Part shown: positions 1-64,000 of the stretch, piece after piece
Layout of the letters: the number at the start of each line of letters is the position of its first letter
Position numbering within the stretch: the stretch's first letter is position 1
Assembly (NCBI RefSeq): GCF_013003965.1
Contig: NZ_CP053069.1
Span: forward strand, 4,495,419 to 4,559,418
Reading direction: 5' to 3'
DNA from: Usitatibacter rugosus
GTDB taxonomy: Bacteria > Pseudomonadota > Gammaproteobacteria > Burkholderiales > Usitatibacteraceae
Length of the DNA: 64,000 nucleotides
Notes under the pieces: model-generated
The model's database searches: none
What the model was told of the DNA's origin: nothing
The model's input: only the letters and a program-made list of their open reading frames with translations
Program-made: the position numbers and the translations under genes

Positions 1-1
1 C

Positions 2-667
2 GGCCATGTGGATCAAGTAGCCCACGCCCTTGGCCGACCCGAGGTACTCACCCACCACAGCGCCGACGAACGCCATCCCCACGGAGATGTGCAGGCTCGA
101 GAAGACCCACGACGTTGCCGAGGGCAAATACACGTGGCGCAGGAGCTGCCTTCGCGAGGCGCCGAGCATGGTCGCATTGCTGAGCACGACGGGACTCACT
201 TCCTTCACGCCCTGGTAGACGTTGAAGAAGACGATGAAGAACACGAGCGTCACGCCCAGCGCCACCTTGGAGGCCATGCCGAGGCCGAACCAGACCATGA
301 AGATCGGGGCCAGCACCACGCGCGGCATCGCGTTCATCGCGGTGATGTAGGGATCGAAGATCGCCGAGGCGGTGGGCGAGAGCCCGAGCCAGAGGCCCAC
401 GGCGAGCCCGAGCACCGAGCCGATCACGAAGGCCATCGCTGTTTCCTGCAGCGTCACCCACAGGTGCGGATAGATCTCGCCGCCGCTGAACCATTCCCAG
501 ATCACCTTGAAGATCTTCACCGGCTCGCCGAAGAAGAATGCGGCGCGGTCGGCATTTTCCGGCCACACGAAGGGCGGGATCAGCTCCGGGTCCGTGAGGA
601 GCTGCCAGACCACGAAGATGCCGACGAGCAGCACGACCTGCACGATGCGCAGCTTGCCGCGGCTCAC
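2..667 (-). CDS. ABC transporter permease, NitT/TauT (SsuC/TauC) type, 3' part missing
   Basis: Inner-membrane channel subunit of an importer for an unknown anion or organic substrate. It starts with GTG at 667, overlapping the TGA of the upstream ATPase gene (GTGA). The frame then stays open for about 222 codons to the window edge, so the C-terminus is missing. The start reads V-S-R-G-K-L-R, followed by a first hydrophobic segment (IVQVVLLVGIFVVWQLL). Further on are long hydrophobic stretches and the binding-protein-dependent permease pattern (VTLQETAMAFVIGSVLGLAVG; NAMPRVVLAPIFMVWFGLG, family-typical for SsuC/TauC). Gene order binding protein - ATPase - permease and the overlapping codons indicate one transcript. 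Substrate cannot be deduced. Confidence 0.88.
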   Translation of the reverse strand, partial: MSRGKLRIVQVVLLVGIFVVWQLLTDPELIPPFVWPENADRAAFFFGEPVKIFKVIWEWFSGGEIYPHLWVTLQETAMAFVIGSVLGLAVGLWLGLSPTASAIFDPYITAMNAMPRVVLAPIFMVWFGLGMASKVALGVTLVFFIVFFNVYQGVKEVSPVVLSNATMLGASRRQLLRHVYLPSATSWVFSSLHISVGMAFVGAVVGEYLGSAKGVGYLIHMA

Positions 668-1470
668 GCGATCACCCGGTTCTTCGTCTGCTGGTAGCCC
701 TTCAGCACTTCGTCCTTCATCGCGTGCCAGATCCTGTCGTGCAGCTCGATGAAGCGCGGCGAGAGGCGGATCTCGGACACGTCGCGCGGGCGCGGCAGGT
801 CGATCACGAAATCCCCGATGGGGTGGGTCGCCGGTCCGGCCGAGAGCACCACCACGCGGTCGGAAAGCGAGATTGCCTCCTCGAGGTCGTGGGTGATGAA
901 GAGCACGCTCTTGCGGTTGGCGCTCCAGAGCTCCAACAGCTCGTTCTCCATCAACTGCCGCGTCTGGATGTCGAGCGCGGAGAAGGGCTCGTCCATCAGC
1001 AGGATCTTCGGATCGAGGATCAGCATCTGCGCGAGCGAGGTGCGCTTGCGCATGCCCCCGGAGAGTTGATGCGGGTAGCGGTCGCCGAAGCCCGCGAGGC
1101 CCACGCGCCCGAGCCAATCCTCGGCTTTCGCGCGCGCCGTGGCCTTGTCCTCGCCGCGGAACTCGAGCCCGGCCGTCACGTTGTCGAGGCAGCTTCGCCA
1201 CGGCATCAACGCTTCGGACTGGAACATGTAGCCCGCACGGCGGTTCACGCCCGCAAGCGGCTCGCCGAACGTGGTGACCGAGCCCGACGACGGCTTCAGC
1301 AGCCCGGCGGCGACGTTGAGCAGCGTCGACTTGCCGCAGCCGGTGGGTCCCACGACGGAGACGAACTCGCCCTCGGCGATCGAGAGCGACACGTCCTTCA
1401 CGGCCGTGTACGAGCCCGCCTTGCCCGCAAACGTGCAAGTGACCTTGTCGAAGAGGACCGCGGCGGACAC
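664..1470 (-). CDS. ABC transporter ATP-binding protein, NitT/TauT (SsuB/TauB) type
   Basis: Cytoplasmic ATPase of the importer, 268 residues. Walker A GPTGCGKST is near residues 38-46, the signature is LSGGMRKR, and Walker B is ILLMDEPFSALD followed by the H-loop FITHD. The GTG start at 1470 overlaps the last base of the binding-protein stop codon (TAGTG), and homology to ATPases begins directly after it (VSAAVLFDKVTCTF). A longer in-frame reading to 1734 lies antisense inside the binding-protein gene and is not believed. The signature reads GGMRKR rather than GGMRQR, a common variant. The family is clear; nitrate, sulfonate, taurine, pyrimidine-precursor and other substrates are all possible. 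Confidence 0.93.
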   Translation of the reverse strand: MSAAVLFDKVTCTFAGKAGSYTAVKDVSLSIAEGEFVSVVGPTGCGKSTLLNVAAGLLKPSSGSVTTFGEPLAGVNRRAGYMFQSEALMPWRSCLDNVTAGLEFRGEDKATARAKAEDWLGRVGLAGFGDRYPHQLSGGMRKRTSLAQMLILDPKILLMDEPFSALDIQTRQLMENELLELWSANRKSVLFITHDLEEAISLSDRVVVLSAGPATHPIGDFVIDLPRPRDVSEIRLSPRFIELHDRIWHAMKDEVLKGYQQTKNRVIA

Positions 1471-2483
1471 TACTTGTACTTCGCCTGGGCCTTCTTCACG
1501 AACGAGTTGTCGAAGGTCTGGTTCAGGTCCAGCTTGCCCGCGGCCTTCACCGAGGGCTCGAACTGCACCAGCACCTTGTAGACGTTCTCGGCGGCCTTGA
1601 GCGAAAGCGTGCCGTCCTCGGAGTAGCCGATCATGTTCTTCAGCAGGGCGTCCTTGTAGAGCGACGGGTTGCCGGCCTTGTACTCGGCGGGCATGAGGTC
1701 GACGATCTCCTGCGGCGTGGCCTTCGCGATCCACTTGTCGGCGCGCACCATCGCATTCACCACGGCTTGCACGGTGCGCGGGTTCTTCTTGATGTACTCG
1801 TCGGTGATGTAGATCACGGAGGCGTGATAGTCGCCGCCGTAGATGTCCTTCATCCCCTTCTCGGTGCGGCTGTCGGCGACGGCCACGTACTTGCCCGTGG
1901 CCTCGAGCTGCGAGATGACGGGATCGAGGTTGCTCATCGCGTCGATCTCGCCCTTCTCCATCGCGGCGAAGGCGCCCGCGCCGGTGCCCACGCCCACCAC
2001 CGAGATGTCGGTGGGCTTCAAGCCATCCTTGGCGAGCAGGTTGTTCACGAACATGTTCGTGGAAGAGCCCGGGGCCGTGACGCCCACCTTGAGGCCCTTC
2101 AGGTCCTTGCCGTTCTTGTACTTGGCCGCCTTGTCCTTCGGCAGCAGCAGCACGATCGACGAGTACTTGGCCTGCAGCACGACGGCTTTGATCGGCTGCT
2201 TCTTCGCGACCATGTTGATGGTGTGCTCGTAGGCGCCCGAGACCATGTCGGCCGAGCCGCCCACCAGGGCCTGCAGCGCCTTGGCGCCGCCGGCGAAGTC
2301 GGGGATCTCGACCTCGAGGCCTTCTTCCTTGAAGTAGCCCTTGCGCTCGGCGACCGAGAGCGGCAGGTAGTAGAAGAGGTTCTTGCCGCCGACCGCGATG
2401 GTGACCTTCTTCTGCTCCGGCGCCTGTGCGAAGGCGGCGGCCGCGGCGAGCAATCCGGCGGCGAGCAGGACGAGCTTCTTCAT
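1470..2483 (-). CDS. ABC transporter substrate-binding protein, NMT1/SsuA-like
   Basis: Periplasmic ligand-binding protein of 337 residues. It has a classic signal peptide (MKKLVLLAAGLLAAAAAFAQA, cleavage near residue 20) and an NMT1/THI5-like body (YYLPLSVAERKGYFKEEGLEV; GGSADMVSGAYEHT; GLKVGVTAPGSSTN). A strong ribosome site (GAGGAGAAACCG) precedes the ATG at 2483. It is the first transporter gene, 18 bases after the lyase gene, and is followed by overlapping ATPase and permease genes. Proteins of this family feed SsuBC-type channels. The ligand is unknown; the neighbouring HMG-CoA-lyase-like enzyme is a weak hint towards an organic acid. Confidence 0.92.
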   Translation of the reverse strand: MKKLVLLAAGLLAAAAAFAQAPEQKKVTIAVGGKNLFYYLPLSVAERKGYFKEEGLEVEIPDFAGGAKALQALVGGSADMVSGAYEHTINMVAKKQPIKAVVLQAKYSSIVLLLPKDKAAKYKNGKDLKGLKVGVTAPGSSTNMFVNNLLAKDGLKPTDISVVGVGTGAGAFAAMEKGEIDAMSNLDPVISQLEATGKYVAVADSRTEKGMKDIYGGDYHASVIYITDEYIKKNPRTVQAVVNAMVRADKWIAKATPQEIVDLMPAEYKAGNPSLYKDALLKNMIGYSEDGTLSLKAAENVYKVLVQFEPSVKAAGKLDLNQTFDNSFVKKAQAKYK

Positions 2484-2501
2484 CGGTTTCTCCTCAGTTG
2501 C

Positions 2502-3437
2502 TTATTGTCGTAGCGATTCCGGAATCTCGTGCAGGTGCATCGTGACGCCGGCTTTCATGACCTGCCCGGGCACCTCGTGCCCGACGATACCGGGGATCAG
2601 CTGGGCGCACGCGATCAGTTTCGCGATGTCCACGCGCGTGTCGTAGCCCATGTCTTCCAGCATGTTCACCATGTCCTCGGTGCAGATGTTGCCCGTGGCG
2701 CCGGGTGCGAAGTTGCAGCCGCCCAGCCCGGCGAGCGATCCGTCGAAGGAGTGCACGCCCGCGGCGATGCCGGCGATCACGTTCGCAAGCCCCATGCCGC
2801 GCGTGTTGTGGAAGTGGAGCGTGTAGTACGTCTCGTTGGGCGCGGGGAAGCGCTCGAGCACCTTGCGGGTGAGCTCCTCGACTTGCCGAGGGTTGGCCAT
2901 GCCAGTGGTGTCCGCGATCGAGACGCCGTCGAAGCCGAACTCGTGGAAGTGCTCGACGAAGCGCAGCACCATGTCCTCGGCGACGTGGCCCTCGAAAGGG
3001 CAGCCGAACGCGGTGGACAGCGACATCGTGATCTTCATGCCGGCGTCGTGGGCCACCTTCACCATCGTCGGCAGCTCGGCAAGGGATTGCTCGTGGGTGC
3101 GGTTGATGTTGGCCCGGTTGTGGGTCTCCGAGGCCGAGACGACGCCGTTCACCTCGTCGGGCTTCTTCGTCGTGGCCGCCGCGTTCTGGACGCCCCGGAT
3201 GTTCGGGACCAGTGCCACGTAGACCACGCCGGGGACCCGCTCGATGCCCGCCAGGACGTCGTTAGCATCCGCGAGCGCGGGGACCAGCTTGGGGGACACG
3301 AACGAGGTCACCTCCACCTTGTGGAGGCCTGTTCGCGACAAATGGTCGACCAATTCGACCTTGGTGGCGGTGGGGACGAACCGCGGTTCGATCTGGAAAC
3401 CGTCCCGGACGGCCACGTCATTGATATACAAGCGCAT
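2502..3437 (-). CDS. mvaB: hydroxymethylglutaryl-CoA lyase family enzyme
   Basis: DRE-TIM metallolyase of 311 residues. The family splits HMG-CoA into acetoacetate and acetyl-CoA, the last step of leucine breakdown. The N-terminal catalytic motif is V-R-D-G-F-Q at residues 10-15 (RDGLQ in most lyases). The metal ligands H208 and H210 lie in HFHNTRGMG. The glycine-rich loop GLGGCNFAPGATGN holds the catalytic cysteine C241. The ATG at 3437 is chosen because homology starts there (MRLYINDVAVRDG); a longer in-frame reading to 3638 is antisense to ppc. No other leucine-pathway gene is adjacent. The closest partner is the ABC importer 18 bases downstream, so the true substrate may be a related 3-hydroxy-acyl-CoA. 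No Shine-Dalgarno precedes the start. Confidence 0.88.
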   Translation of the reverse strand: MRLYINDVAVRDGFQIEPRFVPTATKVELVDHLSRTGLHKVEVTSFVSPKLVPALADANDVLAGIERVPGVVYVALVPNIRGVQNAAATTKKPDEVNGVVSASETHNRANINRTHEQSLAELPTMVKVAHDAGMKITMSLSTAFGCPFEGHVAEDMVLRFVEHFHEFGFDGVSIADTTGMANPRQVEELTRKVLERFPAPNETYYTLHFHNTRGMGLANVIAGIAAGVHSFDGSLAGLGGCNFAPGATGNICTEDMVNMLEDMGYDTRVDIAKLIACAQLIPGIVGHEVPGQVMKAGVTMHLHEIPESLRQ

Positions 3438-3472
3438 GGAGGAATTATACGATTCCCCTTGCATGGATACGC
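3437..3472 (-). promoter_or_regulatory. candidate promoter of the lyase gene, possibly leaderless
   Basis: A perfect TATAAT lies on the minus strand at 3449-3444. Six bases separate it from the lyase ATG (3437), which puts the expected +1 at or next to the A of the start codon. The hexamer at the -35 distance (GCGTAT, 3472-3467) is poor. The 25 bases between the divergent start codons are the only AT-rich island here, so any ppc promoter must overlap it. Inference from sequence only. Confidence 0.35.
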
Positions 3473-6219
3473 CGGAACGCGACAAGGACGCAGCCCTCGG
3501 GGACGACATTCGCCTCCTGGGCCGGATATTGGGCGACACCATCCGCTCCCACGAGGGCGATTTCACCTTCGACCTCATCGAGTCCATCCGCAAGCTCGCG
3601 GTGGCCAGCCGGCGCCTGGAAGACGTCGCCTCGCGCAAATCCCTCGCCCGGACGCTCGATGCCCTGACCGACGACCAGGCCGTCGTCGTCGTGCGAGCCT
3701 TCAGCTACTTCTCGCTCCTCGCCAACATCGCCGAGGACCGCCACCACCTGCGCCGCGGGCGGGCGAACCGCCGTTCGGGCGCCGCGCCGCTCGCCTCCAC
3801 GCTGCGCGGCCTGTTCCAGGATGCCCGCGAGCGAGGCACCAAGCAGGACGAAGCCCTGGCCCGCCTCTCGCGCGTGCGCGTCACGCCCGTGCTCACCGCG
3901 CATCCGACCGAAGTGCAGCGCAAGAGCACGCTCGACCTCCAGCTCGAGATCTCCTCGCGCCTGGGCGAGCGCGACAACCCGGACATCCTCCCGGAAGAGA
4001 AGACCGCCATCGATATGCGGCTGCGCGCGCTGGTCGAGACGCTCTGGCAGACGCGCATCCTGCGGGCGGTGAAGCTCGCGGTGCGCGACGAGATCGAGAA
4101 CGCGCTCTCCTATTTCGGCTACTCGTTCATCGACGTGGTGCCGCGCGTGCAGGCGGAGGTCGAGGACGCCGTGGCCCAGCTGCCGGGCGACTTCGGCCGG
4201 CCTGAGCTGCCCCCGGTGCTCACCGTCGGAAGCTGGGTGGGCGGCGATCGCGACGGCAACCCCTTCGTCACCGCGGACATGCTCGAGTACGCCTTCCGCC
4301 GCCAGGGCGAATGCATCTTCGATCACTACCTGGCCGAGGTGCACGCGCTGGGGGCCGAGCTGCCGCTCTCGCGCACGCTCGCGCGCGTGACGCCCGCGCT
4401 GGAAGCCCTCGCGGAACGCTCGCCGGACAAGTCCCCGCATCGCCAGTCCGAGCCGTACCGCCGGGCCCTCACCGGCATCTACGCGCGCCTCGCGTCCACG
4501 GCGCGCAGCTTCGGCCTGCATTCCGAGCAGCGCTCGGCGCTGGGCGAAGCCGATCCGTATCCCGACGCCGCCAGCTTCCTCGCCGAGCTGGACGTGATCG
4601 ACACCAGCCTTCGCGGGCACGGCGGCGGACTCCTCGCGGATGGGCGGCTGAGATCGCTGCGCAAGGCCGTCGGCGCCTTCGGCTTCCACCTCGCCACGGT
4701 GGACCTGCGCCAGAACTCGGAGATCCACGAGGAGGTGATCGCCGAGCTGCTGCGCGAGGCGAAGGTCACGCCGGGCTACGTGACGCTGCCCGAAGAGCAG
4801 CGCCAGAAGATCCTGCGCGCCGAGCTCGCGTCGCCGCGGCAGCTGCGCTCGTCCTTCGCCACGTATTCCGACCTCACCAAGGGCGAGCTCGCCATCCTGG
4901 AAACCGCGGCGGCGGTGCATCGGCAGCGCGGCGCCGAATCGATCCGCCAGTACGTGATCTCGAAGGCCGAGAGCGTCTCGGACATGCTCGAGGTCGCGGT
5001 GCTGCTGAAGGAAGTGGGCCTGCTCACCCCGGGCGAGCTGCCCGCGTCGAAGCTGCAGATCGTCCCGCTCTTCGAGACCATCCGCGACCTGCGCGCGGCG
5101 CCGGACACGATGCGCGAATGGTTCGCGCTTCCCGAGGCGAAGTCGATCGTGAAGTCGCTGGGCGCCGTGCAGGAAGTCATGCTCGGGTACTCGGACAGCA
5201 ACAAGGACGGCGGCTACACCACGTCGAACTGGGAGCTCTACAAGGCCGAGGTCGCGCTCGTGCAGGTCTTCAAGCAGGCCGGCACCAAGATGCGCTTCTT
5301 CCACGGCCGCGGCGGCACCGTGGGCCGCGGCGGCGGTCCGAGCTACGAGGCCATCCTCGCCCAGCCCCCCGGCAGCGTGCAAGGCGAGCTGCGCCTGACC
5401 GAGCAAGGCGAGGTGATCGCGAGCAAGTACTCGAACCGCGACATCGGCCAGCGCAACCTCGAGGCGCTGGTGGCGGCGACGGTGCGCGCGATGATGGATT
5501 CCGATCCCCACGCCAAGCACGAGGACTACCACGTCGTGATGGACGAGCTCTCCGCCACGGCCTTCAAGGCCTATCGCGAGCTCGTGTACGAGACCGACGG
5601 CTTCGTCGATTACTTCCGCGCCTCCACGCCGATCGGCGAGATCGCGGAGCTCAACATCGGCTCGCGGCCGGCCTCGCGCAAGGCTTCCGTGCGCATCGAG
5701 GATCTTCGCGCCATTCCGTGGGTGTTCTCGTGGGCGCAGTGCCGCGTGATGTTGCCGGGCTGGTTCGGCTTTGGCAGCGCCGTGGAGTCCTTCCTCGTGC
5801 GCCGCGGCCCGGCCGGGCAGGAGCTGCTCTCGGAGATGTGGCGCTCGTGGCCGTTCTTCCGCGCGATGCTCTCCAACCTCGAGATGCTGCTCGCCAAGAC
5901 GGACCTCGCGGTGGCCGCGCGCTACAAGGACCTGGTGCCTGATCCCGTGCTCGCCGAGGCGATCTTCTCGCGCATCCGTACGGAGCTCGACGCCACGATG
6001 CGGGCGTACTTCTCGATCACCGGCAGCCTGGGCTTCCTCGAGTCGAACCCCACGCTTGCGCGCTCGATCCGCAACCGCTTCCCCTACCTCGATCCACTGA
6101 ACCACCTGCAGGTGGAGCTCATCAAGCGCTTCCGCGCCGGCGAGGTGGACGACAAGGTGAAGCGGGGCATCCACCTCACCATCAACGGACTCGCCGCAGG
6201 CCTGCGCAATTCTGGTTGA
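3463..6219 (+). CDS. ppc: phosphoenolpyruvate carboxylase
   Basis: Cytoplasmic anaplerotic enzyme: PEP plus bicarbonate gives oxaloacetate and phosphate. At 918 residues it is normal for bacterial PEPC. Seen: VLTAHPTEVQRKS with the catalytic H147; GGDRDGNPFVT; the second signature GYSDSNKDGGYTTSNWEL with K581; FFHGRGGTVGRGGGPS with R616; QGEVIASKYSN; and the conserved C-terminal end AAGLRNSG. An in-frame ATG at 3436 (MEELYDSPC) would add nine residues and overlap the divergent lyase start codon. I prefer 3463, but neither has an ideal ribosome site: GGAGG at 3438-3442 is 20 bases from 3463. Transcribed divergently from the lyase-transporter operon. Confidence 0.96.
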   Translation: MDTPERDKDAALGDDIRLLGRILGDTIRSHEGDFTFDLIESIRKLAVASRRLEDVASRKSLARTLDALTDDQAVVVVRAFSYFSLLANIAEDRHHLRRGRANRRSGAAPLASTLRGLFQDARERGTKQDEALARLSRVRVTPVLTAHPTEVQRKSTLDLQLEISSRLGERDNPDILPEEKTAIDMRLRALVETLWQTRILRAVKLAVRDEIENALSYFGYSFIDVVPRVQAEVEDAVAQLPGDFGRPELPPVLTVGSWVGGDRDGNPFVTADMLEYAFRRQGECIFDHYLAEVHALGAELPLSRTLARVTPALEALAERSPDKSPHRQSEPYRRALTGIYARLASTARSFGLHSEQRSALGEADPYPDAASFLAELDVIDTSLRGHGGGLLADGRLRSLRKAVGAFGFHLATVDLRQNSEIHEEVIAELLREAKVTPGYVTLPEEQRQKILRAELASPRQLRSSFATYSDLTKGELAILETAAAVHRQRGAESIRQYVISKAESVSDMLEVAVLLKEVGLLTPGELPASKLQIVPLFETIRDLRAAPDTMREWFALPEAKSIVKSLGAVQEVMLGYSDSNKDGGYTTSNWELYKAEVALVQVFKQAGTKMRFFHGRGGTVGRGGGPSYEAILAQPPGSVQGELRLTEQGEVIASKYSNRDIGQRNLEALVAATVRAMMDSDPHAKHEDYHVVMDELSATAFKAYRELVYETDGFVDYFRASTPIGEIAELNIGSRPASRKASVRIEDLRAIPWVFSWAQCRVMLPGWFGFGSAVESFLVRRGPAGQELLSEMWRSWPFFRAMLSNLEMLLAKTDLAVAARYKDLVPDPVLAEAIFSRIRTELDATMRAYFSITGSLGFLESNPTLARSIRNRFPYLDPLNHLQVELIKRFRAGEVDDKVKRGIHLTINGLAAGLRNSG

Positions 6220-6227
6220 GGGCTGGG

Positions 6228-6245
6228 CCCCCGCCTGCGCGGGGG
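6228..6245. repeat. hairpin repeat, possible ppc terminator
   Basis: CCCCCGC - CTGC - GCGGGGG forms a perfect 7-bp stem between ppc and the convergent gene at 6253. Read on the minus strand, the surrounding sequence (GTCACCCCCGCG..GCGGGGGCCCAG) matches the first half of the repeat at 54097-54148, so it belongs to a dispersed intergenic family. It may serve as a two-way terminator although no T-run follows. Confidence 0.6.
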
Positions 6246-6252
6246 TGACGAT

Positions 6253-6669
6253 TCAGTCGCCCAGCGGGCTGGGGTATCCCACGAGCGTGATGAAGCAGAT
6301 CGCCAGGCCGATGGCCACCACCAGCAGCGGCCCCGTGTAATAGAACACGTCGAAGAGATAGCGCCAGCGCGCGTTGGTGGGTTGTCCCCGCGCTTTCCAC
6401 GATTGCTCGAACTCCGATTGCGTGCCGCGGAAGAAGAACGCGCGCATGCGGCCGGTGTTGATCCACGAGTAGGGAAAGAAGATCGCGAGGAACGACCCCA
6501 CGATCGGCCGCACATAGGCCAGCGCGTAGAGGGCGCACAAGCCGAGGAAGATGCCGATCACCACGTGGCTCTCCGGCGACTGGCGGCCCCACCAGGCCGC
6601 CATCTGCAGCGGCAGCTCGGGAGGATTGTGGAGGTAGTACTCGAAGCTGCGGCGGAAGTCGCGAAGCAT
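6253..6669 (-). CDS. hypothetical inner-membrane protein
   Basis: 138 residues, not recognised. The N-terminus is cytoplasm-like (MLRDFRRSFEYYLHNPPELP). Hydrophobic segments follow near residues 36-52 (HVVIGIFLGLCALYALAYV), 56-68 (VGSFLAIFFPY) and 114-132 (GPLLVVAIGLAICFITLVGY). Between them is a charged loop rich in aromatic and arginine residues. It starts 3 bases after the CoA-transferase stop, so the two are probably co-transcribed, but nothing links it functionally to that enzyme. Codon use is like the neighbours, which supports a real gene. Confidence 0.75.
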   Translation of the reverse strand: MLRDFRRSFEYYLHNPPELPLQMAAWWGRQSPESHVVIGIFLGLCALYALAYVRPIVGSFLAIFFPYSWINTGRMRAFFFRGTQSEFEQSWKARGQPTNARWRYLFDVFYYTGPLLVVAIGLAICFITLVGYPSPLGD

Positions 6670-6672
6670 CGT

Positions 6673-7857
6673 CTATCCCACGGTTGCGGCCGCGTGCAGG
6701 CGCGCGATGTCGGCGGCGGAGTAGCCGAGGGATGCGAGGACCTCGTCGGTGTGCTCGCCCAGGCGCGGGCCGATCCACTTTGTTCCGCCCGGAGTCTCGG
6801 AGAGCTTCGGCACGATGCCCGGGAGCACCAGCTCGCGCTCGCCCAGCTTGTGGCGCTCGATCATGCCGCGCGCCTGGAAGTGCAGGTCCTTCGCGATGTC
6901 GGCGATCGAATAGATGCGGCCCGACGGAACCTCGGCCTTCGCGAGCACGGCGAGCGCCTCGTCGAGCGTGACGCTCGCGCACCAGTCGCCGATCACTTTG
7001 TCGAGGCGTTCCGTATGCCGCGTGCGGCCCGCGTTGTCGGCGAGCTCGGGATCGTCGGCGAGCGCGGGCAGGCCAATGCCGCGCATCATCCGCTTGAAGA
7101 TGGAATCCGCGTTGGCGCCGATGACGACGTACTGCCCGTCCTTGCAGCGATAGGTGTTCGACGGGACGATGCCCGGCAGCGCGGAGCCCGTGCGCTCGCG
7201 CACCGATCCGTCGTAGCCGTACTCCGGCAGCATCGACTCCATCATCGCGAACACCGCTTCGTAGAGGGCGACGTCGACGACCTGGCCCTTGCCGGTCTTC
7301 GTGCGGTTGTGGATCGCCATCAGCGCGCCGATCACGCCGAACATCGCCGCGAGCGAGTCGCCGATCGAGATGCCGACGCGCACCGGTGCGCGATCCGGGT
7401 AGCCCGTGATGTAGCGCATGCCGCCCATCGATTCGCCGATGGCGCCGAAGCCGGGCTGGTCCTTGTACGGTCCCGTCTGGCCGAAGCCCGAGAGGCGCAC
7501 CATCACCAGCCTGGGGTTCTCCTTCGCGAGCTGCTCGTACCCGAGGTTCCACTTCTCGAGCGTGCCGGGGCGGAAGTTCTCGACCACGATGTCGGCCTGT
7601 GCCACGAGGCGGCGCACGACCTCCTGGCCCTCGGGGGCCTTCAGGTTTACCGCGACGGATTTCTTGTTGCGCGCCTGCGCATACCACCAGAGCGAGTTGC
7701 CTTCGTGGAGCTTCCTCCACTTGCGCAGCGGATCACCCTCGCCGGGCGTCTCCACTTTCACGACATCCGCGCCGAACTCCGCCATCAAGCGCGCGCAATA
7801 CGGCCCGGCGATCAGCGTGCCGAGCTCGACGACTTTCAAATCCGCCAACGGTCCCAT
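6673..7857 (-). CDS. CaiB/BaiF family CoA-transferase (class III)
   Basis: 394 residues, the full length for family III CoA-transferases, which move CoA between carboxylic acids through an aspartyl-CoA thioester. Seen: the N-terminal LKVVELGTLIAGPYCARLMAEFGADVVKVE, the NPRLVMVRLSGFGQTGPY strand (shortened here from a longer match), and GISIGDSLAAM with the probable nucleophile D167, equivalent to D169 of formyl-CoA transferase. Also typical is KTGKGQVVDVALYEA. Cytoplasmic. The donor and acceptor acids cannot be read from the sequence, and alpha-methylacyl-CoA racemases share the fold. It precedes the small membrane gene by 3 bases and follows the TerB-like gene by 33. Confidence 0.92.
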   Translation of the reverse strand: MGPLADLKVVELGTLIAGPYCARLMAEFGADVVKVETPGEGDPLRKWRKLHEGNSLWWYAQARNKKSVAVNLKAPEGQEVVRRLVAQADIVVENFRPGTLEKWNLGYEQLAKENPRLVMVRLSGFGQTGPYKDQPGFGAIGESMGGMRYITGYPDRAPVRVGISIGDSLAAMFGVIGALMAIHNRTKTGKGQVVDVALYEAVFAMMESMLPEYGYDGSVRERTGSALPGIVPSNTYRCKDGQYVVIGANADSIFKRMMRGIGLPALADDPELADNAGRTRHTERLDKVIGDWCASVTLDEALAVLAKAEVPSGRIYSIADIAKDLHFQARGMIERHKLGERELVLPGIVPKLSETPGGTKWIGPRLGEHTDEVLASLGYSAADIARLHAAATVG

Positions 7858-7890
7858 GGCGCGATTGTCGCCCGCGCCGGGGCGGCTCGG

Positions 7891-8805
7891 CTAGCGGCCG
7901 ACTTCGGCGAGCACCTGGCGGACGTCGAGCGTGCGCGCCTTTTCCTGGATCGCGGGGAGGTAGCGCGACTGCAGGCCCTTCGCCTCGCCGAGGATCGATT
8001 CGTACGTCTCGCGCAGCGTCTGCGTCGACAACTTCCGGCCGCCGGCGTAGTAGCGCTTGGCGAGGTGGCCCAGCGCGTACGTCGAGGCGAACGACATGCC
8101 GGAGCTCACGGCTTGCTTGGCAATGCCGCCGAGGAAACCACCGAGGAAGCGGCCGACCAGCTTCACGCCCACCTGCTCGACATACTGCGAGCCGAGGCCG
8201 ATGCCCAGCACGCCGAGCAGCTCCACGACTTGCTGGCGGTCGAGTTCGAAGCCGTGCGCCTTGCCGACGCGATGCACCATCTTCATCTGCAACGGGATGA
8301 TCGCCATCGAGGCGAGGCTCTCGGGCAGCAGCTCGAGCGCGCCGTTCAGGATCGCGTAGTTGAGGATCATGCCGTCCATCTCGGCGGGTGACTTCGTGGA
8401 CGCGTAGCCTGCGGCGGCGGCGGCACCTGCACCTGCGCCGGCAGCAACCGCGGCGACGGGGATCGGCGGCGGGATCGGATGGTCGCCGAGCCCAAGCTTC
8501 ATGCGCAGCTCGTCGAGGAATGCGCGCTCGGCCGGAACTTCCAGGCCGTCGGCAAGCGCCACGCAGGCCGCCATCTCGTAGGCGAAGCGGCGGCTCTCCG
8601 GCGTGGTGAGCGCGGCGACGGCCTGGTCCAGCGTGACCTGCTTCAGGAGAACCTCGCGGTGGACCGACGCAGCGTCGAGGCCTTGCCGGTCGAGGGAATC
8701 CGCGATGCGCTTCCATTCCGCGCGCTCGGCCTCCGACTTGTCGCCGTCGGCGAACGCGGCCATCAGGGCCAGCGTGAGGAGGGCTCGGTTCTCGGCAGGG
8801 CTCAT
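7891..8805 (-). CDS. TerB-like / DUF697-like protein
   Basis: 304 residues from the ATG at 8805, chosen because GAGGAAA lies about 9 bases upstream; longer in-frame starts at 8853 and 8844 lack one. The N-terminal 120 residues resemble the all-helical TerB fold (LTLALMAAFADGDKSEAERAE; AACVALADGLEVPAERAFLDEL, with its acidic positions). An Ala/Gly-rich linker (GAGAGAAAAAGYAS) follows. The C-terminal half, with helix-breaking glycines (LLGVLGIGLGSQYVEQ, GRFLGGFLGGIAKQAV), resembles the membrane-linked DUF697/YcjF region. Function unknown; the family assignment is from recognition only. First gene of a minus-strand run with the CoA-transferase. Confidence 0.75.
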   Translation of the reverse strand: MSPAENRALLTLALMAAFADGDKSEAERAEWKRIADSLDRQGLDAASVHREVLLKQVTLDQAVAALTTPESRRFAYEMAACVALADGLEVPAERAFLDELRMKLGLGDHPIPPPIPVAAVAAGAGAGAAAAAGYASTKSPAEMDGMILNYAILNGALELLPESLASMAIIPLQMKMVHRVGKAHGFELDRQQVVELLGVLGIGLGSQYVEQVGVKLVGRFLGGFLGGIAKQAVSSGMSFASTYALGHLAKRYYAGGRKLSTQTLRETYESILGEAKGLQSRYLPAIQEKARTLDVRQVLAEVGR

Positions 8806-8934
8806 GCGTGCTTTCCTCGCTTGGGGGAATGAAAGGGCGGACATGATAGGCACGTCGCGGAGTTCACGGAGCGTGAATCTTCACGCCCCGCGGATGAGAC
8901 AATAGGCGCCTCACCGTCCATGCCTTCCGACCCC

Positions 8935-10899
8935 ATGAAAACCTTCCTCGCGCGGCTCTGCGCCGCGAGCGCCCTCTTCGTCTCCGCCCATGCGCTGGCC
9001 GACCTGCCGCCGCTCATCGCGCGCGACATCCTGTTCGGCAACCCCGAGCGTGCCACTCCGACGCTCTCGCCCGATGCCCAGCGCATGGCGTGGATCGCCC
9101 CGGACAAGAAGAACGTCCTCCAGGTGTGGGTGCAGACGATCGGCAAGGAAGACACCAAGCAGGTCACGAACGACAAGAAGCGCGGCGTACGCCAGTACGC
9201 CTGGGCCCAGGACGGCCGCACGCTCCTGTACCTGCAGGACAACGACGGCGACGAGAACTTCCACGTCTTCGGCGTGGACCTCGTGGGCGGCAACGTGCGC
9301 GACTTCACGCCGGTCGAAGGAACGCGCGCGGGCCTGGTCGCGGTCGAAGCCTCCGTTCCGGGCGAGATCCTCGTCTCGCTGAACGCCCGCGACCGCAAGT
9401 TCTTCGACGTCTATCGCGTGAACCTCGCCACCGGAGCGCTCGCCCTGGATACGCAGAACCCCGGCGACGTGGGTGAATGGCGGGCCGACAGCAAGCTGAA
9501 CGTCGTGGCCGCAGAAGCGAAGACGCCCGATGGCGGGACGGAGCTTCGCGTGCGCGACAACACGAAGGCGCCGTGGCGCACGCTGCTCAAGGCCGGGGCC
9601 GACGACAACCTCGACCTCCTCTTGGTCGGCGCGGACGGCAAAACGCTGGTGGTCGCCTCGTCGATCGGCACCAACACCACGCGCGTGATCGAGCAACCGT
9701 TTGCCGCCGGAGCCAAGGGCAAGGTCATCGCCTTCTCCGACGAGGTGGACGCGGGACCGTACCTCATCAGCGCTTACTCGAAGAAGGTGCAGGCGGTCGG
9801 CTTCGAGCCCGGCCGGCGCACGTGGAAGGTGATCGATCCTTCGGTGCAAGGCGACTTCGACGGCATCGCGAAGCTCGCCGAGGGCGACTTCCAGGTCTTC
9901 AACCGCGATCGCGCCGACAAGAAGTGGCTCGTCGCTTTCGTGTCCGACCGCGGCCCCGTGCGCTACTACCTCTGGGACCGTGCCGAGCGCAAAGGCCAGT
10001 ACCTCTTCTCGACGCAACCGAAGCTGGAAGGCCTCGCGCTCTCCGAGATGAAGCCGATCGTCGTCACCACGCGCGACGGCTTCAAGATGCACGGCTACCT
10101 CACGCTCCCCTCAGGCGTGGAGCCGAAGAATCTCCCGATGGTGATGGTCGTTCACGGCGGCCCGTGGGGACGCGACCGCTGGGGCCTGAACGGCAACGCG
10201 CAGTGGCTCGCCAACCGCGGCTATGCGGTGATGATGATGAATTTCCGCGCCTCGACGGGCTACGGCAAGCAGTGGCTGAACGCCGGCGACCGCCAGTGGG
10301 GCCTGAAAATGCACGACGACCTGCTCGATGCCACCGAATGGGCAGTCAAGCAGGGCTACGTCGATCCGAAGAAGGTCGCGATCATGGGCGGCTCCTACGG
10401 CGGCTACGCGGTGCTCGCGGGCCTCACCGTGACGCCCGATTACTTCGCCTGCGGCGTGGACATCGTCGGCCCGTCCAACCTGCGCACGCTGCTGAAGGCG
10501 ATCCCGCCGTACTGGACCACGATCCGCGCCACGTTCAACAAGCGCATGGGCAACATCGACGATCCGAAAGACGAGGCGCTGCTGCGCGAGGCGTCGCCGC
10601 TCTTCAAGGCCGATCGCATCAAGAAGCCGCTGCTGATCGGCCAGGGCGCCAACGACCCGCGCGTGAACAAGGCGGAGAGCGAGCAGATCGTCGAGGCCAT
10701 CGAGAAGAACAAGGGCTCGGTGACCTACGTGGTCTACAGCGACGAGGGCCACGGGTTCGCGCGCCCGGAGAACCGCATCGACTTCAACGCGCGCTCCGAG
10801 GCTTTCCTCGCGCAGTGCCTGGGCGGTCGCAGCGAGCCGATGCAGGGCGACAAGATGCCGGGCTCGACCGCGGTCGTGAAGGTCGTCGGGGCGAAGTGA
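8935..10899 (+). CDS. S9 family peptidase (prolyl oligopeptidase / dipeptidyl aminopeptidase type), secreted
   Basis: 654 residues from the ATG at 8935, which begins a signal peptide (MKTFLARLCAASALFVSAHALA); an in-frame ATG at 8920 adds five residues before it. The N-terminal two thirds look like the beta-propeller of S9 enzymes (ATPTLSPDAQRMAWIAPD; TLLYLQDNDGDENFHVF). The alpha/beta-hydrolase domain has the nucleophile S487 in GGSYGGYAV, D574 in GANDPRVN and H606 in DEGHGFARPEN, a complete triad. It likely cuts short peptides in the periplasm. The stop is 4 bases before the GTG of uup, so the genes may be co-transcribed. Confidence 0.93.
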   Translation: MKTFLARLCAASALFVSAHALADLPPLIARDILFGNPERATPTLSPDAQRMAWIAPDKKNVLQVWVQTIGKEDTKQVTNDKKRGVRQYAWAQDGRTLLYLQDNDGDENFHVFGVDLVGGNVRDFTPVEGTRAGLVAVEASVPGEILVSLNARDRKFFDVYRVNLATGALALDTQNPGDVGEWRADSKLNVVAAEAKTPDGGTELRVRDNTKAPWRTLLKAGADDNLDLLLVGADGKTLVVASSIGTNTTRVIEQPFAAGAKGKVIAFSDEVDAGPYLISAYSKKVQAVGFEPGRRTWKVIDPSVQGDFDGIAKLAEGDFQVFNRDRADKKWLVAFVSDRGPVRYYLWDRAERKGQYLFSTQPKLEGLALSEMKPIVVTTRDGFKMHGYLTLPSGVEPKNLPMVMVVHGGPWGRDRWGLNGNAQWLANRGYAVMMMNFRASTGYGKQWLNAGDRQWGLKMHDDLLDATEWAVKQGYVDPKKVAIMGGSYGGYAVLAGLTVTPDYFACGVDIVGPSNLRTLLKAIPPYWTTIRATFNKRMGNIDDPKDEALLREASPLFKADRIKKPLLIGQGANDPRVNKAESEQIVEAIEKNKGSVTYVVYSDEGHGFARPENRIDFNARSEAFLAQCLGGRSEPMQGDKMPGSTAVVKVVGAK

Positions 10900-10903
10900 T
10901 CCG

Positions 10904-12703
<1,800 letters not shown>

Positions 12704-14412
12704 CGGGCGCGACGACCGCGCCGATCCCGGCGAGGTAGGCGTGGATCTGCGCGACCGCATTGGCGCCCTCGCCGATGCTGGCGCCCACGCGCTTCGTGGA
12801 GCCCGCGCGCACGTCGCCCACGGCGAAGACACCTTCCACGTTGGTCTGCAGCGAGCCCGGCTGCGTGCACACGAAGCCCTTCGCATCGAGCTCGACGGGA
12901 CAGGATCGCAACCATCCGGTCGCCGGATCCGCGCCCACGAACAGGAAGACGTTGCGAACCTCGCAGCGATCGCTCTCGCCCGTGTCGCGGCAGCGCCAGG
13001 TCACGTACTCGAGGCCTTCGGCCCCGCCCTCCAGCTTCGTGATCTCCGTTCGCGTGAGCAGCTCGATGTTCGGCGTGCTCCGGATTCGGTCGATGAGGTA
13101 CTTCGACATCGTGGCTTCGAGGCCGGACGCGCGCACCATCATCCAGACCTTCGCCGCGTGCGCCGCCAGGAATACGGCGGCCTGGCCCGCGGAGTTGCCG
13201 CCGCCCACCAGCACGACTTCGCGGCCGTGGCACAGCTTGGCCTCGATGGGAGAGGCCCAGAACGAAACGCCGCGGCCCTCGAATTCGTGGAGGTTGTCGA
13301 GCGCGAGACGCTTGTAGGAAGCGCCGGTGGCGATGACGACCGTGCGCGCGCGCAGCTTCCGTCCGTCGGCGAGGTCGAGGCGAATCGGCTCGTGGGACGA
13401 GGTCCGTTCGCAGTCGAGCTTCGTCACGCGCATCGGGATCATCGTCTGCGCGCCGAACTTCACGGCCTGGTTGAAGCCGCGGGCGCAGAGCGCCATGCCT
13501 TCGATGCCCGTGGGAAATCCGAAGTAGTTCTCGATCCGCATGCTGGCGCCCGCCTGGCCGCCGAACGCGTTGGCATCGATGACCAGCACCGAGAGGCCTT
13601 CCGAGGCGGCGTACACCGCCGTGGAGAGACCTGCCGGGCCCGACCCGACCACCACCACGTCGAAGATGCCGTCCTCGCCGCCGGTCACGAGCATGCCGAG
13701 GCATTTGCCCAGCTCGTCGTTGGCCGGGTTGTAGAGGATGGTGCCGTCGGGACACAGGACGATCGGCAGCTCGCGCTCGACACGCTCGGCGTGGATGCTC
13801 ACCAGGCAGGCCTCGGCCTCGTGATCGGTCGTGGGGTCGAGCACCTCGTACGGATACCCCGCACGCCGCAGGAAGTTGGTAAGGCGAACCACGTCGGGCG
13901 AGCTCTCGGATCCGAGGATCGTCGGCCCACCGGCACCGCGCTTGATGAGCCCCACGCGGCGGACGATGAGCGCACGCATGATGGTCTCACCCACCAGCGC
14001 TTCGTCGACGAGCAGGGCCCGGAGCCGATCCGGTGCGATGAGAATCGTCTCGGTGTCCCCCGTGGCCGTGCCATCGACAAACCCCGGCCGGCCCGCGAGC
14101 TGGCCCACCTCGCCCGTGAAGTGGCCGCGCTGCGTGTACGTCGTGATGTCGATCGGGCGGTGGTGCCCGTCGCGCGTGGAAATCTTTACCCCACCCGACA
14201 GCAGGACGAACATGCCGGGCGTGGGCTTGCCGATCTCGAACAGCGGCTCGCCCGACTTGAAGCGGCGGACCGCACCATAGCGGCGCATCCGTTCGATCGC
14301 CGCTTCCGGCAGCACCGGAAAGGCATCGTCCTGGCGAGTGCGGAGGAAAGCGTCAGCGGCTTCGGATCGGGTTGCGTCGGCCATGGCAATAGCGGGGAAG
14401 GACTCCACTCAA

Positions 14413-14453
14413 GTTAATCACGGAATTAACTCAAATGGAGTCTGACCCCATTT
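14413..14453. repeat. two adjacent palindromes, REP-like
   Basis: GTTAAT-CACGGA-ATTAAC (14413-14430) is followed by a 21-base hairpin beginning AAATGG and ending CCATTT (14433-14453), with ten pairable positions and a single A/C mismatch. The second begins two bases beyond the metallopeptidase stop codon. Such short palindromes, one reading ATGGGGTCAGAC on the minus strand, resemble REP elements spread by RAYT (IS200-like) transposases; no such transposase gene is in the window. It could also end the metallopeptidase transcript. Confidence 0.55.
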
Positions 14454-14454
14454 A

Positions 14455-16491
14455 TTACCAGACCCGGCAGCGTTTCTCCGGGGCCATGGGTTGGCCCGCC
14501 TTGCAGGAGAACGCCTCCTGGAATTGCTGCATGTTCACGACGAGGCCGTTTACGCGGTACTTGCCCGGCGAGTGCGGATCGGTGATGGCTTTCACGCGCG
14601 CGTTCTCGGGACGCTCGTTCTCGCACGCCCACTGCGCATAGCCGACGAAGAAGCGCTGCTCGGGCGTCATGCCCTCGATGGGCGTGAGCCGCTGGTTCGC
14701 CGTCTGCTCCTTCCAGGCCATCCACGCGAGGATGAGGCCACCTAGGTCCGCGATGTCCTCGCCGGAGGTGAGCGCGCCGTTGATCTTGATGTCGTCGACG
14801 ATCGTGTACGTGGAGTACTGGTCGCGGATGCACTGCGCGCGGTCCTCGAACGCCTTCTCGTCGGCCTGGCCCCACCAGTCTTTCAGGTTGCCCTTGGCGT
14901 CGAACTTGCGGCCCTCGTCGTCGAAGCCGTGCGTGAGCTCGTGGCCGATGGTGCCGCCCGTGTTGCCGTAGCCGGGCGCGTCGTCCATCTTCGGGTCGAA
15001 GAGCGGCGGCTGCAGTACGCCCGCGGGGAAGTTGATGTCGTTCATCTGCGGATCGAAGTACGCGTTGACCGTGGGCGGCGTCATCGCCCATTCCTTGCGG
15101 TCGAGCGGCTTGCCGATCTTCGCGAGCTGGCGCTTCGTCTCGAAGAGCGTGGCGCGCTCGACGTTGCCGAAGTAGTCGGCGCGCTTCACCTGCACGAGGC
15201 CGTAGTCGCGCCACGTGTCGGGGTAGCCGATCTTGTTCACGATGGTGTGCAGCTTCTCCTTGGCGCGGACCTTCGTGGGGGCGCTCATCCAGTCGAGGCC
15301 GTCGATGTCCTTGTCCATCGCGGTCTCGATCTGCTTGGTCATGCGAAGCGTCTTCTCCTTCAGGTCCGGGCTGAACGCGCGGTTCACGAACTCGCGGCCC
15401 AGCGCTTCTCCCAGCTGGCCGTCGACCTGCGTCACGCAGCGCTTCCAGCGCGGGCGCAGCTTCTCCACCCCGCGCAGGGTCTTCGAATAGAACTCGAAGT
15501 TCGCGTCGACGAACTTCGACGAGAGCAGCGGCGCCGCGGCGCTCACGGTGTGCCAGCGCAGGTACGTCTTGATCGAGGCGAGCGTGTTGGAATTCCACTG
15601 CCGCTCGAGCTCCTCGTAGAACTTGGGCTGCGTCACGTTGACGGCACCCACCTTGGGCAGCCCCGTGGTGCGCATGTAGACCGTCCAGTCGAAGCCGGGC
15701 GTGAGGGCCTGGAGGCCCGCGAGGTCCATCTTGTGGAAGATCTTGTACGGGTCGCGGCGCTCGACGCGCGTGAGCGACGCGCCGGCGAGCGCGGTCTCGA
15801 TCTTCATCACCGTGTCGGCGTTGCGCTTCGCATCGGCCGGCTTGTCGCCGATCATCTCCAGCATCTTCGCGACGTGCGCGACGTACTTCTCGCGGATGCC
15901 CTTCGACTTCTCGTCGTCCTTGAGGTAGTAGTCGCGGTCCGGAAGGCCCAGGCCGCCCGAGCTCGCGAACGCGATGACCTGCTCGGAATCGGCGAAGTCC
16001 TGGTTCGACCCGAAGGAGAAGTAGAAGCCGCCCTCACCGGTCAGCAGATGCAGCTTCGCGAGCACCCGCGGGAGGTCCTTCTTGGTGGACATGTCGCGGA
16101 TGAGGTTGAGGTAGGTCTGCACCGGCGTGTTGCCGAGCTTCTCGATGCGCGCCTCGTCCATGCACGACGCGAAGAAGTCGCCGATCTTCTGCTGGTTGGC
16201 GTCGCGGCCGTCCGTCTTCTTCGCGAGCTCGTCGAGGATGCCCCAGAGATAGCGCTGGTTGTCCTGGGTGAGCTTGCCGTACACGCTCCACTTCGCCTGG
16301 TCGGCGGGAATCGGGTTGTTCTTCACCCAGCCGCCGCAGGTGAACTGGTAGAAGTCCACGCAGGGATCCGCGGTGCGATCCATGGCGTTGACGTCGAGGC
16401 CGGGCGTGTAGGGGAAGGTGGTGACCGGTGCGTCCTGCTGGGCGGAGGCACCGGCGGCGGCGAGGAGCAGGGGGAGGAGGAGCTTGCGCAT
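14455..16491 (-). CDS. M13 family metallopeptidase (neprilysin/PepO type), secreted
   Basis: 678 residues from the ATG at 16491, where a signal peptide begins (MRKLLLPLLLAAAGASAQQ). Zinc site: H517, E518 and H521 in GHELTH; third ligand E578 with D582 in GEDIADLGG; NAYFDPQMNDINFPAG (substrate-binding NAYY-like) upstream; and the C-terminal CRVW tail typical of M13 enzymes. N-terminal DPCVDFYQFTCGGW is also family-typical. It should hydrolyse peptides at hydrophobic residues in the periplasm. Together with the S9, S8, CPBP and M1 proteins it makes this stretch unusually rich in peptidases. Confidence 0.95.
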   Translation of the reverse strand: MRKLLLPLLLAAAGASAQQDAPVTTFPYTPGLDVNAMDRTADPCVDFYQFTCGGWVKNNPIPADQAKWSVYGKLTQDNQRYLWGILDELAKKTDGRDANQQKIGDFFASCMDEARIEKLGNTPVQTYLNLIRDMSTKKDLPRVLAKLHLLTGEGGFYFSFGSNQDFADSEQVIAFASSGGLGLPDRDYYLKDDEKSKGIREKYVAHVAKMLEMIGDKPADAKRNADTVMKIETALAGASLTRVERRDPYKIFHKMDLAGLQALTPGFDWTVYMRTTGLPKVGAVNVTQPKFYEELERQWNSNTLASIKTYLRWHTVSAAAPLLSSKFVDANFEFYSKTLRGVEKLRPRWKRCVTQVDGQLGEALGREFVNRAFSPDLKEKTLRMTKQIETAMDKDIDGLDWMSAPTKVRAKEKLHTIVNKIGYPDTWRDYGLVQVKRADYFGNVERATLFETKRQLAKIGKPLDRKEWAMTPPTVNAYFDPQMNDINFPAGVLQPPLFDPKMDDAPGYGNTGGTIGHELTHGFDDEGRKFDAKGNLKDWWGQADEKAFEDRAQCIRDQYSTYTIVDDIKINGALTSGEDIADLGGLILAWMAWKEQTANQRLTPIEGMTPEQRFFVGYAQWACENERPENARVKAITDPHSPGKYRVNGLVVNMQQFQEAFSCKAGQPMAPEKRCRVW

Positions 16492-16556
16492 GATCCGTGA
16501 CCCGGGAAGTGAGACGCGCAGTGTAGAGTCGAATCGCCTTGTCCTCCAGTCACAAA

Positions 16557-17231
16557 ATGTCGCCACGCGAGGCCGCCTTCGACCTCGCCGTCGTGATCGC
16601 CACGATCTGCGTGGCGTGGGGCGCCACGCGCCTGCTGATCTATCCCGCCCTCTCGATCCCGCAGAACGCTCCGGCGATCCTGCGCCCCATCAGCGGGTTC
16701 TTCGCTGCCTGGGCCCTGCTGCACTGGCGCGGCCTGGGCTGGCGCTCCGTCGGCCTGCGCACTCCGGTGCCGTGGTGGATCGTGATCGCGGGCGCGGCTG
16801 TCCTCTACCTTGCGAACATGGGCCTCGGCACCCACGTCGCGCCGACGCTCGCGCAATGGATCTCGCCCGTGCAGCAGGCGTCCTTCATGGGCTATATCCG
16901 AGGCAATCCCTCCGGCTTCGCGTTGTGGCTCACGATCGGCATTGTCGTCGGGGGCTTCATGGAGGAATGCCTCTTCCGCGGCTTCCTGCTGAACCGCGTA
17001 GCCGAGCTGCTCGGCGGCTCCGGCTTCGCGCTCGCCGTGGGGATCGTCGCGCAGGCCGTGCTCTTCGGCTTGCTGCACCTCTACGGTGGCGTGTTCGCGT
17101 GCGTCTTCGCGGGCCTCGCGGCGCTGGCGAGCGGCGTGGTGTACCTGCTGGTGAAGCGCAACCTCTGGCCGCTCATCCTCGCGCACGCGGCGTGGAACAC
17201 GGTCGCGCTCTACAGCTTGTACTCGAGCTAG
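16557..17231 (+). CDS. CPBP family intramembrane glutamic endopeptidase
   Basis: 224 residues from the ATG at 16557 (a TTG at 16539 would add six). Several membrane helices. All three CPBP/Abi motifs are present: E136-E137-x3-R141 in MEECLFRGF, H174 in VLFGLLHLY, and H210 with N214 in HAAWNTVAL. These form the catalytic site of Rce1-type membrane proteases, which in bacteria process peptides or act in bacteriocin immunity. Transcribed away from the M13 gene, with 65 bases between the start codons. Substrate unknown. Confidence 0.9.
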   Translation: MSPREAAFDLAVVIATICVAWGATRLLIYPALSIPQNAPAILRPISGFFAAWALLHWRGLGWRSVGLRTPVPWWIVIAGAAVLYLANMGLGTHVAPTLAQWISPVQQASFMGYIRGNPSGFALWLTIGIVVGGFMEECLFRGFLLNRVAELLGGSGFALAVGIVAQAVLFGLLHLYGGVFACVFAGLAALASGVVYLLVKRNLWPLILAHAAWNTVALYSLYSS

Positions 17232-17249
17232 CGGCCGCTCGCAGCGCGG

Positions 17250-17654
17250 CTAGGGCTTCCGTCGCGGGTCGAGTTCGCGAAAGCCCGTCGCGGGATCGTG
17301 CGGGCGATCGAACGTCCAACCGTCGGCACGGCCGATGACGATCTCCGCCGTCGTGCGCACGATGCATCCGGCGGCGACGTGGCCGCCCAGCACCTGGCCC
17401 TTCGAATCCGAGACCGACATGTGCAGGTGCACGCCGCCCGTGCCGAGCGTTCCCGCGAGCGTGAGGATCTCGTAGTCGCCGCGAAGCACGGTGGCCTCGG
17501 GGTTTCCGGCGAAGCGAAGCACGGCGGGATCGAGGCTGCCGATGCCGGTGAGCACGAAGGCCGCCTCGAGATGGCGCTCCGCCGCGACGCGAACAAGTTC
17601 CGCGCGCAGATCCGCCCCCGGCGAAAGTCGAACCACTTCGACGGGCGCGCTCAC
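17250..17654 (-). CDS. PPC (DUF296) domain protein
   Basis: 134 residues. GTG start at 17654 overlaps the TGA of the phosphatidyltransferase gene (GTGA). The single domain shows the PPC/DUF296 pattern: EVVRLSPGADLRAELVRVAA, AAFVLTGIGSLDPAVLRFAG, the conserved GGVHLHMSVSD strand, and VLGGHVAAGCIV. In plants the domain accompanies AT-hook DNA-binding proteins; bacterial stand-alone versions form trimers with a metal-like His cluster and have no settled function. A longer in-frame reading upstream is a shadow of the neighbour. Confidence 0.87.
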   Translation of the reverse strand: MSAPVEVVRLSPGADLRAELVRVAAERHLEAAFVLTGIGSLDPAVLRFAGNPEATVLRGDYEILTLAGTLGTGGVHLHMSVSDSKGQVLGGHVAAGCIVRTTAEIVIGRADGWTFDRPHDPATGFRELDPRRKP

Positions 17655-18244
17655 GGCTTCAGCATCTCGCGCACGTGCACCAGGCGCTGCGCCATCGTGA
17701 ACACGATCACGGCGATGAACACCCACGTCCAGAGCACGAGGCGCTCGCTGTCGAGGATCATGAGCGACAGGCAGATGAACGCCTCGGTGCGCTCGCCCAA
17801 GCCCGGCGCGTAGTGGAACGACTTCACGGACCTGTTGGCGACCGCGGCGCCGATCGACAGGAAGAGCGACATCGCGATGGCGATGATCCCCGCGAGGATC
17901 ACCAGCTCGAAGCGCGCCTCCGGGAAGCGCCACGCGAGCGCGGTGACCATCGAGAGCTCCACCACGCGGTCGAACGTGATGTCGAGGATCGCGCCGATGG
18001 GCGACGTGGTGCCGGTGAGCCGCGCGAGCGTACCGTCGGCCGCGTCGATCAACCCTGAGAGCCACAGCACGAGGAAGCCCGCCAGGGGATGACCGAGGCA
18101 GACGAGAACGGCCGCGGCCACGCCGACCAGCATGCCGCCGACCGTCATCGCGTTGGCGCTCACGCCCATGCGCTGCGCCCCGCGTGCGACGGCGTCGAGC
18201 AGCGGCTGGACGTACTTACGCGCGTTGGAGTCGAGCATGGGCAT
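17651..18244 (-). CDS. CDP-alcohol phosphatidyltransferase family protein
   Basis: 197 residues from the ATG at 18244 (a second ATG at 18238). The complete family motif is seen: D-A-A-D-G-T-L-A-R, eight residues, G, three, D, three, D (DAADGTLAR..GAILDITFD). These acidic residues bind the metals that activate the CDP-lipid. Five to six hydrophobic segments. The product could be a phospholipid (PgsA/PssA-like) or a phospho-inositol derivative. It overlaps the MFS gene by 29 bases and the PPC gene by 4, so the three form an operon. Confidence 0.9.
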   Translation of the reverse strand: MPMLDSNARKYVQPLLDAVARGAQRMGVSANAMTVGGMLVGVAAAVLVCLGHPLAGFLVLWLSGLIDAADGTLARLTGTTSPIGAILDITFDRVVELSMVTALAWRFPEARFELVILAGIIAIAMSLFLSIGAAVANRSVKSFHYAPGLGERTEAFICLSLMILDSERLVLWTWVFIAVIVFTMAQRLVHVREMLKP

Positions 18245-19466
18245 TGCGGATCGCGCCCCGGAGCAGGAAGGCGACGATCGTGAAGTTGAGGACGTTCCAC
18301 GCGATCCCGTTCAGGAACGCGGCGTGGTACGAGCCCGTGAGGTCGAACACCTTGCCCGACATCCAGCCACCCAGCGCCATGCCGAACAGCGTGGACATGA
18401 TCGCGGCGCCCACGCGCCAGCCCGCTTCGTTCGCCGGGAAATGCTCGCGCACGATGATCGCGTACGACGGCACGAGGCCGCCCTGGAAGAGGCCGAAGAG
18501 CGCGGAGATCACGTAGAGCGGCACGAGGCCGTCGAATGGAAGGAACAGCAGCAGCGCCACGCCCTGCAGCGCCGAGCCCAGCAGCAGCGTCTTCAGCCCG
18601 CCGATGTGGTCGCAGATCCAGCCGGAGACGAGGCGGCTCACGATGCCGAAGCCCAGCATCAGCGAGAGCATCTCGGCGCCGCGCGCCGCTCCGTACCCGA
18701 GGTCGCCGCAGTACGCGACGATGTGGACCTGCGGCATCGACATCGCGACACAGCACGAGACGCCCGCCAGCATGAGCAGCACTTGCGCGGAGCCGGGTGC
18801 GAGCCCGAAGGGACGCACGGCGGCAGCCGCTTCGTAGCGGGCACCCGGGGCCACGGTGGCCACGACCAGCACGGGTGGACGCCGGCGCATGAAGAGCGCA
18901 AGCGACACGAGCGACACGGAGCACACGATGGCCATGCCGATGTACGTCTGGCGCCAGCCCGCGACCTCGACGAAATGCTGGATCACCGGAGGCCAGATCG
19001 CGCCGCCGAGATAATTTCCCGAGGCGCAGATCGCGACCGCGATGCCGCGCCGTTTCTCGAACCACAGCGACGTATCGGCCATCAGCGGCGCGAAGGTGCA
19101 CGAGCTTCCGAGCATGCCGATCAGCAGTCCGTGCACGGCATTGAAGACCGCCATGCTCGGTGCGTGGGCCGCGGCCCAGAAGCCGGCCCCGAGCATGAGC
19201 CCGCCCGAGACGAGGCACAGCCACACGCCGAAGCGATCCGCGAGCCGGCCGTAGAGGAACCCGCCGATGCCGAATCCGACCATCAGCATGGAGTAGGGCA
19301 GCGACGCATCGGCGCGCGCGACGCCGAATTCCGCCTGGACGGCCGGCAGCACCACGGGAACGACGTACATGCCGCTGGCCCCCACGGTCATGATCGCGAG
19401 GGTGACCATCAGGCGGCGCCAGGCGTAGGGGGAATCGGGAACGGCTTCGGGGGCGGACGGCGACAT
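18216..19466 (-). CDS. MFS transporter
   Basis: 416 residues from the ATG at 19466; the long in-frame extension upstream overlaps the divergent S8 gene and lacks homology. Twelve hydrophobic segments in two halves. The loop 2-3 motif reads GFLYGRLADRFG, close to the MFS consensus G-x3-D-R-x-G, and the second half repeats it as SGWICDHIGGLKTLL. Closest in style to oxalate/formate (OFA) or monocarboxylate-type MFS carriers, but the substrate is not deducible. Leads the overlapping set with the phosphatidyltransferase and PPC genes. Confidence 0.88.
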   Translation of the reverse strand: MSPSAPEAVPDSPYAWRRLMVTLAIMTVGASGMYVVPVVLPAVQAEFGVARADASLPYSMLMVGFGIGGFLYGRLADRFGVWLCLVSGGLMLGAGFWAAAHAPSMAVFNAVHGLLIGMLGSSCTFAPLMADTSLWFEKRRGIAVAICASGNYLGGAIWPPVIQHFVEVAGWRQTYIGMAIVCSVSLVSLALFMRRRPPVLVVATVAPGARYEAAAAVRPFGLAPGSAQVLLMLAGVSCCVAMSMPQVHIVAYCGDLGYGAARGAEMLSLMLGFGIVSRLVSGWICDHIGGLKTLLLGSALQGVALLLFLPFDGLVPLYVISALFGLFQGGLVPSYAIIVREHFPANEAGWRVGAAIMSTLFGMALGGWMSGKVFDLTGSYHAAFLNGIAWNVLNFTIVAFLLRGAIRNAHARLQRA

Positions 19467-19587
19467 TTCGTGATCGAAAGCGGGCGGCTGATCCGTGATA
19501 ATGCCGTGTTCGTCGCCCGGAGGCCCGGCTACCCGCCGCAAGCCCCACGATGCGGGCGCTGATCTACCCACGAGGAGCCTTGCACCC

Positions 19588-21423
19588 ATGCGTCTCAGTA
19601 TCCTTGCCGCCGCCATCCCGGTGGCCCTTGCCGCGGCGTCCCTTCCCGCGCTTGCCGAACTCCCCACCGCCCCGATGAATCCCACGATCCAGGACAAGAA
19701 AGTCATCACGAGCTCGGACCAGCTTCCGCGCCGGCAGTACCAGATCCCGAAAGCGCCCAGCGAGCTGATCGACGCGCCGAAGGCCGAGCTGGAGCCCGTG
19801 GTGAACGCGCTCGACAAGGACCTCAAGACCGACCTCGAGACGCTCGACATCCAGGACCGCGCCGCGCGCACCGGCATGATGAATGCACGCGCGCAGATCG
19901 CGATCTTCCGTGGCGACTACGTGGGCGCCCAGGCGATCCTCCGCGACATCCGCTCGCAGCAGGAGAAGGCCGCGGACAAGATCACCAGCGGCGTCTCGAT
20001 GGAGAACATCCTCACGACGCGCATCAAGGGCGGCGATCTCGCCACCGTGCAGCGCCCGTTCCTGAAGGACGCCCTCGCGCACGCGTACGGCGGCATGCCG
20101 TTCGCCGTCGTGGGCGACAACCTCAAGGGCGCGAAAGGCAGCCTCGAGGTGCTCACGAAGAACGTCGTGGTCGGCGGCTTCCGCACCAGCCTCGACCCGG
20201 CGGCGAAGAACCTCAACAACAACGTGCCGGCGAACATGGTCGTGGCGATCGTGAACGCGCGCAACACCTTCGACCACGTGGCACCCTTCCGAGACGACAT
20301 CGTCGCCGTGCTGCAGGACGTGATCGACCGCAACAAGGTCGCGAAGGTGGATGTCTGGACGCAGCGCCTCGTCACGCTGCCCCCCACGGGCGGCAAGCCG
20401 GTCGTAGTCGGCATCTGGGACAGCGGCACCGACGTGAAGCTCTTCCACGCGGCGAAGCTCCCCGGCATCGCGTTCGACCAGGACATGAACCAGACCACGG
20501 CCCTCGTTCGCCCCATGGGTGCCGCCGAGCCGCGCCTGCCGGAGCTGAAGCAGTACGTGAAGGGCTCGATGGACCTGCGGGCCGCGATCGATTCCGAGGA
20601 TGCACGCGCGATCAAGAAGAAGATCACGACGCTGAAGCCTGATGAAGTGAAGCAGTTCAGCGAGGACCTTGGCGCCGTCGGCATGTGGGTGCACGGCACG
20701 CACGTGGCCGGCATCGCGGTGGACGGTAACCCGTATGCCGAAGTGACGGCGGTGGCGATGCACTGGTCGAATGCCGCGGAGCCGCAGCTCGTGTCGATGG
20801 AAACCGCGAAGAAGACCGCTGCCGCCTACAAGGCCGCCGTCGAACACTTCAAGAAGACCGGCACGCGCGTCGTGAACATGAGCTGGCGCTACGGCCCCGG
20901 GGCGTACGAAGGCTCGCTCGCATACCACAACGTCGGCAAGACACCGGAAGAGCGCAAGCAAATGGCGCTGCAGATCTTCAACTACGAGAAGGACGCGCTC
21001 GAAGCCGCGTTCAAGAGCGCGCCGGGGATCCTCTTCGTCGCCGGCTCGGGCAACGAGGACAACAGCGCGGACTTCTCGACGTACATCCCCGCGGGCCTGC
21101 AGCTGCCGAATCTCATCACCGCGGGCGCCGTGGACCAGTCCGGCACCGAGACCAACTTCTCCACCTTCGGAAAGACGGTCGTCGTGCACGCCAACGGCTT
21201 CGAGGTCGTGAGCTTCATGCCGGGTGGCGAGAAGACCAAGCTGTCGGGGACGTCGATGGCCTCGCCGCAAGTGGCGAACCTCGCGGCGAAACTGTTCGCG
21301 ATGAAGCCCGAGCTCACGCCCGAGCAGGTGAAGGCGCTGATCCTCCAGGGCGCCGACAAGAACGGCCGCGTGAACCTCATCAACCCGGTGAAGACGATGC
21401 AGCTCGCGGGCATGAAGAGCTGA
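19588..21423 (+). CDS. S8 family serine peptidase (subtilase), secreted, with long N-terminal region
   Basis: 611 residues. ATG at 19588 has GAGGAG ten bases upstream and begins a signal peptide (MRLSILAAAIPVALAAASLPALA). The triad is D278 (GIWDSGTDV), H369 (HGTHVAGIA) and S556 (GTSMASPQVANLA), with the oxyanion Asn in AGSGNED. The catalytic Asp is reached only after about 250 residues of mostly charged, helical-looking sequence with no recognised domain. The Asp-His spacing (91) is far larger than in subtilisin (32), so there is an inserted region. A strong terminator follows. Confidence 0.93.
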   Translation: MRLSILAAAIPVALAAASLPALAELPTAPMNPTIQDKKVITSSDQLPRRQYQIPKAPSELIDAPKAELEPVVNALDKDLKTDLETLDIQDRAARTGMMNARAQIAIFRGDYVGAQAILRDIRSQQEKAADKITSGVSMENILTTRIKGGDLATVQRPFLKDALAHAYGGMPFAVVGDNLKGAKGSLEVLTKNVVVGGFRTSLDPAAKNLNNNVPANMVVAIVNARNTFDHVAPFRDDIVAVLQDVIDRNKVAKVDVWTQRLVTLPPTGGKPVVVGIWDSGTDVKLFHAAKLPGIAFDQDMNQTTALVRPMGAAEPRLPELKQYVKGSMDLRAAIDSEDARAIKKKITTLKPDEVKQFSEDLGAVGMWVHGTHVAGIAVDGNPYAEVTAVAMHWSNAAEPQLVSMETAKKTAAAYKAAVEHFKKTGTRVVNMSWRYGPGAYEGSLAYHNVGKTPEERKQMALQIFNYEKDALEAAFKSAPGILFVAGSGNEDNSADFSTYIPAGLQLPNLITAGAVDQSGTETNFSTFGKTVVVHANGFEVVSFMPGGEKTKLSGTSMASPQVANLAAKLFAMKPELTPEQVKALILQGADKNGRVNLINPVKTMQLAGMKS

Positions 21424-21454
21424 GCGCGGATTTACCTGTAGGACTCGCAGGACG

Positions 21455-21478
21455 AGCCCCGCTTCGGCGGGGCTTTTT
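21455..21478 (+). terminator. rho-independent terminator after the S8 peptidase gene
   Basis: AGCCCCGC - TTCG - GCGGGGCT forms a perfect 8-bp stem with a UUCG tetraloop, followed directly by a T-run (TTTTT) and CATTC. It lies 32 bases after the stop codon. Confidence 0.93.
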
Positions 21479-21547
21479 CATTCAGAAACAATTTCCTGCG
21501 CGCAGGCGGCCTAGAATTCCTGCATGACTCAGGCACGGAGATTCGCC

Positions 21548-22096
21548 ATGGTTCGCAAGGTTCTCTACGTTTCGCTCACCGCACTCGGATTGGGCTCGAT
21601 GTCACTCGCCGCGCAGGCCGCGCCGGGTGATCCGGCCGCGGGCATGCTCTTCGGTGCCGCTGCCGGTGCGATCGTCGGAGGTCCCCCGGGTGCCGCCGTC
21701 GGTGCCGTGCTCGGCACGGCCTTCGGCGTTGCTGTCGACAGCGCGGATCGCCGCTACGGGTACTACGGCGCTCCCGGCTACTACGCCCCGCCGCAGGCCT
21801 ACTACGCGCCGCCGCGCGCGTACTATCCGCCGCCCGCACCCGCCGCAACGTACTACGCGCCGCAGCCCACGTACTACGCACCCCCAGCGCAGTACTACGC
21901 GCCCCAGGCGTCCTACTACGCACCACCGCAGGCCTACTACCCGCAGCAGCCCGCGTACTACGCACCGCCCGCGCCGTACTACGGGTATGGCGCGCCGCTC
22001 GTGGCCGCGGCGGCGACCACGGTCGCGCTCGCCGCTACTTATCCGTATCGGGGGTATCGCTACGGGTACGGGTACCGGGGCCGCTACTACCGGTAA
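21548..22096 (+). CDS. glycine-zipper, Tyr/Pro/Ala-repeat envelope protein
   Basis: 182 residues. The ATG at 21548 is preferred over the in-frame one at 21524 because GGAG sits seven bases upstream and a signal peptide starts there (MVRKVLYVSLTALGLGSMSLAAQA). A glycine-zipper stretch (FGAAAGAIVGGPPGAAVGAVLG, residues about 33-60) could insert in a membrane. The middle is about ten imperfect repeats of YYAPP/YYAPQ, and the tail is Tyr/Arg/Gly-rich (YRGYRYGYGYRGRYYR). Low-complexity proteins of this style occur in the envelope of many proteobacteria; function unknown. Confidence 0.8.
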   Translation: MVRKVLYVSLTALGLGSMSLAAQAAPGDPAAGMLFGAAAGAIVGGPPGAAVGAVLGTAFGVAVDSADRRYGYYGAPGYYAPPQAYYAPPRAYYPPPAPAATYYAPQPTYYAPPAQYYAPQASYYAPPQAYYPQQPAYYAPPAPYYGYGAPLVAAAATTVALAATYPYRGYRYGYGYRGRYYR

Positions 22097-22115
22097 GTCC
22101 CCGCGCCGGGGCGGT

Positions 22116-22547
22116 TCAGGGAGTGATCGCGACGAGCACGCTGCAGGGCGAGTGCTCGACGAGCGACTTCGACACCGAGCCGCCCCACCAGCGCTTCGCC
22201 CAGCTCTGCTGGTGCTTGTGCCCGACCACGATCAGGTCGGCGCCGATCTTCTTCGCGTAGGTCGCGATCGCATCCACGGGATGGCCGACGAGGAGCTCGC
22301 CCTTGGTGGCGCCCGTGAGACGCTGCAGGCCCTCGGCGAGGACCCCCTCGAATTTCTTCTTCTCGAGGTCCGCGAGCTGCGGATCGTAGAAGGCGCCCTC
22401 GCCGCCGATGAACACGGAGTCCTGTGGCATCACGGCCACCAGGAAGAGCTCGGCGCCCTGGTTCATCTGGACCACTTCCTGGCTGTCGAGCAGGGCCTTC
22501 TGGCCGGCTTCGGAGCCGTCATAGGCCAAGAGGATGCGCTTGTACAT
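22116..22547 (-). CDS. universal stress protein (UspA family)
   Basis: 143 residues, one Usp domain. MYKRILLAYDGSEAGQKAL starts the first strand. The ATP-binding pattern G-x2-G-x9-G-(S/T) at the C-terminus appears as VGHKHQQSWAKRWWGGSVS, with a longer loop than usual, followed by SPCSVLVAI. AAGGAGG precedes the ATG by eight bases. Cytoplasmic; members respond to starvation or stress, and the sequence suggests the nucleotide-binding subtype. Convergent with the Tyr-rich gene, 19 bases apart. Confidence 0.93.
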   Translation of the reverse strand: MYKRILLAYDGSEAGQKALLDSQEVVQMNQGAELFLVAVMPQDSVFIGGEGAFYDPQLADLEKKKFEGVLAEGLQRLTGATKGELLVGHPVDAIATYAKKIGADLIVVGHKHQQSWAKRWWGGSVSKSLVEHSPCSVLVAITP

Positions 22548-22595
22548 GGGTAGCCCTCCTTCTTGTGCGGCTAGTCTGCCACCGGTTGGACCGCT

Positions 22596-25235
22596 TCACA
22601 CCCTCGGGGTGCCGGCCGCGACGCACAGGTCGATGCCCTCCAGGGCCTGCTCCAGGCGCCGCGGCCCGCCCACGAAGCGGGGGCTGCGGTCCTTGAAGAA
22701 CGCGGCCACCTGCGACCGGTCCTGCGGGGTGCACATACGGTCGAGGTGGCGGACGAGCTGGCCGGGCGTTTCCGGCGGGAGCTTCGCGGCGAGCGCGTCG
22801 AAGTTGTCGCGCAGGTAGGCGAAGGCGGCGCGGCGGTTGCCGTCGTCCTCGGTTGCGTCTTCGAGGAACAACAGTGCCTCGCGGCCGTTCATCACCTCCT
22901 GGCCGGAGCGCTTGTCGAGCGCGAGCCCGAGCGCCTTCGGGCGCAGGGCCGGGTCGCGCACCTTGGCGAGCGCGGAGACGATCTGGCGGCGGTCGCGAAG
23001 ATTCTGCGTGGTGGCCGCCTCGGCTTCGAAGGCCGCGTAGGTCCCGGCATCCGCGAAGCGCGCGGCCGTATCGAGGATGGGCGTGACCATCATCGCGTCA
23101 GCGCCGCTGCGATCGCGCAGCCATTGCCGCGCGAGGTCGCGCGCCTGTGCGCGGAGCGCCTCGTCCCCGGCATAGTCCGCGGCATACGGAAGCAGCACGA
23201 AGCGAAGCTCGCGCACCTCGTCGCTCTCGCCGGGCTTCTCGGTCCAGCCCATCTGGCGCGCGAGCGGCAGGACCACGTCGCGGTCGATCGCGGCGCGCGC
23301 GGCTTTCGCGCTTCCCGTCACGTGCTCGGGGTTCGTATTCTTCAGCGCTTCGACGGCGGCGCGGCGCACGCCCGGCGACTTGTGTGCGAGCGCTGCCTTG
23401 TAGACGGGAAGCACGCGATCGAGACCGATCACGCCGCTCCTCTGCATCAGCGAGGCATCGTTCACGTAGGGCACGGCCAGCGTGTCGGGCCAAGCGGCAA
23501 GCGCCGGGAGGTTTCGCTTCGCGAGCGCCGCGTCGGGACGCATCACGAAGTAGCCCGAATCCCATGCCACCCAGCGGGGGCACGCTTGCGCGGCGGGAAG
23601 CGCGATCGTGGCCTTGCCGTTCGCGACCTCCGCGCATTGCTTCTTCACCGATCCGCCCGCCTCGTACGCGAAGCAAGCCGGCGTGGTCCACGATGCATTC
23701 GAGGCGCGTGCGCCCTGGGGCTGGAACGCCGATTGCACGACGTCGAGGACCGCGGCGCCTTTTGCGTCGCAGCGCAGCACCGCGTCCATCATCGGCGCTC
23801 CGGGCTGGTTCACGAAGGTGGAGAACGCCGCGAGCGCCGCATCGCGCTTGTCGGCCGCGTCGCCGACCGCGCGGAAGAAGTCCTGCGAGGTGGCCGAGCC
23901 GTAGGCGCGTGCGGCCATGTACTCTCGCACGCCGTGGCGGAAGCGCTCGGGTGTCAGCCACCCCTCGAACATCGAGAGCACCTGCGCACCCTTGTCGTAC
24001 GTGAGGCGGTTGAACGACGCGTCGATGTCGCCCTTCTCCAGCACCGGGTTGTGCAGCGGGCGCGCGGTGGCCAGGCGATCGGCGAACAGCGAGCGGTTGC
24101 GGGTGACGTTGCGCGGGTAAGCGCTGCCCCACTCGGGGTTGAACGCGGTGACGGTCTTGTCGCCCATCCACGAGGCGAAGGATTCGTTCAGCCACGTGTC
24201 GTCCCACCACGCGAGCGTGACGAGGTTCCCGAACCACATGTGCGCGATCTCGTGCGCTCCGACCGCCGTATAGCGGCGCCGGAACGCGGGAGTCTCCTCG
24301 TTGGGCTTCGCGAGGAGCAGCGACTCGACATAGGTGATCATGCCGACGTTCTCCATCGCGCCGAAGTTGACGGCCTGGCCCACGGTCACCGTATCCAGCT
24401 TCTCGAACGGATAGGGCATGCCGAAGTAGTCCTCGAGGATCTCCAGGATCCGCGGCGTGGATTCCTTCACCCAGCGCATCTCGGCCCCGCGGCCCTTCGG
24501 CGCGAGGTAGCGAAGCGGTGTCTTGTTGCGGCCGGCCGTGCCGCCTTCGACCACGTCGAAGGGACCCACGGAGAGCGCGACGAGATAGGACGGCAGCGGC
24601 TTGGTCGCCGCGAACGCGTGGCGCTTCCATCCCGGGCGGCCGGGCGTGTCGGAAACACTCGTCTCGGGCGTATTGCTGACGACGACATTCGCGGCGGGCG
24701 CGTCGATCGTGAGTTGCCACGGCGTCTTCCAGCCCGGCTCGTCGAAGCAGGGGAATGCGAAGCGAGCGGAATCGGCCTCGAACTGCGAGACCACGTACCA
24801 GTCGCCGGCGCTCTTCTGGCGGAAGAGCCCGCGTGTGGAGAGCGCGTCGACGCTTCCGGTGTAGCGGATCGTCGCTTCCGCCTCGCCGGCCGCGAACGGC
24901 TCGCCCTTCGCTTCGAAGCCCACGAACTCGTTGCCGCCGGACGTCGAGGTCACGCCGATGGCGCGCGTGCCCTGGCGGAACTCCGCGGAGACGATCTCGA
25001 GCTTGCGGGCATGCATCCACACCATTGGCGTCGCGCGCCCGATGCGCATGCGAATCCGGATCTCGCCCTCGAAGCGTTCGGCATCGGGATCGATCGAGAG
25101 GCGCGCTTTGTAATCCAGGGGAATCGCCGCGTCGCCGAGGCGAAAAGCGGGCGGGGATTTGGGATCCACCGGCTGGGCCCCTGCGGCGAAGGAAAGCGCG
25201 AGGCCGAGGAGGCCGGCGAAGAGGAATTTTTGCAT
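22596..25235 (-). CDS. M1 family aminopeptidase, secreted
   Basis: 879 residues from the ATG at 25235, where a signal peptide begins (MQKFLFAGLLGLALSFAAGAQ). Exopeptidase motif GAMEN in NFGAMENVGMITY; zinc site HEIAHMWFGN with the third Glu in WLNESFASW, 18 residues on. The N-terminal beta-saddle domain is present (FPCFDEPGWKTPW), and the last 350 residues form a helical ERAP1-like C-terminal domain. Removes N-terminal amino acids from peptides, here presumably in the periplasm. Divergent from the unknown secreted pair at 25375-28605. Confidence 0.94.
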   Translation of the reverse strand: MQKFLFAGLLGLALSFAAGAQPVDPKSPPAFRLGDAAIPLDYKARLSIDPDAERFEGEIRIRMRIGRATPMVWMHARKLEIVSAEFRQGTRAIGVTSTSGGNEFVGFEAKGEPFAAGEAEATIRYTGSVDALSTRGLFRQKSAGDWYVVSQFEADSARFAFPCFDEPGWKTPWQLTIDAPAANVVVSNTPETSVSDTPGRPGWKRHAFAATKPLPSYLVALSVGPFDVVEGGTAGRNKTPLRYLAPKGRGAEMRWVKESTPRILEILEDYFGMPYPFEKLDTVTVGQAVNFGAMENVGMITYVESLLLAKPNEETPAFRRRYTAVGAHEIAHMWFGNLVTLAWWDDTWLNESFASWMGDKTVTAFNPEWGSAYPRNVTRNRSLFADRLATARPLHNPVLEKGDIDASFNRLTYDKGAQVLSMFEGWLTPERFRHGVREYMAARAYGSATSQDFFRAVGDAADKRDAALAAFSTFVNQPGAPMMDAVLRCDAKGAAVLDVVQSAFQPQGARASNASWTTPACFAYEAGGSVKKQCAEVANGKATIALPAAQACPRWVAWDSGYFVMRPDAALAKRNLPALAAWPDTLAVPYVNDASLMQRSGVIGLDRVLPVYKAALAHKSPGVRRAAVEALKNTNPEHVTGSAKAARAAIDRDVVLPLARQMGWTEKPGESDEVRELRFVLLPYAADYAGDEALRAQARDLARQWLRDRSGADAMMVTPILDTAARFADAGTYAAFEAEAATTQNLRDRRQIVSALAKVRDPALRPKALGLALDKRSGQEVMNGREALLFLEDATEDDGNRRAAFAYLRDNFDALAAKLPPETPGQLVRHLDRMCTPQDRSQVAAFFKDRSPRFVGGPRRLEQALEGIDLCVAAGTPRV

Positions 25236-25306
25236 GGGCGGCAGCTTACGCGAGCTTGCGGTCGCCGGACTACAGGGGGTCGGCAGGCGCTGACGCGAGG
25301 CGCGGC

Positions 25307-25345
25307 CCGCGTCCGGCATCCCCCGAAGGCGCGGGTGACGACAAT
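25307..25345. repeat. degenerate copy of the GTCACCC..GCGGGGG intergenic repeat (tentative)
   Basis: On the minus strand this reads GTCGTCACCCGCGCCTTCGG then GGGATGCCGGAC, resembling the repeats at 6228 and 54097 with substitutions and a weaker stem. It lies between the divergent aminopeptidase and caspase-like genes. Only visual similarity supports it. Confidence 0.35.
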
Positions 25346-25374
25346 CAATGCACCGATGGTCGTCCGTGGTTCCC

Positions 25375-26931
25375 ATGCCTTTCTCCTCCCGATTCGTGCT
25401 CCTGCTCCTGCCTTGCTCGCTGCTTGCGGGCCTGGGCGCGCACGCGGAACCGAAGACGATCTGCACCATCACCGTGAACTCGCCCGACGAGTGGCAGGAG
25501 TTCCGCTCGCGCCTGCCGAAGGGCGAGTACAACTTCGTCGAGCTGATCGAGAAGGGCCGCCCGGATTGGCTGCGCTCGTCGTGCCAGCGCGGCGTGCAGT
25601 GCGACGTGCTCGTCGTGTCGGGACACTTCAACGCCGGCGAGACGTTTTATTCCGACAGCGTTTCGAAGGACGACCACCTGCGCGTGGATGAGCTGGAGCG
25701 CGCGTCGTGCAGCAACTCCTGCCCCGGGCTCTTCGCGAAGCTGAAGGAGGTCTACCTCTTCGGTTGCGAGAGCCTGAATCCCGACGCTTCGAAATACTCA
25801 TCGTCGTATGGCGAGAGTGGGCGCGACCGGATGCGGCGTGTCTTCGCCGGCGTCCCGTCCATTTACGGCTTCTCGGGCGCGGCCCCCGTGGGCCCGGTCG
25901 CCGCGAAGCTGATCGGCGGCTACTTCAAGGCGGGAGGCGCACCGATCGGCTCGGGCCACGCCAACTCGCGCTTCCTGTCCGCTTTCTCCAACAGCTCGAT
26001 GACGCGGACCTCCGGGGTCAGCGAAGCGGAGAGCGGCTACCGCAAGCAGGTCTGCCCGTACTACGACGAGCGGCTCACGCCCGCGCGCAAGCTCGAGATG
26101 GTCCATTCGACGATGAAGCGCGACATGGGAGAGACCAGGCGCTTCTTCGAGCGCATCGAGGCGCTCGTGGATTCGCTCACGCTGGAAGAGCGGCAGGATC
26201 CGGCGTTCGTGAAGGCCCTCGCAAGTCTCGCGTCCGACACCGCCGTGCGCGAACGCTACATCGCGATGGAGCGCGCCGAAGCGGTGGCCGGCCGCCGCGC
26301 CCGGATGGTCGTGCTCGCGAAGGAGATCGGATGGCTCCCGGAGCCTGCGTTCCGCAGCGAGATCGCGACGCTCGTTTCCGATCTGCTCGCTCGGCCCGCG
26401 ATGGGGTTCGCGGAAGTCGATCTCATCTGCTCGCTCAACGATGACGGCGAGTTGGATGGCTTGGTCAACGCCCCGCCGTCCATGGGCGTGATGCAGTCCG
26501 CCGCGGTTGCGTGCCTGGGCGATGCGAAGGCGCGGGCGCGGACGCTGCAGGCCCTCGCGAGCGACGACGAACGCGAGGTGCAGGGTGTGCAAACGTATCT
26601 GCGCTATCGGCCCATCGCCGATGCGGGCGAGCTGCGCGACGTGACACGCGTCGTGGCGCGCATGCCGGCCGGTGCCGCGAAGGTGCGCGCGCTGGATGCA
26701 CTGGGCCGCCTCAACATCACCGATGGCGACACGTTGCGCGAGCTGGTGCAGTCTTTCGCCGCCTCGACGTCGGCCTCCGTGCAGCGCGCGATCGCCGAGA
26801 TCTTCATCCGCTCCGATACAAAAGCAATCGCGCGGCCCGAGGTGGTGGCCGTCCTACAGAAAAATCGACTCACTTCGACGGGCGGCGACAAACTGATCGA
26901 CGCGGCCATACGCCGCTTGCAGGCATCCTGA
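25375..26931 (+). CDS. unrecognised secreted protein with caspase/CHAT-like His-Cys pattern and helical repeats (paralog 1)
   Basis: 518 residues from the ATG at 25375 (MPFSSRF, then a hydrophobic signal segment ending AHA; an in-frame ATG at 25348 adds nine). Family not recognised. Residues 25-150: a hydrophobic strand ending at a histidine (CDVLVVSGHF, H84) and, 47 residues on, one ending at a cysteine (EVYLFGCESL, C131). This is the order and spacing of caspase-fold (clan CD) dyads. Extra cysteines flank both (SSC, CSNSC). From about 230 the sequence looks like paired helices of HEAT-type repeats. The next gene is a clear paralog. The protease reading is inference; a non-catalytic alpha/beta domain is the alternative. 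Confidence 0.8.
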   Translation: MPFSSRFVLLLLPCSLLAGLGAHAEPKTICTITVNSPDEWQEFRSRLPKGEYNFVELIEKGRPDWLRSSCQRGVQCDVLVVSGHFNAGETFYSDSVSKDDHLRVDELERASCSNSCPGLFAKLKEVYLFGCESLNPDASKYSSSYGESGRDRMRRVFAGVPSIYGFSGAAPVGPVAAKLIGGYFKAGGAPIGSGHANSRFLSAFSNSSMTRTSGVSEAESGYRKQVCPYYDERLTPARKLEMVHSTMKRDMGETRRFFERIEALVDSLTLEERQDPAFVKALASLASDTAVRERYIAMERAEAVAGRRARMVVLAKEIGWLPEPAFRSEIATLVSDLLARPAMGFAEVDLICSLNDDGELDGLVNAPPSMGVMQSAAVACLGDAKARARTLQALASDDEREVQGVQTYLRYRPIADAGELRDVTRVVARMPAGAAKVRALDALGRLNITDGDTLRELVQSFAASTSASVQRAIAEIFIRSDTKAIARPEVVAVLQKNRLTSTGGDKLIDAAIRRLQAS

Positions 26932-26967
26932 GATATTCTCGTCGGGCCCACGAACACCGGCCCGTCG

Positions 26968-28605
26968 ATGCACCCAAGATGCAAGGCGGTCCTCGCGGCC
27001 GCGCTCTGCGCCGCCGCTGTAGGACACGCGAAAACAACCGTCTGCACCGTCACCGTCAACTCGCCCGACGAGCGTGACGCGTTCAAGGCCGCCCTGCCCG
27101 CGGACCAGTACGAGTTCGTCGAGCTCGTCGAACGAGGCCGTCCCGACTGGCTCGCCTCGTCGTGCAAGCGCAAGGTCTCGTGCGACGTGCTCGTCGTGTC
27201 GGGTCACTTCGCCGGCACCGAGTTCTATTCCTCCAAGCCGCAGGTGAACGAGACGCTGCCCGTCGACGAGCTGGAGCGCGTCACCTGCAGCGACACATGC
27301 CCCGACCTCTTCGCGAATTTGAAGGAGGTCTACCTCTTCGGCTGCGACACGCTGAAGAAGGACCCGGTGCGCAGCGCCACGCCGGAGATCATCCGCGGCC
27401 TGGTGAAGTCGGGCGTGCCGAAGCCCGAGGCCGAGCGCTTCGCGCAATCGCTCTCCGAACGCCATTCGGAGAACGCGCGCGACCGCATGCGCCGCGTCTT
27501 CCCCAACGTTCCCGTCATCTACGGATTCTCGTCGCTGGCGCCCTATGGCCGTGTCGCCGGTCCGATGCTCCAGGGCTATTTCAAGTCGGGCGTGCCCGAC
27601 GCGGTGGGCAGCGGCCGCGTGAGCAGCAAGCTGGTTTCGCTCTTCGCACCGGCGAGCATGATCGTCACCGACGGCCTGCGCGCGACGGATCCCAATGCGG
27701 ACTACCGCGCGCAATCGTGCCGTTACTACGATGACCGCCTCACCCAGGCGGACAAGCTGCGCGTGGCGCAGTCGGCGCTGGGCGGCACGCCGATCGAGAT
27801 GCGCATGGCGTTCGATCGCGTGGAAAAGTTCATCGGTGCGGTCACACCTGCCGATCGCCGCGATCCGCCGATGGCGAAGGCGCTGGCCGACCTCGCCGCC
27901 GACGGTGATTCCCGCGAGCGCTATCTCGCCGTCGAGCGCGATACCGAGGACCCCGCGCTTCGTATCCGCATGATCGCGCTGGCCCGAACCGTCGGCTGGC
28001 TGTCACCCCCGCAGCAAACCGCGGAGCTGGAGCTCATGATCCGCGACGTGCTCGCGGGCAACGCGCTCGGCTTCGGCGAGGTGGAGCTGATCTGCGGCCT
28101 CAACAAGGAGCGCGAGCTGGATGGCGCGCTCGCGCGAGTGGGAACGGCGAAGACGGGCACCGCCCAGGACGCCGCGCTCGCCTGCCTCGGAAGCCCGGAG
28201 CGCCGCACGCGCGTGATCCGCGCGGTGTCGAGCACGAACGAGAGCGATGTGCAGATCGCCCAGGCCTACCTGCGCCACCGCCCGATCACGGATGACGCGG
28301 AGCTGCGCGCCCTGACAGACGGCATCGTGAAGATGAAGGTGGCCAACGCACAGGTGCGGGCGCTCGAAGTGCTGGCGCGCCACCGCGTGTCGGACATCGC
28401 GATCCTCGATGAGCTCACGCGCCTCTACGCGGCGACCCGCTCGCCCGGCGTGCAGGGCGCGATCGCCGAGATCTTCATCCGCTCGAACGTGACGGCTGCC
28501 TCGATGCCGAAGCTGGCACCGGTCCTCCGGGAGCACCACATCCGCACCCCGGGTGCCGGACAGGATCTCGTAAGCCTCCTGCTCGCCAAGCTCTCCGGCG
28601 CGTAG
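26968..28605 (+). CDS. unrecognised secreted protein with caspase/CHAT-like His-Cys pattern and helical repeats (paralog 2)
   Basis: 545 residues with a signal peptide (MHPRCKAVLAAALCAAAVGHA). It starts 36 bases after paralog 1 and matches it along its whole length. Shared blocks are VNSPDE, GRPDWL, SSC-x-R-x-V-x-CDVLVVSGHF, VDELER, KEVYLFGC and RDRMRRVF. Putative dyad H80 and C126 (FGCDTL). It carries about 25 extra residues after the cysteine block (ATPEIIRGLVKSGVPKPEAE) that paralog 1 lacks. C-terminal helical repeats with acidic turns (RYLAVERDTEDPALRIRMI). Tandem duplication is evident. Function unknown, as for paralog 1. Confidence 0.82.
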   Translation: MHPRCKAVLAAALCAAAVGHAKTTVCTVTVNSPDERDAFKAALPADQYEFVELVERGRPDWLASSCKRKVSCDVLVVSGHFAGTEFYSSKPQVNETLPVDELERVTCSDTCPDLFANLKEVYLFGCDTLKKDPVRSATPEIIRGLVKSGVPKPEAERFAQSLSERHSENARDRMRRVFPNVPVIYGFSSLAPYGRVAGPMLQGYFKSGVPDAVGSGRVSSKLVSLFAPASMIVTDGLRATDPNADYRAQSCRYYDDRLTQADKLRVAQSALGGTPIEMRMAFDRVEKFIGAVTPADRRDPPMAKALADLAADGDSRERYLAVERDTEDPALRIRMIALARTVGWLSPPQQTAELELMIRDVLAGNALGFGEVELICGLNKERELDGALARVGTAKTGTAQDAALACLGSPERRTRVIRAVSSTNESDVQIAQAYLRHRPITDDAELRALTDGIVKMKVANAQVRALEVLARHRVSDIAILDELTRLYAATRSPGVQGAIAEIFIRSNVTAASMPKLAPVLREHHIRTPGAGQDLVSLLLAKLSGA

Positions 28606-28611
28606 CCCGCG

Positions 28612-28866
28612 CTACTTCGTCGTCCAGCCGGCGATGTCGTCCAGCCCCACCTTGAAGTCCTGGTTCTTCGGCAGGTTGGCCGCGTTCAGCTCATCCTCGG
28701 CCGTGAAGAACGACGCGGAGAGCTTGAAGGCGACGCGCGCGAGGGCGGCCGGGTCGGACTTGATCTCCGCGCTGGTCGCGGTGAGCTGCAGCGCCTTCGA
28801 AACGAGGTCGCGATAGATGTTCTGGGCGAGGTCGCGAACCCTCGGATCGAATGCGGGGGCGGTCAT
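28612..28866 (-). CDS. small hypothetical protein
   Basis: 84 residues, not recognised. Mostly helical, with no signal peptide or membrane segment (DPRVRDLAQNIYRDLVSKALQLTA; AALARVAFKLSASFFTAEDEL), ending GLDDIAGWTTK. It looks like a soluble cytoplasmic protein. Convergent with paralog 2 (6 bases between the stop codons) and divergent from aapJ. Codon use matches the genome, and the opposite strand offers no better frame. Confidence 0.65.
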   Translation of the reverse strand: MTAPAFDPRVRDLAQNIYRDLVSKALQLTATSAEIKSDPAALARVAFKLSASFFTAEDELNAANLPKNQDFKVGLDDIAGWTTK

Positions 28867-28932
28867 GGGAACGGCCTAACGGGGAAGGGCCTCCATGCTA
28901 CGCTTTCGCCACACCTACAAAGGGGGAACTCC

Positions 28933-29955
28933 ATGAAGCGCACCATCATCGGTTTCGCGATCGCCGCGGCATTCCTGGCCAGCGCGCCGGTCTTCGCCGG
29001 CAAGACGCTGGACTCCATCAAGCAGAAGGGCCAGGTCGCCTGCGGCGTGCACACCGGCCTGGCCGGGTTCAGCCAGGCCGACTCGCAGGGCAACTGGTCC
29101 GGCATCGACGTCGACTACTGCAAGGCGCTCGCCGCCGCGGTGCTGGGCGACGCGAGCAAGGTGAAGTACGTCCCGCTCACCGCGGCCCAGCGCTTCACGG
29201 CGCTGCAGTCCGGCGAGATCGACGTGCTCTCCCGCAACACCACGTGGACCCTCACGCGCGATGCCTCGCTCGGCATCAACTTCGTCGGCGTGACCTACTA
29301 CGACGGCCAGGGCTTCCTGGTGCCGGTGAAGTCGAAGGTGAAGAGCGCCAAGAGCATGAAGGGCGCCACGGTGTGCGTGCAGTCGGGCACCACGACCGAG
29401 AAGAACATGACGGACTACTCGCGTGCGAACAAGCTTGATTTGAAGCCCGTGGTGTTCGAGAAGATCGAAGCCGCGACCGGCGCGTACTTCTCCGGCCGCT
29501 GCGCCGCCTTCACGACGGACGCGTCGGGCCTGGCCTCGGTGCGCAACAAGGAAGCGAAGAACCCCGCCGACCACGTGATCCTGCCCGAGCTCATCTCCAA
29601 GGAGCCGCTGGGGCCGGCCGTGCGCCGCGGCGACGACGAGTGGTTCGCGATCGCCAAATGGACGCTCTTCGGCCTGATCGAGAGCGAGGAATACGGCATC
29701 ACCCAGGCCAACGTCGACAAGATGGCCGCCGAGAGCACCGACCCCGTGATCATGCGCATCACCGGCAAGAGCGAGGACACGGGCAAGCTCCTCGGCCTCG
29801 ATAAGGACTGGATGGTGAAAGCCGTGAAGGCCGTGGGCAACTACGGGGAGATGTTCGAGCGCAACGTCGGACCGAAGACGGCGCTCAACCTTCCGCGCGG
29901 CCTGAACAACCAGTGGAACAAGGGCGGCCTGCAGTATGCGCCGCCGATCCGCTAG
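28933..29955 (+). CDS. aapJ: general L-amino acid ABC transporter, substrate-binding protein AapJ
   Basis: 340 residues with signal peptide MKRTIIGFAIAAAFLASAPVFA; AAGGGGG lies eight bases before the ATG. The AapJ/BztA-type periplasmic binding fold is seen in GQVACGVHTGLAGFSQADSQ, GIDVDYCKALAAAVLGD, LTRDASLGINFVGVTYYDGQ and the long C-terminal ERNVGPKTALNLPRGLNNQW. Captures a broad range of L-amino acids for the QMP membrane complex. First gene of a compact four-gene operon; its last 20 bases overlap aapQ. Confidence 0.95.
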   Translation: MKRTIIGFAIAAAFLASAPVFAGKTLDSIKQKGQVACGVHTGLAGFSQADSQGNWSGIDVDYCKALAAAVLGDASKVKYVPLTAAQRFTALQSGEIDVLSRNTTWTLTRDASLGINFVGVTYYDGQGFLVPVKSKVKSAKSMKGATVCVQSGTTTEKNMTDYSRANKLDLKPVVFEKIEAATGAYFSGRCAAFTTDASGLASVRNKEAKNPADHVILPELISKEPLGPAVRRGDDEWFAIAKWTLFGLIESEEYGITQANVDKMAAESTDPVIMRITGKSEDTGKLLGLDKDWMVKAVKAVGNYGEMFERNVGPKTALNLPRGLNNQWNKGGLQYAPPIR

Positions 29956-30928
29956 CCGAAGCTGGTCCTGGCGTAGCCAGGCCTTTCGCGGGCTCGTCTG
30001 GCAGGTCGTCGCCGTCCTGCTGGTCGGACTCGCGGCGTGGTATCTCGGGCACAACACGCTCGAGAACATGCGCGCGCGCGGCATCAAGAGCGGGTTCGAC
30101 TTCCTGTTCGGGCCCGCGGGGTTCGACATCGGCGAATCCCTGGTCAAGTACGACGCGCTCGATCCGGTCTGGAAGGCCTTCCTCGTCGGGTTGCTCAATA
30201 CCCTGAGGGTGGCGATCGTGGGCATCGTGCTCGCGACCCTGCTCGGCGTGGCACTCGGCATCGGGCGCTTCTCGAAGAATGCGCTGCTGCGTGGCCTCTG
30301 CTACGCGTACACCGAGACCTTCCGCAACATCCCGATCCTGCTGCAGCTCCTGTTCTGGTATCTGGTCTTCACCGAGATCCTGCCGCCGGTGAACGAGCCA
30401 GTGACGCTGGGGACGACGTTCTTCCTCTCGAAAGGCGGCTTCTCGTTCCCGTGGTGGATCGATGGCGTGTGGAGCGTGCCCACGCCGGGCGCGTTCTCGA
30501 TGGATGGCGGCGCCACCGCAACGCCGGAGTTCATGGCGGTGCTGCTGGGCCTGGTGTTCTACACCGCGGCCTTCATCGGCGAGGTGGTGCGCGCGGGCAT
30601 CGCCGCCGTGCCGAAAGGACAAGTCGAGGCCGCCTCCAGCCTCGGGCTGCCGCGCGGCCTGCAGGTGAGGAAGGTGATCCTGCCGCAGGCCATGCGCGTG
30701 ATCATCCCGCCGCTCACGAACCAGTACCTGAACCTCACGAAGAACTCCTCGCTCGCGGTGGCCATCGGCTATCCGGACGTGGTCTCGATCGCGACCACGA
30801 CGCTCAACAACACCGGGCGCGCGGTGGAATGTATCTCCATCATCATGCTGGTGTACCTCACCACGTCGCTGTCCACCGCCGCACTGATGAACTGGTACAA
30901 CAAGCGCATGGCGATCCGCGAGCGATGA
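29936..30928 (+). CDS. aapQ: general L-amino acid ABC transporter, permease AapQ
   Basis: 330 residues; ATG at 29936 lies inside the end of aapJ. Hydrophobic segments throughout. AapQ hallmarks are the long insertion between the first helices (GIKSGFDFLFGPAGFDIGES) and the EAA-type loop EAASSLGLPRGLQVRKVILP that docks the ATPase. TETFRNIPILLQLLFWY is typical of polar amino-acid permeases. Stop overlaps the next start (ATGA). Confidence 0.95.
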   Translation: MRRRSASRSWSWRSQAFRGLVWQVVAVLLVGLAAWYLGHNTLENMRARGIKSGFDFLFGPAGFDIGESLVKYDALDPVWKAFLVGLLNTLRVAIVGIVLATLLGVALGIGRFSKNALLRGLCYAYTETFRNIPILLQLLFWYLVFTEILPPVNEPVTLGTTFFLSKGGFSFPWWIDGVWSVPTPGAFSMDGGATATPEFMAVLLGLVFYTAAFIGEVVRAGIAAVPKGQVEAASSLGLPRGLQVRKVILPQAMRVIIPPLTNQYLNLTKNSSLAVAIGYPDVVSIATTTLNNTGRAVECISIIMLVYLTTSLSTAALMNWYNKRMAIRER

Positions 30929-31968
30929 AGCGCCGCTCCTGGATCCGCAAGAACCTCTTCGCCGACTGGAAAAGCGGCTCGGTCACCGTCTTCTTCCTGC
31001 TGGTGGCGCTCGTCTACGTGCCGCGGCTGCTCGACTGGGCGCTGTTCGGCGCGGTCTTCGCGCCCAACGTCGATGCGTGCCAGGCGGCGCGCGGCACCGG
31101 AGCCTGCTGGGGCGTGATCGTCGAGAAGTGGCGGCTCATCATCTTCGGCCGCTATCCGTTCGACGAGCAATGGCGGCCGGCGCTGGCGACCGTGCTGCTG
31201 CTGGGACTGCTCTTCGCGAGCTGCATCCGCCGGTTCTGGAGCGCGTGGCTCGCCCCGGCCTGGGTGATCGTCTGGGCGCTCTTCTTCTGGCTGATGCGCG
31301 GCGGAGCGGGGCTCACGCCGACGCCCTCCGACCTCTGGGGCGGGCTGCCGCTCACGATCATGCTGTCCACGATCGCCATCGCGCTCGCTTTCCCGCTCTC
31401 GATCTTCGTGGCGCTGGGGCGGCGCTCGCGCCTGCCCGCGATCCGCACGATCTGCACCGTCTACATCGAGCTGATCCGCGGCGTGCCGCTCATCTCGATC
31501 CTCTTCATGGCCTCGTTCCTGTTCCCGCTCTTCATGCCGGTGGGCAAGTCGCCCGACGTGCTGCTGCGCGTGATCGCGGGGCTCACGCTCTTCTGGGCGG
31601 CGTATCTCGCGGAGATCGTGCGCGGCGGGCTGCAGGCGATCCCCAAGGGCCATCTCGAGGCGGCGGACTCGCTCGGCCTCACCTACTGGCAGGCGCAGCG
31701 CAAGGTCGTGCTGCCGCAGGCGCTGGCGATCGTGGTGCCGGCGATGGTCAACAACTTCATCGCGATCTTCAAGGACACGTCGCTCGTCACGATCGTGAGT
31801 CTCTACGAGCTCACCGGCTCGCTCGGCCTCGCGCTCAACTCCGACGCGAACTGGCGGCCGTTCAAGATCGAGGGATACCTCTTCATCGCGGCGGTGTACT
31901 TCACGTTCTGCTTCGCGATGTCCCGCTACAGCCTCTGGATCGAGAAACAGGTGGCGCATGACCGCTGA
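30925..31968 (+). CDS. aapM: general L-amino acid ABC transporter, permease AapM
   Basis: 347 residues from the ATG at 30925, which overlaps the aapQ stop (ATGA); a much longer open frame upstream is a shadow of aapQ. About eight hydrophobic segments. The amino-acid permease signature is [19 protein letters not shown], and the coupling loop is [20 protein letters not shown]. Pairs with AapQ to form the membrane pore. The start of aapP lies within its last codons. Confidence 0.95.
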
Positions 31969-32701
31969 ACCCATCATCGTCTTCGACAAGCTCAACAAGT
32001 GGTACGAGGACTTCCACGTGTTGAAGGACATCGACCTCTCGGTGGCGCCGGGCGAGAAGATCGTCGTGTGCGGCCCCTCGGGCTCGGGGAAGTCCACGCT
32101 CATCCGCTGCGTGAACCGGTTGGAGGAGCACCAGGAGGGACGTCTCGTCGTGGATGGCGTCGAGCTGGGCGACGACCTGAAGGCCGTCGAGCTGGTGCGC
32201 AGGAAGGTCGGCATGGTGTTCCAGCAGTTCAACCTCTTCCCGCACATGACGGTGCTGGAGAACCTCACGCTGGCGCCGGTGTTCGTGGCGAAGAAGCCCA
32301 AGGCGGAGGCCGAAGCGCACGCGATGAAGCAGCTCGAGCGCGTGCGCATCGCCGAGCAGGCGCACAAGTACCCGCTGCAGCTCTCCGGCGGCCAGCAGCA
32401 GCGCGTGGCCATTGCCCGCGCCCTTTGCCTCACGCCGAAGATCATGCTGTTCGACGAGCCCACCTCGGCGCTCGATCCGGAGATGATCAACGAGGTGCTC
32501 GAGGTGATGATCGAGCTCGCCGGCCACGGCATGACGATGGTGTGCGTCACGCACGAGATGGGCTTCGCGAAGGCGGTGGCCGACCGCGTGGTGTTCATGG
32601 ACCAGGGCCAGATCGTGGAGCAGGCGCCGCCGGAGGAGTTCTTCTCGAACCCGAAGGGCGAGCGCACGCGCGATTTCCTCTCGAAGATCCTCGGCCACTG
32701 A
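31958..32701 (+). CDS. aapP: general L-amino acid ABC transporter, ATP-binding protein AapP
   Basis: 247 residues. Walker [11 protein letters not shown]-loop [15 protein letters not shown], signature [15 protein letters not shown], Walker [17 protein letters not shown]-loop CVTHEMGFA: the pattern of GlnQ/HisP-type amino-acid ATPases. Start at 31958 overlaps aapM by 11 bases, completing the aapJQMP operon. Confidence 0.96.
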
Positions 32702-32745
32702 CGTTTCTGGCATCCTCCGGAGAGCCGCACACGACAGGAGGAGTG

Positions 32746-33711
32746 ATGAAGCTGCCTTTCGCAGGCCTGATCGCCGCTGTTGCGTTCTCCGGAACGGCGC
32801 TCGCTCAGTACCCCACCCGCCCGATCACGCTCATCGTCCCCTTCGCCGCGGGTGGCCCCACAGACGTGGTCGCGCGCACGATCGGGGTCAACATGGGCAA
32901 GACGCTCGGCACGACGATCGTGGTGGAGAACAAGGTCGGCGCCGGCGGCACCATCGCCGCCAACTACGTCGCCAAGGCGGCGCCGGACGGCTACACGATC
33001 TTCCTGCACCACAACGGCATGGCCACCGCCGTGGGCCTGTACCGCAAGCTCTCCTACGATCCGCTGAAGGACTTCGAGTACATCGGCCAGGTGGCGGACG
33101 TCCCGATGACGCTCCTCGCGCGGAAGGACTTTCCCGCGAACAACCTCCAGGAGCTGATCAAGTACACCAAGCTGAACGAGGACAAGATCAACCTCGCCAA
33201 CGCGGGCCTGGGCGCCGTGTCGCACCTGTGCGGGATGATGTTCCAGCAGGCGATCGGCCAGAAATGGACCACGGTGCCGTTCTCCGGAACCGGCCCCGCG
33301 ATGACGGCGCTGCTGGGCGGCCAGGTGGACATCCTCTGCGACCAGACGACGCAGACCATTCCCATCATCAAAGCCGAGAAGGTGCGCTTCTACGGCGTCA
33401 CCACGAAGCAGCGCATCCAGTCGCTGCCCGACGCGCCCACGCTGCAGGAGCAGGGCCTGAAGGACTTCGAGGTGATCGTGTGGCACGGCATCTACGCGCC
33501 GAAGGGCACCCCGTCGGAGGCAATCGGCAAGCTGAACAACGCGCTGCGCGTCGCGCTGAAGGATCCCGGGACGGTCGCGCGCCTGAAGGAGCTGGGGGCC
33601 GAGATCGTCCCCGAATCGAAGCAGACGTCGGAAGGGCTTCGCACCTGGCTGCAGTCGGAGATCGACAAGTGGGTGCCGGTGATCCGCTCCGCGGGCACGT
33701 TCGCGGACTGA
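32746..33711 (+). CDS. Bug family (tripartite tricarboxylate) substrate-binding protein
   Basis: 321 residues; strong AGGAGGAG site before the ATG at 32746 and a signal peptide (MKLPFAGLIAAVAFSGTALAQ). The TctC/Bug fold is shown by YPTRPITLIVPFAAGGPTDV, GAGGTIAANYVAKAAPDGYT and GQVDILCDQTTQTIPII. Such proteins deliver carboxylates to TctAB or act as sensors, and are greatly expanded in betaproteobacteria. No tctA or tctB gene is nearby, so it is an orphan. It lies 44 bases after aapP. Confidence 0.94.
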   Translation: MKLPFAGLIAAVAFSGTALAQYPTRPITLIVPFAAGGPTDVVARTIGVNMGKTLGTTIVVENKVGAGGTIAANYVAKAAPDGYTIFLHHNGMATAVGLYRKLSYDPLKDFEYIGQVADVPMTLLARKDFPANNLQELIKYTKLNEDKINLANAGLGAVSHLCGMMFQQAIGQKWTTVPFSGTGPAMTALLGGQVDILCDQTTQTIPIIKAEKVRFYGVTTKQRIQSLPDAPTLQEQGLKDFEVIVWHGIYAPKGTPSEAIGKLNNALRVALKDPGTVARLKELGAEIVPESKQTSEGLRTWLQSEIDKWVPVIRSAGTFAD

Positions 33712-33715
33712 AGGG

Positions 33716-34756
33716 ATGATGCGGGTGGCCGGCCTGCTCTGCTGCGGAGCCTTCACGTTCTCGTTCTCGTTCGCGCAGGCCGAGGCGCCCACGCGGCCCG
33801 ACGGCGAATACCGCAACAACTATCCGCAAGGGCCCAAGGAAAGCTTCTGGGCGTGGAAGTGGGAGCAGCTGCGCAAGGGCGTGCCTGAGCCACCCGAGGG
33901 CGGGTGGAAGATCCCGACGGCCCGGACCGACGCCGCCGCGTTGAGGGCGAACACCACCGAGCCCACGATGACGTGGATCGGGCATGCCTCGTTCCTTGTG
34001 CAGCTTGCGGGGAAGAACCTCCTCTTCGACCCGACGTTCTCCGAGCGCGCATCGCCGGTGCAGTTCGCCGGCCCCAAGCGCGTCGTGCCGCTGCCGATCG
34101 ACGTGCCGGAGCTGCCGCGCATCGACTACGTCTTCATCTCCCACAGCCACTACGACCACCTCGACCTCGACTCCGTGAAGCGCCTCGCGGCCTTGCCCGA
34201 TGGCGGACCGATGTTCTTCGTCGGCCTCGGCCTCAAGAAGTGGTTCCACGACCAGGGCATCGAACGTGTCGTGGAGATGGACTGGTGGCAGGACCGCACC
34301 GAAGGGCCGCTCAAGGTCACCTTCATTCCCGTGCAGCACTGGAGCAAGCGCACCCTCACCGACACCAACAAGACGCTGTGGGGCGGGTGGGTCGTGGAAG
34401 GTGGCGGGCTCAAGATCGTGCACACCGGCGACCTCGGCTACTCGAAGGACGCGCAGGATGTGGGCGAGCGCCTCGGCCCCTTCGACATGGCCTTCATCCC
34501 GATCGGCGCCTACGCGCCGCGCTGGTTCATGAAGCTGATGCACGTCGACGTGCCCGAGGCCGTGCAGGTGCGCTCGGACCTGCGCGCCGCGCGCGTCGTG
34601 GGCATGCACTGGGGCACGTTCGAGAAGCTCACCGACGAGCCCCTGGACGAGCCGCCCGCGGAGCTCGCGAAGCAGCGCGGGGCTCGCGGGCTCGCGAAGG
34701 ACGCGTTCGACACGATGGCCATCGGCGAGACGCGCCGCATCGAGCGCGCGCGATGA
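33716..34756 (+). CDS. metallo-beta-lactamase fold hydrolase, NAPE-PLD/UlaG-like, exported
   Basis: 346 residues with an N-terminal hydrophobic segment (VAGLLCCGAFTFSFSFAQA) that may be a signal peptide; LLCCG could also be read as a lipobox-like sequence. Metal motif H-S-H-Y-D-H in FISHSHYDHLDL, later ligands in IPVQHWSKRT, the Asp in VHTGDLGYSKD and the His in GMHWGTFEK. The WIGHASFLVQLAGKNLLFDP block is typical of the NAPE-phospholipase-D/L-ascorbate-lactonase-like branch. Starts 4 bases after the Bug gene; its stop overlaps the next start (ATGA). Substrate unknown. Confidence 0.9.
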   Translation: MMRVAGLLCCGAFTFSFSFAQAEAPTRPDGEYRNNYPQGPKESFWAWKWEQLRKGVPEPPEGGWKIPTARTDAAALRANTTEPTMTWIGHASFLVQLAGKNLLFDPTFSERASPVQFAGPKRVVPLPIDVPELPRIDYVFISHSHYDHLDLDSVKRLAALPDGGPMFFVGLGLKKWFHDQGIERVVEMDWWQDRTEGPLKVTFIPVQHWSKRTLTDTNKTLWGGWVVEGGGLKIVHTGDLGYSKDAQDVGERLGPFDMAFIPIGAYAPRWFMKLMHVDVPEAVQVRSDLRAARVVGMHWGTFEKLTDEPLDEPPAELAKQRGARGLAKDAFDTMAIGETRRIERAR

Positions 34757-35886
34757 GCGAGCGATTTGCCGAGATCCGCGAGGGCGTGCGCGCGGTGTGC
34801 GGCACGTTCGACGCCGCGTACTACCGCCGCGAGGGCTATCCCGACGAGCTCGTGCGCGCCCTCACCGAGGCCGGCTGGCTCGCGGCGCTGATCCCCACGC
34901 AGTACGGCGGCTCCGGGCTCGGCCTCGCGGAAGCGTCGGTGATCATGGAAGAGATCAACCGCTGCGGCGGCAACGCGGGCTCGTGCCATGGGCAGATGTA
35001 CAACATGGGCACGCTGCTGCGGCACGGCTCCGAGGCGCAGAAGGCGAAGTACCTGCCGAGGATCGCCTCGGGGGAGCTGCGCCTGCAGTCGATGGGCGTC
35101 ACCGAGCCCACCGCCGGCACCGACACGACGAGCATCCAGACGACCGCCGTGCTGAAGGGCGACCGCTACGTCGTGAACGGCCAGAAGGTCTGGATCTCCC
35201 GCGTGCAGCACTCGGATCTCATGATCCTGCTCGCGCGCACCGCGCCGAAGGGCGCGAAGAAGTCCGAGGGCATGTCGATCTTCATCGTCGACCTGAAGAG
35301 CGCGATCGGCCACGGCCTCACGGTGCGGCCGATCGAGAACATGGTGAACCACGAGACCAACGAGCTCTTCATCGAGAACCTCGAGATCCCGGTGGGCGAC
35401 CGCATCGGCGAGGAAGGCCAGGGCTTCCGCTACATCCTGGACGGGCTCAACGCCGAGCGCACGCTGATCGCCGCGGAGTGCATCGGCGATGGGCGCTGGT
35501 TCGTCGGGAAGGCTTCGGCCTATGCGAAGGAGCGCGTCGTCTTCGGCCGGCCCATCGGGCAGAACCAGGGCGTGCAGTTCCCGATCGCCGAGGCCCACAT
35601 CGAAGTGGAGGCCGCGGATCTCATGCGGTGGAAGGCCTGCGAGCTCTTCGACGCCGGCAAGCCGTGCGGTGCCGAGGCCAACATGGCGAAGTACCTCGCG
35701 GCGAAAGCTTCATGGCAGGCGGGAGATGCCTGCCTGCAGATCCACGGCGGCTTCGGCTTCGCCGTGGAATACGACGTGGAGCGCAAGTTCCGTGAAACGC
35801 GCCTCTATCAAGTGGCGCCGATCTCGACGAACCTCATCCTGTCGTACGTCGCGGAACACGTGCTGGGGCTGCCCCGGTCCTTCTGA
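34753..35886 (+). CDS. acyl-CoA dehydrogenase family protein, usual catalytic Glu position altered
   Basis: 377 residues, the family length. FAD/acyl-CoA motifs: IPTQYGGSGLGLAEASVIME, MGVTEPTAGTDTT, YVVNGQKVWISR, LQIHGGFGFAVEYDVERKF. Cytoplasmic; would oxidise an acyl-CoA with electron-transfer flavoprotein. The position that in medium-chain enzymes holds the base Glu (Y-E-G-T) reads L-Y-Q-V-A-P-I-S here, i.e. Q353. Some members place the base elsewhere, so activity is not excluded. ATG overlaps the MBL gene stop. Confidence 0.9.
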   Translation: MSERFAEIREGVRAVCGTFDAAYYRREGYPDELVRALTEAGWLAALIPTQYGGSGLGLAEASVIMEEINRCGGNAGSCHGQMYNMGTLLRHGSEAQKAKYLPRIASGELRLQSMGVTEPTAGTDTTSIQTTAVLKGDRYVVNGQKVWISRVQHSDLMILLARTAPKGAKKSEGMSIFIVDLKSAIGHGLTVRPIENMVNHETNELFIENLEIPVGDRIGEEGQGFRYILDGLNAERTLIAAECIGDGRWFVGKASAYAKERVVFGRPIGQNQGVQFPIAEAHIEVEAADLMRWKACELFDAGKPCGAEANMAKYLAAKASWQAGDACLQIHGGFGFAVEYDVERKFRETRLYQVAPISTNLILSYVAEHVLGLPRSF

Positions 35887-35960
35887 AGGCATTGTGAAAG
35901 CTTTGTGGAAGTCGCGGCCGGTGCCGCCCGCGCGGCCGAAGCGCTCGTAGAATCCTCGCC

Positions 35961-36512
35961 ATGAACAAGATGCTCGCCGCACTCGCGTCGCTGGCGCTCG
36001 CGATGTCCGTCCTCCCGGCTTCGGCGCAGTACCGAAAGGGTGGCGGAAGCCGCAGTGGGGGTGATCGCCCTCCGGGCGCGGAGTCCTCCGGCAGCTCGTA
36101 CTACAAGTCTTCCGCGTCCATCACCGATCCCATGGCGGCGCTCGAGCGCGAGCTGCCCTCGTTGAGGATGGACCTGTTGATCACGAAGGAACAGGGCGCG
36201 CCGTGGGATTCGTTCGAGCGTGCCGTGCGGGATATCGCCGAGCTCGGACGCGCGCGGCAAAGGCACCAGACCGCGCCAGCGGAATCCGGAATGCCGCCGC
36301 CACCTGCCCTGAATCTCATCCGCGGGTGGGCCGACGACGACCGCAACCGATCGGACGCGATGAACGAGCTGGTGCAGAAGGTGGATGCGCTGCAGGCGGC
36401 GATGACGGAGACGCAGCGCAAGGAGTTCGACCGCCGCATCGTGCTGTCGCAAACCGAACCCCTGAACGCGCCACCGCCGTCCCCTGACGGCCAGGGACGG
36501 CGGTCGCGGTGA
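35961..36512 (+). CDS. secreted hypothetical protein, possibly Spy/CpxP-like
   Basis: 183 residues with a signal peptide (MNKMLAALASLALAMSVLPASAQ). A low-complexity Gly/Ser stretch follows (YRKGGGSRSGGDRPPGAESS), then a helical region with ITDPMAALERELPSLRMDLL. Near the end is MTETQRKEFDRRIVLSQTEP, which resembles the LTxxQ motif of Spy/CpxP periplasmic chaperones. The resemblance is partial. Pro-rich C-terminus. Confidence 0.7.
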   Translation: MNKMLAALASLALAMSVLPASAQYRKGGGSRSGGDRPPGAESSGSSYYKSSASITDPMAALERELPSLRMDLLITKEQGAPWDSFERAVRDIAELGRARQRHQTAPAESGMPPPPALNLIRGWADDDRNRSDAMNELVQKVDALQAAMTETQRKEFDRRIVLSQTEPLNAPPPSPDGQGRRSR

Positions 36513-36527
36513 TGCTTTGCTGCTGCG

Positions 36528-36719
36528 TCAGTCGAACGTCGGTCGGTTGTAGACCGTCTTGCGCGGCTTGAGGGCCACGCCGATCAACGCGGCGGCGACG
36601 GCAGCCACGGCCGCGCCGATGAAGGGCGCGCTGGCGGTGTATCCGTCGTACAGGCCCACGGCGCTGCCGCCGAAGTAACCGATCGCGGCGCCCACGACTG
36701 CGAACAGTAGGATGCCCAT
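36528..36719 (-). CDS. small two-helix membrane protein
   Basis: 63 residues, two hydrophobic helices with GxxxG patterns (GILLFAVVGAAIGYFGGSAV; APFIGAAVAAVAAALIGVAL) and a basic tail (KPRKTVYNRPTFD). Ideal ribosome site CGGAGGTCAA before the ATG. Ten bases after the GlsB-like gene, so co-transcribed. Function unknown. Confidence 0.75.
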   Translation of the reverse strand: MGILLFAVVGAAIGYFGGSAVGLYDGYTASAPFIGAAVAAVAAALIGVALKPRKTVYNRPTFD

Positions 36720-36729
36720 TTGACCTCCG

Positions 36730-36987
36730 TTAGAGGACGCGGCGCTTGCCTCGCACCAGTCCGAAGATGAAGAGGACGATCATCGCGCCGATGACGGCGC
36801 CGATGAAGCCGGCCGATTGGCCCGCGGCGTAGATGCCCATCGCCTGGCCGAGGAACGTCGCGGCCACGGCACCCACGATGCCCAGCAGCGCGGTCAGGAT
36901 GAAGCCGCCGCCATCACGGCCCGGCATCAGGAATTTCGCGATGATGCCGACCACGAAACCGATCAGGATTGCCCACAGGATGCTCAT
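36730..36987 (-). CDS. GlsB/YeaQ/YmgE family stress-response membrane protein
   Basis: 85 residues from the ATG at 36987, preceded by GAGGAGACGTC. The transglycosylase-associated-protein pattern: SILWAILIGFVVGIIAKFLM, then PGRDGGGFILTALLGIVGAV, and a third hydrophobic stretch ending GLVRGKRRVL. Members are induced by acid or osmotic stress; the molecular role is unknown. First of two small membrane-protein genes. Confidence 0.9.
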   Translation of the reverse strand: MSILWAILIGFVVGIIAKFLMPGRDGGGFILTALLGIVGAVAATFLGQAMGIYAAGQSAGFIGAVIGAMIVLFIFGLVRGKRRVL

Positions 36988-37085
36988 GACGTCTCCTCGT
37001 ACAGGTAAGGGTTGGATTCGAGGAGACCACTGTCGCGCATCGGCGACCCCGCCAGTACCCGGGGATGTCCGACTCCGGTGTAGGA

Positions 37086-37922
37086 CTAGGCGCCGACCAG
37101 TTGTCGTAGCGCGCCCAGCGCCACCGAGTGGTGACCCTGGCGCCACACGAGTTGCGTTTTCGCCCGGGCGATCCGGGCCGGCAGTTCCTTGACCACCACC
37201 TGCCGCTCGGCGCCGACAATCCTGAGCACCGACCTCGGCACGATCGCGATGCCGGTACCGGCCGCGACGCACGCGATGATCGCGTGATACGAGGCGAACT
37301 CGATCACGCGCGAGGCGACGACGGCTTCCTTGCCCAGCCAGTCCTCGAGGCGCCGGCGGTACGAGCATCCGCCGGGGAAGGCGATGACCGTGCGCGGCGC
37401 CACGCCCTTGGGGGAGATCAGCACCAGCTCCTCGTCGAAGACGTGGAGCATGTCGAGCCCTTCCGCCGTGAACGGCTCGGCGACGAAGGCGGCTTCGAGC
37501 TCGTAGGCCAGCACGCGCGCCACGAGGGCGCCCGAGGTTCCGGTCGCGAGCTCGATCTGCACATCCGGATAGGCGAGGTGGTACTTCGAAAGCACCGGGG
37601 GCAGGCGTGTGGCCGCCGTGCTCTCGAGCGTACCCACGCGGAAGACACCGCGCGGGGTGCCGCTCTTCACCGCGGACTGCGCCTCGTGCGAGAGGCGCAG
37701 GAGCTCCTCCGTGTACGCCAGCAGCACGCGCCCCTCCGGAGAGAGCGTGAGCTTGCGGGCATGGCGCTGGAAGAGCTGGGTGCCGAGGTGTTCCTCCAGC
37801 TGCTTCACCCGCGTGGTGACGTTCGACTGCACGCGGTTCAGCTTGGCCGCGGCGCGAGTGATGCCGCCCTCCTCGGCCACCGTCCGGAAGATGTGGAGGG
37901 ATTCCAGGTCCAGCGTGGTCAC
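37086..37922 (-). CDS. LysR-type transcriptional regulator
   Basis: 278 residues from the GTG at 37922, where homology begins (TTLDLESLHIFRTVAEEGG). N-terminal winged helix-turn-helix ITRAAAKLNRVQSNVTTRVKQLEEHLGTQLF with the usual RKLTLSPEGRVLL. The C-terminal effector domain begins near FRVGTLESTAATRLPPVL. Transcribed away from the cytochrome c gene across 98 bases, the usual arrangement for a LysR regulator and its target. Inducer unknown. A longer in-frame ATG at 38039 overlaps the cytochrome gene and is not used. Confidence 0.93.
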   Translation of the reverse strand: MTTLDLESLHIFRTVAEEGGITRAAAKLNRVQSNVTTRVKQLEEHLGTQLFQRHARKLTLSPEGRVLLAYTEELLRLSHEAQSAVKSGTPRGVFRVGTLESTAATRLPPVLSKYHLAYPDVQIELATGTSGALVARVLAYELEAAFVAEPFTAEGLDMLHVFDEELVLISPKGVAPRTVIAFPGGCSYRRRLEDWLGKEAVVASRVIEFASYHAIIACVAAGTGIAIVPRSVLRIVGAERQVVVKELPARIARAKTQLVWRQGHHSVALGALRQLVGA

Positions 37923-38020
37923 CGTTCGGTCCCCGATTTCCGCAATTCGTCGCAAGCCGCTCGATTCGCCCCCGCCCGGCCCGTATCGTTCGGGCTCGGT
38001 TCGAAGGGAGACAGACGGCA

Positions 38021-38521
38021 ATGGAAAAACGCACCCCATTCACCGCCATGGCGCTCATGCTCGTGGCGGCCACGTTCACCGGCCTCGCGCAGTCCGCGGA
38101 GCCCCAGGCTCCGGCGGCGCGCGGGAAGTACCTGGTCGAGATCGCCGGATGCAACGACTGCCACACGCCCAACTACGCGATGGCCTCGGGCAAGACGCCC
38201 GAGAGCGAGTGGCTCACGGGCGACGCACTCGGCTGGCAGGGCCCGTGGGGCACGACCTATGCGTCGAACCTGCGGCTCTACATGAAGGACAAGAGCGAGG
38301 CCCAGTGGATCGAGGCCGCGCGCAACCTCCGCGCCCGCCCGCCGATGCCGTGGTTCAACGTAGCGGCGATGAGCGATGCCGACCTGAAGTCGATCTACGC
38401 CTACGTGAAGTCGCTGCCGGTCGCCGGGTCGGCGGCCCCTTCGTATGTTCCGCCCGGCGTCGATCCGCAAGGTCCGGTGGTCCGGTTCCCCGCGCCGCCC
38501 GCCAACGTGGCCGGGAAGTAG
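38021..38521 (+). CDS. periplasmic c-type cytochrome
   Basis: 166 residues with a signal sequence (TAMALMLVAATFTGLAQSA). One haem site C44-N-D-C47-H48 (GCNDCH) and a likely axial Met in RPPMPWF, followed by MSDADLKSIYAYVKSL, the closing helix of class I cytochromes. Proteins of this shape often partner periplasmic dehydrogenases; no such gene is adjacent. GGGAGACAG precedes the start. Divergent from the LysR gene. Confidence 0.92.
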   Translation: MEKRTPFTAMALMLVAATFTGLAQSAEPQAPAARGKYLVEIAGCNDCHTPNYAMASGKTPESEWLTGDALGWQGPWGTTYASNLRLYMKDKSEAQWIEAARNLRARPPMPWFNVAAMSDADLKSIYAYVKSLPVAGSAAPSYVPPGVDPQGPVVRFPAPPANVAGK

Positions 38522-38533
38522 CAGATCGCGTGC

Positions 38534-38565
38534 GTTCTCCATATGAGAACGATTGTATCTCCATA
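38534..38565. promoter_or_regulatory. palindromic, AT-rich candidate operator/promoter upstream of the YbfB-type MFS gene
   Basis: GTTCTC-CATAT-GAGAAC (38534-38550) is a perfect 6-bp inverted repeat. It overlaps a second near-palindrome, TATGAGA..TCTCCATA (38542-38565). The stretch is AT-rich against its surroundings and lies 40 bases before the MFS start. No T-run makes a terminator less likely. The regulator is unknown. Confidence 0.3.
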
Positions 38566-38606
38566 ATTCATTTCCCGTGATGGTGGGGCGCGGCTAGACT
38601 GGCGGC

Positions 38607-39671
38607 ATGCCAGGACTGGTCGCACTCGCCATCGCGATGGGAATCGGGCGCTTCGCCTTCACGCCGCTGCTGCCGATCATGCAGGCGGACGCGGGGCTGG
38701 GCGTCGCCGAGGGCGGCTGGCTCGCGTCGGCGAACTACGTGGGCTACCTCGTGGGCGCGTTGCTCGCGCTGCGCCTCGACCTTCCCGCCTCGCGGGTCGT
38801 GCGGGGCGGCCTGGCGCTCGTCGCCGTAGTGACCGCCGCCATGGCCCTCACGCACTCGTTCGCGGCCTGGATGGTGCTGCGCTTCGCTGCAGGTGTGGCG
38901 AGCGCGTGGGTGCTCGTCTTCGTTTCGTCGTGGGGCTTCGCGCGGCCTGAAGTGGTCTTCGCCGGCGTGGGCACGGGCATCGCGGTGACGGGTCTCGCAT
39001 GCCTCCTGTTGATGGTGAACTCGGCGACTTCGGGCACGGCGTGGATCGCGCTCGGGGCGATTGCCGCGGTGGGGACCGTAGGCATCTGGCACGCGTTCGG
39101 CACTCGGCCCGCCGCAGCCGGGGCAAGTGTTCCCAACGGCTTCGCCTGGACGCCCGAAGCGTGGCGCCTCACCGCGTGCTACGGCATCTTCGGATTCGGC
39201 TACATCATTCCCGCGACCTTCCTGCCGGCGATGGCGAAGCAGGTCATCGACGATCCGGTGAAGTTCGGCTGGTCGTGGCCGCTCTTCGGTGCGGCCGCAT
39301 TGGCCAGCACGCTCGCCGCGGGGTCGTTGCGCAAACGCTTCGGCGATCGCCGCACGTGGATCGCCGCGCACATCGTGATGGCGATCGGCGTCGCGGTTCC
39401 GCTCGCGGTGCCCGGCCTCGCCGGCATCCTCGCCTCGGCGTTGCTCGTGGGCGGCACCTTCATGGTCGCCACGATGGCCGGCGTGCAGGAAGCGCGCCGC
39501 GTCGCCGGAACCGGCGCACGGACGCTGATCGCCGCCATGACTTCCGCCTTCGCCGTCGGCCAGATCGCGGGGCCGCTCGTGGTGGGCCTCTTCCATAGCT
39601 TGTCCCTGTCCCTGCTGCTCGCGGCTTCGTTGCTGCTCGTGAGCGCCTTCTTCCTCCGGAGAACCCCATGA
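38607..39671 (+). CDS. YbfB/YjiJ family MFS transporter
   Basis: 354 residues, about eleven hydrophobic segments. The start IAMGIGRFAFTPLLPIMQAD is the hallmark of YbfB/YjiJ proteins. Also seen are SANYVGYLVGALLAL and, in the second half, RKRFGDRRTWIAAHI. Substrate unknown. Its stop overlaps the start of the next gene (ATGA), suggesting a common role with that decarboxylase-like protein. Confidence 0.9.
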   Translation: MPGLVALAIAMGIGRFAFTPLLPIMQADAGLGVAEGGWLASANYVGYLVGALLALRLDLPASRVVRGGLALVAVVTAAMALTHSFAAWMVLRFAAGVASAWVLVFVSSWGFARPEVVFAGVGTGIAVTGLACLLLMVNSATSGTAWIALGAIAAVGTVGIWHAFGTRPAAAGASVPNGFAWTPEAWRLTACYGIFGFGYIIPATFLPAMAKQVIDDPVKFGWSWPLFGAAALASTLAAGSLRKRFGDRRTWIAAHIVMAIGVAVPLAVPGLAGILASALLVGGTFMVATMAGVQEARRVAGTGARTLIAAMTSAFAVGQIAGPLVVGLFHSLSLSLLLAASLLLVSAFFLRRTP

Positions 39672-40231
39672 ACGACCGCATGCCCCCGCTCACCGACGCC
39701 CAGATGAACGATGCCCAGAAGAAGGCGGCGGCCGATCTCATCGCCGGCCCGCGCAAGGGGGTCTTCGGCCCCTTCATCCCGCTGATGCGCAGTCCCGAGC
39801 TGATGGATCGCATGCAGCGCGTGGGTGAATACCTGCGCTTCGGCTCGACGGTGCCCGGCAAGCTGAACGAGTTCGCCATGTGCATCGTCGCGCGGCACGT
39901 GACGAACCACTTCGAGTGGGCGATCCACTATCCGAACGCGGTGAAGGCTGGCGTGGCGAAAGAGACGCTCGACGCGATCGGCGCGGGACGGCAGCCGCTG
40001 TCGATGGCGCCCGACGAGGCGGTGGTCCACGGCTTCGTGACCGAGCTGTTGCGCACGCATGGCGTGAGTGACGCCACGTATGAGGCGGTGCTGAAAGCCC
40101 ACGGCGAGCAAGGTTTGATCGACCTCGCGGGCCTCGTCGGCTATTTTATCGCGATCTGCCTGGTCATGAACGTGGCCCACACGCCGGCGCCGAAGAGCGA
40201 CGTAGTACCCCTGGCCCACCTGCCGATGTAA
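39668..40231 (+). CDS. carboxymuconolactone decarboxylase family protein
   Basis: 187 residues, all-helical AhpD/CMD-like fold: FIPLMRSPELMDRMQRVGEYL, LNEFAMCIVARHVTNHFEWAIHYP (shortened match), VVHGFVTELLRTHGVSDATY. The CxxC of AhpD peroxidase partners is absent; only one Cys is near the usual place. The role is therefore more likely a lactone decarboxylase/isomerase-type reaction than peroxide reduction. Translationally coupled to the MFS gene. Confidence 0.85.
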   Translation: MNDRMPPLTDAQMNDAQKKAAADLIAGPRKGVFGPFIPLMRSPELMDRMQRVGEYLRFGSTVPGKLNEFAMCIVARHVTNHFEWAIHYPNAVKAGVAKETLDAIGAGRQPLSMAPDEAVVHGFVTELLRTHGVSDATYEAVLKAHGEQGLIDLAGLVGYFIAICLVMNVAHTPAPKSDVVPLAHLPM

Positions 40232-40275
40232 CGCAGTTCACTGCAGGCGATCGGCGTCCGGTCTATGCTTTCGGC

Positions 40276-40806
40276 ATGGACGACGTCCACCGCCTGATCC
40301 GGGCCATCGATTTCGCCGCCTTCAAGCACCGCAACCAGCGGCGCAAGGACGAGGAGGCCTCGCCGTACATCAACCACCCCATCGCGCTCACGCAGGTGCT
40401 GAAGGTGGAGGCGGGCGTCTCGGATATCGACGTGCTCTGCGCCGCGCTGCTGCACGACACGATCGAGGACACGGAGACGACGGTCGAGGAGCTCGTGGCC
40501 GAGTTCGGCGCGCACGTCGCGTCGATCGTCGTGGAGGTGACCGACGACACCTCGCTGCCGAAGGCCGAGCGCAAGCGCCTGCAGGTGGAGCACGCGCCGA
40601 CGCTCACGCGCGAGGCGAAGCTGGTGAAGCTCGCCGACAAGATCTGCAACCTGCGCGACATGGTGGATGCGCCGCCCGCGAAATGGGACCTGGCGCGGCG
40701 CCAGGAGTACTTCGACTGGGCCAAGGAAGTAATCGACCAGCTTCGCGGCAGCCATCCGCGGCTGGAGGCCTTGTTCGACCAGGCCTACGCCGGCAAGCCG
40801 GCCTGA
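40276..40806 (+). CDS. HD-domain (p)ppGpp hydrolase-like protein (MESH1/SAH type)
   Basis: 176 residues, one HD domain without the synthetase half of RelA/SpoT. Motifs of the hydrolase: HRNQRRKDEEASPYINHPI, LHDTIEDTETT with the HD pair and the ED acid pair, and VKLADKICNLRD. Stand-alone forms remove the 3' pyrophosphate of ppGpp, or act as NADPH phosphatase in animals. Cytoplasmic. Convergent with glmS, 3 bases apart. Confidence 0.88.
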   Translation: MDDVHRLIRAIDFAAFKHRNQRRKDEEASPYINHPIALTQVLKVEAGVSDIDVLCAALLHDTIEDTETTVEELVAEFGAHVASIVVEVTDDTSLPKAERKRLQVEHAPTLTREAKLVKLADKICNLRDMVDAPPAKWDLARRQEYFDWAKEVIDQLRGSHPRLEALFDQAYAGKPA

Positions 40807-40809
40807 GCG

Positions 40810-42639
40810 CTACTCGACGGTGACCGACTTCGCGAGGTTGCGCGGTTTGTCCACATCCGTGCCCCGCTTCAGCGCCGTGTGATACGCGAGGAGCTGCACG
40901 GGGATCGTATGCGCGATGGGGGATAGGACTCCGGAGTAGCGCGGCGTACGGATCACGTGCACGCCCTCGCTCTCGGTGAAGTGGCTGTCCAGGTCCGCGA
41001 AGACGTAGAGCTCGCCGCCGCGGGCGCGCACTTCCTGCATGTTGGACTTCACCTTTTCCAGCAGCGCGTCGTTGGGCGCGATGACGACGACCGGCATGTT
41101 GGAATCCACGAGCGCGAGAGGCCCGTGTTTCAGTTCGCCGGCAGGGTAGGCCTCGGCGTGGATGTAGGAGATTTCTTTGAGCTTCAACGCGCCCTCGAGC
41201 GCCACCGGGTAGTGGATGCCGCGGCCGAGGAAGAGCGCGTGTTCCTTCTGCGCGAAACGCTCGGCCCACGCCTGCACCTGGGGCTCGAGGTTCAGCGCGT
41301 GCTGGATGGAACCGGGGACGAAGCGGAGCTGCTCCAACTCGGCGGCTTCGCGCTCGGCCGTGAGCTTGCCCTTCGCCTTCGCGATGGCCAGGGCCAGCGT
41401 GTAGAGCGACACGAGCTGCGTCGTGAAGGCCTTGGTGGATGCGACGCCGATCTCCATGCCGGCGCGCGTGTAGAACACGAGCCTGGAGGCGCGGGGGATG
41501 GCGCTCTCGCGCACGTTGCAGATGGAGAGCGTGTTGCCGTGGCCGAGCTCCTTGGCGCGCTTCAACGCCTCCATCGTGTCCAGCGTCTCTCCGGACTGCG
41601 AGATGGTGACGACGAGCTGGCGCGGATTGGCGATCGAATCCCGGTAGCGGTACTCGTGCCCCAGCTCGACGTCGGTGCGAATGCCCGCGACGCCCTCGAT
41701 CCAGTACTTGGCGACGAGGCCCGCGTAGTAGCTCGTGCCGGAAGCGAGGACGAGCACGGCGTCGATATCGCGGAAAACCCCGGTCGCACTGTCGCCGAAC
41801 AGCGTGTCGACGTCCACGCCGTTGTCGATCACGCCCTCGATCGTGTCCGCCACGGCGCGGGGCTGCTCGTGGATCTCCTTCTGCATGTAGTGCTGGTAGA
41901 CGCCGAGATCGACGGCGTCCGCGGAGAGCTGCGAGACGTAGATCTTGCGGTCGACCTTGCGGCGATCCTTGTCGACGACCTCGACGCCGCTGCGATGGAT
42001 GGCCACCACGTCGCCATCCTCGAGGTACATCACGCGCTTGGTCTCGGCGATGACGGCGGAGACATCGGAGGCGAGGAAGTTCTCACCCTCACCAAGGCCC
42101 ACGACGAGCGGGCAGCCCATGCGCGCCCCGGCGATGGTCTCGGGATCGGAGAGCGCCACGACGCCGATGGCATAGGCGCCGTGCATGTCCGCGGCCGTCC
42201 TCTGCGTGGCCTCGAAGAGGTTCTTCGACTGGGCGTAGTAGTGGTGGATGAGGTGCGCGATGACCTCGGTATCCGTCTGCGACTGGAACACGTAGCCGAG
42301 CGCGATGAGGCGCGCGCGCTGGGCCTCGTGGTTCTCGATGATGCCGTTGTGGACGACCGCGATCTCGTTGGAGGAGACGTGCGGGTGCGCGTTGGGCTCG
42401 GTCACGCCGCCGTGCGTGGCCCAGCGCGTGTGGGCGATGCCGAGGATGCCCTGGAGGTTTTCCGCCTTCACGGCGCTCTCCATCTCGGCCACGCGGCCCA
42501 CCCTTCGCACGCGCTGGATGCCGCCGTTCAGCACGGCGATGCCGGCGGAATCGTAGCCGCGGTACTCCAGGCGCTTCAGCCCCTCCGTGAGGATGGGGAC
42601 GACGTTTCTATCGGCGATGGCCGCGACGATTCCGCACAT
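40810..42639 (-). CDS. glmS: glutamine--fructose-6-phosphate aminotransferase
   Basis: 609 residues, full length. Makes glucosamine-6-phosphate, the first step to UDP-GlcNAc for peptidoglycan and LPS. N-terminal glutaminase with nucleophile C2 (MCGIVAAI) and [14 protein letters not shown]. Two SIS domains include [30 protein letters not shown], and the C-terminal [12 protein letters not shown]. The ATG follows the stop of the CHAT gene by 12 bases. No glmS ribozyme-like leader is seen. Confidence 0.97.
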
Positions 42640-42651
42640 GGGGTTATTTTC

Positions 42652-45600
42652 TCACGAGGCGCCGTAGAGGACGTACGGCGCCCAATGCCTCGGGGATGAC
42701 CACGGCCCTTTGGAGCGGGCGAACTCGAGTTTGGTTTCCCTCAGGGCCTCGGAAGGGGACTTGCCCGCCTTGAGGCGCTTGTAGAAGCGCGGCATGAAGT
42801 CGGCGGCGCTTTCGTCGGCGACGCTCCAGAGGGTGAGGACGACAGCGCGCGCGCCGGCAGCCAGGATGGCGCTGGGAAGGCCCACGACGCCCTCCCCGGC
42901 GACGAGACTTCCCAGGCCCGTGTCGCACGCGGAGAAGACGACCAGGTCGCTTCTCAGGCGATAGGTGGCCCATTCGGCCGCGGTGACGATTCCATCGCCT
43001 CCGCCGTTGCCGGACCCGGAAAGCACGACCCCCGAAAGACTCCCGCCGCGGCTCGAGAGAAATGCGTGCGTCGCAAAGTGAACGAACCGATACCGTCGAA
43101 GCTCTCCGCTCGCGTCCAGCGCCCGGAGCAGCTCTTCGTTCGCTGCAACACCGGCCAATACGCGAGACGCCGGAAAGAGCGAGCCGATCGCACGGATCTC
43201 GGCTTCAGCGCGGGGCAAGTCGGCCCAGGTGCTCCCTGGACTACGGAACTGCGAGACACCGACGCCGAGAAAATCCAGGCGCGGACTGGTGGTCACGCGA
43301 GCGGGCATGATCGCGAGCGAGGCGAGCGACGGTGCGTAGACGACATCCTTGGACTCGAGAACGGTCTGCCGGCCGAGCGCGAGGGCCTCGAACGGAAGGA
43401 AGGCAAGCGCGCCGTCTGGAGAGATGATCCAGGTTCTCGCCGACCGGATCTCGGGCGCCAAAGGCTCCAGCAGGCGTGCGGAAAGAGTGCGGCGCACGCT
43501 GTCCAGGTCCTTCAACCGCGTCGCGCCCTTGGGCTGCGCCAATGCCCAGCGTGCACTGCCATCGGGCAGCTGCCAGATGCGTTCGGACGCCGGTTCCGGC
43601 GACATCGAGAGCCGCCGAAAGACTTCGACGGTCTCCGCGAGGCCCGCGATCGTGCCCAGGTCCTTGGCGACAACGCGTGCCTGCGCGTTCATGGTGATCG
43701 CCGTCACCTGGTCACCCGAAACGATGAATTCCACGAAGACCGATCCGGGTGCGAGGACGCGCTTCCACATCGCTCGCGTGTCGATCGACGAGGCCCTGCG
43801 CATCACGGGATCGAACGCCTGGCGCAGTTCCTCTTCGGCGCGCGTCCTGTCCGACACCGCTCGAAGATAAGGCGCCGATCCGACGTCGAGCTCGCCCACC
43901 CGCTGCTCGGCCTGCGCGAACCGAAGCCGCGCGTCGCGAACCTTCGCGCTATCCGCATGGGGTCGCGCGAGGATCTCGTTCAGCGAACGTGCCCGCGCAA
44001 GCTCCGCGATCTCGAGTGCACGTTCCGGATCCCGGAGCGCCAACAGCCGGGCATAGGTTCGATATCCCGCCATGTCAGGGCGGTCGCGGACACCCTGCGC
44101 CAGGCGGCCTCGATTCGCGGCACTCGTCGACACACCCGCGCGGATCAGCCCTTCGTTGATCTCGACGAACTGCGCGAGGAGCTCTTGCGCTTCGTCCTTG
44201 TTCCCCGAGTTGACCTGCATCTGCGCCAGCAGCGCCATGAAGTTGAGCGTCGTCACGTGACTCGATCCGAATCGCTCTCGGCAGCCCTGGTACAACACAT
44301 CCATGGAACGCCTCGCCAAGGCCTCGTCTCCGGATGCGAACTGGGCTCGGGCCCAGCCCGCACCCACTTCCAGCTGCCTCCGAGTCACGCTGCGAACCTC
44401 GTCGGCGGTGAACGTCCGTCCTCCGAGCTTCGTGAACGATTCCAGCGATCGCGCGGGCTCGCCAAGGCGCAGAAGCGCTTCCGCGCGGATCACGAGCAGC
44501 CCCGATTCGACGGACTCGACCCGGTTCGATCCGGCGGGCATCTGCGCCATCGCATCGTCGATAACCTCCAGTGCTTCCGCCGGACGATCGAGCACGAGGA
44601 GCGCGAAGGCCTGGTTGCGCGCGGCACTCGCAGTCTCCGCATGTGCCGCACCGAGGAGACGCGCACGCCTAGCGCGGACGTCGGAATACAGAGGCAACGA
44701 ATCCTCGCTGCGGCCGAGTCGATCGTAGATCACACCGAGAAGTGTCTTGATCCGGAGGGTTTGCACGTCGTCCTCGCCGAGCACCTCGAGGAACGTGGGC
44801 AAGGAGCCCGCCACGAGAGGCAGGGCCTCGTCGATCCGGCCGGCTTCCGTGAGCGCAATGCCCAGGTCATGCGTCGCCACGAGCGTGGCGGGATTCTTAT
44901 CCCCGAGCGTGGATCTCCGCGCCTGCAGGATCTCGGATTGGAGCGCCACGACGCGCTCGTAGTCCCCGCGTTGTTGCAGGCTCGCGGAGAGATTGGCCTT
45001 TACGCGCAGCGCGTCCGAACCACCGGCTCCTTGGCGAGCGACCTGGGAGCGAACGAGCACTTCCTGGATCGCGATGGCATCGTCGACCTGGCCCATCGAC
45101 TGATGTGCGATCGCCAGCGTCTCCTGGCTCGCGAGCGTGTCCGGATGGCTCGGACCCAGCAAGCGCAAGCGGCCTTCGTACGCGATCCGTGCCGCTTCGC
45201 GCATCTCCGCGGGGCGGCTGAGGAAGAAGAGGGCCCGGGCTTGCGCTTGTCGCGCGTTGAAGATTTCCGCCAGAGACGCTGTGTTGGGCGCCTTCCAAAG
45301 CGAGGCGAGCGCGATCTCGCTCAGAGCGAGACCGAGGTCCGCCCTCGATGCGGCGGTGGCGCGGCGGGCGTGGAGGATGTCGCACTCCGCAACGAGGGGA
45401 GCATCGTTGCCGAGGGCGGTGCGGCGCGCGTCGCACGCGCTCTTGGCGGCGGCGAGGGCCGCAGTTGCATCGCGTGCAGAGACGGCGCGATCGATCTCGA
45501 GGATCGACGTTCTCGCCTCCTGAAGCTTGGCGCTGCGGGCCGCGAACTCCCGCGCCTGATCCGTGCTCAGCTCCCTCGACGGACCCAGTATCGTTTCAGC

Positions 45601-45921
45601 TGCACAACGCTCACCCGCAATGCGGACCGTCCAGCTCGCCGAATCGAAAGCGGGCGCTTGCAGCTTAAGCCTCTCCGTTTCGGTCCGGACTTCCTTGTCG
45701 CGTTCGAACGCCAATCCCCCGATGTCGATCGACTCGCTGCCCGGCGCACCCGATACGATCGCGACGGTTGCGGCCTGGAGGATCGCGGGGCATGTTGCTT
45801 CGATTCGCGACCAGGCAAGTGGCGCGATCAGCTCCGCGCGAGCGCCGGTGGCGAGAGCGGCGATGGCGACGATTCGGACAAGCGCCTTCGAAGAAGCCAA
45901 TGGTATAAAGGACCCGCCCAT
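42652..45921 (-). CDS. secreted TPR-CHAT protein (caspase-like protease candidate)
   Basis: 1089 residues from the ATG at 45921; an upstream TTG is possible. A signal peptide is seen (SSKALVRIVAIAALATGARA). Residues about 240-600 are kinesin-light-chain-type TPR repeats (LLGPSHPDTLASQETLAIAH; LGDKNPATLVATHDLGIAL; LGEDDVQTLRIKTLLGVIY). The C-terminal 340 residues are a CHAT domain with catalytic H952 (VHFATHAFLSS) and C999 (VVFSACDTGLG), GVVGLPSAILAAGARAVVLT, and the terminal HWAPYVLYG. CHAT proteins are clan CD proteases, some activated by sensor partners. It starts 23 bases from a divergent small gene and ends 12 bases before glmS. The periplasmic location is inferred from the signal peptide. 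Confidence 0.93.
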   Translation of the reverse strand: MGGSFIPLASSKALVRIVAIAALATGARAELIAPLAWSRIEATCPAILQAATVAIVSGAPGSESIDIGGLAFERDKEVRTETERLKLQAPAFDSASWTVRIAGERCAAETILGPSRELSTDQAREFAARSAKLQEARTSILEIDRAVSARDATAALAAAKSACDARRTALGNDAPLVAECDILHARRATAASRADLGLALSEIALASLWKAPNTASLAEIFNARQAQARALFFLSRPAEMREAARIAYEGRLRLLGPSHPDTLASQETLAIAHQSMGQVDDAIAIQEVLVRSQVARQGAGGSDALRVKANLSASLQQRGDYERVVALQSEILQARRSTLGDKNPATLVATHDLGIALTEAGRIDEALPLVAGSLPTFLEVLGEDDVQTLRIKTLLGVIYDRLGRSEDSLPLYSDVRARRARLLGAAHAETASAARNQAFALLVLDRPAEALEVIDDAMAQMPAGSNRVESVESGLLVIRAEALLRLGEPARSLESFTKLGGRTFTADEVRSVTRRQLEVGAGWARAQFASGDEALARRSMDVLYQGCRERFGSSHVTTLNFMALLAQMQVNSGNKDEAQELLAQFVEINEGLIRAGVSTSAANRGRLAQGVRDRPDMAGYRTYARLLALRDPERALEIAELARARSLNEILARPHADSAKVRDARLRFAQAEQRVGELDVGSAPYLRAVSDRTRAEEELRQAFDPVMRRASSIDTRAMWKRVLAPGSVFVEFIVSGDQVTAITMNAQARVVAKDLGTIAGLAETVEVFRRLSMSPEPASERIWQLPDGSARWALAQPKGATRLKDLDSVRRTLSARLLEPLAPEIRSARTWIISPDGALAFLPFEALALGRQTVLESKDVVYAPSLASLAIMPARVTTSPRLDFLGVGVSQFRSPGSTWADLPRAEAEIRAIGSLFPASRVLAGVAANEELLRALDASGELRRYRFVHFATHAFLSSRGGSLSGVVLSGSGNGGGDGIVTAAEWATYRLRSDLVVFSACDTGLGSLVAGEGVVGLPSAILAAGARAVVLTLWSVADESAADFMPRFYKRLKAGKSPSEALRETKLEFARSKGPWSSPRHWAPYVLYGAS

Positions 45922-45944
45922 GGAGGCGCAAAGGGAGACAAGGG
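45904..45944 (+). promoter_or_regulatory. candidate -10 and ribosome site for the 63-residue protein
   Basis: TATAAA at 45904-45909 is the only AT-rich hexamer near; no convincing -35 is found. AAGGGAGACAAGGG directly before the ATG at 45945 is a good ribosome site. The signals lie inside the 5' end of the divergent CHAT gene, so the two genes' promoters must overlap. Confidence 0.35.
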
Positions 45945-46136
45945 ATGGCAACCAAGAAGAAGGTTACCAAAGGCAAGAAAAGCACCGGAAAGGTCCTGCG
46001 TAAGTCGATCACGGTACCCAGCGGGACGAACGAGATCGTCCTGACCATTCACATCGGCAAGGGTGGGACCGGCAAGAGCACCGTGATGATGCTCGCGTCG
46101 AGCGAGAGCCCGATCCAGCCGGATCCGCCGGAGTGA
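45945..46136 (+). CDS. 63-residue Lys-rich protein with deviant Walker-A-like motif
   Basis: Not recognised. The N-terminus is strongly basic (MATKKKVTKGKKSTGKVLRK). A beta-rich part follows (SITVPSGTNEIVLTIHI), then GKGGTGKST, which matches the deviant Walker A of ParA/MinD ATPases, and an acidic Pro-rich end (SPIQPDPPE). It is too short for a P-loop NTPase. Third codon positions are mostly G/C like the genome, and the ribosome site is good, so I take it as a real gene. Divergent from the CHAT gene (23 bases) and convergent with the FecR gene (7 bases). It may be a partner or substrate of the CHAT protein, but it has no signal peptide. Confidence 0.7.
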   Translation: MATKKKVTKGKKSTGKVLRKSITVPSGTNEIVLTIHIGKGGTGKSTVMMLASSESPIQPDPPE

Positions 46137-46143
46137 GACGGGG

Positions 46144-46950
46144 TTATTGCGCCGCGCCCGATGCGAATCGGAGTGCGGCGCGATTCAGGCCGCGCGACTT
46201 CAGCCACGCGCCATGGACGACACGCTCCGACGCGGACGCGTCCGTGCCTGGCCTGCCCGGGGCGGCCTGGGCTTCATCCAGGACAACAAATTCAGTCCAA
46301 TCGGCGGGCGTGGTTCCGCCTTGTGACGGAAGAATTCCCCACACGTAGTGCCCGCCGCTCTCGAGAGCCACGTTCGCGGGGAGCGTCACGCGACCGTCTC
46401 GGGCTTCGGTGCGATGCACGAGGACTCCGGCATCCGTCGCCAGCTCGAACCGCCAGGCGCCGGGCTGCTGCACCCAACTGAACTCGCGTGCCGACGCCGG
46501 TGCGACAGCGCCTTCCGGCCCCAGCAGTCGAAGTGACGCGTTGCTCCGCATCACCATCGAGCCCTGCACCAACTCCGAGCCGTTCACCTTCACGTTGCGG
46601 TAGGCGTCGTCCAGCTTGCGCGCCTCGACAGCCTTGCCATTGGCGAGCACGCCCTTCGGGGACAGGACGATCTCGGCAGGGCCATCGACTTCGTAGAGTT
46701 TCGCATCCTGATCGGCAAACAGGCTGACGCGCGAATCGGAGCTGAGCCGGAAGCGCTCGCCGACCTTCAGGGTGTCGAGGGTGCGAACCGCGGAGGAGTT
46801 GGAGCGCACGGCCGTGCCGCGCACTTCGGTAACGACGAGGTCACGAGCCTGGGCGAGCGAGTCCGAGGACACCGCCCACAGAACCACGATCAGGCCCACG
46901 ACATGGAGCCAGGAAATCGGTGCGGCCTCGCTGCTGCTGATGCGTGCCAT
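46144..46950 (-). CDS. FecR-domain secreted protein
   Basis: 268 residues from the ATG at 46950. Signal peptide or anchor in WLHVVGLIVVLWAVSSDSLAQA. FecR-type beta domain: VTEVRGTAVRSNSSAVRTLDT, LKVGERFRLSSDSRVSLFAD and YEVDGPAEIVL, the fold used by anti-sigma regulators to sense outer-membrane receptors. The C-terminal half (WRFELATDAGVLVHRTEARD) is a second beta-rich part. No ECF sigma gene is adjacent, so it is not a classic FecI/FecR pair. The upstream gene on the same strand is the CHASE2-cyclase, 220 bases away, with a strong hairpin between. Confidence 0.82.
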   Translation of the reverse strand: MARISSSEAAPISWLHVVGLIVVLWAVSSDSLAQARDLVVTEVRGTAVRSNSSAVRTLDTLKVGERFRLSSDSRVSLFADQDAKLYEVDGPAEIVLSPKGVLANGKAVEARKLDDAYRNVKVNGSELVQGSMVMRSNASLRLLGPEGAVAPASAREFSWVQQPGAWRFELATDAGVLVHRTEARDGRVTLPANVALESGGHYVWGILPSQGGTTPADWTEFVVLDEAQAAPGRPGTDASASERVVHGAWLKSRGLNRAALRFASGAAQ

Positions 46951-46980
46951 CCAGGAATCCCTGACCCTCTGGAAGAAAAG

Positions 46981-47008
46981 CTCTCCCCGGTTGGGGGACC
47001 GGGGAGAG
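46981..47008 (-). terminator. strong hairpin between the cyclase and FecR genes (terminator or leader structure)
   Basis: CTCTCCCCGGT - TGGGGG - ACCGGGGAGAG is a perfect 11-bp stem. On the minus strand it is followed by CTTTTCTTCC, a moderate T-run, so it can end the cyclase transcript. It also sits only 30 bases before the FecR start, so it could act as an attenuator. A weaker inverted repeat, CAGGTTG..CAACCTG, lies at 47050-47082. The remainder of 46951-47170 shows no gene. Confidence 0.65.
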
Positions 47009-47170
47009 ACAAGCATCGGCGGCATGCTCTTGGCCTCACGTCGCCTTAGCAGGTTGCAGGAGAGGAGGGGACCCACAACCTGAGGAGAATCGTGCGCCGA
47101 GGCCGTCGGCAAAGCTTTCGTAAACGTCACACGGGTGGTGCTGAATATCGGACAAGAATCCTGCATCCAG

Positions 47171-48895
47171 TCACCTCCAGGCCCAGCCCTCGACGGGATC
47201 GTGGCCGCCGATCTGCAGGGCACCCAGCGCTTCCAGCGGAGCTTCCCCAAGGCGATCGCGGGCTGGGCCGGCCAGGACGGCGCGGGCGCCGTGTCGCTTG
47301 GCCTCCTCCTGCAGGCGGGCCGCCACATTGGCCGCATCGCCGATCGCCGTGTAGTTGAAGCGAGTCTTCGCACCCACGTGGCCTACCACCGCCACCCCCA
47401 CGGCCATGCCCGCAACCATCGATAGTGGGGACTTACCTTCCTTGGTCAGTTCGGCGTTGAGCCGGTCCAGGCCCCGGAACATTTCCTGGAGGGCATCCCA
47501 AGCCGCCTTCACCGGATCCGGGAGGGTTTTGGGGGCGCCGAACACGGCCATGACTCCGTCGCCGCGGATGTTGTCGAGCATGCCGTCGTGGCGGTGGATG
47601 GCGGTGGCGATCACTTGGTGGAACCGGTTCAGAAGTGTGAGCGCCTCCTCCGGGGTGATCTGTGCGGTCATGGCGGTGGACCCGCGCAGGTCGGCGAAGA
47701 CGAACGCGAGCTCCCGGCGCTCGCCCACCTTGCCGGGCCGGATCTCGCCACGGAGGATGCCGCGCAGGACGGCCGGGCTCACGTACCCCGAGAACTCCGC
47801 GCGCAGGCGTTCGCGCTCGCGGCGCTCCGTCCATGCCTCGTAAGCCGTGCGGCTCACCCAGGCGAGCGCGAGGGTGAAGAGCGGCGCCGCCAGGTCCACC
47901 GCCTGGCCGTGCAGCAGCGCGAAGGTCGCGGCGGCGAATCCCAGCGCGCCGACGATCACGCCGGTGACGAACGACAGGCGCCAGTTGCTCATCAGCACGA
48001 GCAGCGCCGCCGCCGAGACCAGCAGGAACATCATCGGCCGGCCCGCTTCCTCGGCCGGGTCGCCGTACATCGCGGTTCGCAAGGCCGCCGCATGCACCAC
48101 GACACCCGGGGAGTCTCGCTTCACCGTTTCCCAACCGGCGAGGTTGACCGGGACGGCGATGCGGTCGGAGAACCGCTGCGTCTCGCCGATCAGCACGATG
48201 CGATCACGAAACAGGTTGCTCAGGTACTGGGGGTCGTCGCTCTTGAGGACGCTATGGAACGGCACGTAGCGGAAAGGCGCGCCCAGTGAGTAGTCGATCA
48301 TGCCGTCGCGGCACTTCTTGGCTTTCAGGGTGCGACACAGGCGACCCACCAGCGTCGGAAACGCCGCGTCGTCGGTCGGGATGGCGAGCGAGAAGCGCCG
48401 CGTGAGGCCGTCCGCATCGCGCGCGAAAAGCGTGATGCCGAGGCGCTCCTCGCGAAGCACGGCGAGGAACGGCAGGTGGATGTTCTTGGCGGCGTTCGTT
48501 CGCGGATCGATGGCGAGCGAGGCGACCAGCGGGCCGTTCTCGCGCGCCGCGGCGAGCCCCGCCATGAGCGCCCGGTCGAGGCCGGGGCGCATCGCATCGA
48601 ACGAGCGGTCAGGCAGCGTGATGTCGAGGCCGATGGCCTTCGGCTTGGCCGATGCGAGCTTCGCGAGAACGCGCCCGAGCGGCTCGTGCCAGAGGCCAAG
48701 CGGTTCCGGAATCTCCTGGAACGTGCGGTCGTCGACGCCGACGATGATGATGTCGTCGGGCGCGGGCTTCGGATCGAACTTGCGGAGAAGGTCGAACTCC
48801 GCGTCGAGGAGCATGAGGTCGATGCGCTCCGCGACCGGGGTCCACGAGAAGAGCAGGCCCACGAGGGCCAGGGCGGCAACGGCATATCCACGCAT
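47171..48895 (-). CDS. CHASE2 sensor adenylate cyclase (class III)
   Basis: 574 residues from the ATG at 48895. One N-terminal helix (AVAALALVGLLF) precedes a large extracytoplasmic CHASE2 domain (about 25-285: DIIIVGVDDRTFQEIPEPLG, IGLDITLPDRS, RIVLIGETQRFSDRIAVPV). Three membrane helices (about 287-350) lead to the cytoplasmic cyclase domain. The latter has both metal aspartates, D402 (FADLRGST) and D446 (GDGVMAVFG), the adenine-reading pair K510 and T516 (KTRFNYT), and transition-state residues N523 and R527 (NVAARL). All catalytic residues are present, so cAMP synthesis is expected. Divergent from the CRP-like gene. Confidence 0.94.
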   Translation of the reverse strand: MRGYAVAALALVGLLFSWTPVAERIDLMLLDAEFDLLRKFDPKPAPDDIIIVGVDDRTFQEIPEPLGLWHEPLGRVLAKLASAKPKAIGLDITLPDRSFDAMRPGLDRALMAGLAAARENGPLVASLAIDPRTNAAKNIHLPFLAVLREERLGITLFARDADGLTRRFSLAIPTDDAAFPTLVGRLCRTLKAKKCRDGMIDYSLGAPFRYVPFHSVLKSDDPQYLSNLFRDRIVLIGETQRFSDRIAVPVNLAGWETVKRDSPGVVVHAAALRTAMYGDPAEEAGRPMMFLLVSAAALLVLMSNWRLSFVTGVIVGALGFAAATFALLHGQAVDLAAPLFTLALAWVSRTAYEAWTERRERERLRAEFSGYVSPAVLRGILRGEIRPGKVGERRELAFVFADLRGSTAMTAQITPEEALTLLNRFHQVIATAIHRHDGMLDNIRGDGVMAVFGAPKTLPDPVKAAWDALQEMFRGLDRLNAELTKEGKSPLSMVAGMAVGVAVVGHVGAKTRFNYTAIGDAANVAARLQEEAKRHGARAVLAGPARDRLGEAPLEALGALQIGGHDPVEGWAWR

Positions 48896-48906
48896 CGCGG
48901 CCATCT

Positions 48907-48935
48907 TAGACGTGCACCCCCGCGGGTGCTAGACT
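48907..48935 (+). promoter_or_regulatory. candidate promoter of the CRP-like gene with an inverted repeat in its spacer
   Basis: TAGACG (48907-48912), 17 bases, and TAGACT (48930-48935) with an upstream TGC extension form a plausible sigma-70 promoter. The spacer contains GCACCC-CCGC-GGGTGC (48914-48929), a perfect 6-bp inverted repeat that could bind a regulator. It lies between the divergent cyclase and regulator genes. Confidence 0.42.
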
Positions 48936-48970
48936 TTCGGAGTCCCACGCCTGCCCAAGAAAAAACCCCG

Positions 48971-49624
48971 ATGCAAGGCGACGCGCCCAGTCCTGCCCAG
49001 CTTTCCGCCATCGAGGATGCCTTCGTCAAGAAGCTCGCATCCCTCGGGCGGCTGCGCACCTACCCGAAGAACACGGTCTTCATCACCGAGGGCGACCAGA
49101 GCGACTCGGTCTTCGTCGTGATCAGCGGCAAGGTGAAGGTCTTCGTGGCGGATACCGAAGGCCACGAGATGATCCTCGACACGCACGGCCCCGGCGAATA
49201 CGTGGGCGAGATGGCGATGGACGGCAATCCCCGTTCGGCCTCGTGCATGACGCTCGAGCCCACCACGTTCTCCGTCGTGGCGCGCGATCCGATCCGCGAG
49301 GCGATCCGCGCCAACCCCGACTTCGCGCTCGACATGATCGCGAAGGTGATCGACCGTGCCCGCCTGGCCACGGACAACGTGAAGCACCTCGCGCTGCTGG
49401 ATGTCTACGGCCGCGTCGCTCGCCTGCTGCTCAACATGGCGGTAGAGCAACCCGACGGGAAACTGATGATCCCCGAGAAGCTCACGCAGCAGGAGATCGC
49501 GGAGCGCGTCGGCGCCTCGCGCGACATGGTGAGCCGCATTTTCCGCGACCTCTCGCAGGGCGGCTACATCACGGTCGAGAACCGCTTCATCACGATCAAC
49601 AAGAAGCCTCCGGCGCGCTGGTAG
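48971..49624 (+). CDS. Crp/Fnr family regulator with intact cAMP-binding cassette
   Basis: 217 residues from the ATG at 48971; a long in-frame extension upstream lies antisense to the cyclase. The N-terminal beta roll (VFITEGDQSDSVFVVISGKV) carries the phosphate-binding cassette GEYVGEMAMDGNPRSAS with E80, R88 and S89, as in cAMP-binding CRP. The C-terminal winged helix has LTQQEIAERVGASRDMVSRI. No Fnr-type cysteine cluster. Placed head-to-head with the adenylate cyclase, so a cAMP circuit is likely. A short hairpin follows the gene. Confidence 0.94.
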   Translation: MQGDAPSPAQLSAIEDAFVKKLASLGRLRTYPKNTVFITEGDQSDSVFVVISGKVKVFVADTEGHEMILDTHGPGEYVGEMAMDGNPRSASCMTLEPTTFSVVARDPIREAIRANPDFALDMIAKVIDRARLATDNVKHLALLDVYGRVARLLLNMAVEQPDGKLMIPEKLTQQEIAERVGASRDMVSRIFRDLSQGGYITVENRFITINKKPPARW

Positions 49625-49625
49625 G

Positions 49626-49641
49626 TCCCCGTTTCCGGGGA
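49626..49641 (+). terminator. short GC hairpin after the CRP-like gene
   Basis: TCCCCG-TTTC-CGGGGA, a 6-bp stem directly after the stop codon, followed by ATATTC rather than a clean T-run. A weak terminator at best. Confidence 0.4.
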
Positions 49642-49727
49642 ATATTCAGCACGCGGCTTCGGGATTCGGGCCGCGCGGCCGCACCCCTCGTCGAAATACC
49701 CTGGTCGTCTCCTCACGGAGGTAGACC

Positions 49728-49955
49728 ATGATGGAAGACCCATTCAGGAAGGACCACGACCCCACGCCGGGGCCGGACGAGCGCGACTGGCTGCGGGGGA
49801 ATTTCTATCACCTGCTGGGGCGGGCGACGCTGATGATCGGCTACGCCATCGTGATCGGCGTGGGCACCAGCGTGATCCTCGATCGCCAGGGCGCGCTGCC
49901 GGCGATGGCCGCGGCCGAAGCTCCGGCGCCCATTCCCGCTTCGCCGCCCCGCTAG
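49728..49955 (+). CDS. small single-span membrane protein
   Basis: 75 residues. CGGAGGTAGACC precedes the ATG. Charged N-terminus ([20 protein letters not shown]), one hydrophobic helix ([22 protein letters not shown]) and an Ala/Pro-rich tail. Not recognised. Its TAG and the glmU TAG on the other strand share the palindrome GCTAGC, so the two genes overlap by 4 bases. Confidence 0.72.
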
Positions 49956-51310
49956 CCTTTCTGCGGGCGCTTCCACTCCGGGCGCGTGACCTGGGTCTTC
50001 TGCGTCACCGTGAGGCCGCCGGGCGGCACGTCCTTCGTGATGGTGGCGCCGGCGCCAATCGTCGCACCCTTGCCGACCGTCACCGGTGCCACGAGCTGCA
50101 CGTCGGAGCCGATGTGCACGCCGTCCTCGATCACTGTGCGGTGCTTGTTCGCGCCGTCGTAGTTGCAGGTAATGGTGCCGGCGCCGATGTTCACGTCGCG
50201 GCCCACGGTGCTGTCGCCCACGTACGCGAGGTGATTCGCTTTCGAGCCCCGGCCGATCGTGCTCGCCTTCACCTCGACGAAGTTGCCGACGTGCGCCTCG
50301 TCGCCGATCGTGCTGTCGGGACGAATGCGGGCATAGGGGCCGATGCGGGCGTTGGCGCCGATCTTCGCCTGGTCGACCATCGTGAAGGGCAGGAGCTGCG
50401 TGCCCGCTCCGATCTCGGATTCGCGCACGATGCAGTGGGCGCCGATCTTCACGCCGTCGCCGAGCACGACGCGGCCTTCGAAGATGCAGTTCACGTCGAT
50501 GGAAACGTCGCGCCCGCACGTGAGCTCGCCACGCACGTCGAGGCGCGCGGGATCCGCGAGCGTGACACCTGCGTCGAGTAGCTGCCGGGCCTGGGTCATC
50601 TGGTAGTGGCGCTCGAGCGCCGCGAGCTCCGCCTTGCTGTTCACGCCCACGCACTCTTGCGGCGACGAGGGGTGGCGCACGTCGATCGGCGTTCCATCGG
50701 CCACAGCGGCCGCGACGACGTCGGTCAGATAGTACTCCGCCTGAGCGTTGTCATTCCGCAGGCCCGCGAGCCACGCATCGAGCTTCGCGCGCGGCATCGC
50801 CATGATGCCGGTGTTGATCTCGCGAATCGTCCGCTCGGCCTCGGTGGCGTCCTTCTCCTCGACGATCTTCACCACGCGGCCCCCGTTCCTCACGATGCGG
50901 CCGTAGCCTTTCGGTTCGGCCAACTCCTGCGTGAGCAGGGCGAGGTGCCCCTGGTCCGCGGCGTCGACCAGCGAGCGCAGCGTGCCCGAGGCGATGAGCG
51001 GCACGTCGCCGTAGAGAATGAGCACCGTTCCGCCCGCGTCGAGCGCCGGCAGCGCCTGCATGACCGCGTGGCCCGTGCCTTTCTGCTCCGATTGCGTGGC
51101 GTAGGTGATCGCGGTGTCGTTCATTGCGCCCGCGACGGACTCTCCGCCATGGCCGATCACCACGGCGAGGCGGCTCGGCGAGAGCCGCTTCGCGGTGGCG
51201 ACGACGTGGTGGAGCAGCGGCTTGCCGCCGATCGGATGGAGGACCTTCGGAAGGTCCGATCGCATGCGCTTGCCCTGTCCCGCGGCAAGGATGACGACTT
51301 GGAGGGTCAC
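49952..51310 (-). CDS. glmU: bifunctional UDP-GlcNAc pyrophosphorylase / glucosamine-1-P acetyltransferase
   Basis: 452 residues, full length. Completes UDP-GlcNAc synthesis downstream of GlmS. N-terminal uridyltransferase: [19 protein letters not shown] and YGDVPLI. C-terminal left-handed beta helix of hexapeptide repeats ([40 protein letters not shown]-like, shortened) with the acetyl-CoA region [10 protein letters not shown]. Cytoplasmic trimer. It follows atpC by 9 bases, so it may be read from the atp operon. Confidence 0.97.
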
Positions 51311-51319
51311 CCCGACAGC

Positions 51320-51739
51320 TTACTTTAGCTTGCGAAGCTTGCTGATGGCGGCGATCTGGGCGACGGCCTGGGCCAGCTCGGCCTGGGCGGCCGCGATGTC
51401 CATCGCGCCGGAGCGATCGGTGAGCGCTTCCTCGGCCCGGCGCTTCGCCTCGAGGGCCTTGGCCTCGTCGAGGTCATGCGCCCGTACCGACGTGTCCGCC
51501 AGAACAGTCACCACGTCCGGCTGCACTTCCATCATGCCGCCCGAGACGTAGATGAACTCCTCGGTGCCGTCGGCGCTCTTCACGCGCACCGTGCCCGGCT
51601 TGATGCGGGTGATGAGGGGGATATGCTCGGGCAGGATGCCGAGCTCGCCCGCCTCGCCCGGGGCGATGACCATCAGCGCCTCGCCCGAGAAGATGGCCTG
51701 CTCGGCGCTGACGATATCGACGTGGAGTGTCTTGGCCAT
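51320..51739 (-). CDS. atpC: ATP synthase epsilon subunit
   Basis: 139 residues. Central-stalk subunit that also inhibits the hydrolytic direction. [39 protein letters not shown], and the C-terminal two-helix arm ([20 protein letters not shown]) are typical. Last gene of the atp operon, 6 bases after atpD. Confidence 0.97.
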
Positions 51740-51745
51740 GTCTCG

Positions 51746-53209
<1,464 letters not shown>

Positions 53210-54085
53210 TTAGACGGCGGCAGCGCCACCGACGATCTCGGAGAGTTCCTTGGTGATCGCGGCCTGGCGGCTCTTGTTGTAGACGAGCGTGAGGTCGTCG
53301 ATCACCGACGACGCGTTGTCGCTGGCGGACTTCATCGCCACCATGCGCGCCGACTGCTCGCTCGCGATGTTCTCCGCGAGCGCCTGGAAGATGAGGGCTT
53401 CGAGGTAGCGGCGCAGAAGCTGGTCGAGGACCGTCTTCGCGTCCGGCTCGTACATGTAGTCCCAGTTCTGGCGCGCCGCGCGGGCATCCTTGGCGAGGCG
53501 CTCGGCCGGCAGCGGCAGCAGCTGCTCGACCACCGGCTCCTGCTTCATCGTGTTGATGAAGCGCGTGTAGACCACGTAGAGCGCGCCGATCTTGCCTTCG
53601 CGGTACGCGTCGATCTGCACCTTCACCGGACCGACCAGGGCGTCCAGGTGCGGGCGGTCGCCCAGGCCCACGACGTGCGACACCACGTTGGCGCGCACGC
53701 GCTGCAGGAAACCGAACGCCTTGTTGCCGATGGCGGTGTACTGGACGGTCGCGCCCTGTTCGGCCAGGTCCTTCGCCTTCTGCGTGACGAGGCGAAGCAC
53801 GTTGGTATTCAGCGCGCCGCACAAGCCCTTGTCGGAGGTCACCACCAGCACGCCGATGTCCTTGCGGTCGCCCTTCTGCACGAGGAACGGGTGGCGGTAC
53901 TCGGGGTTCGCGTGGGCCAGGTGCGCGGCGATGTTGCGGATCTTGTCGCCGTACGGGCGCGCCTGGCGCATGCGCTCCTGCGCCTTCCTCATCTTGGAAG
54001 CCGCGACCATCTCCATGGCCTTGGTGATCTTGCGCGTATTTTGCACGCTCTTGATCTTGGTGCGGATTTCTCTGGAGCCAGCCAT
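53210..54085 (-). CDS. atpG: ATP synthase gamma subunit
   Basis: 291 residues. Rotor shaft of F1. N-terminal helix [34 protein letters not shown], and C-terminal helix [20 protein letters not shown]. Preceded by a repeat element of about 50 bases that separates it from atpA. Confidence 0.98.
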
Positions 54086-54096
54086 ATTTCCTCTTT

Positions 54097-54148
54097 GTCA
54101 CCCCCGCGGAAGCGGGGGTCCAGTCTGGGTTCCCGCCTACGCGGGAAC
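54097..54148. repeat. double-hairpin dispersed repeat inside the atp operon
   Basis: Hairpin 1 is ACCCCCGC-GGAA-GCGGGGGT (54100-54119). Hairpin 2 is GTTCCCGC-CTAC-GCGGGAAC (54129-54148). Both are perfect 8-bp stems. The first matches the hairpin at 6228-6245 including flanks (GTCACCCCCGCG..CCAG). It fills most of the gap between atpA and atpG. Such elements are common between genes in GC-rich proteobacteria, where they can stabilise or attenuate mRNA. Confidence 0.85.
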
Positions 54149-54152
54149 GACG

Positions 54153-55694
<1,542 letters not shown>

Positions 55695-55704
55695 TGCTGT
55701 TCCT

Positions 55705-56241
55705 TTAGCGGGCGAGCGCCGCGGCCATGTGGTCCAGGGCGTCGCGCACGGAGGCGTGGATGACTTGGTCGCCGACCTGCACGCGGGCGCCGCCGAGCAA
55801 CTCGGGGTCCACGGCATGTTCGGCTTCGACCTTGCGGCCGTATTGCTTTTCGAGCGCGCCGACGATGGAGGCGCGCTGGGCGTCGTCCATCGGGTGGGCG
55901 CTGGTGATCTTCGCGTGCACCACGCGCTCGCTCTCGTGCTTCAGCTCCTCGAAGAGCGTGGCGACGAAGGGCAGCAGCACTTCGCGGTGGTTGTCGACCA
56001 GCATGCCGATGAGGCGCTTCACCTCGTCGTCGAGCTTGTCGCCGCCCACGCTGAAGAACAGCTCGCGCTTCTGGGCGGCCGACACCTTCGGGTTGTTGAG
56101 CACCGAGCGCATCGTGTCGTCGCTCGCGATGGCGGCGGCGAGCGCGAGCCCGCCGGCAGCGCTCTCGAGCGACTTGCGTTCCAGCGCCGACTTGAAGACA
56201 GCTTCGGCGTAGGGACGCGCGACGGTGAGGAGCTCGGCCAT
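55705..56241 (-). CDS. atpH: ATP synthase delta subunit
   Basis: 178 residues. Peripheral-stalk subunit linking F1 to b. [16 protein letters not shown]-type start ([15 protein letters not shown]), [17 protein letters not shown], and the C-terminal [20 protein letters not shown]. Two bases after atpF, ten before atpA. Confidence 0.96.
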
Positions 56242-56243
56242 GG

Positions 56244-56714
56244 CTAGAGCTGACCCTTCAGCTGGTTCAGCATCTCGGCGTGGGCCTTCGCATCGACCTC
56301 GCGGCGCAGGATCTTCTCCGCACCGGCGACGGCGAGCAGCGCGACCTGCTCGCGCAGCACCTGCTTGGCCGACTGCACTTCCTGCTGCACCGCGGCGTGC
56401 GCGGCGGTGACGATGCGCTCGCCCTCGCTCTTCGCGGCACCCTTCGACTCCTCGATCCGGGCGGCGGCGGCCTTGTCGGCGTTGGCGACGATCTCCTGCG
56501 CGCGCGCCTTGGCGTCCGCGAGGATCTTGTCGGCTTCCTTCTTGGCGTCGACGAGCGAGTTGCGGCCCTTCTCGGCTTCGGCGAGGCCTTCGGTGATGTT
56601 CTTCTGGCGCGCTTCGATCGGGGCCAGGATCATCGGCCAGACGAAGGAGACGGTGAACCAGATGAACAGGGCGAAGACGATCGCCTGCACGAGCATCGTG
56701 GCGTTGAGATCCAT
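56244..56714 (-). CDS. atpF: ATP synthase subunit b
   Basis: 156 residues from the ATG at 56714. One N-terminal membrane helix ([20 protein letters not shown]), then a long charged coiled coil ([20 protein letters not shown] onward) that forms the peripheral stalk. A longer open frame upstream is a shadow. Confidence 0.96.
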
Positions 56715-56740
56715 GGTGCTTCCCTCTCGGGCGTCTGCGG

Positions 56741-57055
<315 letters not shown>

Positions 57056-57862
57056 TCAGTGACTCTCGTGCGCCATCGCGATGTAGACGATGGTGAGCAT
57101 CATGAAGATGTAGGCCTGCAGCAGCACGATCAGCACGTGGAACGCGGCCCAGCTCCAGCCGAAGACCACGGCGGCGATTCCGCCGACGACGCCCGTCGCG
57201 CCGAGCATCCAGATCAGCAGGAAGATGATCTCGCCGGCGTAGATGTTGCCGAAGAGACGCAGCGAATGGCTGAGGGGCTTGGAGATGTATTCGACGAGGT
57301 TGAACAGGAAGTTCAGGGGCCACAGGAGCGGGTTCGATCCGAACGGCGCGCAGAAGAGCTCGTGGAAGAAGCCGCCCACGCCCTTCACCTTGAAGCCGAA
57401 GGCGATCATCAGCACCCAGACGGACAGCGCGAGCGCGAAGGTCGTGTTCACGTCCGCCGTGGGCACGATGCGGAAGCCGTGCTCGCCATGCGGGATGTAG
57501 TGCGTCACCACGGCGACGAGGTCGGCCGGGAAGAAGTCCATGCAGTTCATCAGCAACACCCACACGAAGACGGTGAGCGCGAGCGGGGCGACGAACTTGT
57601 GCGGATCGCCGTGGAAGATGCCGCGGACGTTGTCGGTCACGGCCGTGAAGAGGACCTCGACGAATGCCTGGCGCCGGTTGGGTACGCCGGCCGTCATGCC
57701 CTTGGCGATCCACCAGAAGAAGCCGAGGCCCACGAAGCCCAGCAGCACGGACATCACGAGCGTGTCGACGTTGAGCGTCCAGAAGCCGCCCTCGCCGATG
57801 GGCTTCTGAAGGAACGTCAGGTGGTGACTGATGTATTCGGAAGGACTTGCGTACGCCGCCAT
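57056..57862 (-). CDS. atpB: ATP synthase subunit a
   Basis: 268 residues, multi-span. [33 protein letters not shown], and the essential-Arg helix in [18 protein letters not shown] (R of SLRLFGN). Forms the proton half-channels beside the c ring. Confidence 0.97.
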
Positions 57863-57885
57863 CGCGATTCCCTAATAGTTTTCTC

Positions 57886-58257
57886 TCAAGCGTCTTTCAC
57901 GACGATGGCCGTGGCCGACACCAGCACAGTAGCGACGAAAGCGACCAGGAAGCTCGCCACCACCATCTCCCTGTAGTTCACCAGCACGACCCAGAGCTGC
58001 ACGACGATCAGGAGGATCTTCACGCCCTCCGCCCGGAACATCGTGACCAGCGCCTGCCCTGCCGATTTTCTCTCGCGCCGTGTGACAAGCCATCCGTAGG
58101 CCCAACCGGCGATCACGTTGACGAGCCCCCCAAGGGCCGCCGACAGCGCGCCGTGCATCCCCCAGATAAACCCGCCCGCGGCCGCTAACACGGCGCTGAC
58201 GATCAGTTGCCACCGGAGGGTGGTGCGGATGGGCCTGCTTCGAATTCCCCAATACAT
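57886..58257 (-). CDS. atpI: ATP synthase subunit I-like assembly protein
   Basis: 123 residues from the ATG at 58257. Four hydrophobic segments (LRWQLIVSAVLAAAGGFIWG; LGGLVNVIAGWAYGWLV; ILLIVVQLWVVLVNY; VASFLVAFVATVLVSATAIV). Usual first gene of the operon; helps assemble the c ring. 23 bases before atpB. Confidence 0.88.
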   Translation of the reverse strand: MYWGIRSRPIRTTLRWQLIVSAVLAAAGGFIWGMHGALSAALGGLVNVIAGWAYGWLVTRRERKSAGQALVTMFRAEGVKILLIVVQLWVVLVNYREMVVASFLVAFVATVLVSATAIVVKDA

Positions 58258-58283
58258 GGCAGGGCCGCGAGAAAAACCGGTCA

Positions 58284-58289
58284 ATTATA
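58284..58289 (-). promoter_or_regulatory. candidate -10 element of the atp operon
   Basis: A perfect TATAAT on the minus strand, 26 bases before the atpI start and in the short gap after parB. The -35 position (TGCGGC) is poor. Placement fits a promoter for atpIBEFHAGDC. Confidence 0.45.
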
Positions 58290-58322
58290 GCTGAAAAGTA
58301 CCTTGCGCCGCAGCATTCCGGG

Positions 58323-59189
58323 CTACCGGCGCTTGAAACGCTCTACCAATCCCTGCAGTTGATCGAGGCTCGAATAGTCGATCACGACCGTGCCGCGGCC
58401 GCCGCGCTTCGCCTTCACGATCACCTGCGCGCCGAGGGATTCGCTGAGCTCTTCCTGCAGCCGCCGCGTGTCCGCGTCGATCCTTCCCTTGCCCGGCTTG
58501 GCGCCCGCTTTCGGCGCCTCGGCCGATTGCTGGACCAGGCGCTCGATCTCGCGCACCGACAGGCCCTGCACCGCGGCCTGGGTCGCGAGCTCCACCTGGC
58601 GCTGGCGTGAAAGCGAGAGAAGTGCCCGCGCGTGGCCCATCTCGATCTTGCCGTCCTGGAGCATCGCCTGGACCGCGGGCGCGAGCTCGAGGAGGCGAAG
58701 GAGGTTCGTCACCGCCACGCGCGATCGGCCGACGGCGCGTGCCGCCTCTTCCTGCGTCAGGCGGAATTCGTCGATGAGGCGCTTCAAGCCCGTGGCCTCC
58801 TCGATCGCGTTCAGGTCCTCGCGCTGGATGTTCTCGATCAGGCCGATGCCGAGGGCCGCGTCGTCGGAGACCACGCGAATGACGGCCGGCACCTTCTCGA
58901 GGCCCGCGATGCGCGCGGCGCGCCAGCGGCGCTCGCCGGCGAGGATCTCGTACTGCGCGTCGCCCACCGGGCGGACGATGATCGGCTGGATCACGCCGCG
59001 AGCACGGATCGATTCGGCGAGCTCGTTCAACGAGGCTTCGTCCATGCGCGTGCGCGGCTGGTATTTACCGGGGCGGAGTGTCTCGACGGGCAGCAGCGCG
59101 AGCTCTTCCTCGCCCTTCGGCTTCTTCGTCTCGTTCGAGCCGAGCAATGCGTCCAGGCCGCGGCCCAGTCCCTTGTGCTTGGTGGTCAT
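58323..59189 (-). CDS. parB: chromosome partitioning protein ParB
   Basis: 288 residues from the ATG at 59189, overlapping the parA stop (ATGA). Basic N-terminus (KHKGLGRGLDALLG) that touches ParA, CTP-binding motifs YQPRTRMDEASLNELAESI and GERRWRAARIAG, the helix-turn-helix LTQEEAARAVGRSRVAVTNLLRLL, and the C-terminal dimer helix. Binds parS, loads as a sliding CTP clamp. Two parS sites lie 3.3 and 4.2 kb upstream. Confidence 0.97.
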   Translation of the reverse strand: MTTKHKGLGRGLDALLGSNETKKPKGEEELALLPVETLRPGKYQPRTRMDEASLNELAESIRARGVIQPIIVRPVGDAQYEILAGERRWRAARIAGLEKVPAVIRVVSDDAALGIGLIENIQREDLNAIEEATGLKRLIDEFRLTQEEAARAVGRSRVAVTNLLRLLELAPAVQAMLQDGKIEMGHARALLSLSRQRQVELATQAAVQGLSVREIERLVQQSAEAPKAGAKPGKGRIDADTRRLQEELSESLGAQVIVKAKRGGRGTVVIDYSSLDQLQGLVERFKRR

Positions 59190-59968
59190 GCGGCGTCTTT
59201 CACCTTGAAGCCATTGCGGCCGAGCAGCTCGCGGGCGAACGCGAGGTGCGCCAGCGCGCCTTTCGATTGCGGGTCGTGGAGGATGACGGGCTTGCCGAAG
59301 GAGGGCGCCTCGGCGATGCGGATGTTGCGCGGGATCACGGTGTCGAACACCTTGTCGCCGTAGTGCTTCTTCAGCTCCTCGGCGACCTGGATGGTGAGCG
59401 TCATCCGCGGGTCGTACATCGTGCGCACCAGCGCCTCGATCTCGATCTTGGGATTGAGCTTCTGCTTCACCTTGCGCAGCGTCCCCACGAGGTCGGACAG
59501 CCCTTCGAGCGCGTAGTACTCGCACTGCATCGGGATGATCACCGCGTCGGCGGCGGTGAAGCCGTTCACGGTGAGCATGTTGAGCGCGGGCGGGCAGTCG
59601 ATGACGACGAAGTCGTAGTCGCCGCGCACCGGATCGATGGCCTTGCGCAGGCAGTACTCCCGATCCTCCATCTGGATCAGCTCGACCTCGGCGCCGGCCA
59701 GCTCGCGATTGGAAGGAACGACGTCGTAGTTGCCTTCGCAGCGCACGCGCGCCTCGGGCACGGTGCATTCGCCGAGGATCACGTCATAGACGGTCTTCTC
59801 GCACACGGACTTGTCGACGCCGCTGCCGGTCGTGGCATTGCCCTGCGGATCGAGATCGACGAGCAACGCCTTGCGCCCGTAGTGCGCAAGGCTTGCGGAG
59901 AGGTTCACCGCGATCGAGGTCTTGCCGACGCCGCCCTTCTGGTTTGCGATGACGAAGACGCGAGCCAT
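59186..59968 (-). CDS. parA: chromosome partitioning ATPase ParA
   Basis: 260 residues from the ATG at 59968, which overlaps the rsmG stop by one base (TGATG). Deviant Walker A KGGVGKTSIAVNLSASLA, A' motif LLVDLDPQGNAT, Walker B FVVIDCPPALNML. Works with ParB to move origin regions apart. Confidence 0.97.
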   Translation of the reverse strand: MARVFVIANQKGGVGKTSIAVNLSASLAHYGRKALLVDLDPQGNATTGSGVDKSVCEKTVYDVILGECTVPEARVRCEGNYDVVPSNRELAGAEVELIQMEDREYCLRKAIDPVRGDYDFVVIDCPPALNMLTVNGFTAADAVIIPMQCEYYALEGLSDLVGTLRKVKQKLNPKIEIEALVRTMYDPRMTLTIQVAEELKKHYGDKVFDTVIPRNIRIAEAPSFGKPVILHDPQSKGALAHLAFARELLGRNGFKVKDAA

Positions 59969-60594
59969 CAGGCGGCCTTCAGGAGGACGAGGTGGCGCTT
60001 GGCGTCGAGGCTCGGAACGCGCAGCTCCACGACGCCGTCGACGCGATGCGAGGCGGGCACCTTCGCGATCTCGTCGAAGGGATGCACGCCCTTCATCGCG
60101 AGCAGGACGCCGTCGGATGCGACCAGGTGCTTCGATTGGGAGACGAAATCCGCGAGCTCGGAGAACGCGCGCGAGACGACGACATCGAACCGCGCCGGAG
60201 GCGTCCACCGCTCGACACGCTCGCAGACGACGGTGACGTTCGGAAGGCCGAGCTCGGCCTTGGCCTGCGCGAGGAATGCCGTCTTCTTGTGCGAGGAGTC
60301 GAGGAGCGTCACGGCCATCTGCGGCCGCGCGATCGCGATCGGAATGCCGGGCAAGCCCGCGCCCGTGCCCACATCGAGAAGCGTGGCCGCGTTGCCGAGC
60401 TGCGGAAGGATCGCAAGGCTGTCGAGAAGATGCAGCGCCACCATCTGCTCGGGCTCGCGGACCGCGGTGAGGTTGTGAACGCGGTTCCACTTGGCGAGCA
60501 GGCTCAGGTAGGCGGCCAGCTTCGCCTGCGATTCCGGCGGCAAGTCGAGGCCCATCGCCGAAAGTCCTTCGGCGATGCGCAGGTCGATGGTCAT
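59968..60594 (-). CDS. rsmG: 16S rRNA (guanine527-N7)-methyltransferase
   Basis: 208 residues. SAM-binding [40 protein letters not shown] is the RsmG signature region. Start overlaps the mnmG stop by 4 bases (ATGA). Confidence 0.96.
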
Positions 60595-62441
60595 GCGGAT
60601 TTCTCGGTGGGTGCCGCTTCGTCGGCGAGGCGGCGGCGTTTCAGGTGGACCAGCAACAGCGAGATCGCCGCGGGCGTGATGCCCTGCAGGCGCGAGGCCT
60701 GGCCCACCGTCTCGGGCCGCTGCTGCGTGAGCTTTTGCTGCGCTTCCTTGGACAGGCCGCGCACGGAGGCGTAGTCGAGGTCGGCGGGAATCGACTGACC
60801 CTCTTGGGCCTGCTGGCGCTCGACTTCATCCTTCTGGCGATCGATGTAGCCGGCGTACTTGGCCGCGATCTCGACCTGCTCGGTGACCGCCGGGTCCAGA
60901 AGGACGGCTACTGTATTGGGTTGCGCCGGTAGTGAGCCATAGCTCACATCGGGCCTGCGGAGCAGGTCGTAGAGCGTGTGCTCGCCCGAACGCGTGGCCT
61001 TGAGCCGCGACGTCTCGCGCTCGATCGCTTCGCGCTTCGCCTCGAACACCTTCCATTGCGCATCGCCCACCAGGCCCAGCTTGCGGCCCACCTCGGTAAG
61101 GCGAAGGTCCGCGTTGTCCTCGCGAAGCTGCAGGCGGTACTCGGCGCGGCTGGTGAACATGCGGTACGGCTCGGAAACGCCGCGGGTCCCGAGGTCGTCG
61201 ACGAGCACGCCGAGGTAGGCTTCGTCGCGACGCGGGCACCAGGCGGCTTCACCCTTCACCTGGAGCGCGGCGTTCAAGCCCGCGAGCAGGCCCTGGGCGG
61301 CGGCTTCCTCGTAGCCCGTCGTCCCATTGATCTGGCCGGCGAAGAAGAGGCCGCCGATCGCCTTGGTTTCGAGCGATGCCTTCAAGCCACGGGGGTCGAA
61401 GTAGTCGTATTCGATGGCATAGCCGGGCCGAAGGATGTGGGCACTCTCGAGGCCGGGAATGGAGCGCACGAGCGCCCACTGCACGTCGAACGGCAGGCTG
61501 GTCGAGATGCCGTTGGGGTAGTACTCGTGGGTCGTGAGGCCTTCGGGCTCGAGGAAGATCTGGTGCCCCGACTTGCCGGCGAAGCGGTGGATCTTGTCCT
61601 CGATGGACGGGCAATAGCGCGGGCCGACGCCTTCGATCACGCCCGTGAACATGGGCGAGCGGTCGAGGCCGCCCCGGATGATCTCGTGGGTGCGCTCGTT
61701 CGTATGCGAGATCCAGCAGCTCACCTGGCGCGGGTGCATCCCGCGGTTGCCCCGGAAGGAGAACACCGGTTCCGGAGAGTCGCCGGGCTGCTCCACGAGC
61801 TTCGAGAAGTCGATGGTTCGTCCGTCGATGCGCGGCGGAGTCCCGGTCTTCAAGCGCCCCACGGGGAGCTTCAGCTCGCGCAGGCGCGCGGCGAGGGAAA
61901 GCGAGGGCGCATCGCCCGCGCGTCCCCCCTGGTAGTTGTTCAGGCCGACGTGGATCCGGCCGCCCAGGAACGTCCCGGCCGTGAGCACGACGGCGGAAGC
62001 CATGAACCTCAGTCCAATCGCCGTGACGGCTCCAGTGACGCGGTCGCCCTCGACGATCAGGTCGTCCACCGCCTGCTGGAAGATCCACAGGTTGGGCTGG
62101 TTCTCGAGTTGCCGCCGGATCGCGGCCCGGTAGAGCACCCGGTCCGCCTGGGCGCGGGTCGCGCGCACGGCCGGGCCTTTGCTGGCGTTGAGGGTGCGGA
62201 ACTGGATGCCCGCCTCGTCCGTCGCCAGGGCCATCGCGCCGCCCAGGGCGTCGACCTCCCGGACCAGGTGGCCCTTGCCGATGCCTCCGATGGAGGGGTT
62301 GCAGGACATCTGGCCCAGCGTCTCGATGGCGTGCGTGAGGAGGAGGGTGCGCGCACCCGTCCGCGCCGAGGCGAGCGCCGCCTCGGTGCCGGCATGTCCG
62401 CCGCCCACCACGATCACGTCGAATTGCTGGGGAAAGTCCAC
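60591..62441 (-). CDS. mnmG: tRNA uridine-5-carboxymethylaminomethyl modification enzyme MnmG (GidA)
   Basis: 616 residues; GTG start at 62441 ([20 protein letters not shown]). FAD site [32 protein letters not shown], and the two signature blocks ([31 protein letters not shown]). Works with MnmE to make cmnm5U34 in tRNA. A terminator-like hairpin ends about 11 bases before the start. Confidence 0.97.
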
Positions 62442-62453
62442 GACTCGCGTCCG

Positions 62454-62475
62454 AAAATAAGGCCCCGAAGGGGCC
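62454..62475 (-). terminator. terminator-like hairpin just before mnmG
   Basis: On the minus strand GGCCCC-TTC-GGGGCC is followed by TTATTTT. It would end the transcript of the hydrolase gene, but the T-run finishes only about 12 bases from the mnmG GTG, leaving no room for a separate mnmG promoter behind it. Confidence 0.75.
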
Positions 62476-62523
62476 GAACCAAGAGGCGAATTCTACGCGA
62501 AAGGCCCTCGCGGACCCACGTCT

Positions 62524-62539
62524 TGTTCCACGTGGAACA
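62524..62539. other. parS site 1 (ParB-binding centromere)
   Basis: TGTTCCACGTGGAACA is a perfect 16-base palindrome matching the parS consensus TGTTNCACGTGNAACA in every fixed position. It lies between mnmG and the hydrolase gene, 3.3 kb upstream of parB. Confidence 0.95.
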
Positions 62540-62551
62540 AGGGGCAGCGGC

Positions 62552-63388
62552 CTATTTGTCGCGCGCCAGGACCCAGGCCGTAGTGCGGGCGTAGGCCTTT
62601 TCGCGGGCCTCGGGATTGGCGCCCACGGTGGCCCCCCAGCCCGTCGGGCTGGCGGCATTGCTGACCTTGGGCCGGGTGCGGATCTCGCCGAAGCCGTCGA
62701 ACGCGTGGTGGGCGCCCGGATAGATGTCCATTTCGATCGGGACGCCCTTGCCGCGCGCCTGCTCGAGGAGGGCCTCGCAGTGGACCGCCGGCGTCCAGTC
62801 GTCCGCGCCGCCCGCCTGGATCAGCAGGGGAACGGTGGCCCGGTAGGACGCCTTGAGAAGATTGGCGCAGCCGGGATAGAAGGCCACGGCCGAGCGGAAC
62901 TCGGGCCCCTTGGCCGGCCGGCCCGGGGCATCTTCCTTGACCGTGTTGAGGACCGTCTGCGCGCCGTTCGACCAGCCCTGGAGGTGGATGTGGGCGGCGT
63001 TCACGTCCTTGCGCGCCGCGAGCCAGGCGAGGCTCGCATAGGCATCCTTAGGCCGGTCCCGGGCCGGGGAGATGGGGCGGTTGCGCTGGGTGCAGATCTC
63101 CTTCTCGCCCCGGGGGCCGAAGCTATCGACCAGCAGGGCGACGAAACCCTTCGCCTGCCAATGCTCTGCCCAAGCCACATAGCTTGCCGTCGGCTCCTGG
63201 CCGTCCTGACGCCACATCCCGCTGCAGCCGTGCATGAGGACGATCGCCGGGAACGGGCCATCGCCGGCGGGACGGTAGAGCCGGGCGGCGAGCGTCACGC
63301 CCGGACCCGGGAAGGTAACGGGCTCGCCTCCACCCGCCCAAGCCACGGCCGAGGCGCAAAGGAGCAGGGCAGCGGCAGGACGTTTCAC
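62552..63388 (-). CDS. dienelactone-hydrolase-like alpha/beta hydrolase, exported
   Basis: 278 residues from the GTG at 63388, which begins a signal peptide (VKRPAAALLLCASAVAWAGG); a TTG at 63427 lies in the preceding gene. Nucleophile S140 in LQGWSNGAQ (true dienelactone hydrolases have Cys), acid in GGADDWTP, and His in PGAHHAFDG. Periplasmic esterase or lactonase of unknown substrate. Its start codon lies inside parS site 2, and it begins 8 bases after the upstream stop. Confidence 0.85.
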   Translation of the reverse strand: MKRPAAALLLCASAVAWAGGGEPVTFPGPGVTLAARLYRPAGDGPFPAIVLMHGCSGMWRQDGQEPTASYVAWAEHWQAKGFVALLVDSFGPRGEKEICTQRNRPISPARDRPKDAYASLAWLAARKDVNAAHIHLQGWSNGAQTVLNTVKEDAPGRPAKGPEFRSAVAFYPGCANLLKASYRATVPLLIQAGGADDWTPAVHCEALLEQARGKGVPIEMDIYPGAHHAFDGFGEIRTRPKVSNAASPTGWGATVGANPEAREKAYARTTAWVLARDK

Positions 63389-63396
63389 GTGGAACG
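63381..63396. other. parS site 2, spanning the hydrolase start codon
   Basis: CGTTTCACGTGGAACG keeps the 14-base core GTTNCACGTGNAAC exactly; only the outer base pair differs from site 1. The CACGTG centre supplies the GTG start codon (63388-63386, minus strand) and the next codons of the hydrolase signal peptide. Confidence 0.9.
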
Positions 63397-63705
63397 TCAG
63401 CGGCCCGCCGGACGGCGCTCGACGCAATACGAGTATCCGAGCGAGGCCAGCTCCTGCTCGGACATGGAGTCGGCTTTCGAGGCGGCGAGCAACATGTGGT
63501 TCTGGACACCTTCCAGCCAGCTATCGGCCACGCGCCGGACGGCCGTCGCCGGATCCCGCTTGGCCTTCACCGCGGCGACGATCGAAGGTGCCTGGGACTG
63601 CGTAAAGGATTTGCACGTCCGCTTCACGTCCTCGGAGGCCTGCTGCGCCGCCGCCGCTCCGGTGAAGGCCATCAACACAGCCACGATCATGAGTTTGTTT
63701 TTCAT
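63397..63705 (-). CDS. small secreted hypothetical protein
   Basis: 102 residues; AGGGAGGGCCG before the ATG at 63705 and a signal peptide (MKNKLMIVAVLMAFTGAAAAQ). The mature part is helical with two cysteines (KRTCKSF; GYSYCVERR) that could pair. Unrecognised. Between mnmE and the hydrolase on the same strand, 15 bases after mnmE. Confidence 0.75.
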   Translation of the reverse strand: MKNKLMIVAVLMAFTGAAAAQQASEDVKRTCKSFTQSQAPSIVAAVKAKRDPATAVRRVADSWLEGVQNHMLLAASKADSMSEQELASLGYSYCVERRPAGR

Positions 63706-63720
63706 CGGCCCTCCCTGGGC

Positions 63721-63999
63721 TCATTTTCCAATGCAGAAGCGACTGAAGATCTCACCCAACAAGTCGTCGGCGCTGACCGCGCCGGTAATCTGCCCTAGCG
63801 CATCCTGCGTGATTTTAAGATCTTCTGCAAACAATTCAAAGGCTTGCGTGTTTCTTTCGGCGGAGGCCAGCCGCTCCCCAGCCACCCTCAACGCGACCAG
63901 GTGCCGCTCGCGCGCCATGAACAGCCCCTCGCCGTGCGGACGCCAGCCCGCCGTCTCCAGCAGCCAGGAACGCAGGGCGGCGACTCCGTCGCCGGTCTT
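63721..63999 (-). CDS. mnmE: tRNA modification GTPase MnmE, C-terminal end only
   Basis: The last 92 codons are present and the rest lies beyond the window. The C-terminus FSRFCIGK with its conserved Cys, LGQITGAVSADDLLGEIF and the helical end AFELFAEDLKITQDAL are diagnostic of MnmE. Partner of MnmG. The gene order continues the origin-proximal block. Confidence 0.95.
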   Translation of the reverse strand, partial: KTGDGVAALRSWLLETAGWRPHGEGLFMARERHLVALRVAGERLASAERNTQAFELFAEDLKITQDALGQITGAVSADDLLGEIFSRFCIGK

Positions 64000-64000
64000 G

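Follow-up and report, generated by a model that had tools for sequence, protein, structure and literature searches.

The window, by which we mean the whole 64,000-nucleotide stretch analysed here, is part of a single-contig genome of 4.56 Mb and carries two adjoining paralogous genes (Table 1). The genes lie on the + strand 36 bp apart, and their products, P1 and P2, are 45% identical across 529 alignment columns. The reading frame of P1 could alternatively start at an in-frame ATG at 25348. A sequence-only reading of this DNA had described the pair as tandem paralogs with signal peptides, and this description holds: both open reading frames are in place and, judged by simple hydropathy rather than by SignalP, 96 of 97 full-length homologues have a strongly hydrophobic stretch at the N-terminus, followed by an AxA-like motif in 94 of the 97.

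Table 1. Positions (in the window) and properties of the two paralogous genes and of the features predicted in their products.
Feature	Position	Strand	Description	Basis
Copy A (P1)	25375..26931	+	518 aa, predicted secreted caspase-fold and HEAT-like protein, loopless form	ORF, homologues, AlphaFold2 (pLDDT 90.2)
P1 predicted Sec signal peptide	25375..25446	+	residues 1-24, ...GAHAE/PK or GAHA/EPK	hydropathy and AxA rule
P1 caspase-like domain	25447..26019	+	residues 25-215	AlphaFold2, VIA-align
P1 H84	25624..25626	+	predicted catalytic His just after beta3 (SGH)	conservation 97/97, DSSP
P1 C131	25765..25767	+	predicted nucleophile just after beta4 (LFGC)	conservation 97/97, DSSP
P1 helical HEAT/ARM-like solenoid	26020..26928	+	residues 216-518	AlphaFold2, VIA-align matches, HEAT_2 in 4/81 members
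Copy B (P2)	26968..28605	+	545 aa, paralogue with ancestral loop	ORF, tree
P2 predicted signal peptide	26968..27030	+	residues 1-21, ...AVGHA/KTT	hydropathy and AxA rule
P2 caspase-like domain	27031..27684	+	approximately residues 22-239	AlphaFold2 of 27028-27789 (pLDDT 87.3), VIA-align
P2 H80	27205..27207	+	predicted catalytic His	alignment to P1
P2 C126	27343..27345	+	predicted nucleophile	alignment to P1
P2 segment of post-Cys loop	27364..27441	+	26 residues, modelled as helices; not in P1 but in 80/81 homologues	alignment, homologue counts, AlphaFold2
P2 helical HEAT-like C-terminal half	27685..28602	+	approximately residues 240-545	by alignment to P1

Each protein had been reported to contain one motif ending in SGH and a second of the form GC(E/D)(S/T)L. 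Both were recovered: SGH occupies residues 82-84 of P1 and 78-80 of P2, ending in H84 and H80, and the cysteine of the second motif is residue 131 in P1 and 126 in P2, with His-Cys spacings of 47 and 46 residues. The CHAT protein of the window (PF12770, E-value: 4e-63), to which the pair had been likened, does have its dyad 47 residues apart, at H962 and C1009 of a 1099 aa open reading frame; the earlier numbering of H952 and C999 fits a start ten codons later. Four further cysteines said to be common to the paralogues are found at positions 70, 76, 112 and 116 of P1 and 66, 72, 107 and 111 of P2, and C30, C227, C352 and C380 (P1 numbering) are also shared.

Conservation was assessed over 97 distinct full-length relatives, nearly all of them from Burkholderiales contigs and metagenome-assembled genomes. 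H84 and C131 are each kept in all 97, so that no full-length homologue lacks either residue, and both are also kept in the short cousins described below; the dyad stays invariant when the distant members L070 and L071 are included. With this invariance and the survival of the dyad in distant short cousins, the pattern goes beyond chance. Other invariant positions include C30, C76, C112, C227, C352, C380, E39, E56, W65, YGF 164-166 and AP 170-171. C70 and C116 are lost together: the 8 of 81 sequences without one are exactly those without the other. These 8 fall on several branches of the tree, and the joint loss is consistent with a disulphide bond in a protein that is exported. Together, the N-terminal stretches, the AxA-like sites and the cysteine pairs support export. 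One detail of the earlier reading was reversed. The second copy had been credited with an extra loop after the cysteine, whereas 80 of 81 aligned homologues have this loop and only copy A of the window's genus, which has lost 26 residues, is without it. The post-Cys loop is ancestral and was lost by the first copy; a gain by the second copy was rejected on the same count.

The P1 model, predicted with AlphaFold2 from an alignment of P1 and 80 relatives, has a mean pLDDT of 90.2 and a pTM of 0.84. The P2 domain, folded alone (27028-27789), gave values of 87.3 and 0.84, the two models being built from overlapping alignments. Structure prediction had been proposed as a check on the caspase-like reading, and both models have the same caspase succession of elements: beta1-alpha1-beta2-alpha2-beta3(H)-alpha3-beta4(C)-alpha4-beta5-alpha5-beta6. 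Within residues 27-212 of P1, beta1 (27-33), alpha1 (38-46), beta2 (52-56) and alpha2 (65-71) precede the dyad region, in which beta3 (78-82) is followed by H84, a small beta extension and alpha3 (104-112), and beta4 (125-129) by C131; alpha4 (149-156), beta5 (162-166), alpha5 (174-185) and beta6 (209-212) complete the domain. In the P2 domain model, by its own numbering, H60 follows beta3 (54-58) and C106 follows beta4 (100-104). The clan CD hallmark is a His after beta3 and a Cys after beta4, both at C-terminal strand ends, and the clan core is described as six strands and five helices in caspase order (PMC4357240). The predicted P1 and P2 models both contain this core. The conserved aromatic of clan CD L5 follows beta5, and the YGF motif that ends P1 beta5 is equivalent by position only; its F166 is conserved in 97/97 homologues. 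In every clan CD family the catalytic His has a neighbouring glycine (PMC4357240). Here the residue before the His is Gly in 79/81 and Ala in 2/81 sequences, and the residue after it, where the clan usually has Gly, is F, Y or H. The window's CHAT protein is also without a glycine after its His (ATHA).

Residues 216-518 of P1 are modelled as stacked helices. The C-terminal halves had been read as HEAT-like, and this is supported by the helix pairs of the P1 model and by VIA-align, which matches that half of P1 to solenoids, among them the PP2A A subunit and SF3B1. The Z-scores for the PP2A A subunit and others are 9-11, values that are common among helical repeats in general. The Pfam HEAT_2 match is weak (4/81 members, best E-value: 7.6e-5).

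When the full P1 model was compared with known structures using VIA-align, residues 23-213 matched SAVED-CHAT 8tl0_D (Z 11.2, 161 residues aligned, 3.5 Å) and residues 24-214 matched legumain 4awb_B (Z 9.5, 164 residues aligned, 3.5 Å). As solenoids swamped the Foldseek result for the full-length model, the P2 domain was folded alone. Its best 50 VIA-align rows consist entirely (50/50) of clan CD or related cysteine-protease folds, with 143-196 residues aligned and Z-scores of 7.6-10.4, in agreement with the likeness to caspases and CHAT put forward earlier. The top row is SAVED-CHAT 8tl0_C (Z 10.4, 161 residues aligned, 3.4 Å), and others are legumain 7fql_E (Z 9.0), procaspase-6 4nbn_B (Z 8.8), clostripain (C11) 9cip_B (Z 8.4), a GPI-transamidase complex (7wld_K, Z 8.3), caspase-7 (Z 8.3), the type VI secretion system (T6SS) effector Tce1 (Z 8.2), caspase-8 (Z 8.0), caspase-3 (Z 7.9) and a secreted Bacteroides C11 protease (6n9j_A, Z 7.8). 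A Z-score of about 8 is modest by itself; the weight lies in the uniformity of the list and in the margin of its top rows. Foldseek results for the P2 domain are weak (best E-value: 6.7e-4), and the weakly scoring ranks include response regulators along with alpha/beta proteins of other kinds. Neither gingipain nor separase is among the VIA-align rows listed, which does not exclude either, and the listed rows of the BFVD viral library are mostly repeat and unnamed proteins with no caspase-like match.

Profile searches, also suggested at the outset, supported the relationship to CHAT but did not place the domain in a curated family. Scans of P1, P2 and 81 homologues against Pfam, NCBIfam, PHROGs and PADLOC gave no match above cut-off for the N-terminal domain. 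Neither Pfam CHAT (PF12770; 0/81) nor C14 (PF00656) reached its gathering score in any member, hmmscan matched no member to the clan CD families C11, C13, C25, C50 and C80, and a PDB sequence profile search returned no matches. Matches to DUF1133, XdhC_C, L27 and beta-lactamase were scattered over one or a few members each and were dismissed. CHAT is the nearest known sequence profile. With hhalign, the new domain aligns to it across 54 columns with both dyad residues paired, His with His and Cys with Cys (score 25.7; E-value: 0.007 for one comparison), and none of 60 column shuffles reached this score (mean 14.2, maximum 20.3). No signal was obtained against C14, where 6/60 shuffles scored as high, or against the window's single CHAT sequence. 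Elsewhere in the window's genome there are three separate C14 matches.

The short cousins are distant L071 in genome G304 and four proteins in G1130 and G1131, from the same bacterial family. These proteins are approximately 280-330 aa in length, look secreted and contain SGHH...(L/F)GC(D/E)T, without the HEAT-like tail; those of G1130 and G1131 are also in tandem. Compared with the new domain, their profile gives a match probability of 97.4% with the two dyads aligned, and it aligns to CHAT likewise with the dyad in register. There are thus two or more related subfamilies, unnamed and predicted to be exported. A class-level match, L144, is weak (E-value: 0.006) and confined to columns 141-241, outside the dyad region. 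No curated family covers the N-terminal domain, and the literature searched, from which most subscription journals are absent, held no paper describing it. We take the domain for a new family in an established clan. As the family is absent from Pfam and NCBIfam, its members are likely annotated as hypothetical.

At nearly all loci long enough to be judged, two copies adjoin, usually with the same orientation and a gap of 5-400 bp. The exceptions are L023 with three copies, L041 with a convergent pair and L050 with a single copy on a long contig, and the copies in G281 are approximately 610 bp apart. The first and the second copies of Comamonadaceae and Sphaerotilaceae fall into separate groups with support of 100 each, as expected from one old duplication after which neither copy was lost. 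In the window's genus, the six proteins group with one another (99) and divide in two (99, 99), which points to a separate duplication or to homogenisation. The family therefore appears to have been duplicated more than once. The order of the two types in the window is reversed with respect to relatives G001 and G003. In close comparisons, dN/dS is 0.04-0.23 for both copies, so that each is under purifying selection. A conserved operon partner was sought and rejected: the most widespread neighbouring family occurs at 7/60 loci and looks like a common superfamily. As no other neighbour is conserved, the pair itself is the unit. Carriers are soil and freshwater bacteria and comprise 3/6 genomes of the genus, 5/399 of the order (one with the distant short form) and 2/398 in the phylum sample. 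No relatives were found in the phage, plasmid and viral collections.

Based on these models and alignments, the caspase/CHAT-like interpretation is largely supported by the predicted fold in caspase order and the dyad present in 97/97 homologues, and neither of the two results that the earlier reading had named as refuting it was obtained. P1 and P2 are probably cysteine endopeptidases of clan CD that are exported and form a new family, whose fold is nearest to those of CHAT and legumain. Both proteins would leave the cytoplasm by a Sec-type signal, for the periplasm or the extracellular space, where disulphides (C70-C116 and probably others) may stabilise the domain. C131/C126 would attack the peptide bond with H84/H80 as the base, and the HEAT-like solenoid may dock a substrate or partner. 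The helical post-Cys loop, modelled at the position of the caspase activation linker, may gate the site. The paralogues may act jointly, whether they form a heterodimer or one processes the other. MALT1 has an acidic residue on alpha1, and the near-invariant acidic D38/E39 at the start of alpha1 recalls it; by this analogy we would hazard a weak guess that a basic residue is preferred at the P1 position of the substrate. The elements that shape the S1 pocket of clan CD enzymes are alpha1/L1, L4 and L5 (PMC4357240).

Other readings of the fold and of the dyad were considered. A generic three-layer alpha/beta domain (Rossmann or flavodoxin-like) that resembles a dyad protease by chance would account for the response regulators and similar proteins in the weak Foldseek ranks, but we regard it as highly improbable because VIA-align gives only clan CD or related cysteine-protease folds in its best 50 rows, the P1 and P2 models agree and the invariant dyad follows beta3 and beta4. 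The domain might instead be a catalytically dead caspase-like scaffold that binds a ligand or partner while the solenoid does the rest. The residue after the catalytic His, which is not Gly, is in keeping with this, and PMC6426788 describes pseudo-orthocaspases in bacteria. In a dead enzyme, however, some drift of the dyad would be expected, and it is intact in 97/97 full-length proteins, whichever paralogue group they belong to, as well as in the short cousins, with both copies under purifying selection; a scaffold is quite unlikely on these grounds.

Two further readings accept the clan CD fold. Legumain also ligates, and the presence of legumain (Z 9.0) and the GPI-transamidase complex (Z 8.3) among the matches, together with the predicted export, would suit a transpeptidase or transamidase that joins or processes cell-surface proteins. 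This is an improbable alternative given that no conserved neighbour could serve as substrate or sorting partner and that nothing in the sequence favours ligation over hydrolysis. The second reading concerns role and is compatible with peptidase activity: the pair may be interbacterial or anti-eukaryotic effectors or other conflict proteins instead of housekeeping proteases of the periplasm, as the patchy distribution (3/6 in the genus, 5/399 in the order), the repeated duplication and the match to Tce1, a putative T6SS cysteine protease (PMC13323088), might suggest. Against this, the signal is of the standard Sec type and the architecture is not that of T6SS, RHS or polymorphic toxins, the neighbours include no gene for secretion or of an immunity-like kind, and the phage, plasmid and viral collections and PADLOC gave no match, so that we consider a conflict role unlikely.

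For the preferred reading of exported endopeptidases, the gene arrangement allows a further, rather doubtful extension: the caspase-fold paralogues may form an autonomous exported two-gene module that has to be encoded side by side, as a heteromeric or activator/effector pair, and that arose repeatedly, in the long HEAT form and in the short form. If this is true, bacteria would possess a caspase-like proteolytic relay outside the cytoplasm. Cell death, immunity and the processing of surface proteins are run by clan CD proteases, of which the bacterial members under study are for the most part either cytosolic, as CHAT and orthocaspases are, or secreted enzymes of digestion and virulence, as clostripain and gingipain are. 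The pair offers a tractable case for the role of a caspase-like protease in the Gram-negative envelope and its need for a partner.

Legumain (C13) ranks second in fold (Z 9.0-9.5); GPI transamidase is listed alongside it, and both are secretory-pathway enzymes. The new family differs from legumain in being bacterial, in its HEAT-like tail and in having neither a legumain-type prodomain nor detected sequence similarity. Caspases, metacaspases and orthocaspases (C14) match in fold (Z 7.6-8.8), likewise have the dyad after beta3 and beta4, and have their intersubunit linker where the new family has its post-Cys loop, but the new proteins give no C14 profile signal, have SGH[FYH] rather than SGHG/SHG and are predicted to be exported. 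Clostripain (C11) matches in fold and, like gingipain (C25), is an exported bacterial clan CD protease; the new family has no Pfam match to either and different accessory domains. Separase (C50) also combines a helical solenoid with a clan CD protease domain; its solenoid is N-terminal, in contrast to the C-terminal solenoid of the new family. The closest relationship is to CHAT (PF12770), which is the best structural match (8tl0, Z 10.4-11.2) and has its dyad in profile register with that of the new domain. The new family departs from it in lacking a Pfam CHAT match, in its predicted export and disulphide-like cysteines, in the C-terminal position of its HEAT-like solenoid, and in its tandem pairs, which have no tie to CRISPR or other defence genes. 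An alpha-solenoid is joined to the protease in TPR-CHAT/Csx29 (PMC10028731), and the window's own CHAT protein also has a linked alpha-solenoid.

The two copies of the pair (25375-28605), one of which carries a 26-residue loop segment after the predicted dyad cysteine that the other lacks, are arranged in the opposite looped/loopless order to those of two relatives from the same genus (L010 and L011). Three tandem copies rather than two are present at the homologous locus L023 (7857-13104), and a run of three consecutive matches (18048, 19787 and 21514) is found on contig C43 of genome G1176. The M1 aminopeptidase gene beside the pair is not conserved as its neighbour elsewhere.

Genes flanking the pair, and the CHAT protein, in the window
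Feature	Position	Strand	Remarks
M1 aminopeptidase gene	22596-25244	-	Peptidase_M1, ERAP1_C; divergent from the pair
84-aa ORF	28612-28866	-	No Pfam match; convergent with the pair
TPR-CHAT protein	42652-45951	-	Dyad His followed by Ala (ATHAF), not Gly

At L062 (7980-9209) the gene is broken, with one copy divided over two ORFs. This contig is titled as a Bordetella parapertussis MAG; because the remaining family members come from environmental Burkholderiales, the record name may be wrong. At L060 (6158-7808) and L059 (729-2350), the first copy is apparently split across frames, which appears to be a frameshift or assembly error; its partner is either complete or truncated solely where the contig ends.

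Short predicted secreted proteins without the HEAT tail are found in tandem in two genomes of the same bacterial family, G1130 (contig C38: L149, L167) and G1131 (contig C127: L150, L166). They are ~280-330 aa in length, with the motifs SGHH...LLGC(D/E)TG, and their relative in genome G304 (L071) has no Pfam match. These short proteins are an unnamed sister family, likewise kept in pairs.
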